NCBI GenBank assembly: GCA_030148645.1
Contig: JASBTB010000076.1
Span: 1-47,271 of the forward strand
DNA: 47,271 bases
Source: Demequina sp.
GTDB taxonomy: Bacteria; Actinomycetota; Actinomycetes; Actinomycetales; Demequinaceae
Direction of reading: 5' to 3'
Shown here: one piece after another, positions 1 to 47,271 of the stretch
Position numbering within the stretch: the stretch's first letter is position 1
How the letters are laid out: every line of letters starts with the position of its first letter
The notes under the pieces: model-generated
Seen by the model: only the letters and a program-made list of their open reading frames with translations
What the model was told of the DNA's origin: nothing
The model's database searches: none
Made by a program: the position numbers and the translations under genes

Positions 1-120
1 GGGCATTGTGGTGGCCCAGACGGCCCGTGTGTCCGCGGCGTCACCGCTTGAGCCTCCCGCCGTCGGCGAGAGTCGCCCGCCACCTTGTGAAGGGTGCGCC
101 GCTGAGGCTGCCGCAGCGGG

Positions 121-1416
121 TCAGTCCAGGTAGTCCCGTAGCACTTGCGAGCGGGACGGGTGACGCAACTTGGACATCGTCTTGGATTCGATCTGGCGAA
201 TGCGTTCGCGCGTCACCCCGAACACGCGCCCGATTTCGTCGAGGGTCTTGGGCTGGCCGTCGGTGAGCCCAAAGCGCATTCCCACCACGCCGGCCTCTCG
301 CTCCGAGAGTGTGTCCATGACCTTGCTCAACTCTTCTTGCAACAACGTGAAACCCACGGCGTCTGCGGGCACCACTGCCTCGGAGTCCTCGATCAGGTCG
401 CCAAACTCGCTGTCGCCGTCCTCGCCCAGCGGGGTGTGCAGCGAGATGGGCTCGCGGCCATATTTCTGGACTTCGACAACCTTCTCCGGCGTCATGTCGA
501 GCTCTCGGGCCAATTCTTCGGGCGTGGGTTCGCGCCCCAAGTCTTGAAGCATCTGGCGTTGCACGCGGGCCAGTTTGTTGATGACTTCGACCATGTGCAC
601 GGGGATGCGGATGGTGCGGGCCTGGTCTGCCATGGCGCGAGTGATCGCCTGACGGATCCACCACGTCGCGTAGGTGGAGAACTTGTAGCCCTTGGTGTAG
701 TCGAACTTCTCGACGGCACGGATCAGACCGAGGTTTCCCTCCTGGATAAGGTCGAGGAACAGCATTCCGCGCCCCGTGTAGCGCTTGGCGAGAGAGACCA
801 CGAGGCGCAGGTTGGCCTCGAGTAGGTGGTTCTTCGCATGGCGTCCGTCGTTGGCGATCCATTCGAGTTCGCGCCGATTCTTCGGCGTGATCTTCTCGCT
901 GGCCGCGAGTTTCTCCTCCGCGAACAGACCGGCCTCGATCCGCTTGGCGAGATCGACTTCTTGCTCGGCGTTCAGTAGCGCGACCTTGCCGATTTGCTTC
1001 AGATAGTCCTTGACGGGGTCGGCCGTTGCTCCCGCCGTCATCACCTGCTGGACGGGTGCGTCGTCGTCCTCGCCGGTAATGACAAACCCGGCGATCTCCT
1101 CCGGTTCTTCGGCATCCGCATCGGGCGTACGCTCGGCCACGTCGGGACCCGGGCCTTCCTCATCGACAGCGGGCTTCGCTACGTCCGCCTCCGTGGCCTT
1201 GAGTGCTTTCGAGCGCGCAGATCCAGTGCCTTTGGCGGCACGCGCGGTGGCCGTGGGAGCGATGTCCTCAGTGGGGGCAGTAGCGGACGTGGTCTTCTCC
1301 TTCAGTGGGGTGGAAACTAAGTCGCGGCGTGACACTTTGGGGGTGCGGGACGAACCCGCTCGCGTGGGACTGGCGACGGCGGAACGATCAGACGACACAA
1401 GAGTCCTCTCGAGCAC
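121..1416 (-). CDS. sigA: Principal RNA polymerase sigma factor (sigma-70 family, SigA/HrdB-like)
   Basis: 431-aa ORF with region 1.2 ([31 protein letters not shown]), region 2 ([32 protein letters not shown]) and region 4 ([23 protein letters not shown]...LRDYLD). GTG start at 1416 (start codon not certain). Confidence 0.96.
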
Positions 1417-1462
1417 ATTGGGGGACTGCTGCAGCTCTCGTCGCCGCCAGCAAATCCATTAA

Positions 1463-1481
1463 ATTGTAGCGTCTATGTCAA
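1463..1481 (-). promoter_or_regulatory. Promoter-like elements upstream of sigA (TACAAT and TTGACA on the minus strand)
   Basis: Reverse complement reads TTGACATAGACGCTACAAT. Both hexamers are near consensus but only 7 bp apart, so they cannot be one promoter; they may belong to two overlapping ones. Confidence 0.35.
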
Positions 1482-1542
1482 CGTCATCGAGCCCCTGAAC
1501 AGTTCCGCTCGCCGGAAAAACCCGGCATACCTCGCGTAACGC

Positions 1543-2577
1543 CTACGCCGCCATCAGCCATCCCGGCGGAAGATGGGCGTCGATCGCGCACTGGACCAAT
1601 TCCGCGAGCCGGTAGCGTGGGTTGTCCTCGAGGGCCAGTGCAATGGCATGAGCCGCACCCGATTCGTCGCCCTGCCACCACCGCGCGAGTCCCAGGACGG
1701 TCATCACGGGGGCAGTGTCGGCTGGACACAACCACGTGACGTGGGCTGCCAGCGTCTCCAATCCAGCCAAGAGCCGCGCGTGCGGAGCGATCGCCGATGC
1801 TGGGAGAAGCATCACCTCAAGTGCCTGACGCACGGGAGCCACCGCCGGGTCAACACACAGCGCATCGGCGACGCTGCCCTCACCTGGCACCAGGTCGATC
1901 ACGATGGCGTCCCGCACCACGACGTCCCGTAGTCCCGCCGCAAGTTTGCCCACGTCGGGATCGGACGGGAGGACTCCTTCGGCCACGCGGGCCAATGCGC
2001 TGCGCCACGCATCGAGACGTTGCTGGCGCCAGCCAGCCATGTCCCTGTCACGCGATGCCCACGATCTTTCATGAGCCCTGTGCGCCTTGCGTCGCCGTTC
2101 GGCGGGCGCCTGGGCGCGATGTGCCGTGCCGTGTGGCTGTGCACGAAACGCTCGAACCACCGTCTTGGGAGCCGGGGGAACGACGTGGCCGTCATCTGGG
2201 CAACAGCGAGGATCCACGCATTCCGGAGAGCGGTACCGGCCGCGCGCCACCGCCCATGCGTCCACGACCTCGATGTGTGCGGCCAGGGCCTGCCGCGCCG
2301 CGACGGTGGTGCGGGTGCCGTCTGTGTCGGCGATACCGCCGTAGCCCACCACGATGGCGCGGTTCGCACCCACCTGCGACAGGTGGCCCGCGGCAATCGA
2401 ACACATAACGCGCGCGCAATCGGCTATCGCGAACTCGGCGGCGTCGGCACGCAGCACAGGGCGCATGATCCCCGACTCGGTGAGTCCCACGATGACCACG
2501 GAGTCGACGGGGGTGAATCCCAGCATCAGCGCAATGGTGGCGATGAACTCGCCAGGCTCGCTCAGTTTCAAGGTCAT
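1543..2577 (-). CDS. DUF4192 domain-containing protein
   Basis: 344-aa ORF; N-terminus MTLKLSEPGEFIATIALMLGFTPVDSVVIVGL resembles actinobacterial DUF4192 proteins; next to sigA. Confidence 0.85.
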   Translation of the reverse strand: MTLKLSEPGEFIATIALMLGFTPVDSVVIVGLTESGIMRPVLRADAAEFAIADCARVMCSIAAGHLSQVGANRAIVVGYGGIADTDGTRTTVAARQALAAHIEVVDAWAVARGRYRSPECVDPRCCPDDGHVVPPAPKTVVRAFRAQPHGTAHRAQAPAERRRKAHRAHERSWASRDRDMAGWRQQRLDAWRSALARVAEGVLPSDPDVGKLAAGLRDVVVRDAIVIDLVPGEGSVADALCVDPAVAPVRQALEVMLLPASAIAPHARLLAGLETLAAHVTWLCPADTAPVMTVLGLARWWQGDESGAAHAIALALEDNPRYRLAELVQCAIDAHLPPGWLMAA

Positions 2578-2685
2578 GCCGACACCGTGGCAGGGTCCGC
2601 ACGGCTGCAGTCGAGGGAAACTTCCGAGATGTGGGCAAGCAACTCAAGGTCAGCCTGGGTACGACACGCGCCCTAGTCTGGTCGG

Positions 2686-3756
2686 ATGGACGACGCCACA
2701 CGCACCGCAAGGGTTGACGACGTCATTGTCACGGCACTCGGCCAGGTTGCCACCGACATCGCGCCCGCGACCCACAGCCCGCAAGAACTTCTGGCACCGG
2801 TGTGTGAGTTGGCCGCCAGGGGCAAGCGGATGCGCGCACTGTTGGTGGTCAGCGCTCACGATGCGTGTGACGGTCAAGAATCCGACCGCGCTACCCTCGT
2901 GGCCGGGGCGGTCGAGCTCTTCCAGACCGCGGCACTCATCCATGACGACGTTCTCGACCGCTCGGACACGCGACGGGGGGCGACCTCGACCCACCGCAGC
3001 CTTGAGGCGCTTCACTCGTCCCAGGCGTGGCTGGGCGACGCCGAGAGATTTGGGGTAGGCGGCGCGATTCTTGCTGGCGATCTTGCCCTGATGGCCAGTC
3101 ACCATACGTTGGCTACCGCGATCATCGGCCTCTCGCGCGACGTGGCGACGGCTGTGGGGCGGCGCTTCGCCTCCATGGTGAGCCTGTGTACCGCGGGCCA
3201 GTATCTGGACATCCGGCTCGCGGCGCAGCCGTTGGCAACGCTCGGCCAGCACACCGAGGACATCGTCGCGACGATGCGAGCCAAGACGGCGTCGTATACG
3301 GCCGAGGGGCCGCTCGCCTTGGGCGCCGCGCTTGCCGGGGCCAGCGGTGACACGGTCCACCAGTGGGCCGCCGTGGGTGTGCCGTTGGGTATCGCCTTCC
3401 AACTGCGGGACGACCTGTTGGGCATCGTCGGAAAACCCGAGACGACGGGCAAGCCCGCTGGCGACGACCTCCGTGAGGGCAAGCGCACCTTACTGTTGTC
3501 TTTCGGCATCGATCGCACCGATAGCGCTGGCCGCGCCGTGCTCGCCGGGACGGTGGGCAACGAGTCCGCCTCGGCCGTGGATGTCGCGGCGGCGGTGGAT
3601 GTGCTCCACGCCTCGGGCGCGGTCCTCGCCGTCGAAAGCCACATTCAGGACTACGCCGATCGGGCACGCGAAGCGTTGGGTGCTCTCGCGATAGACGCTG
3701 CCCATCGCGCTCGACTTGAGAGCCTCATCGACTCGACCGTCTCCCGCGCGGCCTAA
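2686..3756 (+). CDS. Polyprenyl (geranylgeranyl/heptaprenyl-type) diphosphate synthase
   Basis: First Asp-rich motif in AALIHDDVLDRSDTRRG, second in QLRDDLLGIVG. TAGTCT -10-like box 6 nt before ATG. Confidence 0.93.
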   Translation: MDDATRTARVDDVIVTALGQVATDIAPATHSPQELLAPVCELAARGKRMRALLVVSAHDACDGQESDRATLVAGAVELFQTAALIHDDVLDRSDTRRGATSTHRSLEALHSSQAWLGDAERFGVGGAILAGDLALMASHHTLATAIIGLSRDVATAVGRRFASMVSLCTAGQYLDIRLAAQPLATLGQHTEDIVATMRAKTASYTAEGPLALGAALAGASGDTVHQWAAVGVPLGIAFQLRDDLLGIVGKPETTGKPAGDDLREGKRTLLLSFGIDRTDSAGRAVLAGTVGNESASAVDVAAAVDVLHASGAVLAVESHIQDYADRAREALGALAIDAAHRARLESLIDSTVSRAA

Positions 3757-3779
3757 AGTACTGCGCCCACGCGCGGTTC

Positions 3780-4121
3780 CTAGAAAACGGTCTGGGCCAG
3801 CCGCCGCACAGGAGCCCGCTTGCCGGATCGCAAAGCGTCCAGGGGCGTGGCGGCGAGTTCGTCGTGCGTCGTCGTCAGCCATTCGACGATGACGTCGTCG
3901 CTCAGGCCTGCATCGGCCAAGACCGTGACGGTGCCGCGCACGGTCGCGAGAACCTCTGGACCGTCGTCGCCGTCGACGATTTGCCCGGCGGGTAGATACA
4001 GCGCGTTATTGTCTCCACGCCTGGTGGCGATCAGGTGACGCTCTCGCAACAACTCCCTGACTCGGGACAACGGCACGCCGAGGGCCTCGGCGCACTCGGG
4101 GACGCTCAACCATTCGCTCAC
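3780..4121 (-). CDS. Rv2175c-family DNA-binding protein (helix-turn-helix)
   Basis: Start trimmed to GTG at 4121: VSEWLSVPECAEALGVPLSRVRELLRERHLIATRRGDNNALYLPAGQI...; TACGCT box 6 nt upstream on the minus strand supports this start. Confidence 0.85.
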   Translation of the reverse strand: MSEWLSVPECAEALGVPLSRVRELLRERHLIATRRGDNNALYLPAGQIVDGDDGPEVLATVRGTVTVLADAGLSDDVIVEWLTTTHDELAATPLDALRSGKRAPVRRLAQTVF

Positions 4122-4179
4122 GTGACAAGCGTAGCGAGCAACCTCGCCTCCCTTGTGCTCCCGGACAGGAACAACTACA

Positions 4180-4206
4180 GTCACATCTGTCACAATTATC
4201 ACATGG
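4180..4206 (+). promoter_or_regulatory. Three-copy 9-bp direct repeat GTCACATCT-GTCACAATT-ATCACATGG (candidate MtrA-type box)
   Basis: G/ATCACA hexamer at exactly 9-bp period, 40-66 bp upstream of the LysM/transglycosylase ATG. Confidence 0.55.
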
Positions 4207-4245
4207 GTCTCGTGAGTATCGCGACGCCCAGCGGAAGGAGCCGCC

Positions 4246-5538
4246 ATGGACGCGCGCACGGGCACCCTGAGAGCCATCGCCACCTCGCTGACCACCACCG
4301 CTGCCATTGCCCTCGTGTCGTTGCCGGCGCAAGCGGACATCGACCATGTGGTGGCTCCCGGAGATACGGTGTCGCGCCTGGCAGCCAGATACGGCGTCCC
4401 CACCTCCCGCATCATCGCCGCCAACGACCTCGACGCGTCAGCCACGATCTACCTCGGCGAGCGCCTGAGCATCCCCACCTCTTCGCCTGCACCGTCCACG
4501 CTCAAGCACGTGGTGGTGCGCGGCGACACCGTGTGGGACCTTGCCGCATCCTACGGAGTCGCCGTTTCGGATCTTCTGCGCGCAAACTCGCTCGACGCGA
4601 TGGCGACGATCCGTATCGGGCAGACGCTCGCAATTCCCATCCCCGCCAACTCCCCTGGCCAGCCGGCAGCCATCGCACCTGCACCGATCCAGGCGTCAAC
4701 CTACATCGTTGCGGGTGGAGACACGGTGTGGTCCATCGCCCGTCGGTTCCAGACCTCCGTGACGGCCCTTGCACAGAGCAACACCCTGAGAAACCCGTCC
4801 CTCATCCGGGTGGGCCAAGCGCTCACCGTGCCCGCGCGCACGGCCACACCGGTGCTAGCCACCGACTCGAACATCGGCTCGGTGTCCCCGACCTCCTCCA
4901 CATATGTGGTGCAGGCGGGCGACACCGTCTCGTCGATCGCGGCACGCTACGGCACCACCGTGCCCGGCATCGTCGCCACCAACGCACTGGCCAATCCGGC
5001 GATGATTCGCATCGGCCAAGTGCTCACCGTGCCCGCAGGTGCGCCCACCGCACTTGTGGGCAGCACCTTCCTCGGCCGCACCTACCCCGCCTCCGTGGTC
5101 GCCGCAGCCAACGTCAACAAAGCAACGCTCAACTCGATGCAGGTACCTAGTCGCACGCAGATGCGGCAGCTCGTCATCGATACGGCCCACAGCATGGGAG
5201 TGGACTCAGCGCTCGCCCAAGCGATCGCCTACCAGGAGTCGGGATTCGACCAGCGAGCCGTCTCCCCGGCCAACGCGGTCGGCACGATGCAGGTGATCCC
5301 TTCCTCGGGCGAGTGGGCCTCCACCCTGGTGGGGCGCGACCTGAACCTGCTGATCGCACAAGACAATGTGACCGCTGGCGTCGCGATCTTGAGACAACTT
5401 CAACGTAAGGGCACCTCGTTGGACATTGCGATCGCGGGCTACTACCAGGGGGAGCGGTCCGTCAGGACAAGAGGAATGAACTCTGACACGGTCCGGTACG
5501 TTGCATCAGTGAAATCCCTCATGGCCCGTTTCGACTAG
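4246..5538 (+). CDS. LysM-repeat lytic transglycosylase (secreted, four LysM domains + SLT domain)
   Basis: Four LysM motifs (HVVAPGDTVSRLAARYGV; HVVVRGDTVWDLAASYGV; YIVAGGDTVWSIARRFQT; YVVQAGDTVSSIAARYGT) then SLT-like ALAQAIAYQESGFDQRAVSPANAVGTMQVIPSSG; signal-peptide-like N-terminus; SD GGAAGGAG. Confidence 0.94.
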   Translation: MDARTGTLRAIATSLTTTAAIALVSLPAQADIDHVVAPGDTVSRLAARYGVPTSRIIAANDLDASATIYLGERLSIPTSSPAPSTLKHVVVRGDTVWDLAASYGVAVSDLLRANSLDAMATIRIGQTLAIPIPANSPGQPAAIAPAPIQASTYIVAGGDTVWSIARRFQTSVTALAQSNTLRNPSLIRVGQALTVPARTATPVLATDSNIGSVSPTSSTYVVQAGDTVSSIAARYGTTVPGIVATNALANPAMIRIGQVLTVPAGAPTALVGSTFLGRTYPASVVAAANVNKATLNSMQVPSRTQMRQLVIDTAHSMGVDSALAQAIAYQESGFDQRAVSPANAVGTMQVIPSSGEWASTLVGRDLNLLIAQDNVTAGVAILRQLQRKGTSLDIAIAGYYQGERSVRTRGMNSDTVRYVASVKSLMARFD

Positions 5539-5595
5539 ATCACGATCGGGACGGCCTCCCACCATGTGCCCCTACCGACTCATTAGAATGTGATT

Positions 5596-7545
5596 GTGGC
5601 CGAGACGCTTACCGACCCCATGCTCGGCCGTCTAATCGACGGCCGCTACGAGGTGCGCGAACGCGTGGCCTCCGGAGGCATGGCGACCGTATACCTCGCG
5701 CTCGATCGGCGCCTCGAAAGGCTCGTAGCCGTCAAGGTGATGCACGCCGATCTGGGTTCCGAGCGGGAACGCCGCGAATTCGCTTCACGCTTCCGCCGGG
5801 AGGCCAAGGCCTCCGCCCGCCTGACTCATCCAGGCATGGTGAGGGTCTACGACCAAGGCACCGACGGCGACATCTCCTACCTCACAATGGAGTACGTCGA
5901 AGGGGAGAATCTGCGGGCCCGCCTCCACCACGAGTCGACCCTGCCTGTCGGCGAGGCGCTTGGCATCGTCGAAGCGGTCCTGGACGCCCTCAACGCTGCC
6001 CACCGCCAAGGCCTCGTGCATCGAGACGTCAAGCCCGAAAACGTCCTCATCGACGAGGACGGTCGCCCCAAATTGGCTGACTTTGGCCTGGCCCGCGCCG
6101 TGACGGAGGTGACGGCAACCTCCACGGGAACCATCATGGGCACCGTCGCCTACCTCGGCCCCGAACTCGTCTCCAGCGGCACCGCCGATTCCCGCACGGA
6201 CGTGTATGCGACCGGAATCCTGCTTTTCGAGGCGCTCACCGGGCGTCAACCCTTCACCGCCCCCAGTGCGATCGAAGTGGCGGCGCGCCACGTCCACGAG
6301 GACATCCCCGCCCCTTCCACGTACGTCCCGTGGCTTCCCGCAGAAATCGACGACCTGGTCTTGACTTTGGCGGCCCGTGAACCAGGCGACCGCCCCGTCG
6401 ACGCCGGGGCGGCGCTCGCCATGTTGCGCCAGTCACGCGCCATGATCGACGATCCCACGCTCGACCGCCGGGCCGACCCACCATCGGGAACCGTTCCGGT
6501 AGTCGACGACGACACCGCGATTCTCGACGCGGTTGCCCCCGGCTCGACCATCGCACTACCCATAGGAGCCGGCACCCCCGCTTTCGCACCCATCGATGGC
6601 GAGATCGTCGATGACGACCCCGAGGCCGTGGAGCCGATGCAAGAAAACCGCCGCGTGGGCCTATGGGTGGGCGCGGTGGTGGCCACCCTGATCGTCCTGT
6701 TCGGCCTCGGCGCGTGGTGGTACACCACCCAGGGCCCCGGCGCCTACACGACGGTGCCTCCGGTGGCTGGCGAAACCTCGAGCGATGCCCGGGCGATTCT
6801 GGAGAGCGCTGGTTTGGTGGTGCTGCCCCAGCAGGAGTTCTCGGACGACGTCCCGCCGGGCCTGGTCATTGGCACCAGTCCGGGCGCGCAGGAACAGATC
6901 GGCAAGGGCGAGACCGTCACGTTGACCGTGTCCAAGGGCCAGCGCATGGAAACCGTGCCGCGTGTGGTGGGGATTCCCGAGGCCGACGCCTTGGACATCT
7001 TGGGCCAAAGCGGCTTCACCGTGGGCACCAAGAACGCCGTGTATTCGGACACGGCTCCCAAGGGTGAGATCACCTCCATAAGTCCTGCCGCCGACGAGTC
7101 CGTACCGTGGAACACCCCCATTGACCTTGTGATCTCGAAAGGCCCCGCGCCCGTCCAGGTGCCGAACGTGATCGGACTCACTGAGGAGCAAGCCAAGGAA
7201 CTGCTGACCGGCGCGAACTTTGCCATGGTCGTGACGGTCGAGTACGGCCGCAGCAACGATGTCGGCAAGGGCGAGGTCTTCGCGGCCGATCCCGCCCCCG
7301 GTTCAGAATCGACGCGGACCGCGTCGATCACTTTGCGGGTCTCCGAAGGAAAGCCGCTGGTGACGATAGCCAACTACATCGGCATGGACGTGAAGGTGGC
7401 GCAGAAGGCGGCGAAGAATGCAGGACTCAAGGTGACACTGGGCGGAAAGTGGCCCTTTAGTTCCCAAAACTCCATCTCTGACCAGTACCCCGCGCCTGGC
7501 ACGCAAGTCGAATCGGGGTCGGAAATCTTCCTCGAATACAACTAG
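5596..7545 (+). CDS. PASTA-domain Ser/Thr protein kinase (PknB/Stk1-like)
   Basis: Kinase motifs VAVKVM, HRDVKPENVLI, DFG (LADFGLARA); TM segment VGLWVGAVVATLIVLFGLGAWWY; about four PASTA repeats. Track start is 5590 (GTG); GTG at 5596 preferred because TAGAAT ends 6 nt upstream. Confidence 0.95.
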   Translation: MAETLTDPMLGRLIDGRYEVRERVASGGMATVYLALDRRLERLVAVKVMHADLGSERERREFASRFRREAKASARLTHPGMVRVYDQGTDGDISYLTMEYVEGENLRARLHHESTLPVGEALGIVEAVLDALNAAHRQGLVHRDVKPENVLIDEDGRPKLADFGLARAVTEVTATSTGTIMGTVAYLGPELVSSGTADSRTDVYATGILLFEALTGRQPFTAPSAIEVAARHVHEDIPAPSTYVPWLPAEIDDLVLTLAAREPGDRPVDAGAALAMLRQSRAMIDDPTLDRRADPPSGTVPVVDDDTAILDAVAPGSTIALPIGAGTPAFAPIDGEIVDDDPEAVEPMQENRRVGLWVGAVVATLIVLFGLGAWWYTTQGPGAYTTVPPVAGETSSDARAILESAGLVVLPQQEFSDDVPPGLVIGTSPGAQEQIGKGETVTLTVSKGQRMETVPRVVGIPEADALDILGQSGFTVGTKNAVYSDTAPKGEITSISPAADESVPWNTPIDLVISKGPAPVQVPNVIGLTEEQAKELLTGANFAMVVTVEYGRSNDVGKGEVFAADPAPGSESTRTASITLRVSEGKPLVTIANYIGMDVKVAQKAAKNAGLKVTLGGKWPFSSQNSISDQYPAPGTQVESGSEIFLEYN

Positions 7546-7583
7546 CGTCAGCCGCAGGCCAACGGCTTGCTGTCGTCGTGGAC

Positions 7584-8972
7584 CTAGTCGTCCACCGACA
7601 GTTCTTCGAGCGGCAGTTGGTTGCGATGGGACAATAATCCCGACACGAGAAACGCCATCTCGAGCGACTGTTGGTGGTTCAGGCGCGGATCGACCTTGGT
7701 CTCATAGCGTCGGGCGAGTCCCTCGTCGTCAATCTCCGCGGTGCCCCCCATGACCTCTGTGACGTCGTCGCCCGTGAGCTCCACGTGGAGTCCGCCAGGG
7801 ACGGTGTCGAGTGCACGGTGCACCTCGAAGAAACCCTTGACCTCATCCAGGATGGTGTCGAAGCGACGCGTCTTGAAACCGGACTCCGACGTGAACGTGT
7901 TGCCGTGCATCGGGTCGGTCAGCCACGTGACGCTCGCCCCCGCGTCGCGTACGCCTGCAACAATTCCGGGCAGCACGTCGCGCACCTTGTCTGCGCCCAT
8001 GCGCGCCACCAGGGTGATGCGGCCGGGAACGTTGTCGGGATTGAGGCGGTTCGCAAGCGCCACGGCATCGGCCGCCGTGCAGGTGGGACCGAGCTTGATG
8101 CCGATCGGGTTGTGGACCTTTGACATGAACTCGACGTGCGCGCCGTCGAGTTGGCGGGTGCGTTCGCCGATCCAGAGGAAGTGGGCCGAGCAGTCGTACG
8201 CCAGTCCGGAGCGTGAATCGATACGCGTTAGCGCCCGCTCGTAGTCCAGCAACAATGCCTCGTGACTCGAGAAGAACTCGACGGTCTTGAGCGCCTCGAA
8301 GTCACCACCGGCGGCTTCCATGAACCGCACGGCCCGATCGATCTCCCCCGCCACCTTGTCGTACGCCGCATACGCGGGGTTTGCAGCGAAGCCGCGGTTC
8401 CACTGGTGCACGCGACGCAGGTCTGCGAAACCTCCGGTGGTGAAGGCCCGGATCAGATTGAGGGTCGACGCGGACACGTGGTACGCGTCCACAAGCCGCT
8501 CCGGGTTGGGCCTTCTGGATTCAGGATCGAATGCCGAATGGTTGACGATGTCACCCCGGTACGCGGGTAGCGTCACGCCATCCCTGGTCTCCCAGTCGGA
8601 GGAACGCGGCTTCGCATACTGTCCAGCCATCCGCCCGATTTTCACGATGGGCGTCGAGGCGCCGTAAGTGAGCACGACCGCCATCTGGAGGATCGTTTTG
8701 ATCTTGTTGCGGATCCGGTCCGCGGTCGCCTCGGCGAAGATCTCGGCGCAGTCGCCTCCCTGCAACACAAACGCGTCACCCCGGCCAGCCGCCGCGAGGT
8801 GGCCGCGTAGCACGTCGGCCTCACCCGCGAACACCAGCGGCGGCACCTGCTTGAGCCTCGTCACCGCGCGCTGCAGCGCGTCTGTGTCGGGCCAGTTGGG
8901 CTGTTGTCGGGATTCGCACGTGAGGTAGTCGTCAACCCCAGCGGCGACGAGCTTCTCGTCCGTCGAGGTCAT
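7584..8972 (-). CDS. aroG: Class II 3-deoxy-7-phosphoheptulonate synthase (DAHP synthase)
   Basis: 462 aa; PPLVFAGEADVLRGHLAAAGRGDAFVLQGGDCAE, KIGRMAGQYAKPRS, VTWLTDPMHGNTF. Overlaps the upstream PFK by ATGA. Confidence 0.96.
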   Translation of the reverse strand: MTSTDEKLVAAGVDDYLTCESRQQPNWPDTDALQRAVTRLKQVPPLVFAGEADVLRGHLAAAGRGDAFVLQGGDCAEIFAEATADRIRNKIKTILQMAVVLTYGASTPIVKIGRMAGQYAKPRSSDWETRDGVTLPAYRGDIVNHSAFDPESRRPNPERLVDAYHVSASTLNLIRAFTTGGFADLRRVHQWNRGFAANPAYAAYDKVAGEIDRAVRFMEAAGGDFEALKTVEFFSSHEALLLDYERALTRIDSRSGLAYDCSAHFLWIGERTRQLDGAHVEFMSKVHNPIGIKLGPTCTAADAVALANRLNPDNVPGRITLVARMGADKVRDVLPGIVAGVRDAGASVTWLTDPMHGNTFTSESGFKTRRFDTILDEVKGFFEVHRALDTVPGGLHVELTGDDVTEVMGGTAEIDDEGLARRYETKVDPRLNHQQSLEMAFLVSGLLSHRNQLPLEELSVDD

Positions 8973-10168
8973 GACTGCCCGATATCAGCCAACAGATCGA
9001 CGTACCAGGGCGTGGATGTGTCGAACCGCTTGTGACCGGCGATGCGTGGGAACTCGATGCACTTGAGGCGACCACCGTCCTCCTCGTCGTGCCCCACCAC
9101 GCCCGGTTCGCCGCGAAGCGCGCACTCCACCGCGTAGTCGGTCATCGACTTGATCAGGCGCAAGTCCTCGACGTTGGCACGGGCAGAGCGAGAGAAGTAC
9201 CCCGACTTCTGCACCATGACCTTGTCGGCGCCGATGCGCTCGGCGAACTGCTGGGCGAACCACTTTCCCGGGTTGATGGTGTCGAGCTTGACGTGTCCGA
9301 AGGGGTCGCGCTCCACCGTGCCGCCAGCCTCCTCGATTTCCTCGATAATCTCCGGTACTCCCGCACCCTCAGACAGGAAGATGTTGACATTGCCCACCGA
9401 GTCCATGACGGCCCTGAGGCGGTCGGCTTCGGCATCGAGGTCGATGGGCTGCTCGGGAACGTACACCGCGTGAATGTCCCAGCGCTGCCGCGACAGACCA
9501 ATGTCGGGGACCCACTCGCGGGTGTCGAGCCATTGGCGGTACTTGAGCGAGGCCGCAGCGGTCAACCAGCCACTCGCACGACCCATGACCTCGTGCACGA
9601 TCAGCATGCGCGGAGACGAACGGTGCTCGCCGATGACGTTCTGCGCGAACACGGAGGCCTGGTCGGCGGCACTCCACGCGCCGAGGCTCTGGCGGATGGG
9701 GACGATGTCGTTGTCGATCGTCTTGGGCAGACCCACCACGGTCAGCGGGTAATCGTGCGCCTCAAGGTACGCGGCAAGGTCGGCTGCGGCCGTGTTGGTG
9801 TCGTCGCCACCAATCGTGTGAAGCACATCGACGCCGTCCTTGCGAAGTTGCTCTGCGGCAACCTCAAGCGGGTTCTCCCCTTCCTTGACGAGGCCGCGCC
9901 TGACGCAGTCCTCGACGTTGGTGAACTTAACGCGCGAGTTGCCGATGGGCGAGCCGCCGAACTCGTGGAGGACGCCAGCCTTGTCGCGCACGGCATCCGT
10001 CACGACAACCGAATTGCCGGTGAGAAGACCCCAGTAGCCGTGCTGGTAGGCGACGATCTCTACGTCCGGCGCGATCTCGGTGTAGCGACCAATGAGGCCA
10101 CCGACGGCCGATGACAGACAGGGAGCAAAGCCTCCTGCGGTGAGCAACGCGACGCGACGAACGGACAT
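8969..10168 (-). CDS. 6-phosphofructokinase, pyrophosphate-dependent type
   Basis: TAGGFAPCLSSAVGG, TIGGDDTNTAAADLAAYL (GGDD rather than ATP-type GGDG), PKTIDNDI, MGRASGWL. Confidence 0.92.
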   Translation of the reverse strand: MSVRRVALLTAGGFAPCLSSAVGGLIGRYTEIAPDVEIVAYQHGYWGLLTGNSVVVTDAVRDKAGVLHEFGGSPIGNSRVKFTNVEDCVRRGLVKEGENPLEVAAEQLRKDGVDVLHTIGGDDTNTAAADLAAYLEAHDYPLTVVGLPKTIDNDIVPIRQSLGAWSAADQASVFAQNVIGEHRSSPRMLIVHEVMGRASGWLTAAASLKYRQWLDTREWVPDIGLSRQRWDIHAVYVPEQPIDLDAEADRLRAVMDSVGNVNIFLSEGAGVPEIIEEIEEAGGTVERDPFGHVKLDTINPGKWFAQQFAERIGADKVMVQKSGYFSRSARANVEDLRLIKSMTDYAVECALRGEPGVVGHDEEDGGRLKCIEFPRIAGHKRFDTSTPWYVDLLADIGQS

Positions 10169-10268
10169 GCGACAAGCCTTTCAGGTGGGGGGTTTCCCGC
10201 TCATTCTAGGGGGGCACGAAAGGCCCAGTGGCGACGCGGGTCCTTGGCAATGCGGACGATGTGGCCGG

Positions 10269-10979
10269 TCAGGACTCCTGGGCGTCGTCCTCGCCGTCCG
10301 CCTTGGCCAATTCGCGCTTGTACTGCGCGCAGTCGCGGTCGACGTATTCTTGGCCGGACATCGCGCGGATCTCTCCCATCACGGTATCCGTGAGTTCGCG
10401 CAACGCATCGCGGTCCTCTTGAAGGCCCCGATAGGCGTCGATGTGGATGGGGGCACCGATGCGCACGCCAATGTCTTCGCGAGTCGGAAGTCGTTGGCCG
10501 ATGGGTTGCGCCACGTCCGTACCAATCATCGCCACAGGAACGATCGGAACATCGGCCTCAATCGCGAGTCGCGCCACACCTGTCTTGCCGCGGTACAGGC
10601 GGCCGTCCGGGCTGCGTGTACCTTCGGGGTAGATACCGAGCAGTTCACCGCTATCCAGTACCTGCATGCCCGTGCGCAATGCGGCCTCTGAGGCCTTGCC
10701 CCCGCCCCGGTACACGGGAATGGTGCCTACCCCCTTCATGAACGCCCTGGTCGCCACTCCCTTCATCCCTTTGCCCGTGAAATACTCCGCCTTGCCCAGG
10801 AACACCACCTTGCGTTTCAGCACCAGCGGCAAAAACACTGAGTCAGAGAATGACAGGTGGTTCGATGCCAAGATCGCGCCGCCGTGTTCGGGGACGTGCT
10901 CCGCACCCTCGACCCACGGCTGGTAATAGACCTTGAGTCCGGGACCGAGCAACACATGCTTGAACAGTTGGTAGTACAT
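10269..10979 (-). CDS. 1-acyl-sn-glycerol-3-phosphate acyltransferase family protein
   Basis: ASNHLSFSDSVF (NHxxxxD) and GIYPEGTRSPDG motifs; SD GAGGAG. Confidence 0.93.
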   Translation of the reverse strand: MYYQLFKHVLLGPGLKVYYQPWVEGAEHVPEHGGAILASNHLSFSDSVFLPLVLKRKVVFLGKAEYFTGKGMKGVATRAFMKGVGTIPVYRGGGKASEAALRTGMQVLDSGELLGIYPEGTRSPDGRLYRGKTGVARLAIEADVPIVPVAMIGTDVAQPIGQRLPTREDIGVRIGAPIHIDAYRGLQEDRDALRELTDTVMGEIRAMSGQEYVDRDCAQYKRELAKADGEDDAQES

Positions 10980-10998
10980 GGGTCTCCTCGTGTTCAGG

Positions 10999-11973
10999 CT
11001 ACCGCGGTGTCATGTCGAGCGGCACGGCCTCGCGGGCGAGGGCTGCCGCTCCCACGATCCCCGCGTCATTTGCCATGTCCGCAGCAAGGATGGGCGGCAC
11101 GGGACGATGGCCACGAGCCGTCAGGTGCTCGAAGAACGCTTCGCGGGCAGGCTCAAGCATAAGGTCTCCGGCAGCGATCACGCCACCTCCCACGACGAAT
11201 ACCTCGGGGTCGAGAACCGCTGCCACCTGCGCACACCCCTCGCCGATCCACCGGCCCAGGTCGGCCAACAATTCGATTCCCAACTGGTCCCCGTCAAGGG
11301 CGGCTGCGGTGACGTTGGGACCGGTGATGGCGTCGGGGGTGCCGCCTGCGCGCTCGATCAGGCCAGCGGCGTGAGCCGGGCGATCGATGGCGGCCCTGCG
11401 CGCCTCGCGCGTCAGCGCAGAGCCGGAGGCGTACTGCTCCCAACAACCCTTTTGCCCGCAGCCGCAGGGCTGTCCGTCGGGCACCATGCGCACGTGACCC
11501 AATTCGGCGGCGAAACCATACGCCCCCCGCACGAGTTCTCCGTCGACCACCATCGCGGAACCCAGCCCCGTTCCGATAGTCAGCATGACCATCGTGCCCG
11601 TGCCCTTGCCCGCGCCGTAGACGTACTCCGCCCACCCGGCCGCGTTGGCATCGTTTTCGACGACCACGGTGACGTCCTCGCGGCCCAACAGTGATCGAAC
11701 GTTGTCCCCCAAGGGGTAATCGCGCCAGGCGATGTTGGGCGCGAAGTTCATGTGATTGCGGTCCGAACTGGCGAATCCTGCGGCCGCGAGCCCTACGGCA
11801 CGCACGTCGTATCGTGTAGACAACTCTGCCACCGCATCGGCGATAGCACCATCAATGCTCGTGGGGTCCTGCGGTCGAGTGGGGCGTCGCACCTTCGCCA
11901 AAATGGTGCCCGCGCTGTCGACCACACCCACAGCGATCTTGGTTCCCCCAATGTCGACACCCACCGAGTCCAC
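10999..11973 (-). CDS. ROK-family glucokinase
   Basis: VGVDIGGTKIAVGVVD, LTIGTGLGSAMVVDGELVRG, ELGHVRM, CGCGQKGCWEQYASG (ROK zinc motif); GTG start. Confidence 0.94.
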   Translation of the reverse strand: MDSVGVDIGGTKIAVGVVDSAGTILAKVRRPTRPQDPTSIDGAIADAVAELSTRYDVRAVGLAAAGFASSDRNHMNFAPNIAWRDYPLGDNVRSLLGREDVTVVVENDANAAGWAEYVYGAGKGTGTMVMLTIGTGLGSAMVVDGELVRGAYGFAAELGHVRMVPDGQPCGCGQKGCWEQYASGSALTREARRAAIDRPAHAAGLIERAGGTPDAITGPNVTAAALDGDQLGIELLADLGRWIGEGCAQVAAVLDPEVFVVGGGVIAAGDLMLEPAREAFFEHLTARGHRPVPPILAADMANDAGIVGAAALAREAVPLDMTPR

Positions 11974-12054
11974 TTCAGTCCCTTCAGATGTATGTCAATC
12001 AATCTCCCCGAGGGTATCGTGAGCGCAACCGATCACCTTGCCAAGGGAGTCAAC

Positions 12055-13845
12055 ATGAGTGATGCCCCTGTTCCAGCGCGCAACATCATGGCGCTTGTGA
12101 CCGATTCTTGGGCGTTGCACGCCAATACAGTCGTGTTGCGCTACACCGACCCAGAAGACCGGTGGATCGACGTCACCGGGGCCGAGGCGCGCGAACATGT
12201 CGACGCGGTGGCCAAGGGCCTCATCGCGCGGGGCGTGCGCCCTGGCGACACGGTAGGCATCATGTGCCGCACGCGCTTCGAGTGGACCGTGCTGGACCTG
12301 GCCATCTGGTCGGCGGGCGCCGTTCCCGTTCCCGTCTACGACACGTCGTCGGCGTCGCAGATCGACTGGATCACCTCAGACGCCAACATCGCCACCCTCT
12401 TTGTCGAAACCGACGCCCATGCGGCGTTGGCGCGCAAGGTCGCCTCCGATTCCGAGTCGCCGCTGACCGCCATTGAGGTGATCGACAGGGGTGCCCTCGA
12501 TGCGCTCATGGCCGAAGGCGCAAGTGTGAGCGACGACGAACTCGAGTCGCGCCGCACCGCCGCGGGTCCCGACGACTTGGCCACCATCATCTACACGTCG
12601 GGCACCACGGGTCGCCCGAAGGGCGTCCGTCTCACCCACGGCAACTACACCGTCCATATCGCCGGAATCCACGACGAGTTGCGCGACGTCTTGTTCGAGG
12701 AGGGCGCCTCGACCGTCATGTTCTTGACGCTCGCGCACTCGCTCGCAAGACTCGTCGAGGTCGCACTCGTGGCGTCGGGCACCATCATGGGTTTCTGCCC
12801 TGATTCCTCCAAGCTGGTGGCCTACATGGGCACGTTCAAGCCGACTCTGATCCTGGCCGTCCCACGAGTCTTCGAGAAGGTCTACACGTCGGCAGAGCAG
12901 AAGGCCGCCGCTGGCGGCAAGGTCAAGATCTTCCGCTGGGCAGCCAAGCAGGCCATCGACTACTCGAAAGCTCTCGACGCGCCCGAGGGACCGTCGCTGG
13001 CGCTCACGCTACGCCACCGGATCGCCCACCGGCTGGTGTTGCAGAAGATCGTCAATGTGCTTGGCGGGAATGGTCACTGGGCAATCTCGGGCTCCGCGCC
13101 GCTTGGCGAACGGTTGGGGCACTTCTATCGCGGGCTGGGCCTCGTGGTGCTGGAAGGTTACGGCCTGACCGAGAGCAACGCGGCATCCCACGTCAACCGG
13201 CCAAGCCGCGCGAAGATCGGTACGGTCGGCAAGCCGTTGCCCGGCATCGAAGTCAAGATCGCGGACGACGGCGAGGTCCTGTTGCGCGGTCCGTCGCTGT
13301 TCGCCGGCTACCACCACAATCCTGACGCGACGGCAGCGTCGTCCCGGGACGGCTGGTTCATGACGGGCGACATCGGGGTGGAGGACGATCAGGGCTACCT
13401 CACCATCACGGGTCGCAAGAAGGAGATCCTCGTGACCGCGGGGGGCAAGAATGTGGCCCCCGCGCTCCTGGAGGACCGCCTGCGGGCGTACCCCCTCATC
13501 TCTCAGTGTGTGGTGGTCGGCGATGGCAAACCCTTTATCGCTGCACTGATCACGATCGACGCGGAAGCCCTTCCGGGGTGGCTCAAGGCCAAAGGTCTGC
13601 CCGAGATGCCGGTGGAGCAGGCGGTCGCGGACACGACGGTGCGCGCACATCTCGACAAGGCGGTCGAGCGGACCAACAAGGCAGTCTCCCGCGCGGAGTC
13701 GATCCGCAAATACGAGGTGGTCCTTGAGGACTTCACGATCGCGAACGGCTACCTCACGCCCTCCCTCAAGGTCAAGCGCGAGCGCGTGATCGTCGACTAC
13801 CACGAGCGCATTGAGAATCTGTACGCATCTGGACCGGCGTCCTAA
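12055..13845 (+). CDS. AMP-dependent synthetase / long-chain fatty acid-CoA ligase
   Basis: IIYTSGTTGRPKGVRLTHGN, GYGLTESNAASHVN, GWFMTGDIGVEDDQGYLTITGRKKE. Start trimmed to ATG 12055 with SD AAGGGAG. Confidence 0.94.
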   Translation: MSDAPVPARNIMALVTDSWALHANTVVLRYTDPEDRWIDVTGAEAREHVDAVAKGLIARGVRPGDTVGIMCRTRFEWTVLDLAIWSAGAVPVPVYDTSSASQIDWITSDANIATLFVETDAHAALARKVASDSESPLTAIEVIDRGALDALMAEGASVSDDELESRRTAAGPDDLATIIYTSGTTGRPKGVRLTHGNYTVHIAGIHDELRDVLFEEGASTVMFLTLAHSLARLVEVALVASGTIMGFCPDSSKLVAYMGTFKPTLILAVPRVFEKVYTSAEQKAAAGGKVKIFRWAAKQAIDYSKALDAPEGPSLALTLRHRIAHRLVLQKIVNVLGGNGHWAISGSAPLGERLGHFYRGLGLVVLEGYGLTESNAASHVNRPSRAKIGTVGKPLPGIEVKIADDGEVLLRGPSLFAGYHHNPDATAASSRDGWFMTGDIGVEDDQGYLTITGRKKEILVTAGGKNVAPALLEDRLRAYPLISQCVVVGDGKPFIAALITIDAEALPGWLKAKGLPEMPVEQAVADTTVRAHLDKAVERTNKAVSRAESIRKYEVVLEDFTIANGYLTPSLKVKRERVIVDYHERIENLYASGPAS

Positions 13846-14033
13846 CTGGCACGTTCATCCCGCACAAGTCGCAACGGCGGCAACAGCCCGCCTTGCGACA
13901 TGGCGGTGATGGCCGCCGCTTGGACTTCGTCCACCTCAATGGTGTGGGGGCGACGCGTGACCGTGAGGAAGGACACCACGCAGTCGCCGCACGCTGGGCC
14001 GCGTGCCGTGCACTCATCGCATTCGATCAACAT
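13842..14033 (-). CDS. Small conserved-type CxxC...CxxC protein (63 aa, possible zinc-binding)
   Basis: MLIECDECTARGPACGDCVVSFLTVTRRPHTIEVDEVQAAAITAMSQGGLLPPLRLVRDERAS; TAGCGT box 7 nt upstream of ATG at 14033. Confidence 0.7.
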   Translation of the reverse strand: MLIECDECTARGPACGDCVVSFLTVTRRPHTIEVDEVQAAAITAMSQGGLLPPLRLVRDERAS

Positions 14034-14119
14034 GTCTGCCACGCTAGACGCGACCCCTGACATGTGGGCCGGACGACGCCATCGCCCGTCTGTCTGACCC
14101 GTGACATAGCGTCGTGCCC

Positions 14120-15835
14120 ATGACCACCGACGTCCCCGATATCCGCCGTCATCTGGATGGCGTGCAAGTCGGGCTCGACCAGATCGGCGAGCCTCTCTAC
14201 TCGACCACGTTCGTCGTGGTAGACCTCGAGACAACGGGAGGCTCCCCCACCTCGAGCGCCATCACCGAGATCGGTGCGGTCAAGACGCGCGGAGGCGAGA
14301 TCATCGGCGAATTCCAGACCCTCGTGGATCCCGGCGTGTCCATTCCGCCGATGATCGTGGCTCTCACGGGCATCACCGATGCCATGCTCATCGCCGCGCC
14401 CACCATCGAGCAGGTGCTTCCCGGGTTCCTGGAATTTTTGGGCGACGCCGTGTTGGTCGCGCACAACGCGCCCTTCGACGTCGGGTTCCTCAAGTCCGCG
14501 TGCCGCCAACACGGCTACCAGTGGCCGGGAAATGAGGTCGTAGACACGGTGACCCTGGCCCGCCGGGCGACCACGAAGGAGGAGGCTCCCAACAAGAAGT
14601 TGTCGACTCTGGCGCGAGCCTTCGGCACCGCCGTCACACCGAACCACCGGGCGCTTGAGGACGCCCGCGCCACGTCGGAGATCCTCCACCACATGCTGGA
14701 ACGGCTGGCTCGATTTGGTATCACCCATCGAGAAGACCTGGACGCCCTGCGCAATCCGATGCCCGAGAAGCTGCGCAAAAAGGCGGCGATGGCGGACAAG
14801 GTGCCCGCGCAGCCCGGCGTCTACATCTTCCGAGGGCCTCAAGGCGAACGCCTGTACGTCGGTACCTCCAAGAACCTGCGCTCGCGCGTCAAGTCGTACT
14901 TCACTCGCGGCGAGCAGCGCCGCCCGATCCGGGAAATGCTCGAACTCGCCGTGGGTGTGGACACGCACGTGTGCGCCACGGATCTTGAGGCAAGGGTGGT
15001 CGAGGTGCGGATGATCGACCGGTATCGGCCGCGCTACAACCGGCGTTCAACCCGTCCCGAAAGGACGGCTTGGATCGGCTTCACCGACGAGCGCTACCCG
15101 CGGCTGCGCGTCACCCGTTCTCCTTCCGGCGCAGGCGGGCTCGTGGGGCCGATGCGGGGCGCCAGCCAATCACGGGCCGCCATCGAGGCCGTTCAGCACG
15201 CCTTGGGGGTGCGCACGTGCACGACGCGGCTAACGATCGTGCCGCGAGTAGGCGCCCGAGCGTGTCTGCTGAAGGACCTTGGCCAGTGTGCCGCGCCGTG
15301 CGTGGACGGAGTGGACTCGGGGTACGACGCCGCGGTCCAAGCCGCGACGGCCGCGCTCCAGGGCGACCCTTCTCCAGTAATCGACGCTCTCGCCCAGACC
15401 ATCAAGGAGCACGTGCGCAGGCTCGACTTTGAGAGCGCGGCCACCTTGAGGGACGGAATATCGGCTCTCGTCGATGGCACCATGCGGTCGCAACGCCTGC
15501 AGTCGCTACGGGGCGTGCGCCTGGTGGCCGTCAAACGTTCGGGGAGCGGATTCGACGTGGTCAGCGTGGTCGACGGTGTGCTTGCGGGGTCGGCACGGGT
15601 GAGTCAGGGCGTGTGGGCCGCGTGCGCTCGGCTTCGCGACGAATGGGAGCAGGCCACTGCCGATGCCCTGGTCGAGGAGCGCGAGTTGATCGTGCGGTGG
15701 CTCGAATCCGACGGTACACGACTGGTCTTCATCGAGGGCGAGTGGAGCAGCCCCGCGATGGGCGCGGCCAGGCACGTCCACTGGGTCAGCGCCCGCGATC
15801 TCGATCGCGACAGTGTCGAGCACCTGCGCCGCTAA
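14120..15835 (+). CDS. DEDDh exonuclease fused to GIY-YIG/UvrC-N-like nuclease with UVR motif
   Basis: DnaQ-like VVDLETTGGSPTSSAITEIGAVK...VLVAHNAPFDVGFL...HRALEDARAT; GIY-YIG QPGVYIFRGPQGERLYVGTSKNLRSRVKSYF; UVR-like KEHVRRLDFESAATLRDGISAL. ATG 14120 preferred (TAGCGT 7 nt upstream). Confidence 0.92.
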   Translation: MTTDVPDIRRHLDGVQVGLDQIGEPLYSTTFVVVDLETTGGSPTSSAITEIGAVKTRGGEIIGEFQTLVDPGVSIPPMIVALTGITDAMLIAAPTIEQVLPGFLEFLGDAVLVAHNAPFDVGFLKSACRQHGYQWPGNEVVDTVTLARRATTKEEAPNKKLSTLARAFGTAVTPNHRALEDARATSEILHHMLERLARFGITHREDLDALRNPMPEKLRKKAAMADKVPAQPGVYIFRGPQGERLYVGTSKNLRSRVKSYFTRGEQRRPIREMLELAVGVDTHVCATDLEARVVEVRMIDRYRPRYNRRSTRPERTAWIGFTDERYPRLRVTRSPSGAGGLVGPMRGASQSRAAIEAVQHALGVRTCTTRLTIVPRVGARACLLKDLGQCAAPCVDGVDSGYDAAVQAATAALQGDPSPVIDALAQTIKEHVRRLDFESAATLRDGISALVDGTMRSQRLQSLRGVRLVAVKRSGSGFDVVSVVDGVLAGSARVSQGVWAACARLRDEWEQATADALVEERELIVRWLESDGTRLVFIEGEWSSPAMGAARHVHWVSARDLDRDSVEHLRR

Positions 15836-15859
15836 AGCGCGCGGACCGTTGGTGAAGTT

Positions 15860-16900
15860 TCAGGCCTGAGTCGCCTTCGCCCATCGATGCAGGGTGGCCT
15901 CCGCGGCGCCGGAATCGATCGCATGAGCGGCCGCCACCATGCCCGCCTTGACGCGGGTGACCAGATCGTCGGCGTCCGTTCCGGGAAGCGTCCCGTCCGC
16001 GGCGATCGCCAGCGCGGCGTTGGCGATGACCGTTTCGCGCACCGGGCCGCTCTCCCCCGCCAACACCGACCTCACCACCGCGGCGTTCTCGTCGAACTCG
16101 CCGCCTCGCAACGCCTCAATGTGGATGGGATGCAGCCCGAGGTCGGCCACAGCGTCGATGACCGACTCTGTGACCACACCAGCCCGCACGTCCCACACGC
16201 GGGTGGGTGCCGTGGCAGCCAACTCGTCGAGCCCGTCCTCGTTGCGAAACACCGTTCCCGCGCGGCCGCGCATGGCAAGAACCTGCGCGATGACGGGAGC
16301 AAGGGCGGCGGACGCCGCACCGATCGCACTCACGGCGGGCTGGGCCGGGTTGGTGAGCGGACCCAGCACGTTGAAGATGGTGGGGATGCCGAGTTCCTTT
16401 CGCACGGGACCGGCGAAACGCATGGCCGGGTGGAACTTGACGGCGTAGCAGAAGGTGATGCCAACCTCCTCGACCACCTCAGCCACGCGCTGGGGCTCAA
16501 GGTCGAGGTTGACGCCAAGCGCGGCCAAGACATCCGACGATCCGGTGGTGGACGACGCGGCACGGCTACCGTGCTTGACCACCTTCAGACCCGCGCCAGC
16601 GATCACGAGCGCCGCCATAGTGGAGATGTTGACGGTGTTCGCCTGATCGCCCCCAGTTCCCACGACATCCACACAACGACCAGGGATGTCGATGTGCGCA
16701 GCGTGGGCAAGCATCGTCTCCACCATGCCATCGACCTCGAGGGCTGTGGCTCCCTTGGTCTGCATTCCCATCAAGAAGGCACCCAACTGCGCATCGGTGG
16801 CACGCCCTGTGAAAACCTCATCGAGCATCCACGCCGTGTCGGCCGCGTCGAGGTCTTCGTCGAACGACAGGCGCATCAGGATGTCGGGCCACGTTGCCAT
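15860..16900 (-). CDS. trpD: Anthranilate phosphoribosyltransferase
   Basis: DVVGTGGDQANTVNISTMAALVIAGAGLKVVKHGSRAASSTTGSSDVLAALG; HPAMRFAGPVRKELGIPTIFNVLGPLTNPA; SD GGAGG. Confidence 0.97.
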   Translation of the reverse strand: MATWPDILMRLSFDEDLDAADTAWMLDEVFTGRATDAQLGAFLMGMQTKGATALEVDGMVETMLAHAAHIDIPGRCVDVVGTGGDQANTVNISTMAALVIAGAGLKVVKHGSRAASSTTGSSDVLAALGVNLDLEPQRVAEVVEEVGITFCYAVKFHPAMRFAGPVRKELGIPTIFNVLGPLTNPAQPAVSAIGAASAALAPVIAQVLAMRGRAGTVFRNEDGLDELAATAPTRVWDVRAGVVTESVIDAVADLGLHPIHIEALRGGEFDENAAVVRSVLAGESGPVRETVIANAALAIAADGTLPGTDADDLVTRVKAGMVAAAHAIDSGAAEATLHRWAKATQA

Positions 16901-16940
16901 GAGGGTTCCTCCGGTACAGCGTCAATAGGGCGTGGGGTGC

Positions 16941-17378
16941 TTAGGCGCTCGCCGTGTCGGGTGCGAACAGTGCATCAACCGCGTCCTTGACTACCGACGG
17001 ATCGATCGGGTGCGCAACCACGACATCGGCTTCGGACCAGGTCGCCAGCCAGGCATCGTCCATCCGCCCCACGAGGAGCAAGATGGGCGGACACACAAAA
17101 AGTTCGTGTTTGAACTGTCGTGCGAGGCCCATGCCTCCCGACTTGGCGGCCTCGCCGTCGAGAATCATCATGTCGAACACCGTGCTGTCCGCCTGAATCA
17201 CGGTCCCCTCGTGCGTTGCCGTCTCCGTCCACTCGACCGGCCTGCCCGAAGAGGTGGGACCCACCGCAAGCCTGATCTTGTCACGCACCGTGACGTCGTC
17301 GCTGTAGAGCAAGATATGGATGGGCTGGAGTTCCAAGGTGTCGCCGTGGCGAACAGTGACATCGTTCATGGTGTCCAT
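16941..17378 (-). CDS. Stand-alone response-regulator receiver-like protein
   Basis: Trimmed start ATG 17378 (alternative ATG 17369). [20 protein letters not shown]...[20 protein letters not shown]; no output domain. Confidence 0.65.
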
Positions 17379-17439
17379 TCTGGCACGGCGCGCAGGGGTG
17401 TGCTCCGGCCCGAACTTCACCGACACCCGGGACCTTTGC

Positions 17440-17453
17440 TGGCGCGCGCGCCA
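17440..17453. promoter_or_regulatory. 14-bp perfect palindrome TGGCGCGCGCGCCA upstream of ctaE -10 box
   Basis: Self-complementary; 8 bp upstream of CATAAT (17462-17467), which is 6 nt before ATG 17474. Confidence 0.4.
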
Positions 17454-17473
17454 AAGACAGGCATAATGGGGGC

Positions 17474-18106
17474 ATGTCCCACGCACCAGCGGCGATGCCA
17501 TCCCCGATCCATGCTACGCGGCCCAATCGAGTGGCAGTCGGGACCATAGTCTGGCTTAGTTCGGAACTGATGTTCTTCGCGGGCCTTTTCGCCATGTACT
17601 TCACGTTGCGCGGCGAGGCCCCGGGCGAGTGGGCCTCCGGTACGTCGCTTCTAAACGTACCGTTCGCCTTGCTAACGACATCGATCCTGGTCGCGTCATC
17701 TTTCACCGCTCAGGCGGGCGTGTGGGCGGCCGAGCGCTATCAACGCCGACGTACGGGCCCCCTGTGGGATTTCCGTCGCTGGGGCGTACACGAGTGGTTT
17801 GTGGTGACGTACACCCTGGGTTCCGTCTTCGTCGCTGGCCAGGTGTTTGAATACACGGCGCTGGTACAAGAGGGCCTCACGATCTCGTCGTCGCCCTACG
17901 GCTCGGCGTTCTACCTGGCCACCGGCTTTCACGCCCTCCACGTCATCGGCGGATTGATCGCCATGCTGTTCGTGTTGGGTCGGTCTTTCGTCGCCAAGAA
18001 GTTCGGTGTACTCGAGGCAACCACCACGATCGTCGTGTCGTATTACTGGCACTTTGTCGACGTGGTTTGGGTCGCCCTGTTCCTGGTCATCTACGGTCTG
18101 CAATAG
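17474..18106 (+). CDS. ctaE: Cytochrome c oxidase subunit III (aa3-type)
   Basis: [21 protein letters not shown]...[15 protein letters not shown]...[22 protein letters not shown]. Confidence 0.96.
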
Positions 18107-18115
18107 GGGGATACG

Positions 18116-18898
18116 ATGCGCGCCCTTGCCTTGAAGCGTCACCGCCGCACCGCTCCGTTCGTCTTGATACTCGTGCTCCTTGTGGGACTCACCATGGCCG
18201 CGTATGCGACGCAGTCACGCCCAGCCGAAGGGGCCATCTCCACGGCCAACGCCATCGGTGAAGGCCAGAAGTTGTTCGCCGCGAACTGTGCCTCGTGTCA
18301 CGGCATCGGCGCACAGGGCCAAACTGGCGTTGCCCCTTCTCTCGTGGGAGTCGGCGCCGCCGCCGTCGATTTCCAGGTGGGTACGGGGCGCATGCCTCTG
18401 CAGGCATCGGGACCGCAGGCGATCGTCAAAGACGTCCAGTTCAATGCGACCCAGATTGCCCAACTGGCCGCCTACGTCGCCTCGCTCGGGCCCGGTCCGG
18501 CGGTTCCCGATGCCGAGGCGGTAGACCCGGCGCTCGGCGATCCCGCCCGCGGCATGGAGTTGTTCCGGGCGAACTGCGCCATGTGTCACGGCTCTGTCGG
18601 TGGAGGCGGCGCCCTCACTCAAGGCAAGTATGCCCCGTCACTGTGGGGGACCACTCCTACCCACATCTACGAGGCCATGCTGGTGGGCCCGCAGTCGATG
18701 CCCGTGTTCAACGATGCGAACATCACCCCCGAAGACAAGCGCGACATCATTGCCTACCTCGATGAGCAGCGCGGTGCGGCTGCTGGCGGACTCAAACTTG
18801 GCACCATTGGCCCCGTGGCAGAGGGCCTGTGGGCGTGGTTGCTTGGCATGGGAATCATCGTGGGCTTCACCGTGTGGATCGGGGTGCGTTCCTCATGA
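18116..18898 (+). CDS. qcrC: Di-haem cytochrome c subunit of cytochrome bc1 (bcc) complex
   Basis: Two CxxCH motifs (NCASCHGIG, NCAMCHGSV), N- and C-terminal hydrophobic helices, gene order ctaE-qcrCAB. Confidence 0.96.
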   Translation: MRALALKRHRRTAPFVLILVLLVGLTMAAYATQSRPAEGAISTANAIGEGQKLFAANCASCHGIGAQGQTGVAPSLVGVGAAAVDFQVGTGRMPLQASGPQAIVKDVQFNATQIAQLAAYVASLGPGPAVPDAEAVDPALGDPARGMELFRANCAMCHGSVGGGGALTQGKYAPSLWGTTPTHIYEAMLVGPQSMPVFNDANITPEDKRDIIAYLDEQRGAAAGGLKLGTIGPVAEGLWAWLLGMGIIVGFTVWIGVRSS

Positions 18899-19920
18899 GT
18901 ACCGATGACGTGACACCAGGAGGCGGCATCGTCGAGGACGAGTTCACCGATCCTGGCATCCCGACGCACCACCGGCCTCGCCGTGCAGACGTCGACCCCA
19001 AAGCAGCCAAGCGTGCCGAACTTCAGGTCGCGGCCCTGTTTGGCGTGTCCGTGCTCGGCACTGTCATCGCCATCTGGGCGTACCTCACTGCCGATGTCGG
19101 CGGCGACAACATCGCCGGAGTGCGCAACACCACCATGTTCCTCGGTGTGGGCCTCTTCTTGGCCATGATCGGCATCGGTACCGGTGCCATCCACTGGGCC
19201 AAGACATTGATGCGAGACCACGACATTGTCGAGGAACGACACCACCTTCGCTCCTCGGAGGAGGCTCGTGCTGGCGCCGTGGACAACCTCAAGCAGGGCG
19301 CCCGGGACTCTGGCATCGGCATCGGACGTCGTGGGTTGCTCAAAGGCTCCCTGGTGACAGCGCTCGCGATCGCCCCCCTGTCCGTGCTGGTGCCAGCCGT
19401 CGGAAACCTGGGCGGCGACTGGAATGTTTCCAAGCTCCGCAACACCATGTGGCGTCGGGGCATGCGCCTGGCGAAGGACCCCGGTGGTGGACTCATCAAG
19501 GCCGCAGACGTCACCATCGGCTCCGTGTTCCAGGTCATCCCCGACGGCCTCAACGAACTGGAGGAGGGCAAACTCGAGGAGAAGGCCAAGGCCGTGGTCC
19601 TTCTGATTCGCATGAACCCCGAGGACCTCAAGGTGCAGCCAGGGCGCGAAGACTGGTCGTTCGACGGCATCGTCGCCTACTCGAAGATCTGCACGCACGT
19701 TGGTTGCCCCGTGGCGCTCTACGAGCAGCAAACCCACCACCTGTTGTGCCCGTGCCATCAGTCCACGTTCGACGTGGCCGACGGCGCCAAGGTGGTGTTC
19801 GGGCCCGCCAATCGGCCGCTGCCACAGTTGCCTATCGCTGTGGACGACGAGGGCTACATCATCGCCAAGGACGACTTCAATGAGCCGATTGGCCCGAGTT
19901 ACTGGGAGCGACTCAAGTGA
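18895..19920 (+). CDS. qcrA: Rieske iron-sulfur subunit of cytochrome bc1
   Basis: Rieske motifs CTHVGCP and CPCHQS; ATG 18895 overlaps the qcrC stop (ATGA). Confidence 0.96.
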   Translation: MSTDDVTPGGGIVEDEFTDPGIPTHHRPRRADVDPKAAKRAELQVAALFGVSVLGTVIAIWAYLTADVGGDNIAGVRNTTMFLGVGLFLAMIGIGTGAIHWAKTLMRDHDIVEERHHLRSSEEARAGAVDNLKQGARDSGIGIGRRGLLKGSLVTALAIAPLSVLVPAVGNLGGDWNVSKLRNTMWRRGMRLAKDPGGGLIKAADVTIGSVFQVIPDGLNELEEGKLEEKAKAVVLLIRMNPEDLKVQPGREDWSFDGIVAYSKICTHVGCPVALYEQQTHHLLCPCHQSTFDVADGAKVVFGPANRPLPQLPIAVDDEGYIIAKDDFNEPIGPSYWERLK

Positions 19921-21599
19921 GCGACGTGAAAGCTGCGCCCCCGGTCACTGGTGCCAAGCACGCGGCAGGTGGCACGGCGAACTACCTTGACGAACGCACC
20001 TCCATCGGCGCATTCACCAAGTTCATTGCCCGCAAGGTCTTCCCCGACCACTGGTCCTTCATGCTGGGCGAGATCGCCCTGTACTCCTTCGTGGTGCTGC
20101 TGTTGTCCGGCGTGATCCTCACCGCGTTCTTTGTCCCGTCGATAGAGCCGGTGGTGTACGACGGGTCCCTGGCGACGATGCAGGGAATCGAGATGTCCAA
20201 GGCCTTCGAATCGACACTCCGCATGTCGTTCGAGGTCCCCGGCGGGTTGCTCATGCGTCAGATTCACCACTGGGCGGCACTGATTTTCGCGGCCTCGATC
20301 TTGACCCACATGGCCCGCATCTTCTTCACGGGGGCGTTCCGCAAGCCCCGCGAACTCAACTGGTTGGTGGGCTTCACGCTCATGATCCTGTCGCTGGCTG
20401 CGGGTTTCACGGGCTACTCACTACCTGATGACGTACTGTCGGGCAACGGCCTACGCATCATCGACGGCGTGATCCGGTCGATGCCGATTCTCGGCTCGTA
20501 CATCTCCTACGGTCTTTTCGGCGGCGAATTCCCTGGCGAAGACCTGATCCCCCGGCTGTTCACGGCGCACGTGTTGCTGGTGCCAGCCCTCATCCTGGGG
20601 CTCATTGCGTTGCACCTGTTCCTGGTGTTCCTCCAGAAACACACCCAATACCCGGGCGGCGGGCGCACCGACAAGAACGTGGTGGGCTTTCCCTTGTTTC
20701 CCGTGTACACGGCCAAAGCCGGGGGGTTCTTCTTCGTTGTTTTCGGCGTCATCGCTTTGCTCGGCGCCACTCTTCAGATCAACCCGGTGTGGAACTACGG
20801 TCCCTACGACCCTTCCATCATCTCGGCGGGAACCCAACCCGATTGGTACATGCTGTTCATCGACGGCGCGCTCCGCATCATGCCTGGTAACCTGGAGTAC
20901 GTCATCGGCGGATACACGCTGTCGCTGAATATTCTCATCCCCGGCGTCGTGGTGCCCGGACTCTTCTTTGGCGCGCTGGCGCTGTATCCGTGGATTGAGG
21001 CCTGGGCAACGGGAGACCGAGGTGAAAGGCACATTCTTGATCGCCCGCGCAACGCCCCGGTACGTACGGCATTGGGTGTCGCGGCCATCACCTTCTATGT
21101 AGTGCTCGTGCTCGAAGGTTCCAACGACATTGTGGCCAACCTCTTCAGGCTGTCGATCAATGATCTCACCATCATGTTCCGGATCGCGGTGTTCGTGCTG
21201 CCGGTCTTGGCGTTCATTCTTACCAAGCGCATCGCCATGGGCTTGCAACGCAAAGACCGGGAACTCGTGTTGCACGGCCATGAGACGGGGCGCATCGTCC
21301 GCTTCGACGACGGCGAATACATTGAGGTCCACGAACCCCTCAACGACCAAGAACGTTGGGTGCGGGTGTCGTACACAGCGCTCAAGCCCCGCGAACCCGC
21401 ACCCGAACTCAATGTCCACGGAGTGCGCCGCAAGGGGTATCGTTGGGATCGCTTCAAAGCGGCCTTGTCCCGCTTCTACTTTGAGGATCGCGTGGAGCCG
21501 GTGACGCCAGCGGAACTCGAGGAAGCCCAAGACCACCGCGCCCCTGTGGCGGAGTCCGAAGCCCCCCGGCCCGAGGTCGAGAAGTCAACAACCAGTTGA
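19917..21599 (+). CDS. qcrB: Cytochrome b subunit of cytochrome bc1
   Basis: RQIHHWAALIFAASILTHMARIFFTGAFRKPRELNWLVG, GYSLPDDVLSGNGLRI; GTG start overlaps qcrA stop (GTGA). Confidence 0.96.
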   Translation: MSDVKAAPPVTGAKHAAGGTANYLDERTSIGAFTKFIARKVFPDHWSFMLGEIALYSFVVLLLSGVILTAFFVPSIEPVVYDGSLATMQGIEMSKAFESTLRMSFEVPGGLLMRQIHHWAALIFAASILTHMARIFFTGAFRKPRELNWLVGFTLMILSLAAGFTGYSLPDDVLSGNGLRIIDGVIRSMPILGSYISYGLFGGEFPGEDLIPRLFTAHVLLVPALILGLIALHLFLVFLQKHTQYPGGGRTDKNVVGFPLFPVYTAKAGGFFFVVFGVIALLGATLQINPVWNYGPYDPSIISAGTQPDWYMLFIDGALRIMPGNLEYVIGGYTLSLNILIPGVVVPGLFFGALALYPWIEAWATGDRGERHILDRPRNAPVRTALGVAAITFYVVLVLEGSNDIVANLFRLSINDLTIMFRIAVFVLPVLAFILTKRIAMGLQRKDRELVLHGHETGRIVRFDDGEYIEVHEPLNDQERWVRVSYTALKPREPAPELNVHGVRRKGYRWDRFKAALSRFYFEDRVEPVTPAELEEAQDHRAPVAESEAPRPEVEKSTTS

Positions 21600-21682
21600 G
21601 TGTACGAACGGCAGTGCCCCCCATACACGTGTACACCCGAATGTGCTCGCATTTCCAGGCACGACACGTAAGGTATTCCTCG

Positions 21683-21705
21683 ATAGGCTGGGCGCCAGGG
21701 CCTAT
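21683..21705 (+). terminator. Candidate hairpin ATAGGCTGG-GCG-CCAG(GG)CCTAT downstream of qcrB
   Basis: Inverted repeat with 2-nt bulge in the qcrB-sodA intergenic region; no T tract. Confidence 0.35.
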
Positions 21706-21808
21706 GGAATGGTCTCCTCGCCGCGCACGTTGACGCCAGAGGTGGGCCCCTAGCCTTAGGGTCTGCACGGACTCGCCCGGACCGCCCGGGCACCGAAATG
21801 GAGGAAAA

Positions 21809-22426
21809 ATGGCTGACTACACGCTGCCGGACCTCGACTACGACTACGGAGCACTCGCCCCGTCCATCGCAGGCGAAATCATGGAACTCCACCACTCCAA
21901 GCACCATGCCGCCTACGTGGCGGGCGCGAACACCGCGCTCGAGAAGATGGCCGACGCCCGCGACACCGACAACTTTGCCGCGATCGCCGGGCTTGAGAAG
22001 GCCCTCGCCTTCAACCTTGGCGGCCATACCAACCACACGATCTTCTGGACCAACATGTCGCCCGACGGCGGCGACAAGCCCACGGGCGCCCTGGCCACGG
22101 CCATCGACGAGCACTTTGGCTCATTCGACAAGTTCCAGGCCCACTTCACCCACACCTCCATGACCATCATGGGTTCCGGCTGGTCGATCCTCGCGTGGGA
22201 CAGCATCGGCGAGAAGCTCGTCATCGTCCAGTTGTACGACCAGCAGGGCAATGTCCCAGTTGGCCTCATTCCGTTGCTCATGCTGGACATGTGGGAGCAC
22301 GCCTTCTACCTACAGTACAAGAACGTGAAGGCCGACTACGTGGAGGCCTGGTGGAACGTCGTGGACTGGGCCAACGTGTCCGCCCGGTTCGCCAAGGCCT
22401 CGTCGACCACAGGCCTGATCGTCTAG
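21809..22426 (+). CDS. sodA: Superoxide dismutase (Mn/Fe family)
   Basis: [67 protein letters not shown]. Confidence 0.97.
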
Positions 22427-22490
22427 AGTCCCTCCGCTTCACACAAGCCATGCCCACCTTCGTGGGTTCGCCCTGTCACTCCGTCTGCCC

Positions 22491-22534
22491 CACCAAGGGA
22501 GGGTCTGCCAGCAAGTGCGGGCCCGCCCTTGGTG
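22491..22534 (+). terminator. Stem-loop downstream of sodA (CACCAAGGG...CCCTTGGTG)
   Basis: 9-bp perfect outer stem, with further GGG:CCC pairing after one mismatch; 65 nt after sodA stop; no T tract. Confidence 0.5.
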
Positions 22535-22623
22535 TGTGTGGGGACATGTGGGGTTGCTGCGGCCGACGCTGGGGCTCGGTGAGTGCGGATGCTCGGCCTG
22601 GGGGCACGCAAGGAGTCCGCCGT

Positions 22624-22727
22624 GGCGGGTGCGTGAGTGCCCCGCTGAATTGGCAGGAGCGCCTGGCGGGTGCGTGAGTGCCCCGCTGAATTGGCTGGTG
22701 CGCCTGGCGGGTGCGTGAGTGCCCCGC
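22624..22727 (+). repeat. 41-bp tandem repeat, about 2.5 copies (starts 22624, 22665, 22706)
   Basis: Unit GGCGGGTGCGTGAGTGCCCCGCTGAATTGGCAGGAGCGCCT. Copy 2 differs from copy 1 only at CAGGAG vs CTGGTG; copy 3 matches through GGCGGGTGCGTGAGTGCCCCGC, then diverges. Confidence 0.95.
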
Positions 22728-22822
22728 AGTGCGGATTGGTGTCCAGCGCGATGCTTGTGCACCGCCCGCGCTTCCAGTGCGCATGCCAGACGTACCCGTG
22801 CCCTTGCGCCAGGCGTGTCACG

Positions 22823-23815
22823 ATGGCAGACATGAAGGCAATCACCGCGTCCCACTCCGGCGGCCCCGAGGTCATGAGCCTGGCCGACGTGCCCGAACCC
22901 ACCTGCTCCGACGACAAGGTTCGCGTGCGAGTCGAGGCCGCCGGGGTGAACTTCATCGACACGTATCGCCGCTCGGGCGTCTACAAGGTCGACTTCCCCA
23001 TGATCCCCGGCAGCGAGGGCGCTGGCACAGTGATCGAGGCGGGGGCCGATGTCACGTGGGCCAACGAGGGCGACCGGGTCGCGTGGGCCTCCACGTCGGC
23101 GTCGTATGCCGAACAGGTCGTTCTTGGCCCGGGCGACTGCTACCACGTGCCCGAGGCAGTCACACCCGACGTCGCGGCCGCGTCGATGTTGCAGGGCCTC
23201 ACGGCACACTACCTCGCCACGTCGTCGTTCGCCCTGGGCGAGGGCCACACCGCCCTGGTCCACGCGGGTGCTGGCGGGGTGGGGCTGCTCCTCACCCAGA
23301 TGGCCGCCGCGCGCGGCGCACGCGTCATCGCGACAGTGTCGACCGCGGACAAGGCGGCGCTCTCGCGCGGAGCTGGCGCCGACGCCGTGGTTCGCTACGA
23401 CCAGTTCGCTGACATCACGGCGGAACTTCCCCAGGCCGTGCGAGACCTTACCGAAGGGCGCGGCGTCAACGTCGTCTACGACGGCGTGGGCAAAACCACC
23501 TTCGACGCCTCGCTGGCGTCGCTGACCGTGCGCGGCACGATGGTGCTCTTTGGCGGCGCATCCGGCCAGGTTCCCCCGTTCGACGTGCAGCGCCTAAACG
23601 CGGGCGGCTCGCTTAGCATCACGAGGCCGTCGCTGGGGCACTTCCTCCGCACGGCCGACGAGCGGGCATGGCGCAGCGGGGAATTGTTCGCAGCGATCGC
23701 CGCCGGTGAGCTGAACGTGCGCATCGGCGCAAGGTTCCCGCTGGACGACGCCGCCGAAGCGCACCGCGCCCTCGAGGGACGCCGGACCACCGGCAAGGTC
23801 CTTCTCTTCCCGTGA
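22823..23815 (+). CDS. Zinc-independent quinone oxidoreductase (NADPH:quinone reductase, MDR family)
   Basis: MADMKAITASHSGGPEVMSLADVPEPTCSDDKVRVRVEAAGVNFIDTYRRSGVY...HAGAGGVGLLLTQMAAARGARVIATVSTADKAA. Start ATG 22823 or 22832. Confidence 0.93.
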   Translation: MADMKAITASHSGGPEVMSLADVPEPTCSDDKVRVRVEAAGVNFIDTYRRSGVYKVDFPMIPGSEGAGTVIEAGADVTWANEGDRVAWASTSASYAEQVVLGPGDCYHVPEAVTPDVAAASMLQGLTAHYLATSSFALGEGHTALVHAGAGGVGLLLTQMAAARGARVIATVSTADKAALSRGAGADAVVRYDQFADITAELPQAVRDLTEGRGVNVVYDGVGKTTFDASLASLTVRGTMVLFGGASGQVPPFDVQRLNAGGSLSITRPSLGHFLRTADERAWRSGELFAAIAAGELNVRIGARFPLDDAAEAHRALEGRRTTGKVLLFP

Positions 23816-23834
23816 GGCTCGCGGCCACTTTGCG

Positions 23835-24311
23835 TCAGGCAATCCGGAGCAGCAACGTGTCCGAATCCCCCACTCGGCCCACCTTCACGAACCCCGCGCT
23901 GTCGTAGAGCCGACGCGCCGCCACGTTGCCCTGCTCGACCGAGAGGCTCAGCGCGGGAACGCCCTCCGCCTGCGCGCGGTCAACGAGTTCCGTCATGAGC
24001 GCCCTGGCGACCCCTTTGCGGCGGTGAGCCGCGAACACGGCAAGTCCCAGTTCGGGGACGTCGTCTGCCACATACCCGTAGCCGGGATCCGAACTCGTGA
24101 AGGTGCGCCACCACGCGGCGCCGATGGCCACGTCGTCCTCTTCCGCGATGACGCCCGCGTCGCCCTCCCGCATCCAGTCCATGACGTAACGGGCGACCTG
24201 TGGGTCCTCAAGCAGACACTGGTCAGTCCACAGATCGTCGTCGCGCCAATTCATGGCGGCAAGGACCAACGGCATGAGGTCGTCGGCCGACGTCATGGGA
24301 CGAGTCTTCAT
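23835..24311 (-). CDS. GNAT-family N-acetyltransferase
   Basis: Trimmed to MKTRPMTSADDLMPLV...; AVFAAHRRKGVARALMTELVDRAQAEGVPALSLSVEQGNVAARRLYDSAGFVKVG. Confidence 0.93.
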   Translation of the reverse strand: MKTRPMTSADDLMPLVLAAMNWRDDDLWTDQCLLEDPQVARYVMDWMREGDAGVIAEEDDVAIGAAWWRTFTSSDPGYGYVADDVPELGLAVFAAHRRKGVARALMTELVDRAQAEGVPALSLSVEQGNVAARRLYDSAGFVKVGRVGDSDTLLLRIA

Positions 24312-24462
24312 GAACCCAGGATCGCACGGACCAGGGAGGTCATTGCCCCCACGGCCCAAGGTCCCGGCTGCTAAGGGGCGCTCCTTGAGACCATGGACCT
24401 AGTTGTCACTAAAACAGACCATCACAAGCGCGTGCCCTCATCGACGAGAACAAGGAGGTGCC

Positions 24463-24921
24463 TTGCCCACGACAGCACGGTGGAGCACCCACCCGCGTCG
24501 GCACGCCTCGGCGACATCCGGGCCGATTCCCCCGGACCATCGTACGAACGCACCCCGCCCCATCACCATCGCCGCCGAATGCGACCTCGTCCACAGTTCT
24601 TCGGCGTCGAGCGACTGCCAGAGTTTTTCTGTGCGCGAGTTCCTGCTACTGGAGGACAGCAACCGCGTCCTGTTGCGCCAGGATCTGGAGTTCACCTTCG
24701 GCTCGCCTGAGGGAAATATACGCGAGGGGCTATGCCCCGCCGCGCTGATCGCCGCCATTCGAAACGTCGTCCTGCCCGAGGTCTCCGGTGCCGATCCCGA
24801 ACGCCCATGGGAGTGTCTGGTGCGGTTGGCTCGCCGTCGACCGGTGCAGACCACCGCCGACGAACTGGCGCACATACCTTACGAGGTTCGCCTGAGCGAT
24901 GCAGCGCGTCGCTGGCTCTAG
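24463..24921 (+). CDS. Hypothetical protein
   Basis: In-frame TTG at 24463 preceded by AAGGAGG (24452-24458). Alternative GTG at 24631 gives VREFLLLEDSNRVLLRQDLEFTFGSPEGNIREG.... No family recognised. Confidence 0.5.
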   Translation: MPTTARWSTHPRRHASATSGPIPPDHRTNAPRPITIAAECDLVHSSSASSDCQSFSVREFLLLEDSNRVLLRQDLEFTFGSPEGNIREGLCPAALIAAIRNVVLPEVSGADPERPWECLVRLARRRPVQTTADELAHIPYEVRLSDAARRWL

Positions 24922-24957
24922 CGTGGCGACAAGGACACGCCAGAATTCCTATCCGCG

Positions 24958-24985
24958 CCGTTGCGGAATCGGGGATCCGCAACGG
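24958..24985. terminator. Bidirectional terminator-like hairpin CCGTTGCGGA-N8-TCCGCAACGG
   Basis: 10-bp perfect stem, 8-nt loop, between convergent genes ending at 24921 (+) and 24991 (-). Confidence 0.7.
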
Positions 24986-24990
24986 GGTTC

Positions 24991-25392
24991 CTAGTGCGCG
25001 AAACGCCCAGTGGAGTATTCGAAGACCCATCCCACCAGGCCGATGGCGCCCACGATGACGGCCGGAACCATGATCCACCACCCCACGGCCAACGCCACGA
25101 AGGCGAGTGCGGTGCCCGCGCCGACCACGAGCGGCCACCACGACCATGGGGCGTAAAGCCCTTGGTCGCCCTGGCCCTCAGCAATCACGGCGTCGTCACG
25201 GTCTTCCGGGCGGTTGCCATGGCGCTTGCTCAACATGCGGTAGTAGATCCCGATCATGAAGGCAAGCCCCGCCGACAGCAAGATGGCGGGGAAACCCACG
25301 AGTTCCTTGAAGTCGGTGAGCGTGCCATAGACGATTGCGACGAGCAGAAAGAACGCTCCGGGGAACAAAAAGACGTTCGACTCAAGTTTCAT
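24991..25392 (-). CDS. ctaF: Cytochrome c oxidase subunit IV (actinobacterial CtaF)
   Basis: [51 protein letters not shown]...; overlaps ctaD stop by 4 nt. Confidence 0.94.
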
Positions 25393-27104
25393 CGCACGGC
25401 TCCTTGGGGCACCACTGGCTTGTCGAGGTTGTTGTCTGCCTCTTCGTGATGGTCGATCGCCGCCACCTGCGGGTAGTGCAGGTCAAACGCGGGACGCTCC
25501 GACCGGATACGCGGGATCGACACAAAGTTGTGACGCGGCGGCGGGCAACTGGTGGCCCACTCCAGAGAGTTGCCGTAGCCCCACGGGTCGTCCTCGGTCA
25601 CCCGTGGCGCGTACTTTGCCGTCTTGTAGACGTTCCAGAAGAACGGCAACGTGGACGACGCCAGCACGAACGCCCCAATGGTGGAGATCTGGTTGAGGAG
25701 AGTGAACCCGTCTTCTGGCAGGTAGTCCGCATAGCGGCGCGGCATGCCCGCCGCGCCCAGCAGATGCTGGACGAAGAACGTGGTGTGGAACCCGATGAAC
25801 AGCAACCAGAAGTGCAGTTTGCCCAGACGTTCGTTCAGCATCTTGCCCGTGAACTTGGGCCACCAGAAGTAAAAGCCAGCGAACATCGCAAACACTACGG
25901 TGCCGAAGACCACGTAGTGGAAGTGGGCGACCACAAAATAACTGTCCGACACCGGGAAGTCGAGAACGGGCGAAGCGAGAATGACACCCGACAGCCCGCC
26001 AAAAAGGAAGGTGATGAGGAAGCCGATCGACCACAGCATCGGGGTGGCCATGACGATCTTCCCGCCCCACATCGTGCCGATCCAGTTGAAGAACTTCACG
26101 CCAGTGGGCACCGCGATGAGCATGGTCATGAGGGCGAAAAATGGGAGCAGCACCGCTCCAGTGACGTACATGTGGTGAGCCCACACGGTCACGGACAGTG
26201 CCGCAATCGCTACGGTCGCATACACCAGGCCGTGGTAGCCGAACAGAGGCTTGCGGCTGAACACCGGGAGAATTTCCGTGACGATGCCGAAGAACGGTAG
26301 CGCGATGATGTACACCTCGGGGTGTCCGAAGAACCAGAACAGGTGCTGCCACAGGATGGCGCCCCCGAAGTCCGGATTGAAGATCTGGGCACCCAACACT
26401 CGGTCGGCACCCAGCGCGAACAGCGCCGCCGTCAGCGGCGGGAAGGCCACGAGAATCAGGAGCGACGTCACCAGGGCGTTCCACGTGAAGATCGGCATCC
26501 TGAACATCGTCATGCCGGGCGCACGCATGGTGACGATCGTGGTGATGAAGTTGACGGCACCCAGAATGGTGCCGAAGCCGGTCAGCGCAAGGCCGAACAC
26601 CCAGAGGTCGCCGCCCACACCAGGCGAGTACGTCGCGTTGGACAACGGCGCGTAGGCGAACCAGCCGAATGAGGCCGCACCCTGTGGTGTGAAGAATCCG
26701 GCCACAGCGATCAGGCCCCCGAAGAGGAAGAACCAGAATGCCAGCATGTTCAGGCGCGGGAACGCCATGTCGGGCGACCCTATCTGTAGCGGCATGATCA
26801 CATTCGCGAACCCTGCGAACAGCGGCGTCGCGAAGAGCAGCAACATGATGGTGCCGTGCATCGTGAACAGTTGGTTGTACTGCTCGGCCGACTGCACTAC
26901 CTGAATGCCCGGTTTGAACAGTTCGGCACGGATGAACAGCGCCATGACGCCGCCGATGATGAACCATGCGAACGACGCGGCCAAGTACATGTAGCCGATC
27001 GTCTTGTGGTCGGTGGAGGTGATCCACCGCACCACGGCAGAGCCTCTGGGACGGCTCGGGATCGTGGGCGCGGCTTCGGCGCGGCGTTCCAACTCAATGG
27101 CCAT
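25389..27104 (-). CDS. ctaD: Cytochrome c oxidase subunit I
   Basis: [68 protein letters not shown]. Confidence 0.98.
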
Positions 27105-27107
27105 GCT

Positions 27108-27971
27108 CTAACCCTCCCCGCCGGTCGGCTGGACGTCCGCGTCCTGCAGACGGTTGTACTCAAGGCCGATCGACCCGGTCTGGCCGGCATCGCGCAGGGA
27201 TTGGATGTAGGCGTCGTACTCCGCGCGAGGTACCACTTTCACCGTAAACAACATGGCCGAGTGATACTCGCCGCACAGTTCGGCGCATTTGCCCTGGTAC
27301 GTGCCTAGTTGCTGAGGAATGAACTGAATGTTGCTGGTGCGCCCCGGGATCATGTCCCGTTTGAACAGAAACGCGGGAACCCAGAATGAGTGAATCACGT
27401 CGCGCGAATTGAGCTGGATGTCGACCAGTTCGTTGACCGGCAGGTACAGAACCGGCAACGTCTCCTCGACGCCCACCTCACCGGTGAGTGTGGCCTGCAC
27501 GCCCACGCTGTACGCGTCGTCATCGAGATAGTTGAAGTCCCACGACCATTGCTTCCCGATCGCCTGAATGCGAACGTCAGGTTCGCCGGACACATCCGTG
27601 ATAGCCGCGAGGTCGGTGGCCGTCCAGCGGAACAGCACGGCGATCATCAGTAACGGCACTGCCACGTACATCAACTCGAGCGGCACGTTGGCCCGCGTCT
27701 GCACGGGCAACTTCTCGTCGTCCTTCTTCTTGCGGTACACCGTGATGGCCCACAGGATGAGCGTCAGGGTGATCGCGCCGACGATGAGAGCCGCGAGCCA
27801 CGAATAGTTCCACAGGTCGATGACGCGACCAGTTTGGTTGGTGACGCCGGGTTGACTGGGAAGACCATTGGCTTCGGCCTGGCCAGCACAGCCTGCGAGC
27901 AGGGCCGACGCCCCCACAACGAGGGCGGCAAGGCGTAGGCGACGAAGCGCTACTGGGGACAAGGTAGCCAC
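27108..27971 (-). CDS. ctaC: Cytochrome c oxidase subunit II
   Basis: Lipoprotein-like LLAGCAG; CuA motif CAELCGEYHSAMLFTVKVV; IQAIGKQWSWDFNY. GTG start. Confidence 0.97.
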   Translation of the reverse strand: MATLSPVALRRLRLAALVVGASALLAGCAGQAEANGLPSQPGVTNQTGRVIDLWNYSWLAALIVGAITLTLILWAITVYRKKKDDEKLPVQTRANVPLELMYVAVPLLMIAVLFRWTATDLAAITDVSGEPDVRIQAIGKQWSWDFNYLDDDAYSVGVQATLTGEVGVEETLPVLYLPVNELVDIQLNSRDVIHSFWVPAFLFKRDMIPGRTSNIQFIPQQLGTYQGKCAELCGEYHSAMLFTVKVVPRAEYDAYIQSLRDAGQTGSIGLEYNRLQDADVQPTGGEG

Positions 27972-27977
27972 GGGTGC

Positions 27978-27997
27978 ATACTATCGCGCGCTACCGT
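27978..27997. promoter_or_regulatory. Divergent leaderless-type -10 pair: TAGTAT (-, 27978-27983) for ctaC and TACCGT (+, 27992-27997) for the gene at 28004
   Basis: Each TAnnnT box lies exactly 6 nt from its start codon (GTG 27971 minus; ATG 28004 plus); only 32 bp separate the start codons. Confidence 0.55.
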
Positions 27998-28003
27998 TGT
28001 CGC

Positions 28004-29140
28004 ATGCAAAGGTCCCGGGTTTTCCTCGATTCGGGCGGTTCTTCGCCCCTTTCCGCTCGCGTTGCCGACGCATTGCGTGCCGGTTTCGCCGACGGGTGGG
28101 CGGACCCGGGCCGTTTGGGAACCGAATCGCGCCGCGCACGGGCACTGGTCGACAGCTCCCGCGAAGCCATCGCGGACGTGGTGGGGGCTCGCCCCGAACT
28201 CGTCCACTTCACGGCCAGCCCGCACGACGCTTTCGCACGCTGTATCGCGGGCATTCACGCGGCGCGGCGGGGTCGTCACCGCATTGTGGTGTCGGCAATC
28301 GAGCGAGACGCCTTGGCGAACGCGGCTACCTTTGTGGCGCCGCACGCCGTCGACGCCGTTCCTGTCGACCAGCGCGGACATGTCAGCATCGCGGACCTGA
28401 ATACCGCCTTGCAGTCGAACGATGTGGCTCTCGCCGCGGTGCAACACGCGAATCAAGAACTCGGCACGGTGCAGCGGCTCGAGGATGTGGCACGCGCCAC
28501 CCAATCGGTCGACGTGCCGCTACTGGTGGACGCAACCTCGAGCATCGGTCACATCGATCCCCCGGCGTATTGGGACGCCCTTGTGGCGCACCCGGCGGAT
28601 TGGGGCGGGCCAGCGGGCATCGGCATCCTGGCACTCGAGCCTCACACGCGTTGGTTGCAGGCCTGGCCTGAGGGTGACGATTGGGCTCCCGGCGGCATCA
28701 GCGTGCCGCTGGCCCTCGCATCGGCCGTCGCGCTTCAGGAGCGTGAGGAGGCCCGCCATCGCGAGAGCGAACGCCTGAGCGCGCTCGTCGATCGCATCCG
28801 TGCGGCGGCCGCGCAATTGGCCGGAGTGGACGTGCTGGGCGATCCTGACGAACGTGTGCCACACATCGTCACCTTCTCGTGCCTGTATGTGGACGGCGAA
28901 GCGTTGCTGGGCGAACTCGACCGACGCGGATTTGCGGTGGGATCGGGATCCGCGTGCGTCTCGGGAACGCTCGAACCGTCGCGGGTGTTGGCCGCCGTGG
29001 GCGCACTGACTCACGGCAACGTACGTGTGGCGCTCCACCCAGGTATCTCGGAGGACGACGTCGTTCGCTTCCTGGTCGAACTACCCGACGCCCTTGACGC
29101 CGTGCGCACGCGAATCGGTGCGCCGCGTATCGTCTCGTGA
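28004..29140 (+). CDS. Cysteine desulfurase (class V aminotransferase fold) homologue lacking the PLP lysine
   Basis: VQHANQELGTVQ, LLVDATSSIGHID and GSGSACVSGTLEPSRVLAAVGAL match NifS/IscS motifs; the SGHK region reads HPADWGGPAGIGIL; no K in the translation. Confidence 0.88.
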   Translation: MQRSRVFLDSGGSSPLSARVADALRAGFADGWADPGRLGTESRRARALVDSSREAIADVVGARPELVHFTASPHDAFARCIAGIHAARRGRHRIVVSAIERDALANAATFVAPHAVDAVPVDQRGHVSIADLNTALQSNDVALAAVQHANQELGTVQRLEDVARATQSVDVPLLVDATSSIGHIDPPAYWDALVAHPADWGGPAGIGILALEPHTRWLQAWPEGDDWAPGGISVPLALASAVALQEREEARHRESERLSALVDRIRAAAAQLAGVDVLGDPDERVPHIVTFSCLYVDGEALLGELDRRGFAVGSGSACVSGTLEPSRVLAAVGALTHGNVRVALHPGISEDDVVRFLVELPDALDAVRTRIGAPRIVS

Positions 29141-29385
29141 GCGCACAACCGGCCGAAGCCAACGCCATGGTGGACGCCCGCGGCACCGCGTGCCCACTGC
29201 CCGTCATCATGTTGGCCAGGGCCGCCGAAGACATGCCGTCGGGCACCCAGATCACCGTGTTGGCCACCGACGTTGCCGCCCGCTACGACGTTCCGGCGTG
29301 GGCGCGCATGACAGGAAACGACTTTGTGGGGGAAAGCGAAACGGACGGCGGGGCGTTTGCCCTCACCGTCCGTTTGCGACGCTGA
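29137..29385 (+). CDS. TusA-family sulfurtransferase/sulfur carrier
   Basis: VDARGTACPLPVIMLARAAEDMPSGTQITVLATDVAARYDVPAWARMTGNDFV (CPxP motif); GTG start overlaps the upstream stop (GTGA). Confidence 0.88.
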   Translation: MSAQPAEANAMVDARGTACPLPVIMLARAAEDMPSGTQITVLATDVAARYDVPAWARMTGNDFVGESETDGGAFALTVRLRR

Positions 29386-29390
29386 CGTGG

Positions 29391-29744
29391 TCAGCTGAAC
29401 GAGTCACCACACGCGCACGAACTCTGTGCGTTGGGGTTGTCGATCGTAAAGCCCTGCTTTTCGATCGTGTCTGCGAAATCGATCGTCGCACCATCGAGAT
29501 ACGGAACCGACATCTTGTCCACGACCACCTGGACGCCGTCATAGTCCCTGACCGCGTCACCGTCGAGTTGGCGCTCGTCGAAGTAGAGTTGGTAGATCAG
29601 ACCAGAGCAGCCACCAGGCTGAACGGCCAAACGCAAACGCAGGTCGTCGCGGCCCTCCTGTGCGAGGAGACTCTTGACCTTCGACGCGGCCGCGTCGGTG
29701 ATGACCACGCCGTGCGCCGAAACCTCAGTTACGGTGTCTGCCAT
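29391..29744 (-). CDS. erpA: Iron-sulfur cluster insertion protein (ErpA/IscA/HesB family)
   Basis: ITDAAASKVKSLLAQEGRDDLRLRLAVQPGGCSGLIYQLYFDE...SSCACGDSFS: conserved C and CxC. Confidence 0.95.
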   Translation of the reverse strand: MADTVTEVSAHGVVITDAAASKVKSLLAQEGRDDLRLRLAVQPGGCSGLIYQLYFDERQLDGDAVRDYDGVQVVVDKMSVPYLDGATIDFADTIEKQGFTIDNPNAQSSCACGDSFS

Positions 29745-29837
29745 ATGGCGACTCCTTCCATGACGAATTGTCTCTAGGGTACGACGATGCCCGCCGCCCT
29801 GTGAACCACAACACCGCCGCGGGCGGGTTTGTGCCCG

Positions 29838-30887
29838 TCAGCGCCACGTCCACGTGTGCGCGACGCGGCGCACTCCTTCCAGCAGGCCCGCTGGACCTTG
29901 CGCGGCCTCATGTGCCGAGGCCAATCCCGCAGCCATGAGGTCCCGGCGCCCCACGTTGACCGCCGTGCTCAGCATCGTGGCAGGCACCCCGGCGTGCGCC
30001 GCCACGGTCGCCACGCTCGCCGCCACGCCCGTATCGAGCGCCGTCGGGGTCAGATCGCCACCTACGCCGACCACCAGGTCCGCATGTGCTGCAGCATCGG
30101 ACAGGCCCGACGCCTCGGCCAGGTAGTGCGACGCCGCAACGATGCGCGCGCCGAGCGCCGCCAGCGCGTAGGCCAAGCCGCCTGCCGCTCCGGTACCCGG
30201 CTGGTCCGACAGCCGAGGCGGCCCCACGAGGGACTCATGGCCAGCGACCGGGTCGGCGCCGCGCGCGATGTCACCCCAGCGTTGTTCCTGGTACTGAGCG
30301 GCTGCGGCGAGTGGGCCGTCGCCTTCCCGGCCACCAATTAGGGCCGCACTCATGCCATGAAAACCCAAGAGCGGTCTGTTCGACGTGGCAAGTACCACCA
30401 GGTCGAGGCCCCTGAGGGATTCCCTCAGGGCGGCAAGCCCACCGCGCCACAGGTCCGTGGCGTCGCCCGCCGGGGCCTCGTCCCCCACCGGAATCACCAC
30501 CGTGATCGGCACGCGCGCTTCCCGCGCCGACGCCGTGGCGGCAGCAGTGGCGAGCGAGGCGCTGTTCGGGCCCCGAGTCACCGGGGCGCCCGTGGCAGCA
30601 AGGGCCACGAGTGCCTCCGACAGTGCCCGGGGGTTCCAGCGTGACGCACCACTGCCGGGTGCCAACCACTCCGTGGCGCCCCGGGCCACCACGTCGACAC
30701 CTTCCACGAGCGATCGTTGCCCCGACCACGCATCGGCGGTGCGGGGGCCGCCGCCGCCCACGGGCAACGCGTCGACGGACGACCCCGGCGCCGCCTCACG
30801 CCATGCCTCACGTACTGCCAACGCCGCCGCGCACGCATCCAGTGCCTCCTGCCCCGGCCACCCGTTGACCGCCGCCACCACTCGCAT
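29838..30887 (-). CDS. Glycerate kinase family protein
   Basis: Trimmed to MRVVAAVNGWPGQEALDACAAALAVREAWREAAPGSSVDALPVGGGG...; DQPGTGAAGGLAYALAALGARI; C-terminal region as in glycerate kinases. Confidence 0.8.
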   Translation of the reverse strand: MRVVAAVNGWPGQEALDACAAALAVREAWREAAPGSSVDALPVGGGGPRTADAWSGQRSLVEGVDVVARGATEWLAPGSGASRWNPRALSEALVALAATGAPVTRGPNSASLATAAATASAREARVPITVVIPVGDEAPAGDATDLWRGGLAALRESLRGLDLVVLATSNRPLLGFHGMSAALIGGREGDGPLAAAAQYQEQRWGDIARGADPVAGHESLVGPPRLSDQPGTGAAGGLAYALAALGARIVAASHYLAEASGLSDAAAHADLVVGVGGDLTPTALDTGVAASVATVAAHAGVPATMLSTAVNVGRRDLMAAGLASAHEAAQGPAGLLEGVRRVAHTWTWR

Positions 30888-30960
30888 GCCGACAAGTCTG
30901 CACGCTCGCGGCCCAAGGGTCCGACACAGTGTCAGCTCGCGCGCGTGAAACAATGGGGAC

Positions 30961-32166
30961 ATGACGCAGACCTTCCAGGAACCCGAGGCATCGCCTGCGC
31001 TACTCCTGTTGGGGCGGCGCACCGATCCGATGTCCGAGCGCGGGGTGGATTGTCCGGGGGACCTGCCCGAACCCTCCGACCCCGATCTGGTGGAGCGCGC
31101 GCGCGAGGCAAAGAACGCGCTCGGCAACCGGGTGTTCATCCTTGGCCACCACTATCAGCGTGACGAGGTCATCCAGTTTGCCGATGTGACGGGCGACTCG
31201 TTCAAGTTGGCTCGCGATGCGGCTGCCAGGCCCGAAGCCGAGTTCATCGTGTTCTGTGGCGTGCATTTCATGGCGGAAAGTGCCGACATTCTCACGTCCG
31301 ACGACCAGGCCGTGATTCTTCCCGACATGGCCGCCGGCTGCTCCATGGCGGACATGGCGGGTATCAACCAAGTCGAGGACGCGTGGGCTCAACTCGATGA
31401 GGTGGGTATTGCCGCCCGCACCGTGCCGGTCACGTACATGAACTCGACGGCGGCCATCAAGGCCTTCTGTGGTCGCCACGGCGGCGCCGTGTGCACCTCC
31501 TCCAACGCCGAGGTGGCGCTGCGGTGGGCGTTCGAGCGGGTCGGGGGCGTAGATGGCGACGGCAAGGTACTCTTCATGCCCGACCAGCATCTGGGCCGCA
31601 ATACTGCGGTGCTGCACCTTGGCCTCGGTCTCAACGACTGCATCGTGTGGGATCCGCGCAAGCCGCTTGGTGGCAACACACCCGGAGAACTCGCAGCCGC
31701 CCGCGTGATCCTGTGGAAGGGCCACTGCTCCGTGCATGGGCGATTCCGTAAAGACAACGTGGACGCCTTGCGGGCTAGTGTGCCCGCCATCAACATCGTG
31801 GTTCACCCCGAGTGCACCCACGAGGTCGTGACCAGCGCCGACTACGTCGGCTCTACCGAGTACATCATCAAAGCGCTCGAGGCCGCAGAGCCGGGCAGCG
31901 CATGGGGAATCGGCACCGAGTTGAACCTGGTGCGCCGCCTCGCCAACGCCCACCCGGACAAGCAGGTGCACTTCCTGGAGGACACCGTCTGTTTCTGCTC
32001 GACGATGAACCGCATTGACCTGCCCCACCTGGTGTGGACCCTTGAGTCCTTGGTGGCGGGCAACGTGCCCCACCGCATCGTCGTGGACAAGACCACCCAG
32101 GAGCAGGCGCGCATCGCGCTCGACCGCATGCTTGCGCTGCCAGCCGCGGAACCGGAAAAGGACTGA
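30961..32166 (+). CDS. nadA: Quinolinate synthase NadA
   Basis: ILGHHYQRDEVIQFADVTGDSFKLAR, FCGVHFMAESADILT, VHPECTHEVV, EDTVCFCSTMNRIDLPHLVWTLE. Confidence 0.96.
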   Translation: MTQTFQEPEASPALLLLGRRTDPMSERGVDCPGDLPEPSDPDLVERAREAKNALGNRVFILGHHYQRDEVIQFADVTGDSFKLARDAAARPEAEFIVFCGVHFMAESADILTSDDQAVILPDMAAGCSMADMAGINQVEDAWAQLDEVGIAARTVPVTYMNSTAAIKAFCGRHGGAVCTSSNAEVALRWAFERVGGVDGDGKVLFMPDQHLGRNTAVLHLGLGLNDCIVWDPRKPLGGNTPGELAAARVILWKGHCSVHGRFRKDNVDALRASVPAINIVVHPECTHEVVTSADYVGSTEYIIKALEAAEPGSAWGIGTELNLVRRLANAHPDKQVHFLEDTVCFCSTMNRIDLPHLVWTLESLVAGNVPHRIVVDKTTQEQARIALDRMLALPAAEPEKD

Positions 32167-32206
32167 CAGCCGACGCCACCACTGGCCCGGCTTATGAGAG
32201 GACGAT

Positions 32207-32776
32207 ATGGCACGCAAGGAAAAGCCCGAGGAACTCTCCGTGGAGGAGGCGGCCGCAGGCAAGGGCCGTCCCACGCCCAAGCGCCGCGAGCAGGAGGCTG
32301 CTCAAAAGCGCGCGCTTATCGCGGACCCGAAGGCAGGTGCGAAGGAGCGCCGGGCTCGCCTGCGAGAGCAGCGCGCCAAGGAACAGCAAGCCATGCTGAC
32401 CGGCGACGAGCGTCACATGCCCGTCGAGCACCGTGGACCCGTGCGCCGCTACTTGCGTGACTTCATCGATGCCCGCACCAGCCTCGGCGAGTTCGCACTG
32501 CCCGGCTCGATTGTCTTTGTCGTGGCGTCGCTGTTCTTCAACTCTGCAAACTCCAACGTGGGCACTCTCATCATCCTCGGCTTCTACGCGCTCGTGTTGG
32601 CCGCCATCGGCGACACCTTGTGGGCGATGCGCACGATGCGTAAGCGGGTCGTCGAGAAGTTTGGCGCCGACGCCCTGGGTCGGGGGTGGCGTCTGTATTC
32701 GGCTGCCCGCATCATGAACCTGCGTCGGCTACGCGTGCCGAGGCCCGTCGTTGGCCGCGGCGACTACCCGGTCTAG
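32207..32776 (+). CDS. DUF3043 domain-containing membrane protein
   Basis: Basic N-terminus ([21 protein letters not shown]...), [29 protein letters not shown], two TM helices. Confidence 0.88.
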
Positions 32777-32865
32777 ACGGACTCCGACGCTCGTCGAGCG
32801 CATGCGGGGCACACCAGTGTCGAAACGTTACGACTGCGGGCGGCACGGGGCGATAGGGTGAATTC

Positions 32866-33882
32866 ATGATCAACTATCGCTATCTGGGCAACTCCGGACT
32901 CAAGATCACCGAACTCACCTACGGCAATTGGATCACGCACGGTTCGCAGGTCGAAAACGCCCAGGCTGCGGCGTGCGTCAAGGCGGCGCTCGACGTGGGC
33001 ATCTCGTCTTTCGACACGGCCGATGTCTACGCCAACACCAGGGCCGAAACGGTCCTGGGCGACATTCTCAAAGGCGAGCGCCGTGAGAGCCTTGAGATCT
33101 TTACCAAAGTCTATTGGCCCACCGGCCCCGGCGGAGCCAACGACTCTGGACTTAGCCGCAAGCACATCATGGAGTCCATCGACGGCTCCCTGAGGCGCCT
33201 CCAGACCGACTACGTGGACCTCTACCAGGCCCACCGCTACGACGTCGAGACGCCTCTCGAAGAGACGATGCAGGCTTTCGCAGACGTGGTCCACCAGGGC
33301 AAGGCTCACTACATCGGGGTAAGCGAGTGGACGGCTGACCAGATCCGTGCAGGAGTCGCTCTCGCGAAGCAATTGGGCTTCCAACTCATCTCCTCGCAAC
33401 CCCAGTATTCGATGCTGTGGCGGGTCATCGAGGATGAGGTCGTGCCCGCCTCCAGGCAGTCGGGGGTCGGCCAGATTGTGTGGTCTCCCGTGGCGCAGGG
33501 CGTGCTCACGGGCAAGTACAAGCCGGGTCAGCCGCCGCCGGTCGGCTCGCGAGCCACTGACGAGAAGGGCGGCAAGCGTTTCATCGGCCGCTTCTTCGAG
33601 AACGAGGCACTCCTGGAGCGGGTGCAACGGCTCCAACCGATTGCCGACGAACTCGACCTGAGCATGGCGCAACTGGCGATCGCCTGGGTTTTGCACAACG
33701 ACAACGTGGCTGCCGCCATCATCGGCGCCTCCCGACCCGAACAGGTGCACGAAAACGCGAAGGCTTCCGGCGTTCAGATTCCCGCCGAACTCATGACAAG
33801 GATCGATGACGTGCTGGGCGACGCAGTGGAACGCGACCCGGGCCTCACAGCCGCTGGGGCACCCACGGGGCGCCCCTCCTGA
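32866..33882 (+). CDS. Aldo/keto reductase (Kv-beta-like)
   Basis: NYRYLGNSGLKITELTYGNW, DTADVYANTRAETVLG, YVDLYQAHRYD, AAAIIGASRPEQV. TAGGGT 6 nt before ATG. Confidence 0.95.
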   Translation: MINYRYLGNSGLKITELTYGNWITHGSQVENAQAAACVKAALDVGISSFDTADVYANTRAETVLGDILKGERRESLEIFTKVYWPTGPGGANDSGLSRKHIMESIDGSLRRLQTDYVDLYQAHRYDVETPLEETMQAFADVVHQGKAHYIGVSEWTADQIRAGVALAKQLGFQLISSQPQYSMLWRVIEDEVVPASRQSGVGQIVWSPVAQGVLTGKYKPGQPPPVGSRATDEKGGKRFIGRFFENEALLERVQRLQPIADELDLSMAQLAIAWVLHNDNVAAAIIGASRPEQVHENAKASGVQIPAELMTRIDDVLGDAVERDPGLTAAGAPTGRPS

Positions 33883-33899
33883 GCGCACCGCCTTCGACA

Positions 33900-33939
33900 C
33901 ACGAAGGCCCCGGAACCTCTCGGTTCCGGGGCCTTCGTG
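33900..33939. terminator. Long perfect terminator hairpin between convergent aldo/keto reductase and pyrD
   Basis: CACGAAGGCCCCGGAACC-TCTC-GGTTCCGGGGCCTTCGTG: 18-bp perfect stem, 4-nt loop. Confidence 0.85.
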
Positions 33940-33965
33940 CTTCAAAGGAGAAAACAATGCGTTGC

Positions 33966-33994
33966 GTACGCCTGGCAGGTGCGTACACATTTTT
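33966..33994 (+). terminator. Second hairpin plus T tract: GTACGC-CTGGCAGGT-GCGTAC-ACA-TTTTT
   Basis: 6-bp stem followed by five Ts, 27 nt downstream of the 18-bp hairpin. Confidence 0.5.
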
Positions 33995-34041
33995 CAACGG
34001 CAAAACGTCGCGTTTGGTTCCCACGGTTTCATGGGAGTTTG

Positions 34042-35076
34042 CTACCGCTCGTCAGACGGCGCGCCCGTCGCCAGTTGGCGATTGATGCGGGACGGCCACA
34101 ACGGTCCCTCGTACACCAGCGCCGTATAGCCCTGGACAAGGTTTGCACCCGCGTCGAGCAGCGCCCTGGCATCGTCGGCCGTGACGACGCCACCGACGCC
34201 AATCAGGCACATGTCCTCGCCGACGCGCAGGCGCAGGCGCGCAATCACCTCGATCGAGCGGCTGAGCAACGGCGGGCCGGACAGGCCACCCGGGCCACGG
34301 TCATGCCTGACGGTCGTGTTGGCCGCAACGATGCCGTCCAGGCCAAGATCCAGCGCGAGGCCCGCCACAGCGTCGATGTCCTCGTCCGCCAGGTCAGGCG
34401 CGATCTTGACCAGCAGCGGCACCTTGCGACTGCTCGCGGCCTCGATCGCGCCAGCACGGGCGTGTTCCAGGATGGGTCGCAGCGCCCCGACGGACTGCAG
34501 GTCACGAAGCCCCGTCGTGTTCGGCGATGACACGTTCACAACGAGATAGTCCGCATAGGGTGCGAGGACTCGCGCGCAATAGGCATAGTCGAGCGGTGCA
34601 TCATCCGCCGACGTGTTCTTGTTCTTGCCGATATTCACGCCCACAAGGGCCGACCGGCCAAGCGCCGAGCGTCGCAACGCCGCCAACCTGCGAGCGGCGG
34701 CATCGGCCCCCGCATTGTTGAAACCCATGCGATTGCGTAAACCCCGAACATCCAGTTCTCGCCACGCGCGCGGTGGGTCATTTCCCGGTTGCGGCTTGGG
34801 CGTGACGGTCCCAATCTCCACATGCGAGAAGCCAGCAAGCCACAAACCCTTGACAGCGACGCCTTCCTTGTCCAGGCCGGCTGCCAGTCCCACCGGAGCC
34901 GGAAATACGGCTCCCATCGCCTCGACGGCGGCCGATGCCCGGGCCGCTGGCATGAGCCTCAGCGATCGTGCCAGCGCCACGAGAGGCCACCCCCACCGGA
35001 AGGCGGCTACCGCCATACGGTGGGCTCGCTCCGGGCTCATCCTCAGCAGGACCTGGCGAAACAGGAGGTCGTACAT
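34042..35076 (-). CDS. pyrD: Quinone-dependent dihydroorotate dehydrogenase
   Basis: FSHVEIGTVTPKPQPGNDPPR, RMGFNNAGADA, GVNIGKNKNT, VNVSSPNTTGLRDLQ, LVQGYTALVYEGP. Confidence 0.97.
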   Translation of the reverse strand: MYDLLFRQVLLRMSPERAHRMAVAAFRWGWPLVALARSLRLMPAARASAAVEAMGAVFPAPVGLAAGLDKEGVAVKGLWLAGFSHVEIGTVTPKPQPGNDPPRAWRELDVRGLRNRMGFNNAGADAAARRLAALRRSALGRSALVGVNIGKNKNTSADDAPLDYAYCARVLAPYADYLVVNVSSPNTTGLRDLQSVGALRPILEHARAGAIEAASSRKVPLLVKIAPDLADEDIDAVAGLALDLGLDGIVAANTTVRHDRGPGGLSGPPLLSRSIEVIARLRLRVGEDMCLIGVGGVVTADDARALLDAGANLVQGYTALVYEGPLWPSRINRQLATGAPSDER

Positions 35077-35082
35077 GCTGAC

Positions 35083-35100
35083 AACCTAGCGGGATAGGCT
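35083..35100. promoter_or_regulatory. Divergent leaderless-type -10 pair: TAGGTT (-, 35083-35088) for pyrD and TAGGCT (+, 35095-35100) for pepA
   Basis: Boxes lie 6 nt (pyrD ATG 35076) and 7 nt (pepA ATG 35108) from the start codons; 31 bp between starts. Confidence 0.55.
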
Positions 35101-35107
35101 CGGGAGC

Positions 35108-36556
35108 ATGACCACCATCTCCGCGACCCAAGAGTCCCTTTCCACCCTGAACTGCGACGCCCTCGTCCTCGGCGTGGACGCCCAAGGCAAGGTGCTGGCA
35201 CACCCGCAACTGCCTGCCGATGTCCAGGAATCCTTGTCCGAAACCGCCACTGTCCTGGAGGCCAGCGCGAAGCGGGGCGCAGTCACAGTCTTACCTGGCG
35301 GCTCCACCGCAGCCCGCCGCGTCGTACTCGTCGGCCTGGGCGACGCCACAGACGGCGACCTGCGATTCGCCGCGGGAGCGGCGGCCCGCTCGTGTGGGAA
35401 GAAGCCGGGAACCGTCGTCGTCGGCATCCCGTGTGGCGACGTTCGCGCGGCTTCCGCTGTGGCCGAAGGGGCGCTATTGGGCGCGTACGTGTTCACCGAC
35501 TACAAGTCCGCTGCGGACGACGAGGACGAGAAGTCGTTCACCACATGGCTGATCGCGGGCGCGACGGACGCCGCGATCGAGCGGGCCAAGGTGATCGCTG
35601 GTGCGGTGGCCGCGACACGCGACCTCGTCAACACTCCCCCACTCGACCTCTTCCCTGCGTCGTTTGCCGAGATCGCGCAGGGCTTTGGAGGTCAACTGGG
35701 GTGCGATGTCACGGTGTGGGAACCGCAACAACTCGCCGACGAGGGCTTCGGCGGGCTCTTGGCCGTTGGCATGGGGTCGTCCCGCCTGCCGCGCCTGGTG
35801 CGGGTCGCGTGGGCCCCCGAGGGCGCCAAACAGACAGTCGCGCTCGTGGGCAAAGGCATCACCTTCGACACCGGTGGCATTTCCCTGAAGCCCCCGAAGT
35901 CGATGGAGACCATGAAGTCCGACATGTCCGGAGCGGCGGCCGTCCTTCACACGGTTCTTGCCGCCGGTCGCGCGAACCTGCCGATAGCCGTGACCGGCTG
36001 GTTGTGCTTGGCGGAAAACATGCCGTCCGGCACCGCCCAGCGCCCATCGGACGTCATCCGGATCTACGGCGGCAAGACGGTCGAGGTCCTCAACACCGAC
36101 GCCGAAGGTCGCCTCGTCCTCGCCGACGGCCTGGTGCGCGCCCTCGAAGACAAGCCCGACGTGGTGATCGACGTGGCGACCCTCACCGGCGCCCAGGGCG
36201 TCGCGCTGGGCACGCGCACGTCCGCCGTCATGGGCTCCGCGGACCTCCAAGCCGAGATTGTCGCGGCGGCGCAGGCGGTGGACGAGGACATGTGGCCCAT
36301 GCCGCTGCGCGACTACCTGCTCGAGTTGGTGGAGTCCAAGGTGGCCGATCTCAAGAACACGGGCGACCCTGGCGGAGCCGCAGGAATGCTCACGGCAGGG
36401 ATGTTCCTCAAACAGTTTGTGGGCGACGCAACGTGGGCACACCTGGACATCGCCCGACCCGCATTCCATGAGGGAAGCGCCTACGGGTACACCGTGCCGG
36501 GCGCCACCGGGGCGGCAGTGCGCACGCTGTTCGAGTTTCTCGAGCGTCGCGCCTGA
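35108..36556 (+). CDS. pepA: Leucyl aminopeptidase (M17)
   Basis: VGKGITFDTGGISLKPPKSMETMKSDMSGAAAV, EVLNTDAEGRLVLADGLVRA. Confidence 0.96.
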   Translation: MTTISATQESLSTLNCDALVLGVDAQGKVLAHPQLPADVQESLSETATVLEASAKRGAVTVLPGGSTAARRVVLVGLGDATDGDLRFAAGAAARSCGKKPGTVVVGIPCGDVRAASAVAEGALLGAYVFTDYKSAADDEDEKSFTTWLIAGATDAAIERAKVIAGAVAATRDLVNTPPLDLFPASFAEIAQGFGGQLGCDVTVWEPQQLADEGFGGLLAVGMGSSRLPRLVRVAWAPEGAKQTVALVGKGITFDTGGISLKPPKSMETMKSDMSGAAAVLHTVLAAGRANLPIAVTGWLCLAENMPSGTAQRPSDVIRIYGGKTVEVLNTDAEGRLVLADGLVRALEDKPDVVIDVATLTGAQGVALGTRTSAVMGSADLQAEIVAAAQAVDEDMWPMPLRDYLLELVESKVADLKNTGDPGGAAGMLTAGMFLKQFVGDATWAHLDIARPAFHEGSAYGYTVPGATGAAVRTLFEFLERRA

Positions 36557-36594
36557 TCAGCCACCACGTAGTGGGCGCCGGGGGACGGCGGCCA

Positions 36595-36930
36595 CTAGAT
36601 CCGCCGGTGCTTCTCGTTCCACTCGCGCATGCGCGAAGGGTAGCCCGACAGATTCACGTCAAATACTGGCACCGACAGATCCTTGGCGACTTTGCGTGCC
36701 GCAGAAGCATCGGGGACCTTCCTGCGCGTCCACTCCCCCGTTCCCGCGACCACCACGAGCGTCGTCTGCGTCACGCGGGTCGCGGGCTCAATGAAGGCCT
36801 CGCACCCCTCCCGGTGCGCAATGAACTCGCGGAAGTGCTGCATGGTCTTGGCTTGCGCCTCGCGCGATCCAGATCCCGTCGCAGTCACGGTCGACTTATT
36901 GCGGCCAAAGAGGCGCCCCAGAAAACTCAT
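36595..36930 (-). CDS. Conserved-type hypothetical protein next to lpdA
   Basis: Trimmed to MSFLGRLFGRNKSTVTATGSGSREAQAKTMQHFREFIAHREGCEAFIEPATRVTQTTLVVVAGTGEWTRRKVPD...; TACTCT 6 nt upstream of ATG 36930. Confidence 0.78.
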   Translation of the reverse strand: MSFLGRLFGRNKSTVTATGSGSREAQAKTMQHFREFIAHREGCEAFIEPATRVTQTTLVVVAGTGEWTRRKVPDASAARKVAKDLSVPVFDVNLSGYPSRMREWNEKHRRI

Positions 36931-37024
36931 TCTCACAGAGTAGTCATGGATGTCGAGTTCGCGTGGCGCGCCACGAGTGGCAAGATGGGACCTACCCGCA
37001 TCCTGACAAGGAGAATTGAGCCCC

Positions 37025-38410
37025 GTGACCGAGCCCACACCTCACTCGTTTGATGTTCTCATCCTCGGCGGTGGCTCCGGCGGATACGCCGCAGCCCTGC
37101 GCGCCTCCCAACTCGGCCTGAGCGTGGGAATGGTCGAAGAGGCGAAGGTGGGTGGCACCTGCCTGCACTGGGGGTGCATCCCCACCAAGGCGCTGCTACA
37201 CGCCGCCGAAGTCGCCGACCATGCCCGCCATGGTGAGTCGATTGGCGTCAACACCGAGTTCCATTCAATCGACATGCCGAAGGTCAACGCCTACAAGCAG
37301 AGCGTGGTCGACCGGCTCTACAAGGGCCTCCAAGGACTCGTGAAGGCCCGCAAGGTCACCGTCATCGACGGCCACGGCACACTGGTCGGGCCCGACGCGA
37401 TTGAGGTGCGGGGGGAGCGCTACACCGGCAAGAATCTAGTCCTCGCGAGTGGCTCCTACGCGCGTAGCCTCCCCGGCCTTGAGATCGGCGGACGCGTCAT
37501 GACCTCCGACCAGGCACTCGCCATGGAATGGGTGCCCCGCTCGGCGATCGTGCTTGGCGGCGGCGTCATCGGCGTCGAGTTCGCCTCCGTGTGGAAGTCC
37601 TTTGGTGCAGACGTCACGGTCATCGAGGCGCTACCTCACTTGGTGCCCAACGAGGACGAATCCCTGTCCAAGGGACTTGAGCGCGCCTTCCGCAAGCGCG
37701 GCATCACCTTCACCTTGGGGGTGCGGTTCAAGGCCGTCACTCACGACGACAACGGGGTGACAGTCACCCTGGAGGACGGGTCGACCATCCAGGCGGACGT
37801 GCTGTTGGTGGCGGTCGGTCGCGGCCCCCGCACCGCGGGTCTCGGCTACGAGGAACAGGGTGTGCGGGTCGACCGCGGCTTTGTCCTCACCGACGACACA
37901 CTTCACACCGGAGTCGCCAATATTTACGCCGTAGGCGACATCGTCCCAGGGCTGCAACTTGCGCACCGCGGCTTCCAACAAGGCATCTTCGTGGCCGAAC
38001 AGATCGCCGGGTTGAACCCCGCGCCGATCGTGGAAGCGAACATCCCACGCGTCACGTATTGCGAGCCCGAAGTCGCGTCAGTCGGGCTGACCGAGGCCAA
38101 AGCCAAGGAGCAATACGGCGAAGACAAGGTCAAGTCGCTCGAGTACAACCTGGGCGGCAACGGCAAGAGTCAAATCCTCGGCACCGCAGGCTTCATCAAG
38201 CTCGTCCGTGTGGTCGACGGCCCGGTCGTCGGTGTCCACATGCTTGGCTCTCGCGTCGGTGAGCAGATCGGCGAGGCTCAGTTGATTGTCAGTTGGGACG
38301 CCCACCCCGAAGACGTGGCGCCACTGATCCACGCGCATCCCACCCAAAACGAGTCGCTCGGGGAGGCGCACCTCGCGCTCGCCGGCAAACCGCTTCACGC
38401 GCACGACTAG
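37025..38410 (+). CDS. lpdA: Dihydrolipoyl dehydrogenase (E3)
   Basis: LILGGGSGGYAAALRASQLG, GGTCLHWGCIPTKALLHAAEV (redox disulfide), AIVLGGGVIGVEFASVWKSFG, HAHPTQNESLGEAHLAL. GTG 37025 preferred over TTG 37016. Confidence 0.97.
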   Translation: MTEPTPHSFDVLILGGGSGGYAAALRASQLGLSVGMVEEAKVGGTCLHWGCIPTKALLHAAEVADHARHGESIGVNTEFHSIDMPKVNAYKQSVVDRLYKGLQGLVKARKVTVIDGHGTLVGPDAIEVRGERYTGKNLVLASGSYARSLPGLEIGGRVMTSDQALAMEWVPRSAIVLGGGVIGVEFASVWKSFGADVTVIEALPHLVPNEDESLSKGLERAFRKRGITFTLGVRFKAVTHDDNGVTVTLEDGSTIQADVLLVAVGRGPRTAGLGYEEQGVRVDRGFVLTDDTLHTGVANIYAVGDIVPGLQLAHRGFQQGIFVAEQIAGLNPAPIVEANIPRVTYCEPEVASVGLTEAKAKEQYGEDKVKSLEYNLGGNGKSQILGTAGFIKLVRVVDGPVVGVHMLGSRVGEQIGEAQLIVSWDAHPEDVAPLIHAHPTQNESLGEAHLALAGKPLHAHD

Positions 38411-38428
38411 GCCTCAAGGAGACACGCA

Positions 38429-40360
38429 ATGAGCACCGACGTCACCCTTCCCGCGCTCGGAGAGTCCGTCACCGAAGGAACCGTGACCCGCTGGCTGAAG
38501 TCAGTGGGCGACACGGTCGCAGTGGACGAACCCCTGCTTGAAGTGTCGACCGACAAGGTCGACACCGAGATTCCCTCCCCCGTAGCCGGAACCCTGCTTG
38601 AGATCCTCGTGAACGAGGACGACACCGTGGAGGTCGGTACCGTGTTGGCCCGACTAGGCGATGCGTCCGACGAGAGTTCCGGACCCGCTGCCTCGCCGAC
38701 CGCTGCCCCTGCCGCACCTTCGGCTCCCCCTGCCGCACCTTCGGCTCCCCCTGCCGCACCTCCGGCTCCCCCTGCCGCACCTCCGGCTCCCCCTGCCGCA
38801 CCTTCGCCCCCTGCCGCACCTTCGCCCCCTGCCGCACCTTCGGCGCCCCCCGCCGCACCTTCGGCTCCCGCCGGTGCATCGCCAGCAACCCCGCCGCCCA
38901 GCGCCGAAGCACCAAGCGAGCCCACCGGCAGCGCACCCGTTGTCCCCGCCGCACCATCCGGCGACGCCACTGACATCACCCTTCCCGCATTGGGGGAATC
39001 CGTGACCGAGGGCACCGTGACGCGTTGGCTCAAGGCAGTGGGCGATGAGATCGCGGTGGACGAACCCCTCCTCGAAGTGTCCACCGACAAGGTCGACACC
39101 GAGATTCCCTCCCCCGCCGCTGGCACGCTCCTGGAAGTCCTGGTGGGCGAAGACGAGACGGTCGACGTAGGCACAGTACTGGCGAGGGTGGGATCCGGGG
39201 CGCCTGTACAGCCCGCGCCCACTCGCGAGAGCGCACCGGGAGCCAGCCAGGAACCGGCGGCGCCCCCAGCCCAACACCCCACGGAAGCTGAGCCACCCAC
39301 CGTTTCACCGGAGCCTGCGCCTGCTGCTACTCAGCCCTCCACTCAAGAGTCCCCACCGCCCCAGGCGGCCCCCGCGCCAGCACCACAGCAGGAGTCCACT
39401 GGTGGCGCCGAATCTGGCGTCGGTTCCACCTCCGGATACGTCACGCCGATCGTGCGAAAACTCGCCGCCGAGCGTGGCGTCGACCTTGCTCGAGTGGAGG
39501 GCACCGGAGTGGGAGGACGCATCCGCAAGGAGGATGTGCTCGCGGCACCGCAACCAAGCACACAGGAAGCCCCCGAGCACCAGCAGACCTCTGAGAAGGC
39601 CTCCACCACCTCCACATCGGCGCCTGACGACACGAAGCCATCGCTTCGCGGAACCACGGTCAAGATGAGCCGAATCCGCAAGATCACCGCAGAGAAGATG
39701 CTGGAGTCGTTGCACGGAATGGCGCAACTGACCACCGTAATCGAGGTTGACTGCTCTGCGATCTGGGCCTTGCGCACCGCGAGAAAATCCGCGTTCGAGG
39801 ATAAGCACGGCGCCAAATTGACGTTCCTGCCGTTCTTCACCAAGGCGGTCGCCTCTGCACTGCTTGAGCACCCCAACCTCAACGCATCCGTCGACGGCGA
39901 CTCGATCGTGTATCACGGCGAGGTGAACCTTTCGCTCGCTGTCGATACGAACAAGGGCCTCATGTTGCCCACGTTGCGCAACGCGCAGGACAAGTCGATC
40001 GCCGAGCACGCCCAGCAGATCGCCGACCTCGCCAACCGAGCCCGTTCGGGTGGCCTCAAGGCCGACGAGATCAGCGGCGGCACGTTCTCGGTGACCAACA
40101 CCGGCTCCGGCGGCACCCTGCTCGACACACCCATCGTGCCGTCACCGCAGGTAGGAATCCTGGCCACGACCATCATCGAGAAGCGTGTGGTCGTGAGTAA
40201 GGGCGCTCACGGCGAAGACGTCCTGTCCATCAAACCGATGTGTTACCTGCCGCTGAGTTACGACCATCGGATCGTGGATGGCGCGGACGCAGCACGCTTC
40301 CTCCAGAGCATCAAGAGCCTTGTCGAGGCAGGCGACTTCGAGTCGTCGCTCGACCTCTAG
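38429..40360 (+). CDS. sucB: Dihydrolipoamide acyltransferase (E2; 2-oxoglutarate dehydrogenase type) with two lipoyl domains
   Basis: Two lipoyl domains with EVSTDKVDTEIPSP, Pro/Ala linker, peripheral-subunit-binding domain (VTPIVRKLAAERGVDLARVEGTGVGGRIRKEDVL), catalytic domain ending YLPLSYDHRIVDGADAARFL. Confidence 0.95.
   Translation: MSTDVTLPALGESVTEGTVTRWLKSVGDTVAVDEPLLEVSTDKVDTEIPSPVAGTLLEILVNEDDTVEVGTVLARLGDASDESSGPAASPTAAPAAPSAPPAAPSAPPAAPPAPPAAPPAPPAAPSPPAAPSPPAAPSAPPAAPSAPAGASPATPPPSAEAPSEPTGSAPVVPAAPSGDATDITLPALGESVTEGTVTRWLKAVGDEIAVDEPLLEVSTDKVDTEIPSPAAGTLLEVLVGEDETVDVGTVLARVGSGAPVQPAPTRESAPGASQEPAAPPAQHPTEAEPPTVSPEPAPAATQPSTQESPPPQAAPAPAPQQESTGGAESGVGSTSGYVTPIVRKLAAERGVDLARVEGTGVGGRIRKEDVLAAPQPSTQEAPEHQQTSEKASTTSTSAPDDTKPSLRGTTVKMSRIRKITAEKMLESLHGMAQLTTVIEVDCSAIWALRTARKSAFEDKHGAKLTFLPFFTKAVASALLEHPNLNASVDGDSIVYHGEVNLSLAVDTNKGLMLPTLRNAQDKSIAEHAQQIADLANRARSGGLKADEISGGTFSVTNTGSGGTLLDTPIVPSPQVGILATTIIEKRVVVSKGAHGEDVLSIKPMCYLPLSYDHRIVDGADAARFLQSIKSLVEAGDFESSLDL
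38707..38872 (+). repeat. In-frame 18/21-bp tandem repeats in the E2 Pro/Ala linker
   Basis: Reiterated CCTGCCGCACCTTCGGCTCCC-type units encoding PAAPSAP/PAAPPAP/PAAPSP. Confidence 0.9.
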
Positions 40361-40363
40361 CGC

Positions 40364-41257
40364 ATGCGCGTCGCCATTTCTGGTGCGTCGGGGTTGATTG
40401 GATCGGCCCTGACGGAATCGTTGAGTGCAGACACCCACACGGTGGTGGCGCTCGTCAGACGCCCGTCACGTGGAGACAACGAGTCGTCGTGGGACCCCAC
40501 CACTCACACGATCGACCGGGACGTCATCGCGTCGGCCGACGTCGTGGTCAACCTTGCTGGAGCGTCGATTGGTGGCAAACGCTTCACCCAACGCTACAAG
40601 CAGGTCGTGAGAGCGTCGCGCCTTGACTCGACGGCCACAATCGCCGACGCCATCGCCGCCGTCAACCCGTCCGTCATGCTGCTCCAGGGCTCTGCCATGG
40701 GCTACTACGGCGACCGCGGCGTGCAAGAACTGACCGAACGCGTCGAACCCGGTCAAGGCTTCCTGGCGGACGTCAGCCGGGACTGGGAGGCGGCCGCGGC
40801 GCCCGCAGTCGACGCCGGCGCGAATGTCGCGTACCTTCGTACTGGCCTCGTCTTGGCGGGACACGGTGGTTTCGCACAACGACTGCTTCCCCTCGTCAGG
40901 CGCGGTCTGCTGGGGTCCCTCGGCGGTGGCGATGCGCGGCAGTCGTGGATCACACTTGAGGACCACGTGCGCGGCATGCGGTTCCTGATAGACAAGCGGC
41001 ACCAGGGTCCGGCAAACCTCGTGGCTCCGCAGGCCGCATCGCTTGCGGACATCATTGCCGCGATAGCGCACGCCTTGGGTTCGCGGCCCGGGCTTACCGT
41101 GCCGTCGTGGTTGCTTCGCACGGTGATTGGCGAGGCTGCGGACGATTTGCTCGCGTCGCAAGCGGGCGTACCTGGAGTCCTCACGAGGTTGGGCTTCGAA
41201 TGGTCACACCCGACCCTGGAGTCAGCGGCGCGCTACGTCGCGGATAGCGCGAAGTAG
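40364..41257 (+). CDS. TIGR01777-family NAD(P)-binding (SDR epimerase-like) protein
   Basis: MRVAISGASGLIGSALTESLSAD, VVNLAGASIGGKRFTQRYKQVVRASRLDSTATIADAI, LLQGSAMGYYGDRG. Confidence 0.92.
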   Translation: MRVAISGASGLIGSALTESLSADTHTVVALVRRPSRGDNESSWDPTTHTIDRDVIASADVVVNLAGASIGGKRFTQRYKQVVRASRLDSTATIADAIAAVNPSVMLLQGSAMGYYGDRGVQELTERVEPGQGFLADVSRDWEAAAAPAVDAGANVAYLRTGLVLAGHGGFAQRLLPLVRRGLLGSLGGGDARQSWITLEDHVRGMRFLIDKRHQGPANLVAPQAASLADIIAAIAHALGSRPGLTVPSWLLRTVIGEAADDLLASQAGVPGVLTRLGFEWSHPTLESAARYVADSAK

Positions 41258-41274
41258 CAAGGTCGACGCTGCCG

Positions 41275-42477
41275 CTAGGTCCCTTCGTCCGGCGTGGCGT
41301 CCTCCGCCGAGCGGACCAGCCAGCTGGCTTGGTCGCGCACTAGTTCGAGATCCACTGTCTGCGAGTAGGAGTCGAATTGCGTCTTTTGGCCATCCACGGT
41401 GACGGCGTGATCGCTCAAAGTGTAGGTCACCCGCACCACCGCAACATTCGGCGTCGCGACCGGGGCGGACTCCACACTGACCCGGTCGATTGTGGCGGTC
41501 AGTCCGTCCACGACCATCCGGCCCGACGCGAGCGCGAGGGCGGTGGCCTCAGCCTCCGCACGGGCGGGCGTACCTGCAGCTGTCCATCGGAGCAACGCCT
41601 CACCATTGGCTGTCTGCAGGGCGCGAAAACGCGCCTGGGTCGCTTCGCGTGCTACCCAGGTAGGCTCCCGCTGCGCCGGTAACTCACCTGCACCGGGTGC
41701 GGTCGTGGGGGACGGCGCGGTTAGCGCGGGCACAGCCACCCATGCACCTATCGCCACGACGACGACGGCGACCGCGAGAAGCCGCCTCCCCGACCACCTG
41801 CGTGCCGTCTGGTAGCACCGCCAGATGCGCGGACGCGGCAGTGTCCTCACCGTGCCTGTATGCGCGGCCGCCGCCCGCATCGACGAGGCGACGCCACGTG
41901 GCGGATGCTGGAGTGGCTCCGGCGGGGCACACGACCCGAGCGCCCGCGCCACCATGGCGGCGGTGGGGCGCGCAGCGGGGTCGACGTGGGTCATCGGTTC
42001 GGTCCAGGCCCGCACGCGCTCCGCCTCTGGCCCACTGACGCACGACGCGAGCATCCGACCGAGGTCTGCGACATCGTCGGGCGGGGTGGAGTTCGCCGCA
42101 CCGTCAATGAGTTTGCCCACGACGGGGCCACCCGACGGTAGCCGCACAGCGCTCGCGTCGACCGCACCGTGCGCCAAACCCGCCCGGTGCAACGCGGAGA
42201 GCGCCTCAGCCACGGCCATGCCTACCCAGACACACTCTCCCGCCCTGAGAGGCCCGCGACCCTCGAGCGTCGCCTGCAGCGTCGGTGTTTCCTGACCCGA
42301 CTCGACCACGGCAACTGCGTCTCCTGGCAGCATGGTGACGCGGGAGGGCACATCAAGAGCCGGGTGTCCGACGTTCGCGATAGCGGCCACCCTGGCCCGC
42401 ACAGCCTCGAACGCCTCGTGCCCCTGGCCGACAACGCGCTCACGAGCCACCGGATCCGCCGTGCTGAGTGAAGTCAT
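41275..42477 (-). CDS. Degenerate protein kinase-like (pseudokinase) membrane protein
   Basis: Kinase C-lobe-like ALSALHRAGLAHGAVDASAVRLPSGGPVVGKLID (HRD and DFG lost), TM LLAVAVVVVAIGAWVAVPAL, extracellular C-terminal domain. Confidence 0.75.
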   Translation of the reverse strand: MTSLSTADPVARERVVGQGHEAFEAVRARVAAIANVGHPALDVPSRVTMLPGDAVAVVESGQETPTLQATLEGRGPLRAGECVWVGMAVAEALSALHRAGLAHGAVDASAVRLPSGGPVVGKLIDGAANSTPPDDVADLGRMLASCVSGPEAERVRAWTEPMTHVDPAARPTAAMVARALGSCAPPEPLQHPPRGVASSMRAAAAHTGTVRTLPRPRIWRCYQTARRWSGRRLLAVAVVVVAIGAWVAVPALTAPSPTTAPGAGELPAQREPTWVAREATQARFRALQTANGEALLRWTAAGTPARAEAEATALALASGRMVVDGLTATIDRVSVESAPVATPNVAVVRVTYTLSDHAVTVDGQKTQFDSYSQTVDLELVRDQASWLVRSAEDATPDEGT

Positions 42478-42513
42478 GCACCTACGATGCAGCGTCCGCG
42501 CCCCCCGCGGGCG

Positions 42514-42522
42514 TTATCCACA
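42514..42522 (+). promoter_or_regulatory. Isolated DnaA-box consensus TTATCCACA
   Basis: Exact 9-mer in the intergenic gap between the MMPL stop (42545) and pseudokinase start (42477). Confidence 0.35.
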
Positions 42523-42544
42523 GGACAAGATTGGCACGTCGGAC

Positions 42545-44719
42545 TCAGTCACGGAACGCTCGCGCCCAGGGCCACCACGACACCCTGCCAAGATCCGAAA
42601 TCAGGCCGGGGACCAGCAGGGACCGCACCACGAAGGTGTCGATCAGCACACCGAACCCCACAATGAACGCGATCTGAGCCAGGAAGATGAGCGGCAACAC
42701 CCCAAGTGCCGCAAAGGTCGCCGCCAGCACGATTCCCGCAGAGGTGATCACCCCACCCGTCACGGCAAGCGCCCGACGCACGCCCAGACTGGTGCCATGC
42801 ACGAGCGCCTCCTCCCGGGCGCGCGACATCAAGAAGATCGAGTAGTCGACCCCCAACGCCACGAGGAACACGAAGCCGAGTAGCGGCGTGCCCGGATCCA
42901 TACCGGGGAACCCCACAATATAGTTGAATACGAGGGCTGACACTCCCAGTGCGGCACCGAACGACACAATGTTCGCGAGCACAATGATCGCGGGGGCCAC
43001 CAAGGACCGCAACAGCATGACCAAGACCACAAAGATGACGACGAGGATCACCGGGATGATCACCTGGATGTCGCGGTCGGTCGTCAGGCGCGTGTCCAGC
43101 GACTCGGCCGCCGCGCCACCCACGAGCGCGCCCTGGGACACCGGATGGACCACGTCGCGGATTTGGGCCACCACGTCTTGAGCCGCCCTGGCCGTGGACG
43201 ATGCTTGGGTCACCGCAACGATCTCGACGCGCCCATCGACCACGATCGGGTCCTCGGGGACTGTGCCTCCAGGTGCCCCCTGCGCGACTGCGGGAGTCAG
43301 CAGGTAGGCGTCGTCGACGCCCTCCACAGCTTCGACCGCACTCAACACGGCATCGGAGTCCCCTTGGGCCACGATGATCCTGACGGGAGCGGTGGCTCCC
43401 GCCGCGAAGTGTTCCTCCAGAACCGCGAACCCCTCGACGGATTCGGTCGTGGTGAGGAAGACATCACGGTCGCCCAGACCGTCGGCCTTGAGTTGAGTCA
43501 GGCCCGCGGACATGACGAGTAGCAGGGCACCTGCGCCAATCCATACACGTCGGGGGCGGGCATCCACGGCTCGCGACACGCGACCCCACACGCCCGACCG
43601 CGCCTCGACGGCCTCAATAGCCGTGGCGTCGGCTTCGTCGTCGCCCAGATACCGCGGTCGAGCGGGCCAAAACACCCCGCGGGCGTGCTTGCCGCCGATC
43701 AGCAGCAACGCGGGCAGCAGGCTCAGCGCGGCGAGGAAGGCACTCGCGATGCCGATCGCGCCCGCCGGGCCGAGCGACGCATTCGACTTCAGGTCGGACA
43801 GCAGCAGCACGAGCAGCCCGGCGACGACCGTTCCGGCCGATGCGGCGATGGCGGCGATCGACCGCCGCCATGCCTCGCGCATGGCCGCGTAGGGACTGCG
43901 ACGATGTAGCAGCTCCTCGCGGTAGCGCGCCACCAACAACAGGGCATAGTCAGTGGTCGCGCCCACCACGAGGATGAACATGATGCCCTGCGATTGGCCA
44001 TTCAGAGTGATGACATCGCCCTTGGCCAAGGCGTACACGAGGACAATCGCGGCCGACAGCGCGATCATCGAGGTGGCGAGAACCAGTAGCGGCAGCACAG
44101 GGCTGCGGTACACGATCAACAGGATCACCAACACGACGAGCAGCGCCACGACCAACAAGATGCCGTCGATGCCGGAGAAGGCCTGCACGAGGTCTGCCAC
44201 CAGCCCGACACCACCCGTCAAATAGCCGTTCGCGTTCAGATCCTGTGCCGCCCAGGTGGCACGCACACTCGTGGCGAAGAGCTCTCCCAAGGTCGCTTCC
44301 CCTGAAGCCTGGGCGAACAGGGCGGCATCGACGTCAAACACCACGAGCATGGCCTGGCCGTCCTGCGCGGGCACCACTTGAGGGTCCCGTGTGAGGATGT
44401 CGCCCGCGGTACGGCCTTGATCGTCTCCCTCGAGCGGCGCGGCAACGACCGCGTCGACGAACGACTGCACAGCGTCCGCCTGCTCGGCACCCACGCCGTC
44501 GATGACGAACAGCCCGGGAACCGCGTCGGACGGCACAAACTCGGCGTGCGCTGCAGCGGCCTTAGTGGACTCTGCCGACGACGGCAGGAACACGGAGTTG
44601 TCGTTCTCCTGGACGGAACTGAGCACGCCGAAGGTTTGACCTCCGACCCCTCCGATCCCCAGCCATACGGCGATCGTCGCGATCACAAGGACGGGTCTCC
44701 ACCAGGTGCGAGTCTTCAT
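42545..44719 (-). CDS. MMPL-family transporter (RND-like, 12-TM)
   Basis: Trimmed to MKTRTWWRPVLVIATIAVWLGIGG...; two repeated TM blocks, LVVGATTDYALLLVARYREEL and LVALGVDYSIFLMSRAREEAL. Confidence 0.95.
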   Translation of the reverse strand: MKTRTWWRPVLVIATIAVWLGIGGVGGQTFGVLSSVQENDNSVFLPSSAESTKAAAAHAEFVPSDAVPGLFVIDGVGAEQADAVQSFVDAVVAAPLEGDDQGRTAGDILTRDPQVVPAQDGQAMLVVFDVDAALFAQASGEATLGELFATSVRATWAAQDLNANGYLTGGVGLVADLVQAFSGIDGILLVVALLVVLVILLIVYRSPVLPLLVLATSMIALSAAIVLVYALAKGDVITLNGQSQGIMFILVVGATTDYALLLVARYREELLHRRSPYAAMREAWRRSIAAIAASAGTVVAGLLVLLLSDLKSNASLGPAGAIGIASAFLAALSLLPALLLIGGKHARGVFWPARPRYLGDDEADATAIEAVEARSGVWGRVSRAVDARPRRVWIGAGALLLVMSAGLTQLKADGLGDRDVFLTTTESVEGFAVLEEHFAAGATAPVRIIVAQGDSDAVLSAVEAVEGVDDAYLLTPAVAQGAPGGTVPEDPIVVDGRVEIVAVTQASSTARAAQDVVAQIRDVVHPVSQGALVGGAAAESLDTRLTTDRDIQVIIPVILVVIFVVLVMLLRSLVAPAIIVLANIVSFGAALGVSALVFNYIVGFPGMDPGTPLLGFVFLVALGVDYSIFLMSRAREEALVHGTSLGVRRALAVTGGVITSAGIVLAATFAALGVLPLIFLAQIAFIVGFGVLIDTFVVRSLLVPGLISDLGRVSWWPWARAFRD

Positions 44720-44771
44720 GTGACTACCCAACGCGCGTATGACAATGGCATTCCTGGGTTAGCCTGAACGC

Positions 44772-45476
44772 ATGCAGATCCTCAACCTGCTTGACGGCCA
44801 GCACCGTGACTATCGCGAGATGTGGGCGCTCCAGCGAGAGATCCACGGCGAGGTCGTGGCCGGGCACCGGCCCGACACCACCATCCTGGTTGAGCACTCA
44901 AGCGTCTACACCGCAGGCAAACGCACCGCCGCGTGGGATCGTCCCGTGGACGACACCGAGGTCATCGACGTGGACAGGGGCGGCCGGATCACGTGGCACG
45001 GCCCGGGGCAACTCGTGGGATACCCGATCGTGAGGCTACGGGAACCTCTCGACGTCGTCGAGTACGTGCGTCGCCTGGAGCAAGCCATTATCGAGGTGTG
45101 TGCGGGCTACGGCCTGCAGACCCTCCGCGTGGCGGACCGCTCGGGGGTGTGGCTTCCCGCCACCGAGACGCGGCGCGAGCGCAAGATTTGCGCGATCGGA
45201 GTCCGCGTCGCCACACGCGTGTCCATGCACGGGTTCGCGCTGAACTGCAGTCCCGACCTGACGGCATTCGACAAGATCGTGCCGTGCGGCATCGCCGATG
45301 CGGACGTCACCTCGCTGAGTGCCGAACTTGGCCGCACCGTGGAGATAGCCGAGGTGGTGCCCGCAACGCTGGCCGCACTCGAGACGGCTTTGGCCGACAT
45401 ACGATGGGAGTCTGAGCGTGCGGATGCCGCACCGCACCGCACCGAGAAAGCCCCACAACCCCAGGAGACCGCGTGA
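44772..45476 (+). CDS. lipB: Lipoyl(octanoyl) transferase
   Basis: [26 protein letters not shown]...[30 protein letters not shown] 6 nt before ATG. Confidence 0.96.
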
Positions 45477-46474
45477 CGCTCGCCCCCGAAGGCCGCAAGA
45501 TGTTGCGCGTCGAGGCCCGCAACGCCGAGACGCCCATCGAGCGCAAGCCCGAATGGATCCGCACTACCGCCACCATGGGCCCCGAGTACAAGGAACTCAA
45601 GTCCTTGGTCAAGGGCGGGAGCCTGCACACGGTGTGTGAAGAGGCGGGTTGTCCCAATATCTTCGAATGTTGGGAGGACCGTGAGGCGACGTTCCTCATC
45701 GGTGGCTCGCAGTGCACCAGACGCTGCGACTTCTGTCAGATCGACACGGGCCGCCCCGCCAACCTCGACCGCGATGAGCCGCGTCGGGTCGCAGAGTCGG
45801 TGCACCAGATGGGCCTCAAGTACTCGACGATCACCGGTGTGGCTCGGGACGACCTCCCCGACGGTGGGGCCTGGCTGTATGCGGAAACCGTGCGCCAGAT
45901 TCATGCGCTCAACCCTGGCACGGGCGTCGAGTTGCTGATCCCCGACTTCAACGCGGAGCCGGACCAGTTGGCCGAGGTGTTCTCCTCCCGACCCGAAGTG
46001 CTCGCCCACAACCTGGAGACGGTGCCGCGCGTGTTCAAGCGCATCCGTCCCGCCTTCACGTATGAGCGCTCGCTGTCCGTGCTGACCTCAGCGCAGGCCG
46101 ATGGCTTTGTGACCAAGTCCAATCTGATCCTGGGCATGGGTGAGACATTCGACGAGGCCGTCCAGGCGCTCCAGGACTTGCACAATGCCGGTTGCGACCT
46201 GCTGACGATCACCCAGTACCTGCGTCCGAGCCCCCGCCACCACCCCGTGGACCGGTGGGTCAGGCCCGAGGAGTTTGTGGAACTGTCGACTGCCGCGCAG
46301 GAGATAGGTTTCCTGGGCGTGATGTCCGGACCGTTGGTTCGATCGTCCTACCGCGCCGGGCGGTTGTGGGCACAGGCCATGACACGCAAGGGTCGCAGCA
46401 TTCCAGCGCAGTTGAGTCATCTGGCCCAACCGATGACGGCGCGCCAAGAGGCCTCGTCGCTGTTGGTGAGGTAA
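45473..46474 (+). CDS. lipA: Lipoyl synthase (radical SAM)
   Basis: [71 protein letters not shown] overlap with lipB. Confidence 0.97.
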
Positions 46475-46549
46475 ACACACCCGCGTTCCACCTCCGCGGA
46501 TCTGGCACGCGGGCCCAAGTGCGCGCAGGGCGTCTAGACTGGGCGCATT

Positions 46550-47271
46550 ATGGCGAAGAAATCATCCCCCGCACCCAAACAGCGTTGGTATAAGACCCTG
46601 TGGCAGGCCTATTCGGTCACCGCGAAAACCGACAAGAAACTCCCGTGGATACTCGGCAGCATCGTCGTGGTCCCCCTCGCGGTCGGAATCGTCGCGGGGG
46701 TGATGACGGACGGCCTGGCCGCCACGATCTACAGCCCCCTCATTGCACTCCTGCTCGGCGCCGTGGTGGCGCTGTACGTGCTGACGAGGCGTTTCGAGAA
46801 ACAGATGTTCCAGCAGATGGAGGGCGTGTTGGGCGGCTCGCTTGCCGTCGCACAGTCCATCACCAGGGGCTGGCAGTTCGCCGAGGAACCCATCGCCGTG
46901 GACCAGAAGACTCGCTCCGTGGTCTTCCAGGGCGTCGGCAATGGTGGCGTGGTGCTCTTGGCAGAGGGCGGTAACGCCGCTCGTCGGCCCGTCACTCAGA
47001 CCGTCGCTCGGCTGGCGAAACTCGTTCCCGGCGTGCCGGTTACCCCGATCTACGTGGGCCACGGGGAGGGCGAGGTGCCGCTGAAGCGTCTCACCAAGGA
47101 GATCAAGGCCACCAAGACCAAGCGCTTTGGCCGTGGGCTACGCAAGGGACTGTCGTCGGCCGATGCCCAGACGGTGCGGGCGCGCCTTCGCGCCATGGGC
47201 GGCCCACAGTTGGCCGTGCCAAAGGGAATGGATCCCACCAAGGCCAGGGCCGACCGCAAGGCGATGCGCGG
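46550..47271 (+). CDS. DUF4191 domain-containing membrane protein (truncated by window end)
   Basis: Manual translation from ATG 46550: MAKKSSPAPKQRWYKTLWQAYSVTAKTDKKLPWILGSIVVVPLAVGIVAGV...; no stop before 47271; follows lipA. Confidence 0.88.
   Translation, partial: MAKKSSPAPKQRWYKTLWQAYSVTAKTDKKLPWILGSIVVVPLAVGIVAGVMTDGLAATIYSPLIALLLGAVVALYVLTRRFEKQMFQQMEGVLGGSLAVAQSITRGWQFAEEPIAVDQKTRSVVFQGVGNGGVVLLAEGGNAARRPVTQTVARLAKLVPGVPVTPIYVGHGEGEVPLKRLTKEIKATKTKRFGRGLRKGLSSADAQTVRARLRAMGGPQLAVPKGMDPTKARADRKAMR

Follow-up and report, generated by a model that had tools for sequence, protein, structure and literature searches.

A putative PLP-free pseudo-cysteine desulfurase beside tusA and ctaC in Demequina and its lysine-less orthologues in other actinomycetes

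Background

Homologues of cysteine desulfurases that lack the PLP lysine are already known, mainly as single cases, in the form of IscS of A. fulgidus, IscS1 of Methanosarcina acetivorans and Rv3778c of M. tuberculosis. In A. fulgidus IscS an Asp replaces the PLP lysine and the protein has no desulfurase activity (PMC7585200), its Cys being a ligand to a [2Fe-2S] cluster (PMC7585200, PMC9769115). Rv3778c has been described as being without the PLP lysine and as probably non-catalytic (PMC12910592).

The gene analysed here is found in a Demequina MAG, in a window of 47,271 nucleotides that comprises positions 1 to 47,271 of contig JASBTB010000076.1 (assembly GCA_030148645.1):

28004 to 29140, plus strand: putative PLP-free pseudo-cysteine desulfurase (fold type I, NifS/IscS-like), 378 aa, assigned from profile matches, predicted structure and orthologues

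The encoded protein shares with A. fulgidus IscS (PDB 4eb5 and 4hvk; D199K mutant 4r5f) the NifS/IscS fold, the loop Cys and the Asp in place of lysine, which aligns with Asp199 of the pseudo-desulfurase in the alignment to 4eb5. However, A. fulgidus IscS keeps the equivalents of Thr76, His104 and Ser203 and has been shown with PLP, whereas in the pseudo-desulfurase these other PLP contacts are gone; conversely, the substrate Arg, a Leu in A. fulgidus IscS, is kept, and the partner is IscU in the one case and a tusA gene in the other. M. acetivorans IscS1 is similar in its NifS/IscS fold and missing PLP lysine, while Rv3778c, only distantly related to desulfurases, resembles the pseudo-desulfurase in the described absence of the PLP lysine; in the sampled family f22, taken as Mycobacteriaceae, no match above the level of true IscS was obtained. 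E. coli IscS in complex with TusA (3lvj) has the fold, the flexible Cys loop and the TusA partner in common with the pseudo-desulfurase, as predicted here, but is a PLP enzyme, most of whose PLP contacts are replaced in the Demequina protein. Lastly, a lysine-bearing desulfurase-TusA module beside ctaC in Streptomyces and other orders is orthologous, lies in the same neighbourhood and has TusA adjacent or fused; in its desulfurases SAHKWGGP, the S-G-T loop and His104 are all intact, unlike in the pseudo-desulfurase, and these enzymes should be active.

Methods

Residue equivalences were read from a large alignment that included E. coli IscS, the sequence of which was verified against the PDB entry, and the residues of IscS considered as PLP contacts are those generally known for this enzyme. 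The structure of the pseudo-desulfurase was modelled with AlphaFold from an alignment of 44 homologues. Phylogeny was inferred as a quick ML tree with the active-site columns left out, the AU test being applied to the ML trees, and dN/dS values were calculated for close pairs by the Nei-Gojobori method. Search family f21 was taken as Streptomycetaceae, partly from gene neighbours. For the TusA footprint comparison, the interface residues of IscS-TusA were taken from PMC2854127.

Results and discussion

Fold and profile matches

The coordinates and translation of the open reading frame were rechecked and stand. Pfam Aminotran_5 (PF00266) matches the whole length of the protein at 100 bits; the score against NCBIfam TIGR03402 (NifS) is 171.9 bits, below the equivalog cut-off of 530.75, and the score is also far under the equivalog cut-off for IscS. 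The AlphaFold model (pLDDT 92.6) superposes on M. tuberculosis IscS with a TM of 0.90, on the IscS chains of the E. coli IscS-TusA complex with 0.89-0.90 and on A. fulgidus IscS with about 0.9, and residues 317-322, the cysteine loop, form the sole segment with a pLDDT below 50. The pseudo-desulfurase is thereby predicted with confidence to adopt the IscS fold, its Cys loop being flexible. As regards the features of Group I cysteine desulfurases (EC 2.8.1.7), the persulfide Cys on a mobile loop is present, judged by predicted loop flexibility, and the PLP Schiff-base lysine is absent.

Dismantling of the PLP site

The positions that carry the comparison with IscS, all assigned by alignment, are as follows:

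28214 to 28228, plus strand: former phosphate loop, residues 71-75, ASPHD (SGATE in IscS)
28304 to 28306, plus strand: Arg101, replacing the PLP-stacking His104 of IscS
28598 to 28600, plus strand: Asp199 (codon GAT), replacing the PLP lysine (IscS Lys206)
28955 to 28957, plus strand: Cys318, the persulfide-loop cysteine (IscS Cys328), in the motif GSGSAC318

An earlier, sequence-only reading of this DNA had noted a protein without lysine that carries HPADWGGPAGI at the PLP-lysine segment, and rechecking of the frame, the translation and codons 28589-28621 (CAC CCG GCG GAT TGG GGC GGG CCA GCG GGC ATC) bears this out, with Asp199 aligned to IscS Lys206. A substitute lysine elsewhere in the protein is ruled out, there being none in the 378 residues; the zero count by itself is weak evidence because the family is lysine-poor, with a median of two in the lysine-bearing orthologues. 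The same reading had credited the protein with the NifS/IscS hallmarks, which holds for Cys318 and for Asp176 (IscS Asp180), the sole PLP contact kept of those considered, but not for the rest. The His that it named (in VQHANQELG) is not the catalytic one, since IscS His104 corresponds to Arg101; Thr76 of IscS has become His74, Gln183 Ser179, Ser203 His196 and His205 Ala198, and the G-T of the phosphate loop, conserved in lysine-bearing orthologues, is gone.

The same pattern recurs across the orthologues. Twelve alignment columns are conserved where the lysine is present and lost where it is absent, seven of them PLP-pocket positions (73, 74, 101, 102, 178, 196 and 199), whereas Arg341, Asp176, Glu152 and Cys318 stay in the lysine-less orthologues. 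Position 101 is His in all 86 lysine-bearing sequences covering it and Arg in 84 of 126 lysine-less ones; among the proteins with Asp199, about 77 in number, 67 have Arg there, and an Arg101-Asp199 salt bridge could fill the emptied PLP pocket. By sequence, standard desulfurase chemistry would be impossible for the pseudo-desulfurase. Two further variants were seen among the homologues: six lysine-bearing ones from other actinobacterial groups (L114, L117, L119, L124, L125 and L127) read AK for HK, His205 being replaced by Ala, and a Verrucomicrobia MAG protein (L097) at 32% identity reads HRFYGPKG, with Arg at the lysine position and the Cys kept.

Loop cysteine and selection

Cys318 is conserved in all 213 sequences covering it; likewise, every lysine-less orthologue that covers Arg341, the counterpart of IscS Arg354 in the alignment, retains it. 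Every pair tested from Demequina and Cellulomonas, whether tusA is present or not, has a dN/dS of 0.05-0.23, and one Phycicoccus pair gives 0.45. The gene is therefore considered functional, as Cys318 is invariant and dN/dS mostly 0.05-0.2. These comparisons show a PLP site that, judging from the aligned sequences, was selectively dismantled, with the fold, Cys318 and Arg341 under purifying selection. In divergent Demequinaceae copies (L077, L173, L078) a Cys-rich loop, GCGCTC or GVGCSC, replaces GSGSAC; L077 and L173 have the identical sequence GCGCTC, such loops being reminiscent of a metal site, and genome G572 carries a Cys-rich-loop copy besides a normal one (L172).

Spread and history of the lysine loss

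The alignment check suggested by the sequence-only reading gave this outcome: among 186 orthologues compared, 62 carry the lysine and 124 do not, Asp176 and the loop Cys being kept. The replacing residue is mostly Asp, then Ser, with few Ala, Gly and Thr and a single Glu, Met and Ile. Orthologues occur throughout Demequina, and all those examined have Asp at position 199 (the first 30 at 55-87% identity); two divergent Demequinaceae have Ser, and Lys at this position was not found in any Demequina or Demequinaceae orthologue examined. The lysine-less orthologues throughout the genus exclude an assembly or sequencing error, or chance, at the lysine site, and neither the sequence error nor the intact HK in sister species that had been named as grounds for abandoning the reading was encountered. 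Its central proposal, a repurposed scaffold without an internal aldimine, is upheld in that the lysine loss is family-wide while the persulfide-type Cys and Asp176 are retained.

Within the GTDB order to which Demequina belongs, including Demequinaceae, Cellulomonadaceae and Intrasporangiaceae, every sampled member lacks the lysine, as do several other families of the class; Streptomyces and the majority of the other families sampled keep it. As outgroups and paralogues bear the lysine, its presence is taken as the ancestral state. Both states occur in family f121, which suggests either that the lysine was lost repeatedly or that genes were transferred. The best ML trees need eight state changes (102 rows) or six (86 rows), but a single lysine-less clade was not rejected by the AU test (p-AU 0.27).

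Gene neighbourhood and TusA

The genes around the pseudo-desulfurase are:

25389 to 27104, minus strand: ctaD, cytochrome c oxidase subunit I (sequence, synteny)
27108 to 27971, minus strand: ctaC, cytochrome c oxidase subunit II, divergent neighbour (NF050117 314 bits, synteny)
29137 to 29385, plus strand: tusA, sulfurtransferase, Cys19 in a CPLP motif (codon 29191-29193; Pfam TusA 68 bits)
29391 to 29744, minus strand: ErpA/IscA-type Fe-S carrier, convergent neighbour (NF010147 120.5 bits, above cut-off; synteny)

The start of tusA overlaps the stop of the pseudo-desulfurase gene. The recurrent gene order is glycerate kinase and ErpA, then the desulfurase-like gene and tusA, then ctaC and ctaD, the ctaC neighbour being conserved from Streptomyces to Demequina. 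A TusA with CPxP, adjacent or fused, marks the coupled module, and the window has it as CPLP. Of the 62 lysine-bearing orthologues, 61 have TusA next to or fused to them, against 76 of 123 lysine-less ones; 46 lysine-less orthologues have no adjacent TusA. The CPxP Cys of adjacent or fused TusA is nearly always kept. Natural desulfurase-TusA fusions exist with the lysine in Streptomyces and without it in L167, L263, L268 and L276.

The coupling to tusA that had been read from the window is thus ancestral, but the case for an obligate partner is weakened, since 19 of the 35 classified Demequina loci have no adjacent tusA (16 have one). Many Demequina and Cellulomonas without tusA still keep the pseudo-desulfurase and its Cys, and no TusA domain was found anywhere in seven of 41 good Demequina genomes. 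With 46 of 123 lysine-less orthologues lacking an adjacent TusA and seven of 41 genomes lacking any, TusA is evidently unneeded for retention of the gene. As a descriptive pattern that rests on few independent pairs, TusA seems to have been lost almost only after the lysine, the Cys staying. At one locus (L069) a tusA remnant with an in-frame stop lies downstream of the pseudo-desulfurase, and at another (L078) the TusA is without the CPxP Cys.

Relaxation of the TusA-footprint surface would be expected where tusA has been lost; it was not found there, the footprint-to-rest ratio being 0.68 without TusA vs 0.72 with TusA in Demequina and 0.56 vs 0.91 in Cellulomonadaceae. This suggests some other constraint on the surface and, the footprint being unrelaxed in TusA-less lineages, gives no support to TusA as its sole user. 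Many Demequina have a second TusA, present as one domain within a large protein, as in L157 (G017:C1:83597-83806). By eye, this protein resembles a CoA-disulfide reductase/NADH oxidase to which rhodanese, TusA (CPGP) and DsrE-like regions are joined, and it is a possible PLP-independent source of sulfane sulfur.

Genuine desulfurases

The sequence-only reading had called for a genuine desulfurase elsewhere in the genome, and one was located. The MAG has its own IscS-like enzyme, of which one part lies at the end of contig C10 (L001) and the other at the start of C140 (L002) of G000; the two fragments overlap by about 45 identical aa, and the SSHKVGGP and GAAC motifs are intact. Complete or near-complete Demequina genomes have SufS beside SufU plus an IscS-like enzyme, SufU-SufS being present in each of the eight further Demequina genomes examined. 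An IscU-type scaffold was not found in the window's own genome, an incomplete MAG, and no IscU-type gene adjoins the pseudo-desulfurase.

Probable role

Since the PLP machinery has been lost while selection has kept the sulfur-carrying Cys, the scaffold is suggested to have a further function for which no cofactor is required. The interpretation preferred here, to which an even chance is given, is that the protein is a PLP-free pseudo-desulfurase, the lysine-less orthologue of an actinomycete desulfurase-TusA module beside ctaC, which may work without a cofactor, either relaying persulfide or serving as a docking scaffold. In the inferred relay or docking role, sulfane sulfur produced elsewhere, whether by SufS, by IscS or by an enzyme of the rhodanese type, would be taken up by Cys318 and passed on to the Cys of TusA, which is co-translated; in lineages that have lost tusA, this loop and surface would serve a different acceptor.

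The main rival, regarded as rather unlikely, is an Fe-S assembly scaffold that would no longer produce sulfur and whose loop Cys would coordinate a cluster being assembled on SufU or the neighbouring ErpA. The precedent is A. fulgidus IscS, the closest solved relative by sequence, inactive with Asp at the lysine place and with its Cys as ligand to [2Fe-2S] (PMC7585200, PMC9769115), and the conserved ErpA neighbour, the persistence of the invariant Cys without TusA and the Cys-rich loop GCGCTC of some Demequinaceae (L077, L173) point the same way; but that protein retains the PLP contacts lost here, SufU lies with SufS elsewhere and no IscU-type gene adjoins, and ErpA is a carrier, not IscU-like. 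Unlikely, too, is a regulatory or structural partner without sulfur chemistry, either a decoy or heterodimer partner of the catalytically competent desulfurase or a factor in the assembly of the divergently encoded cytochrome oxidase. Conservation of ctaC as divergent neighbour from Streptomyces to Demequina and retention without TusA are consistent with such a partner, whereas the loop Cys, invariant in 213 sequences, speaks for a role in thiol chemistry or in binding a metal and, for a heterodimer, a Gly at the IscS Thr243' position means that this contact is missing too.

A decaying relic on its way to loss would account for the successive loss of the lysine and tusA and for the tusA remnant with a stop in L069, but the frame is intact across the genus and families, Cys and Arg are essentially invariant, and the low dN/dS, mostly 0.05-0.2, contradicts decay; this very improbable explanation was rejected on the latter ground. 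The least credible proposal is an active enzyme with PLP held non-covalently, as the sequence-only reading had contemplated, or through another residue. Asp176, whose IscS counterpart Asp180 contacts N1 of PLP, is kept, and A. fulgidus IscS has been shown with PLP despite its Asp; yet, unlike in that protein, the phosphate loop and the equivalents of Ser203, His205, His104 and Gln183 are all lost and there is no lysine anywhere, and non-covalent PLP was rejected because most of the PLP contacts are gone.

Conclusion

No description of the pseudo-desulfurase family was found in the literature searched, most subscription papers being outside the search; as far as that literature goes, the widespread family, the selective loss of the PLP site, the full retention of the persulfide Cys and the TusA/cta context are new. 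One orthologous family here offers a series from intact to broken, with apparently active and PLP-free members sharing one gene neighbourhood and with TusA fused, adjacent or lost, which allows one to ask what a Cys-loop scaffold does without catalysis. In many actinomycetes, genes that are likely annotated as 'cysteine desulfurase' probably do not encode desulfurases. Tentatively, and with somewhat less than even confidence, desulfurase scaffolds may have lost PLP in actinomycetes at least once, perhaps several times, and live on as cofactor-free carriers of persulfide or clusters in which the loop Cys alone works. If this carrier reading is true, desulfurase activity would be separable in nature from the delivery function of the scaffold.
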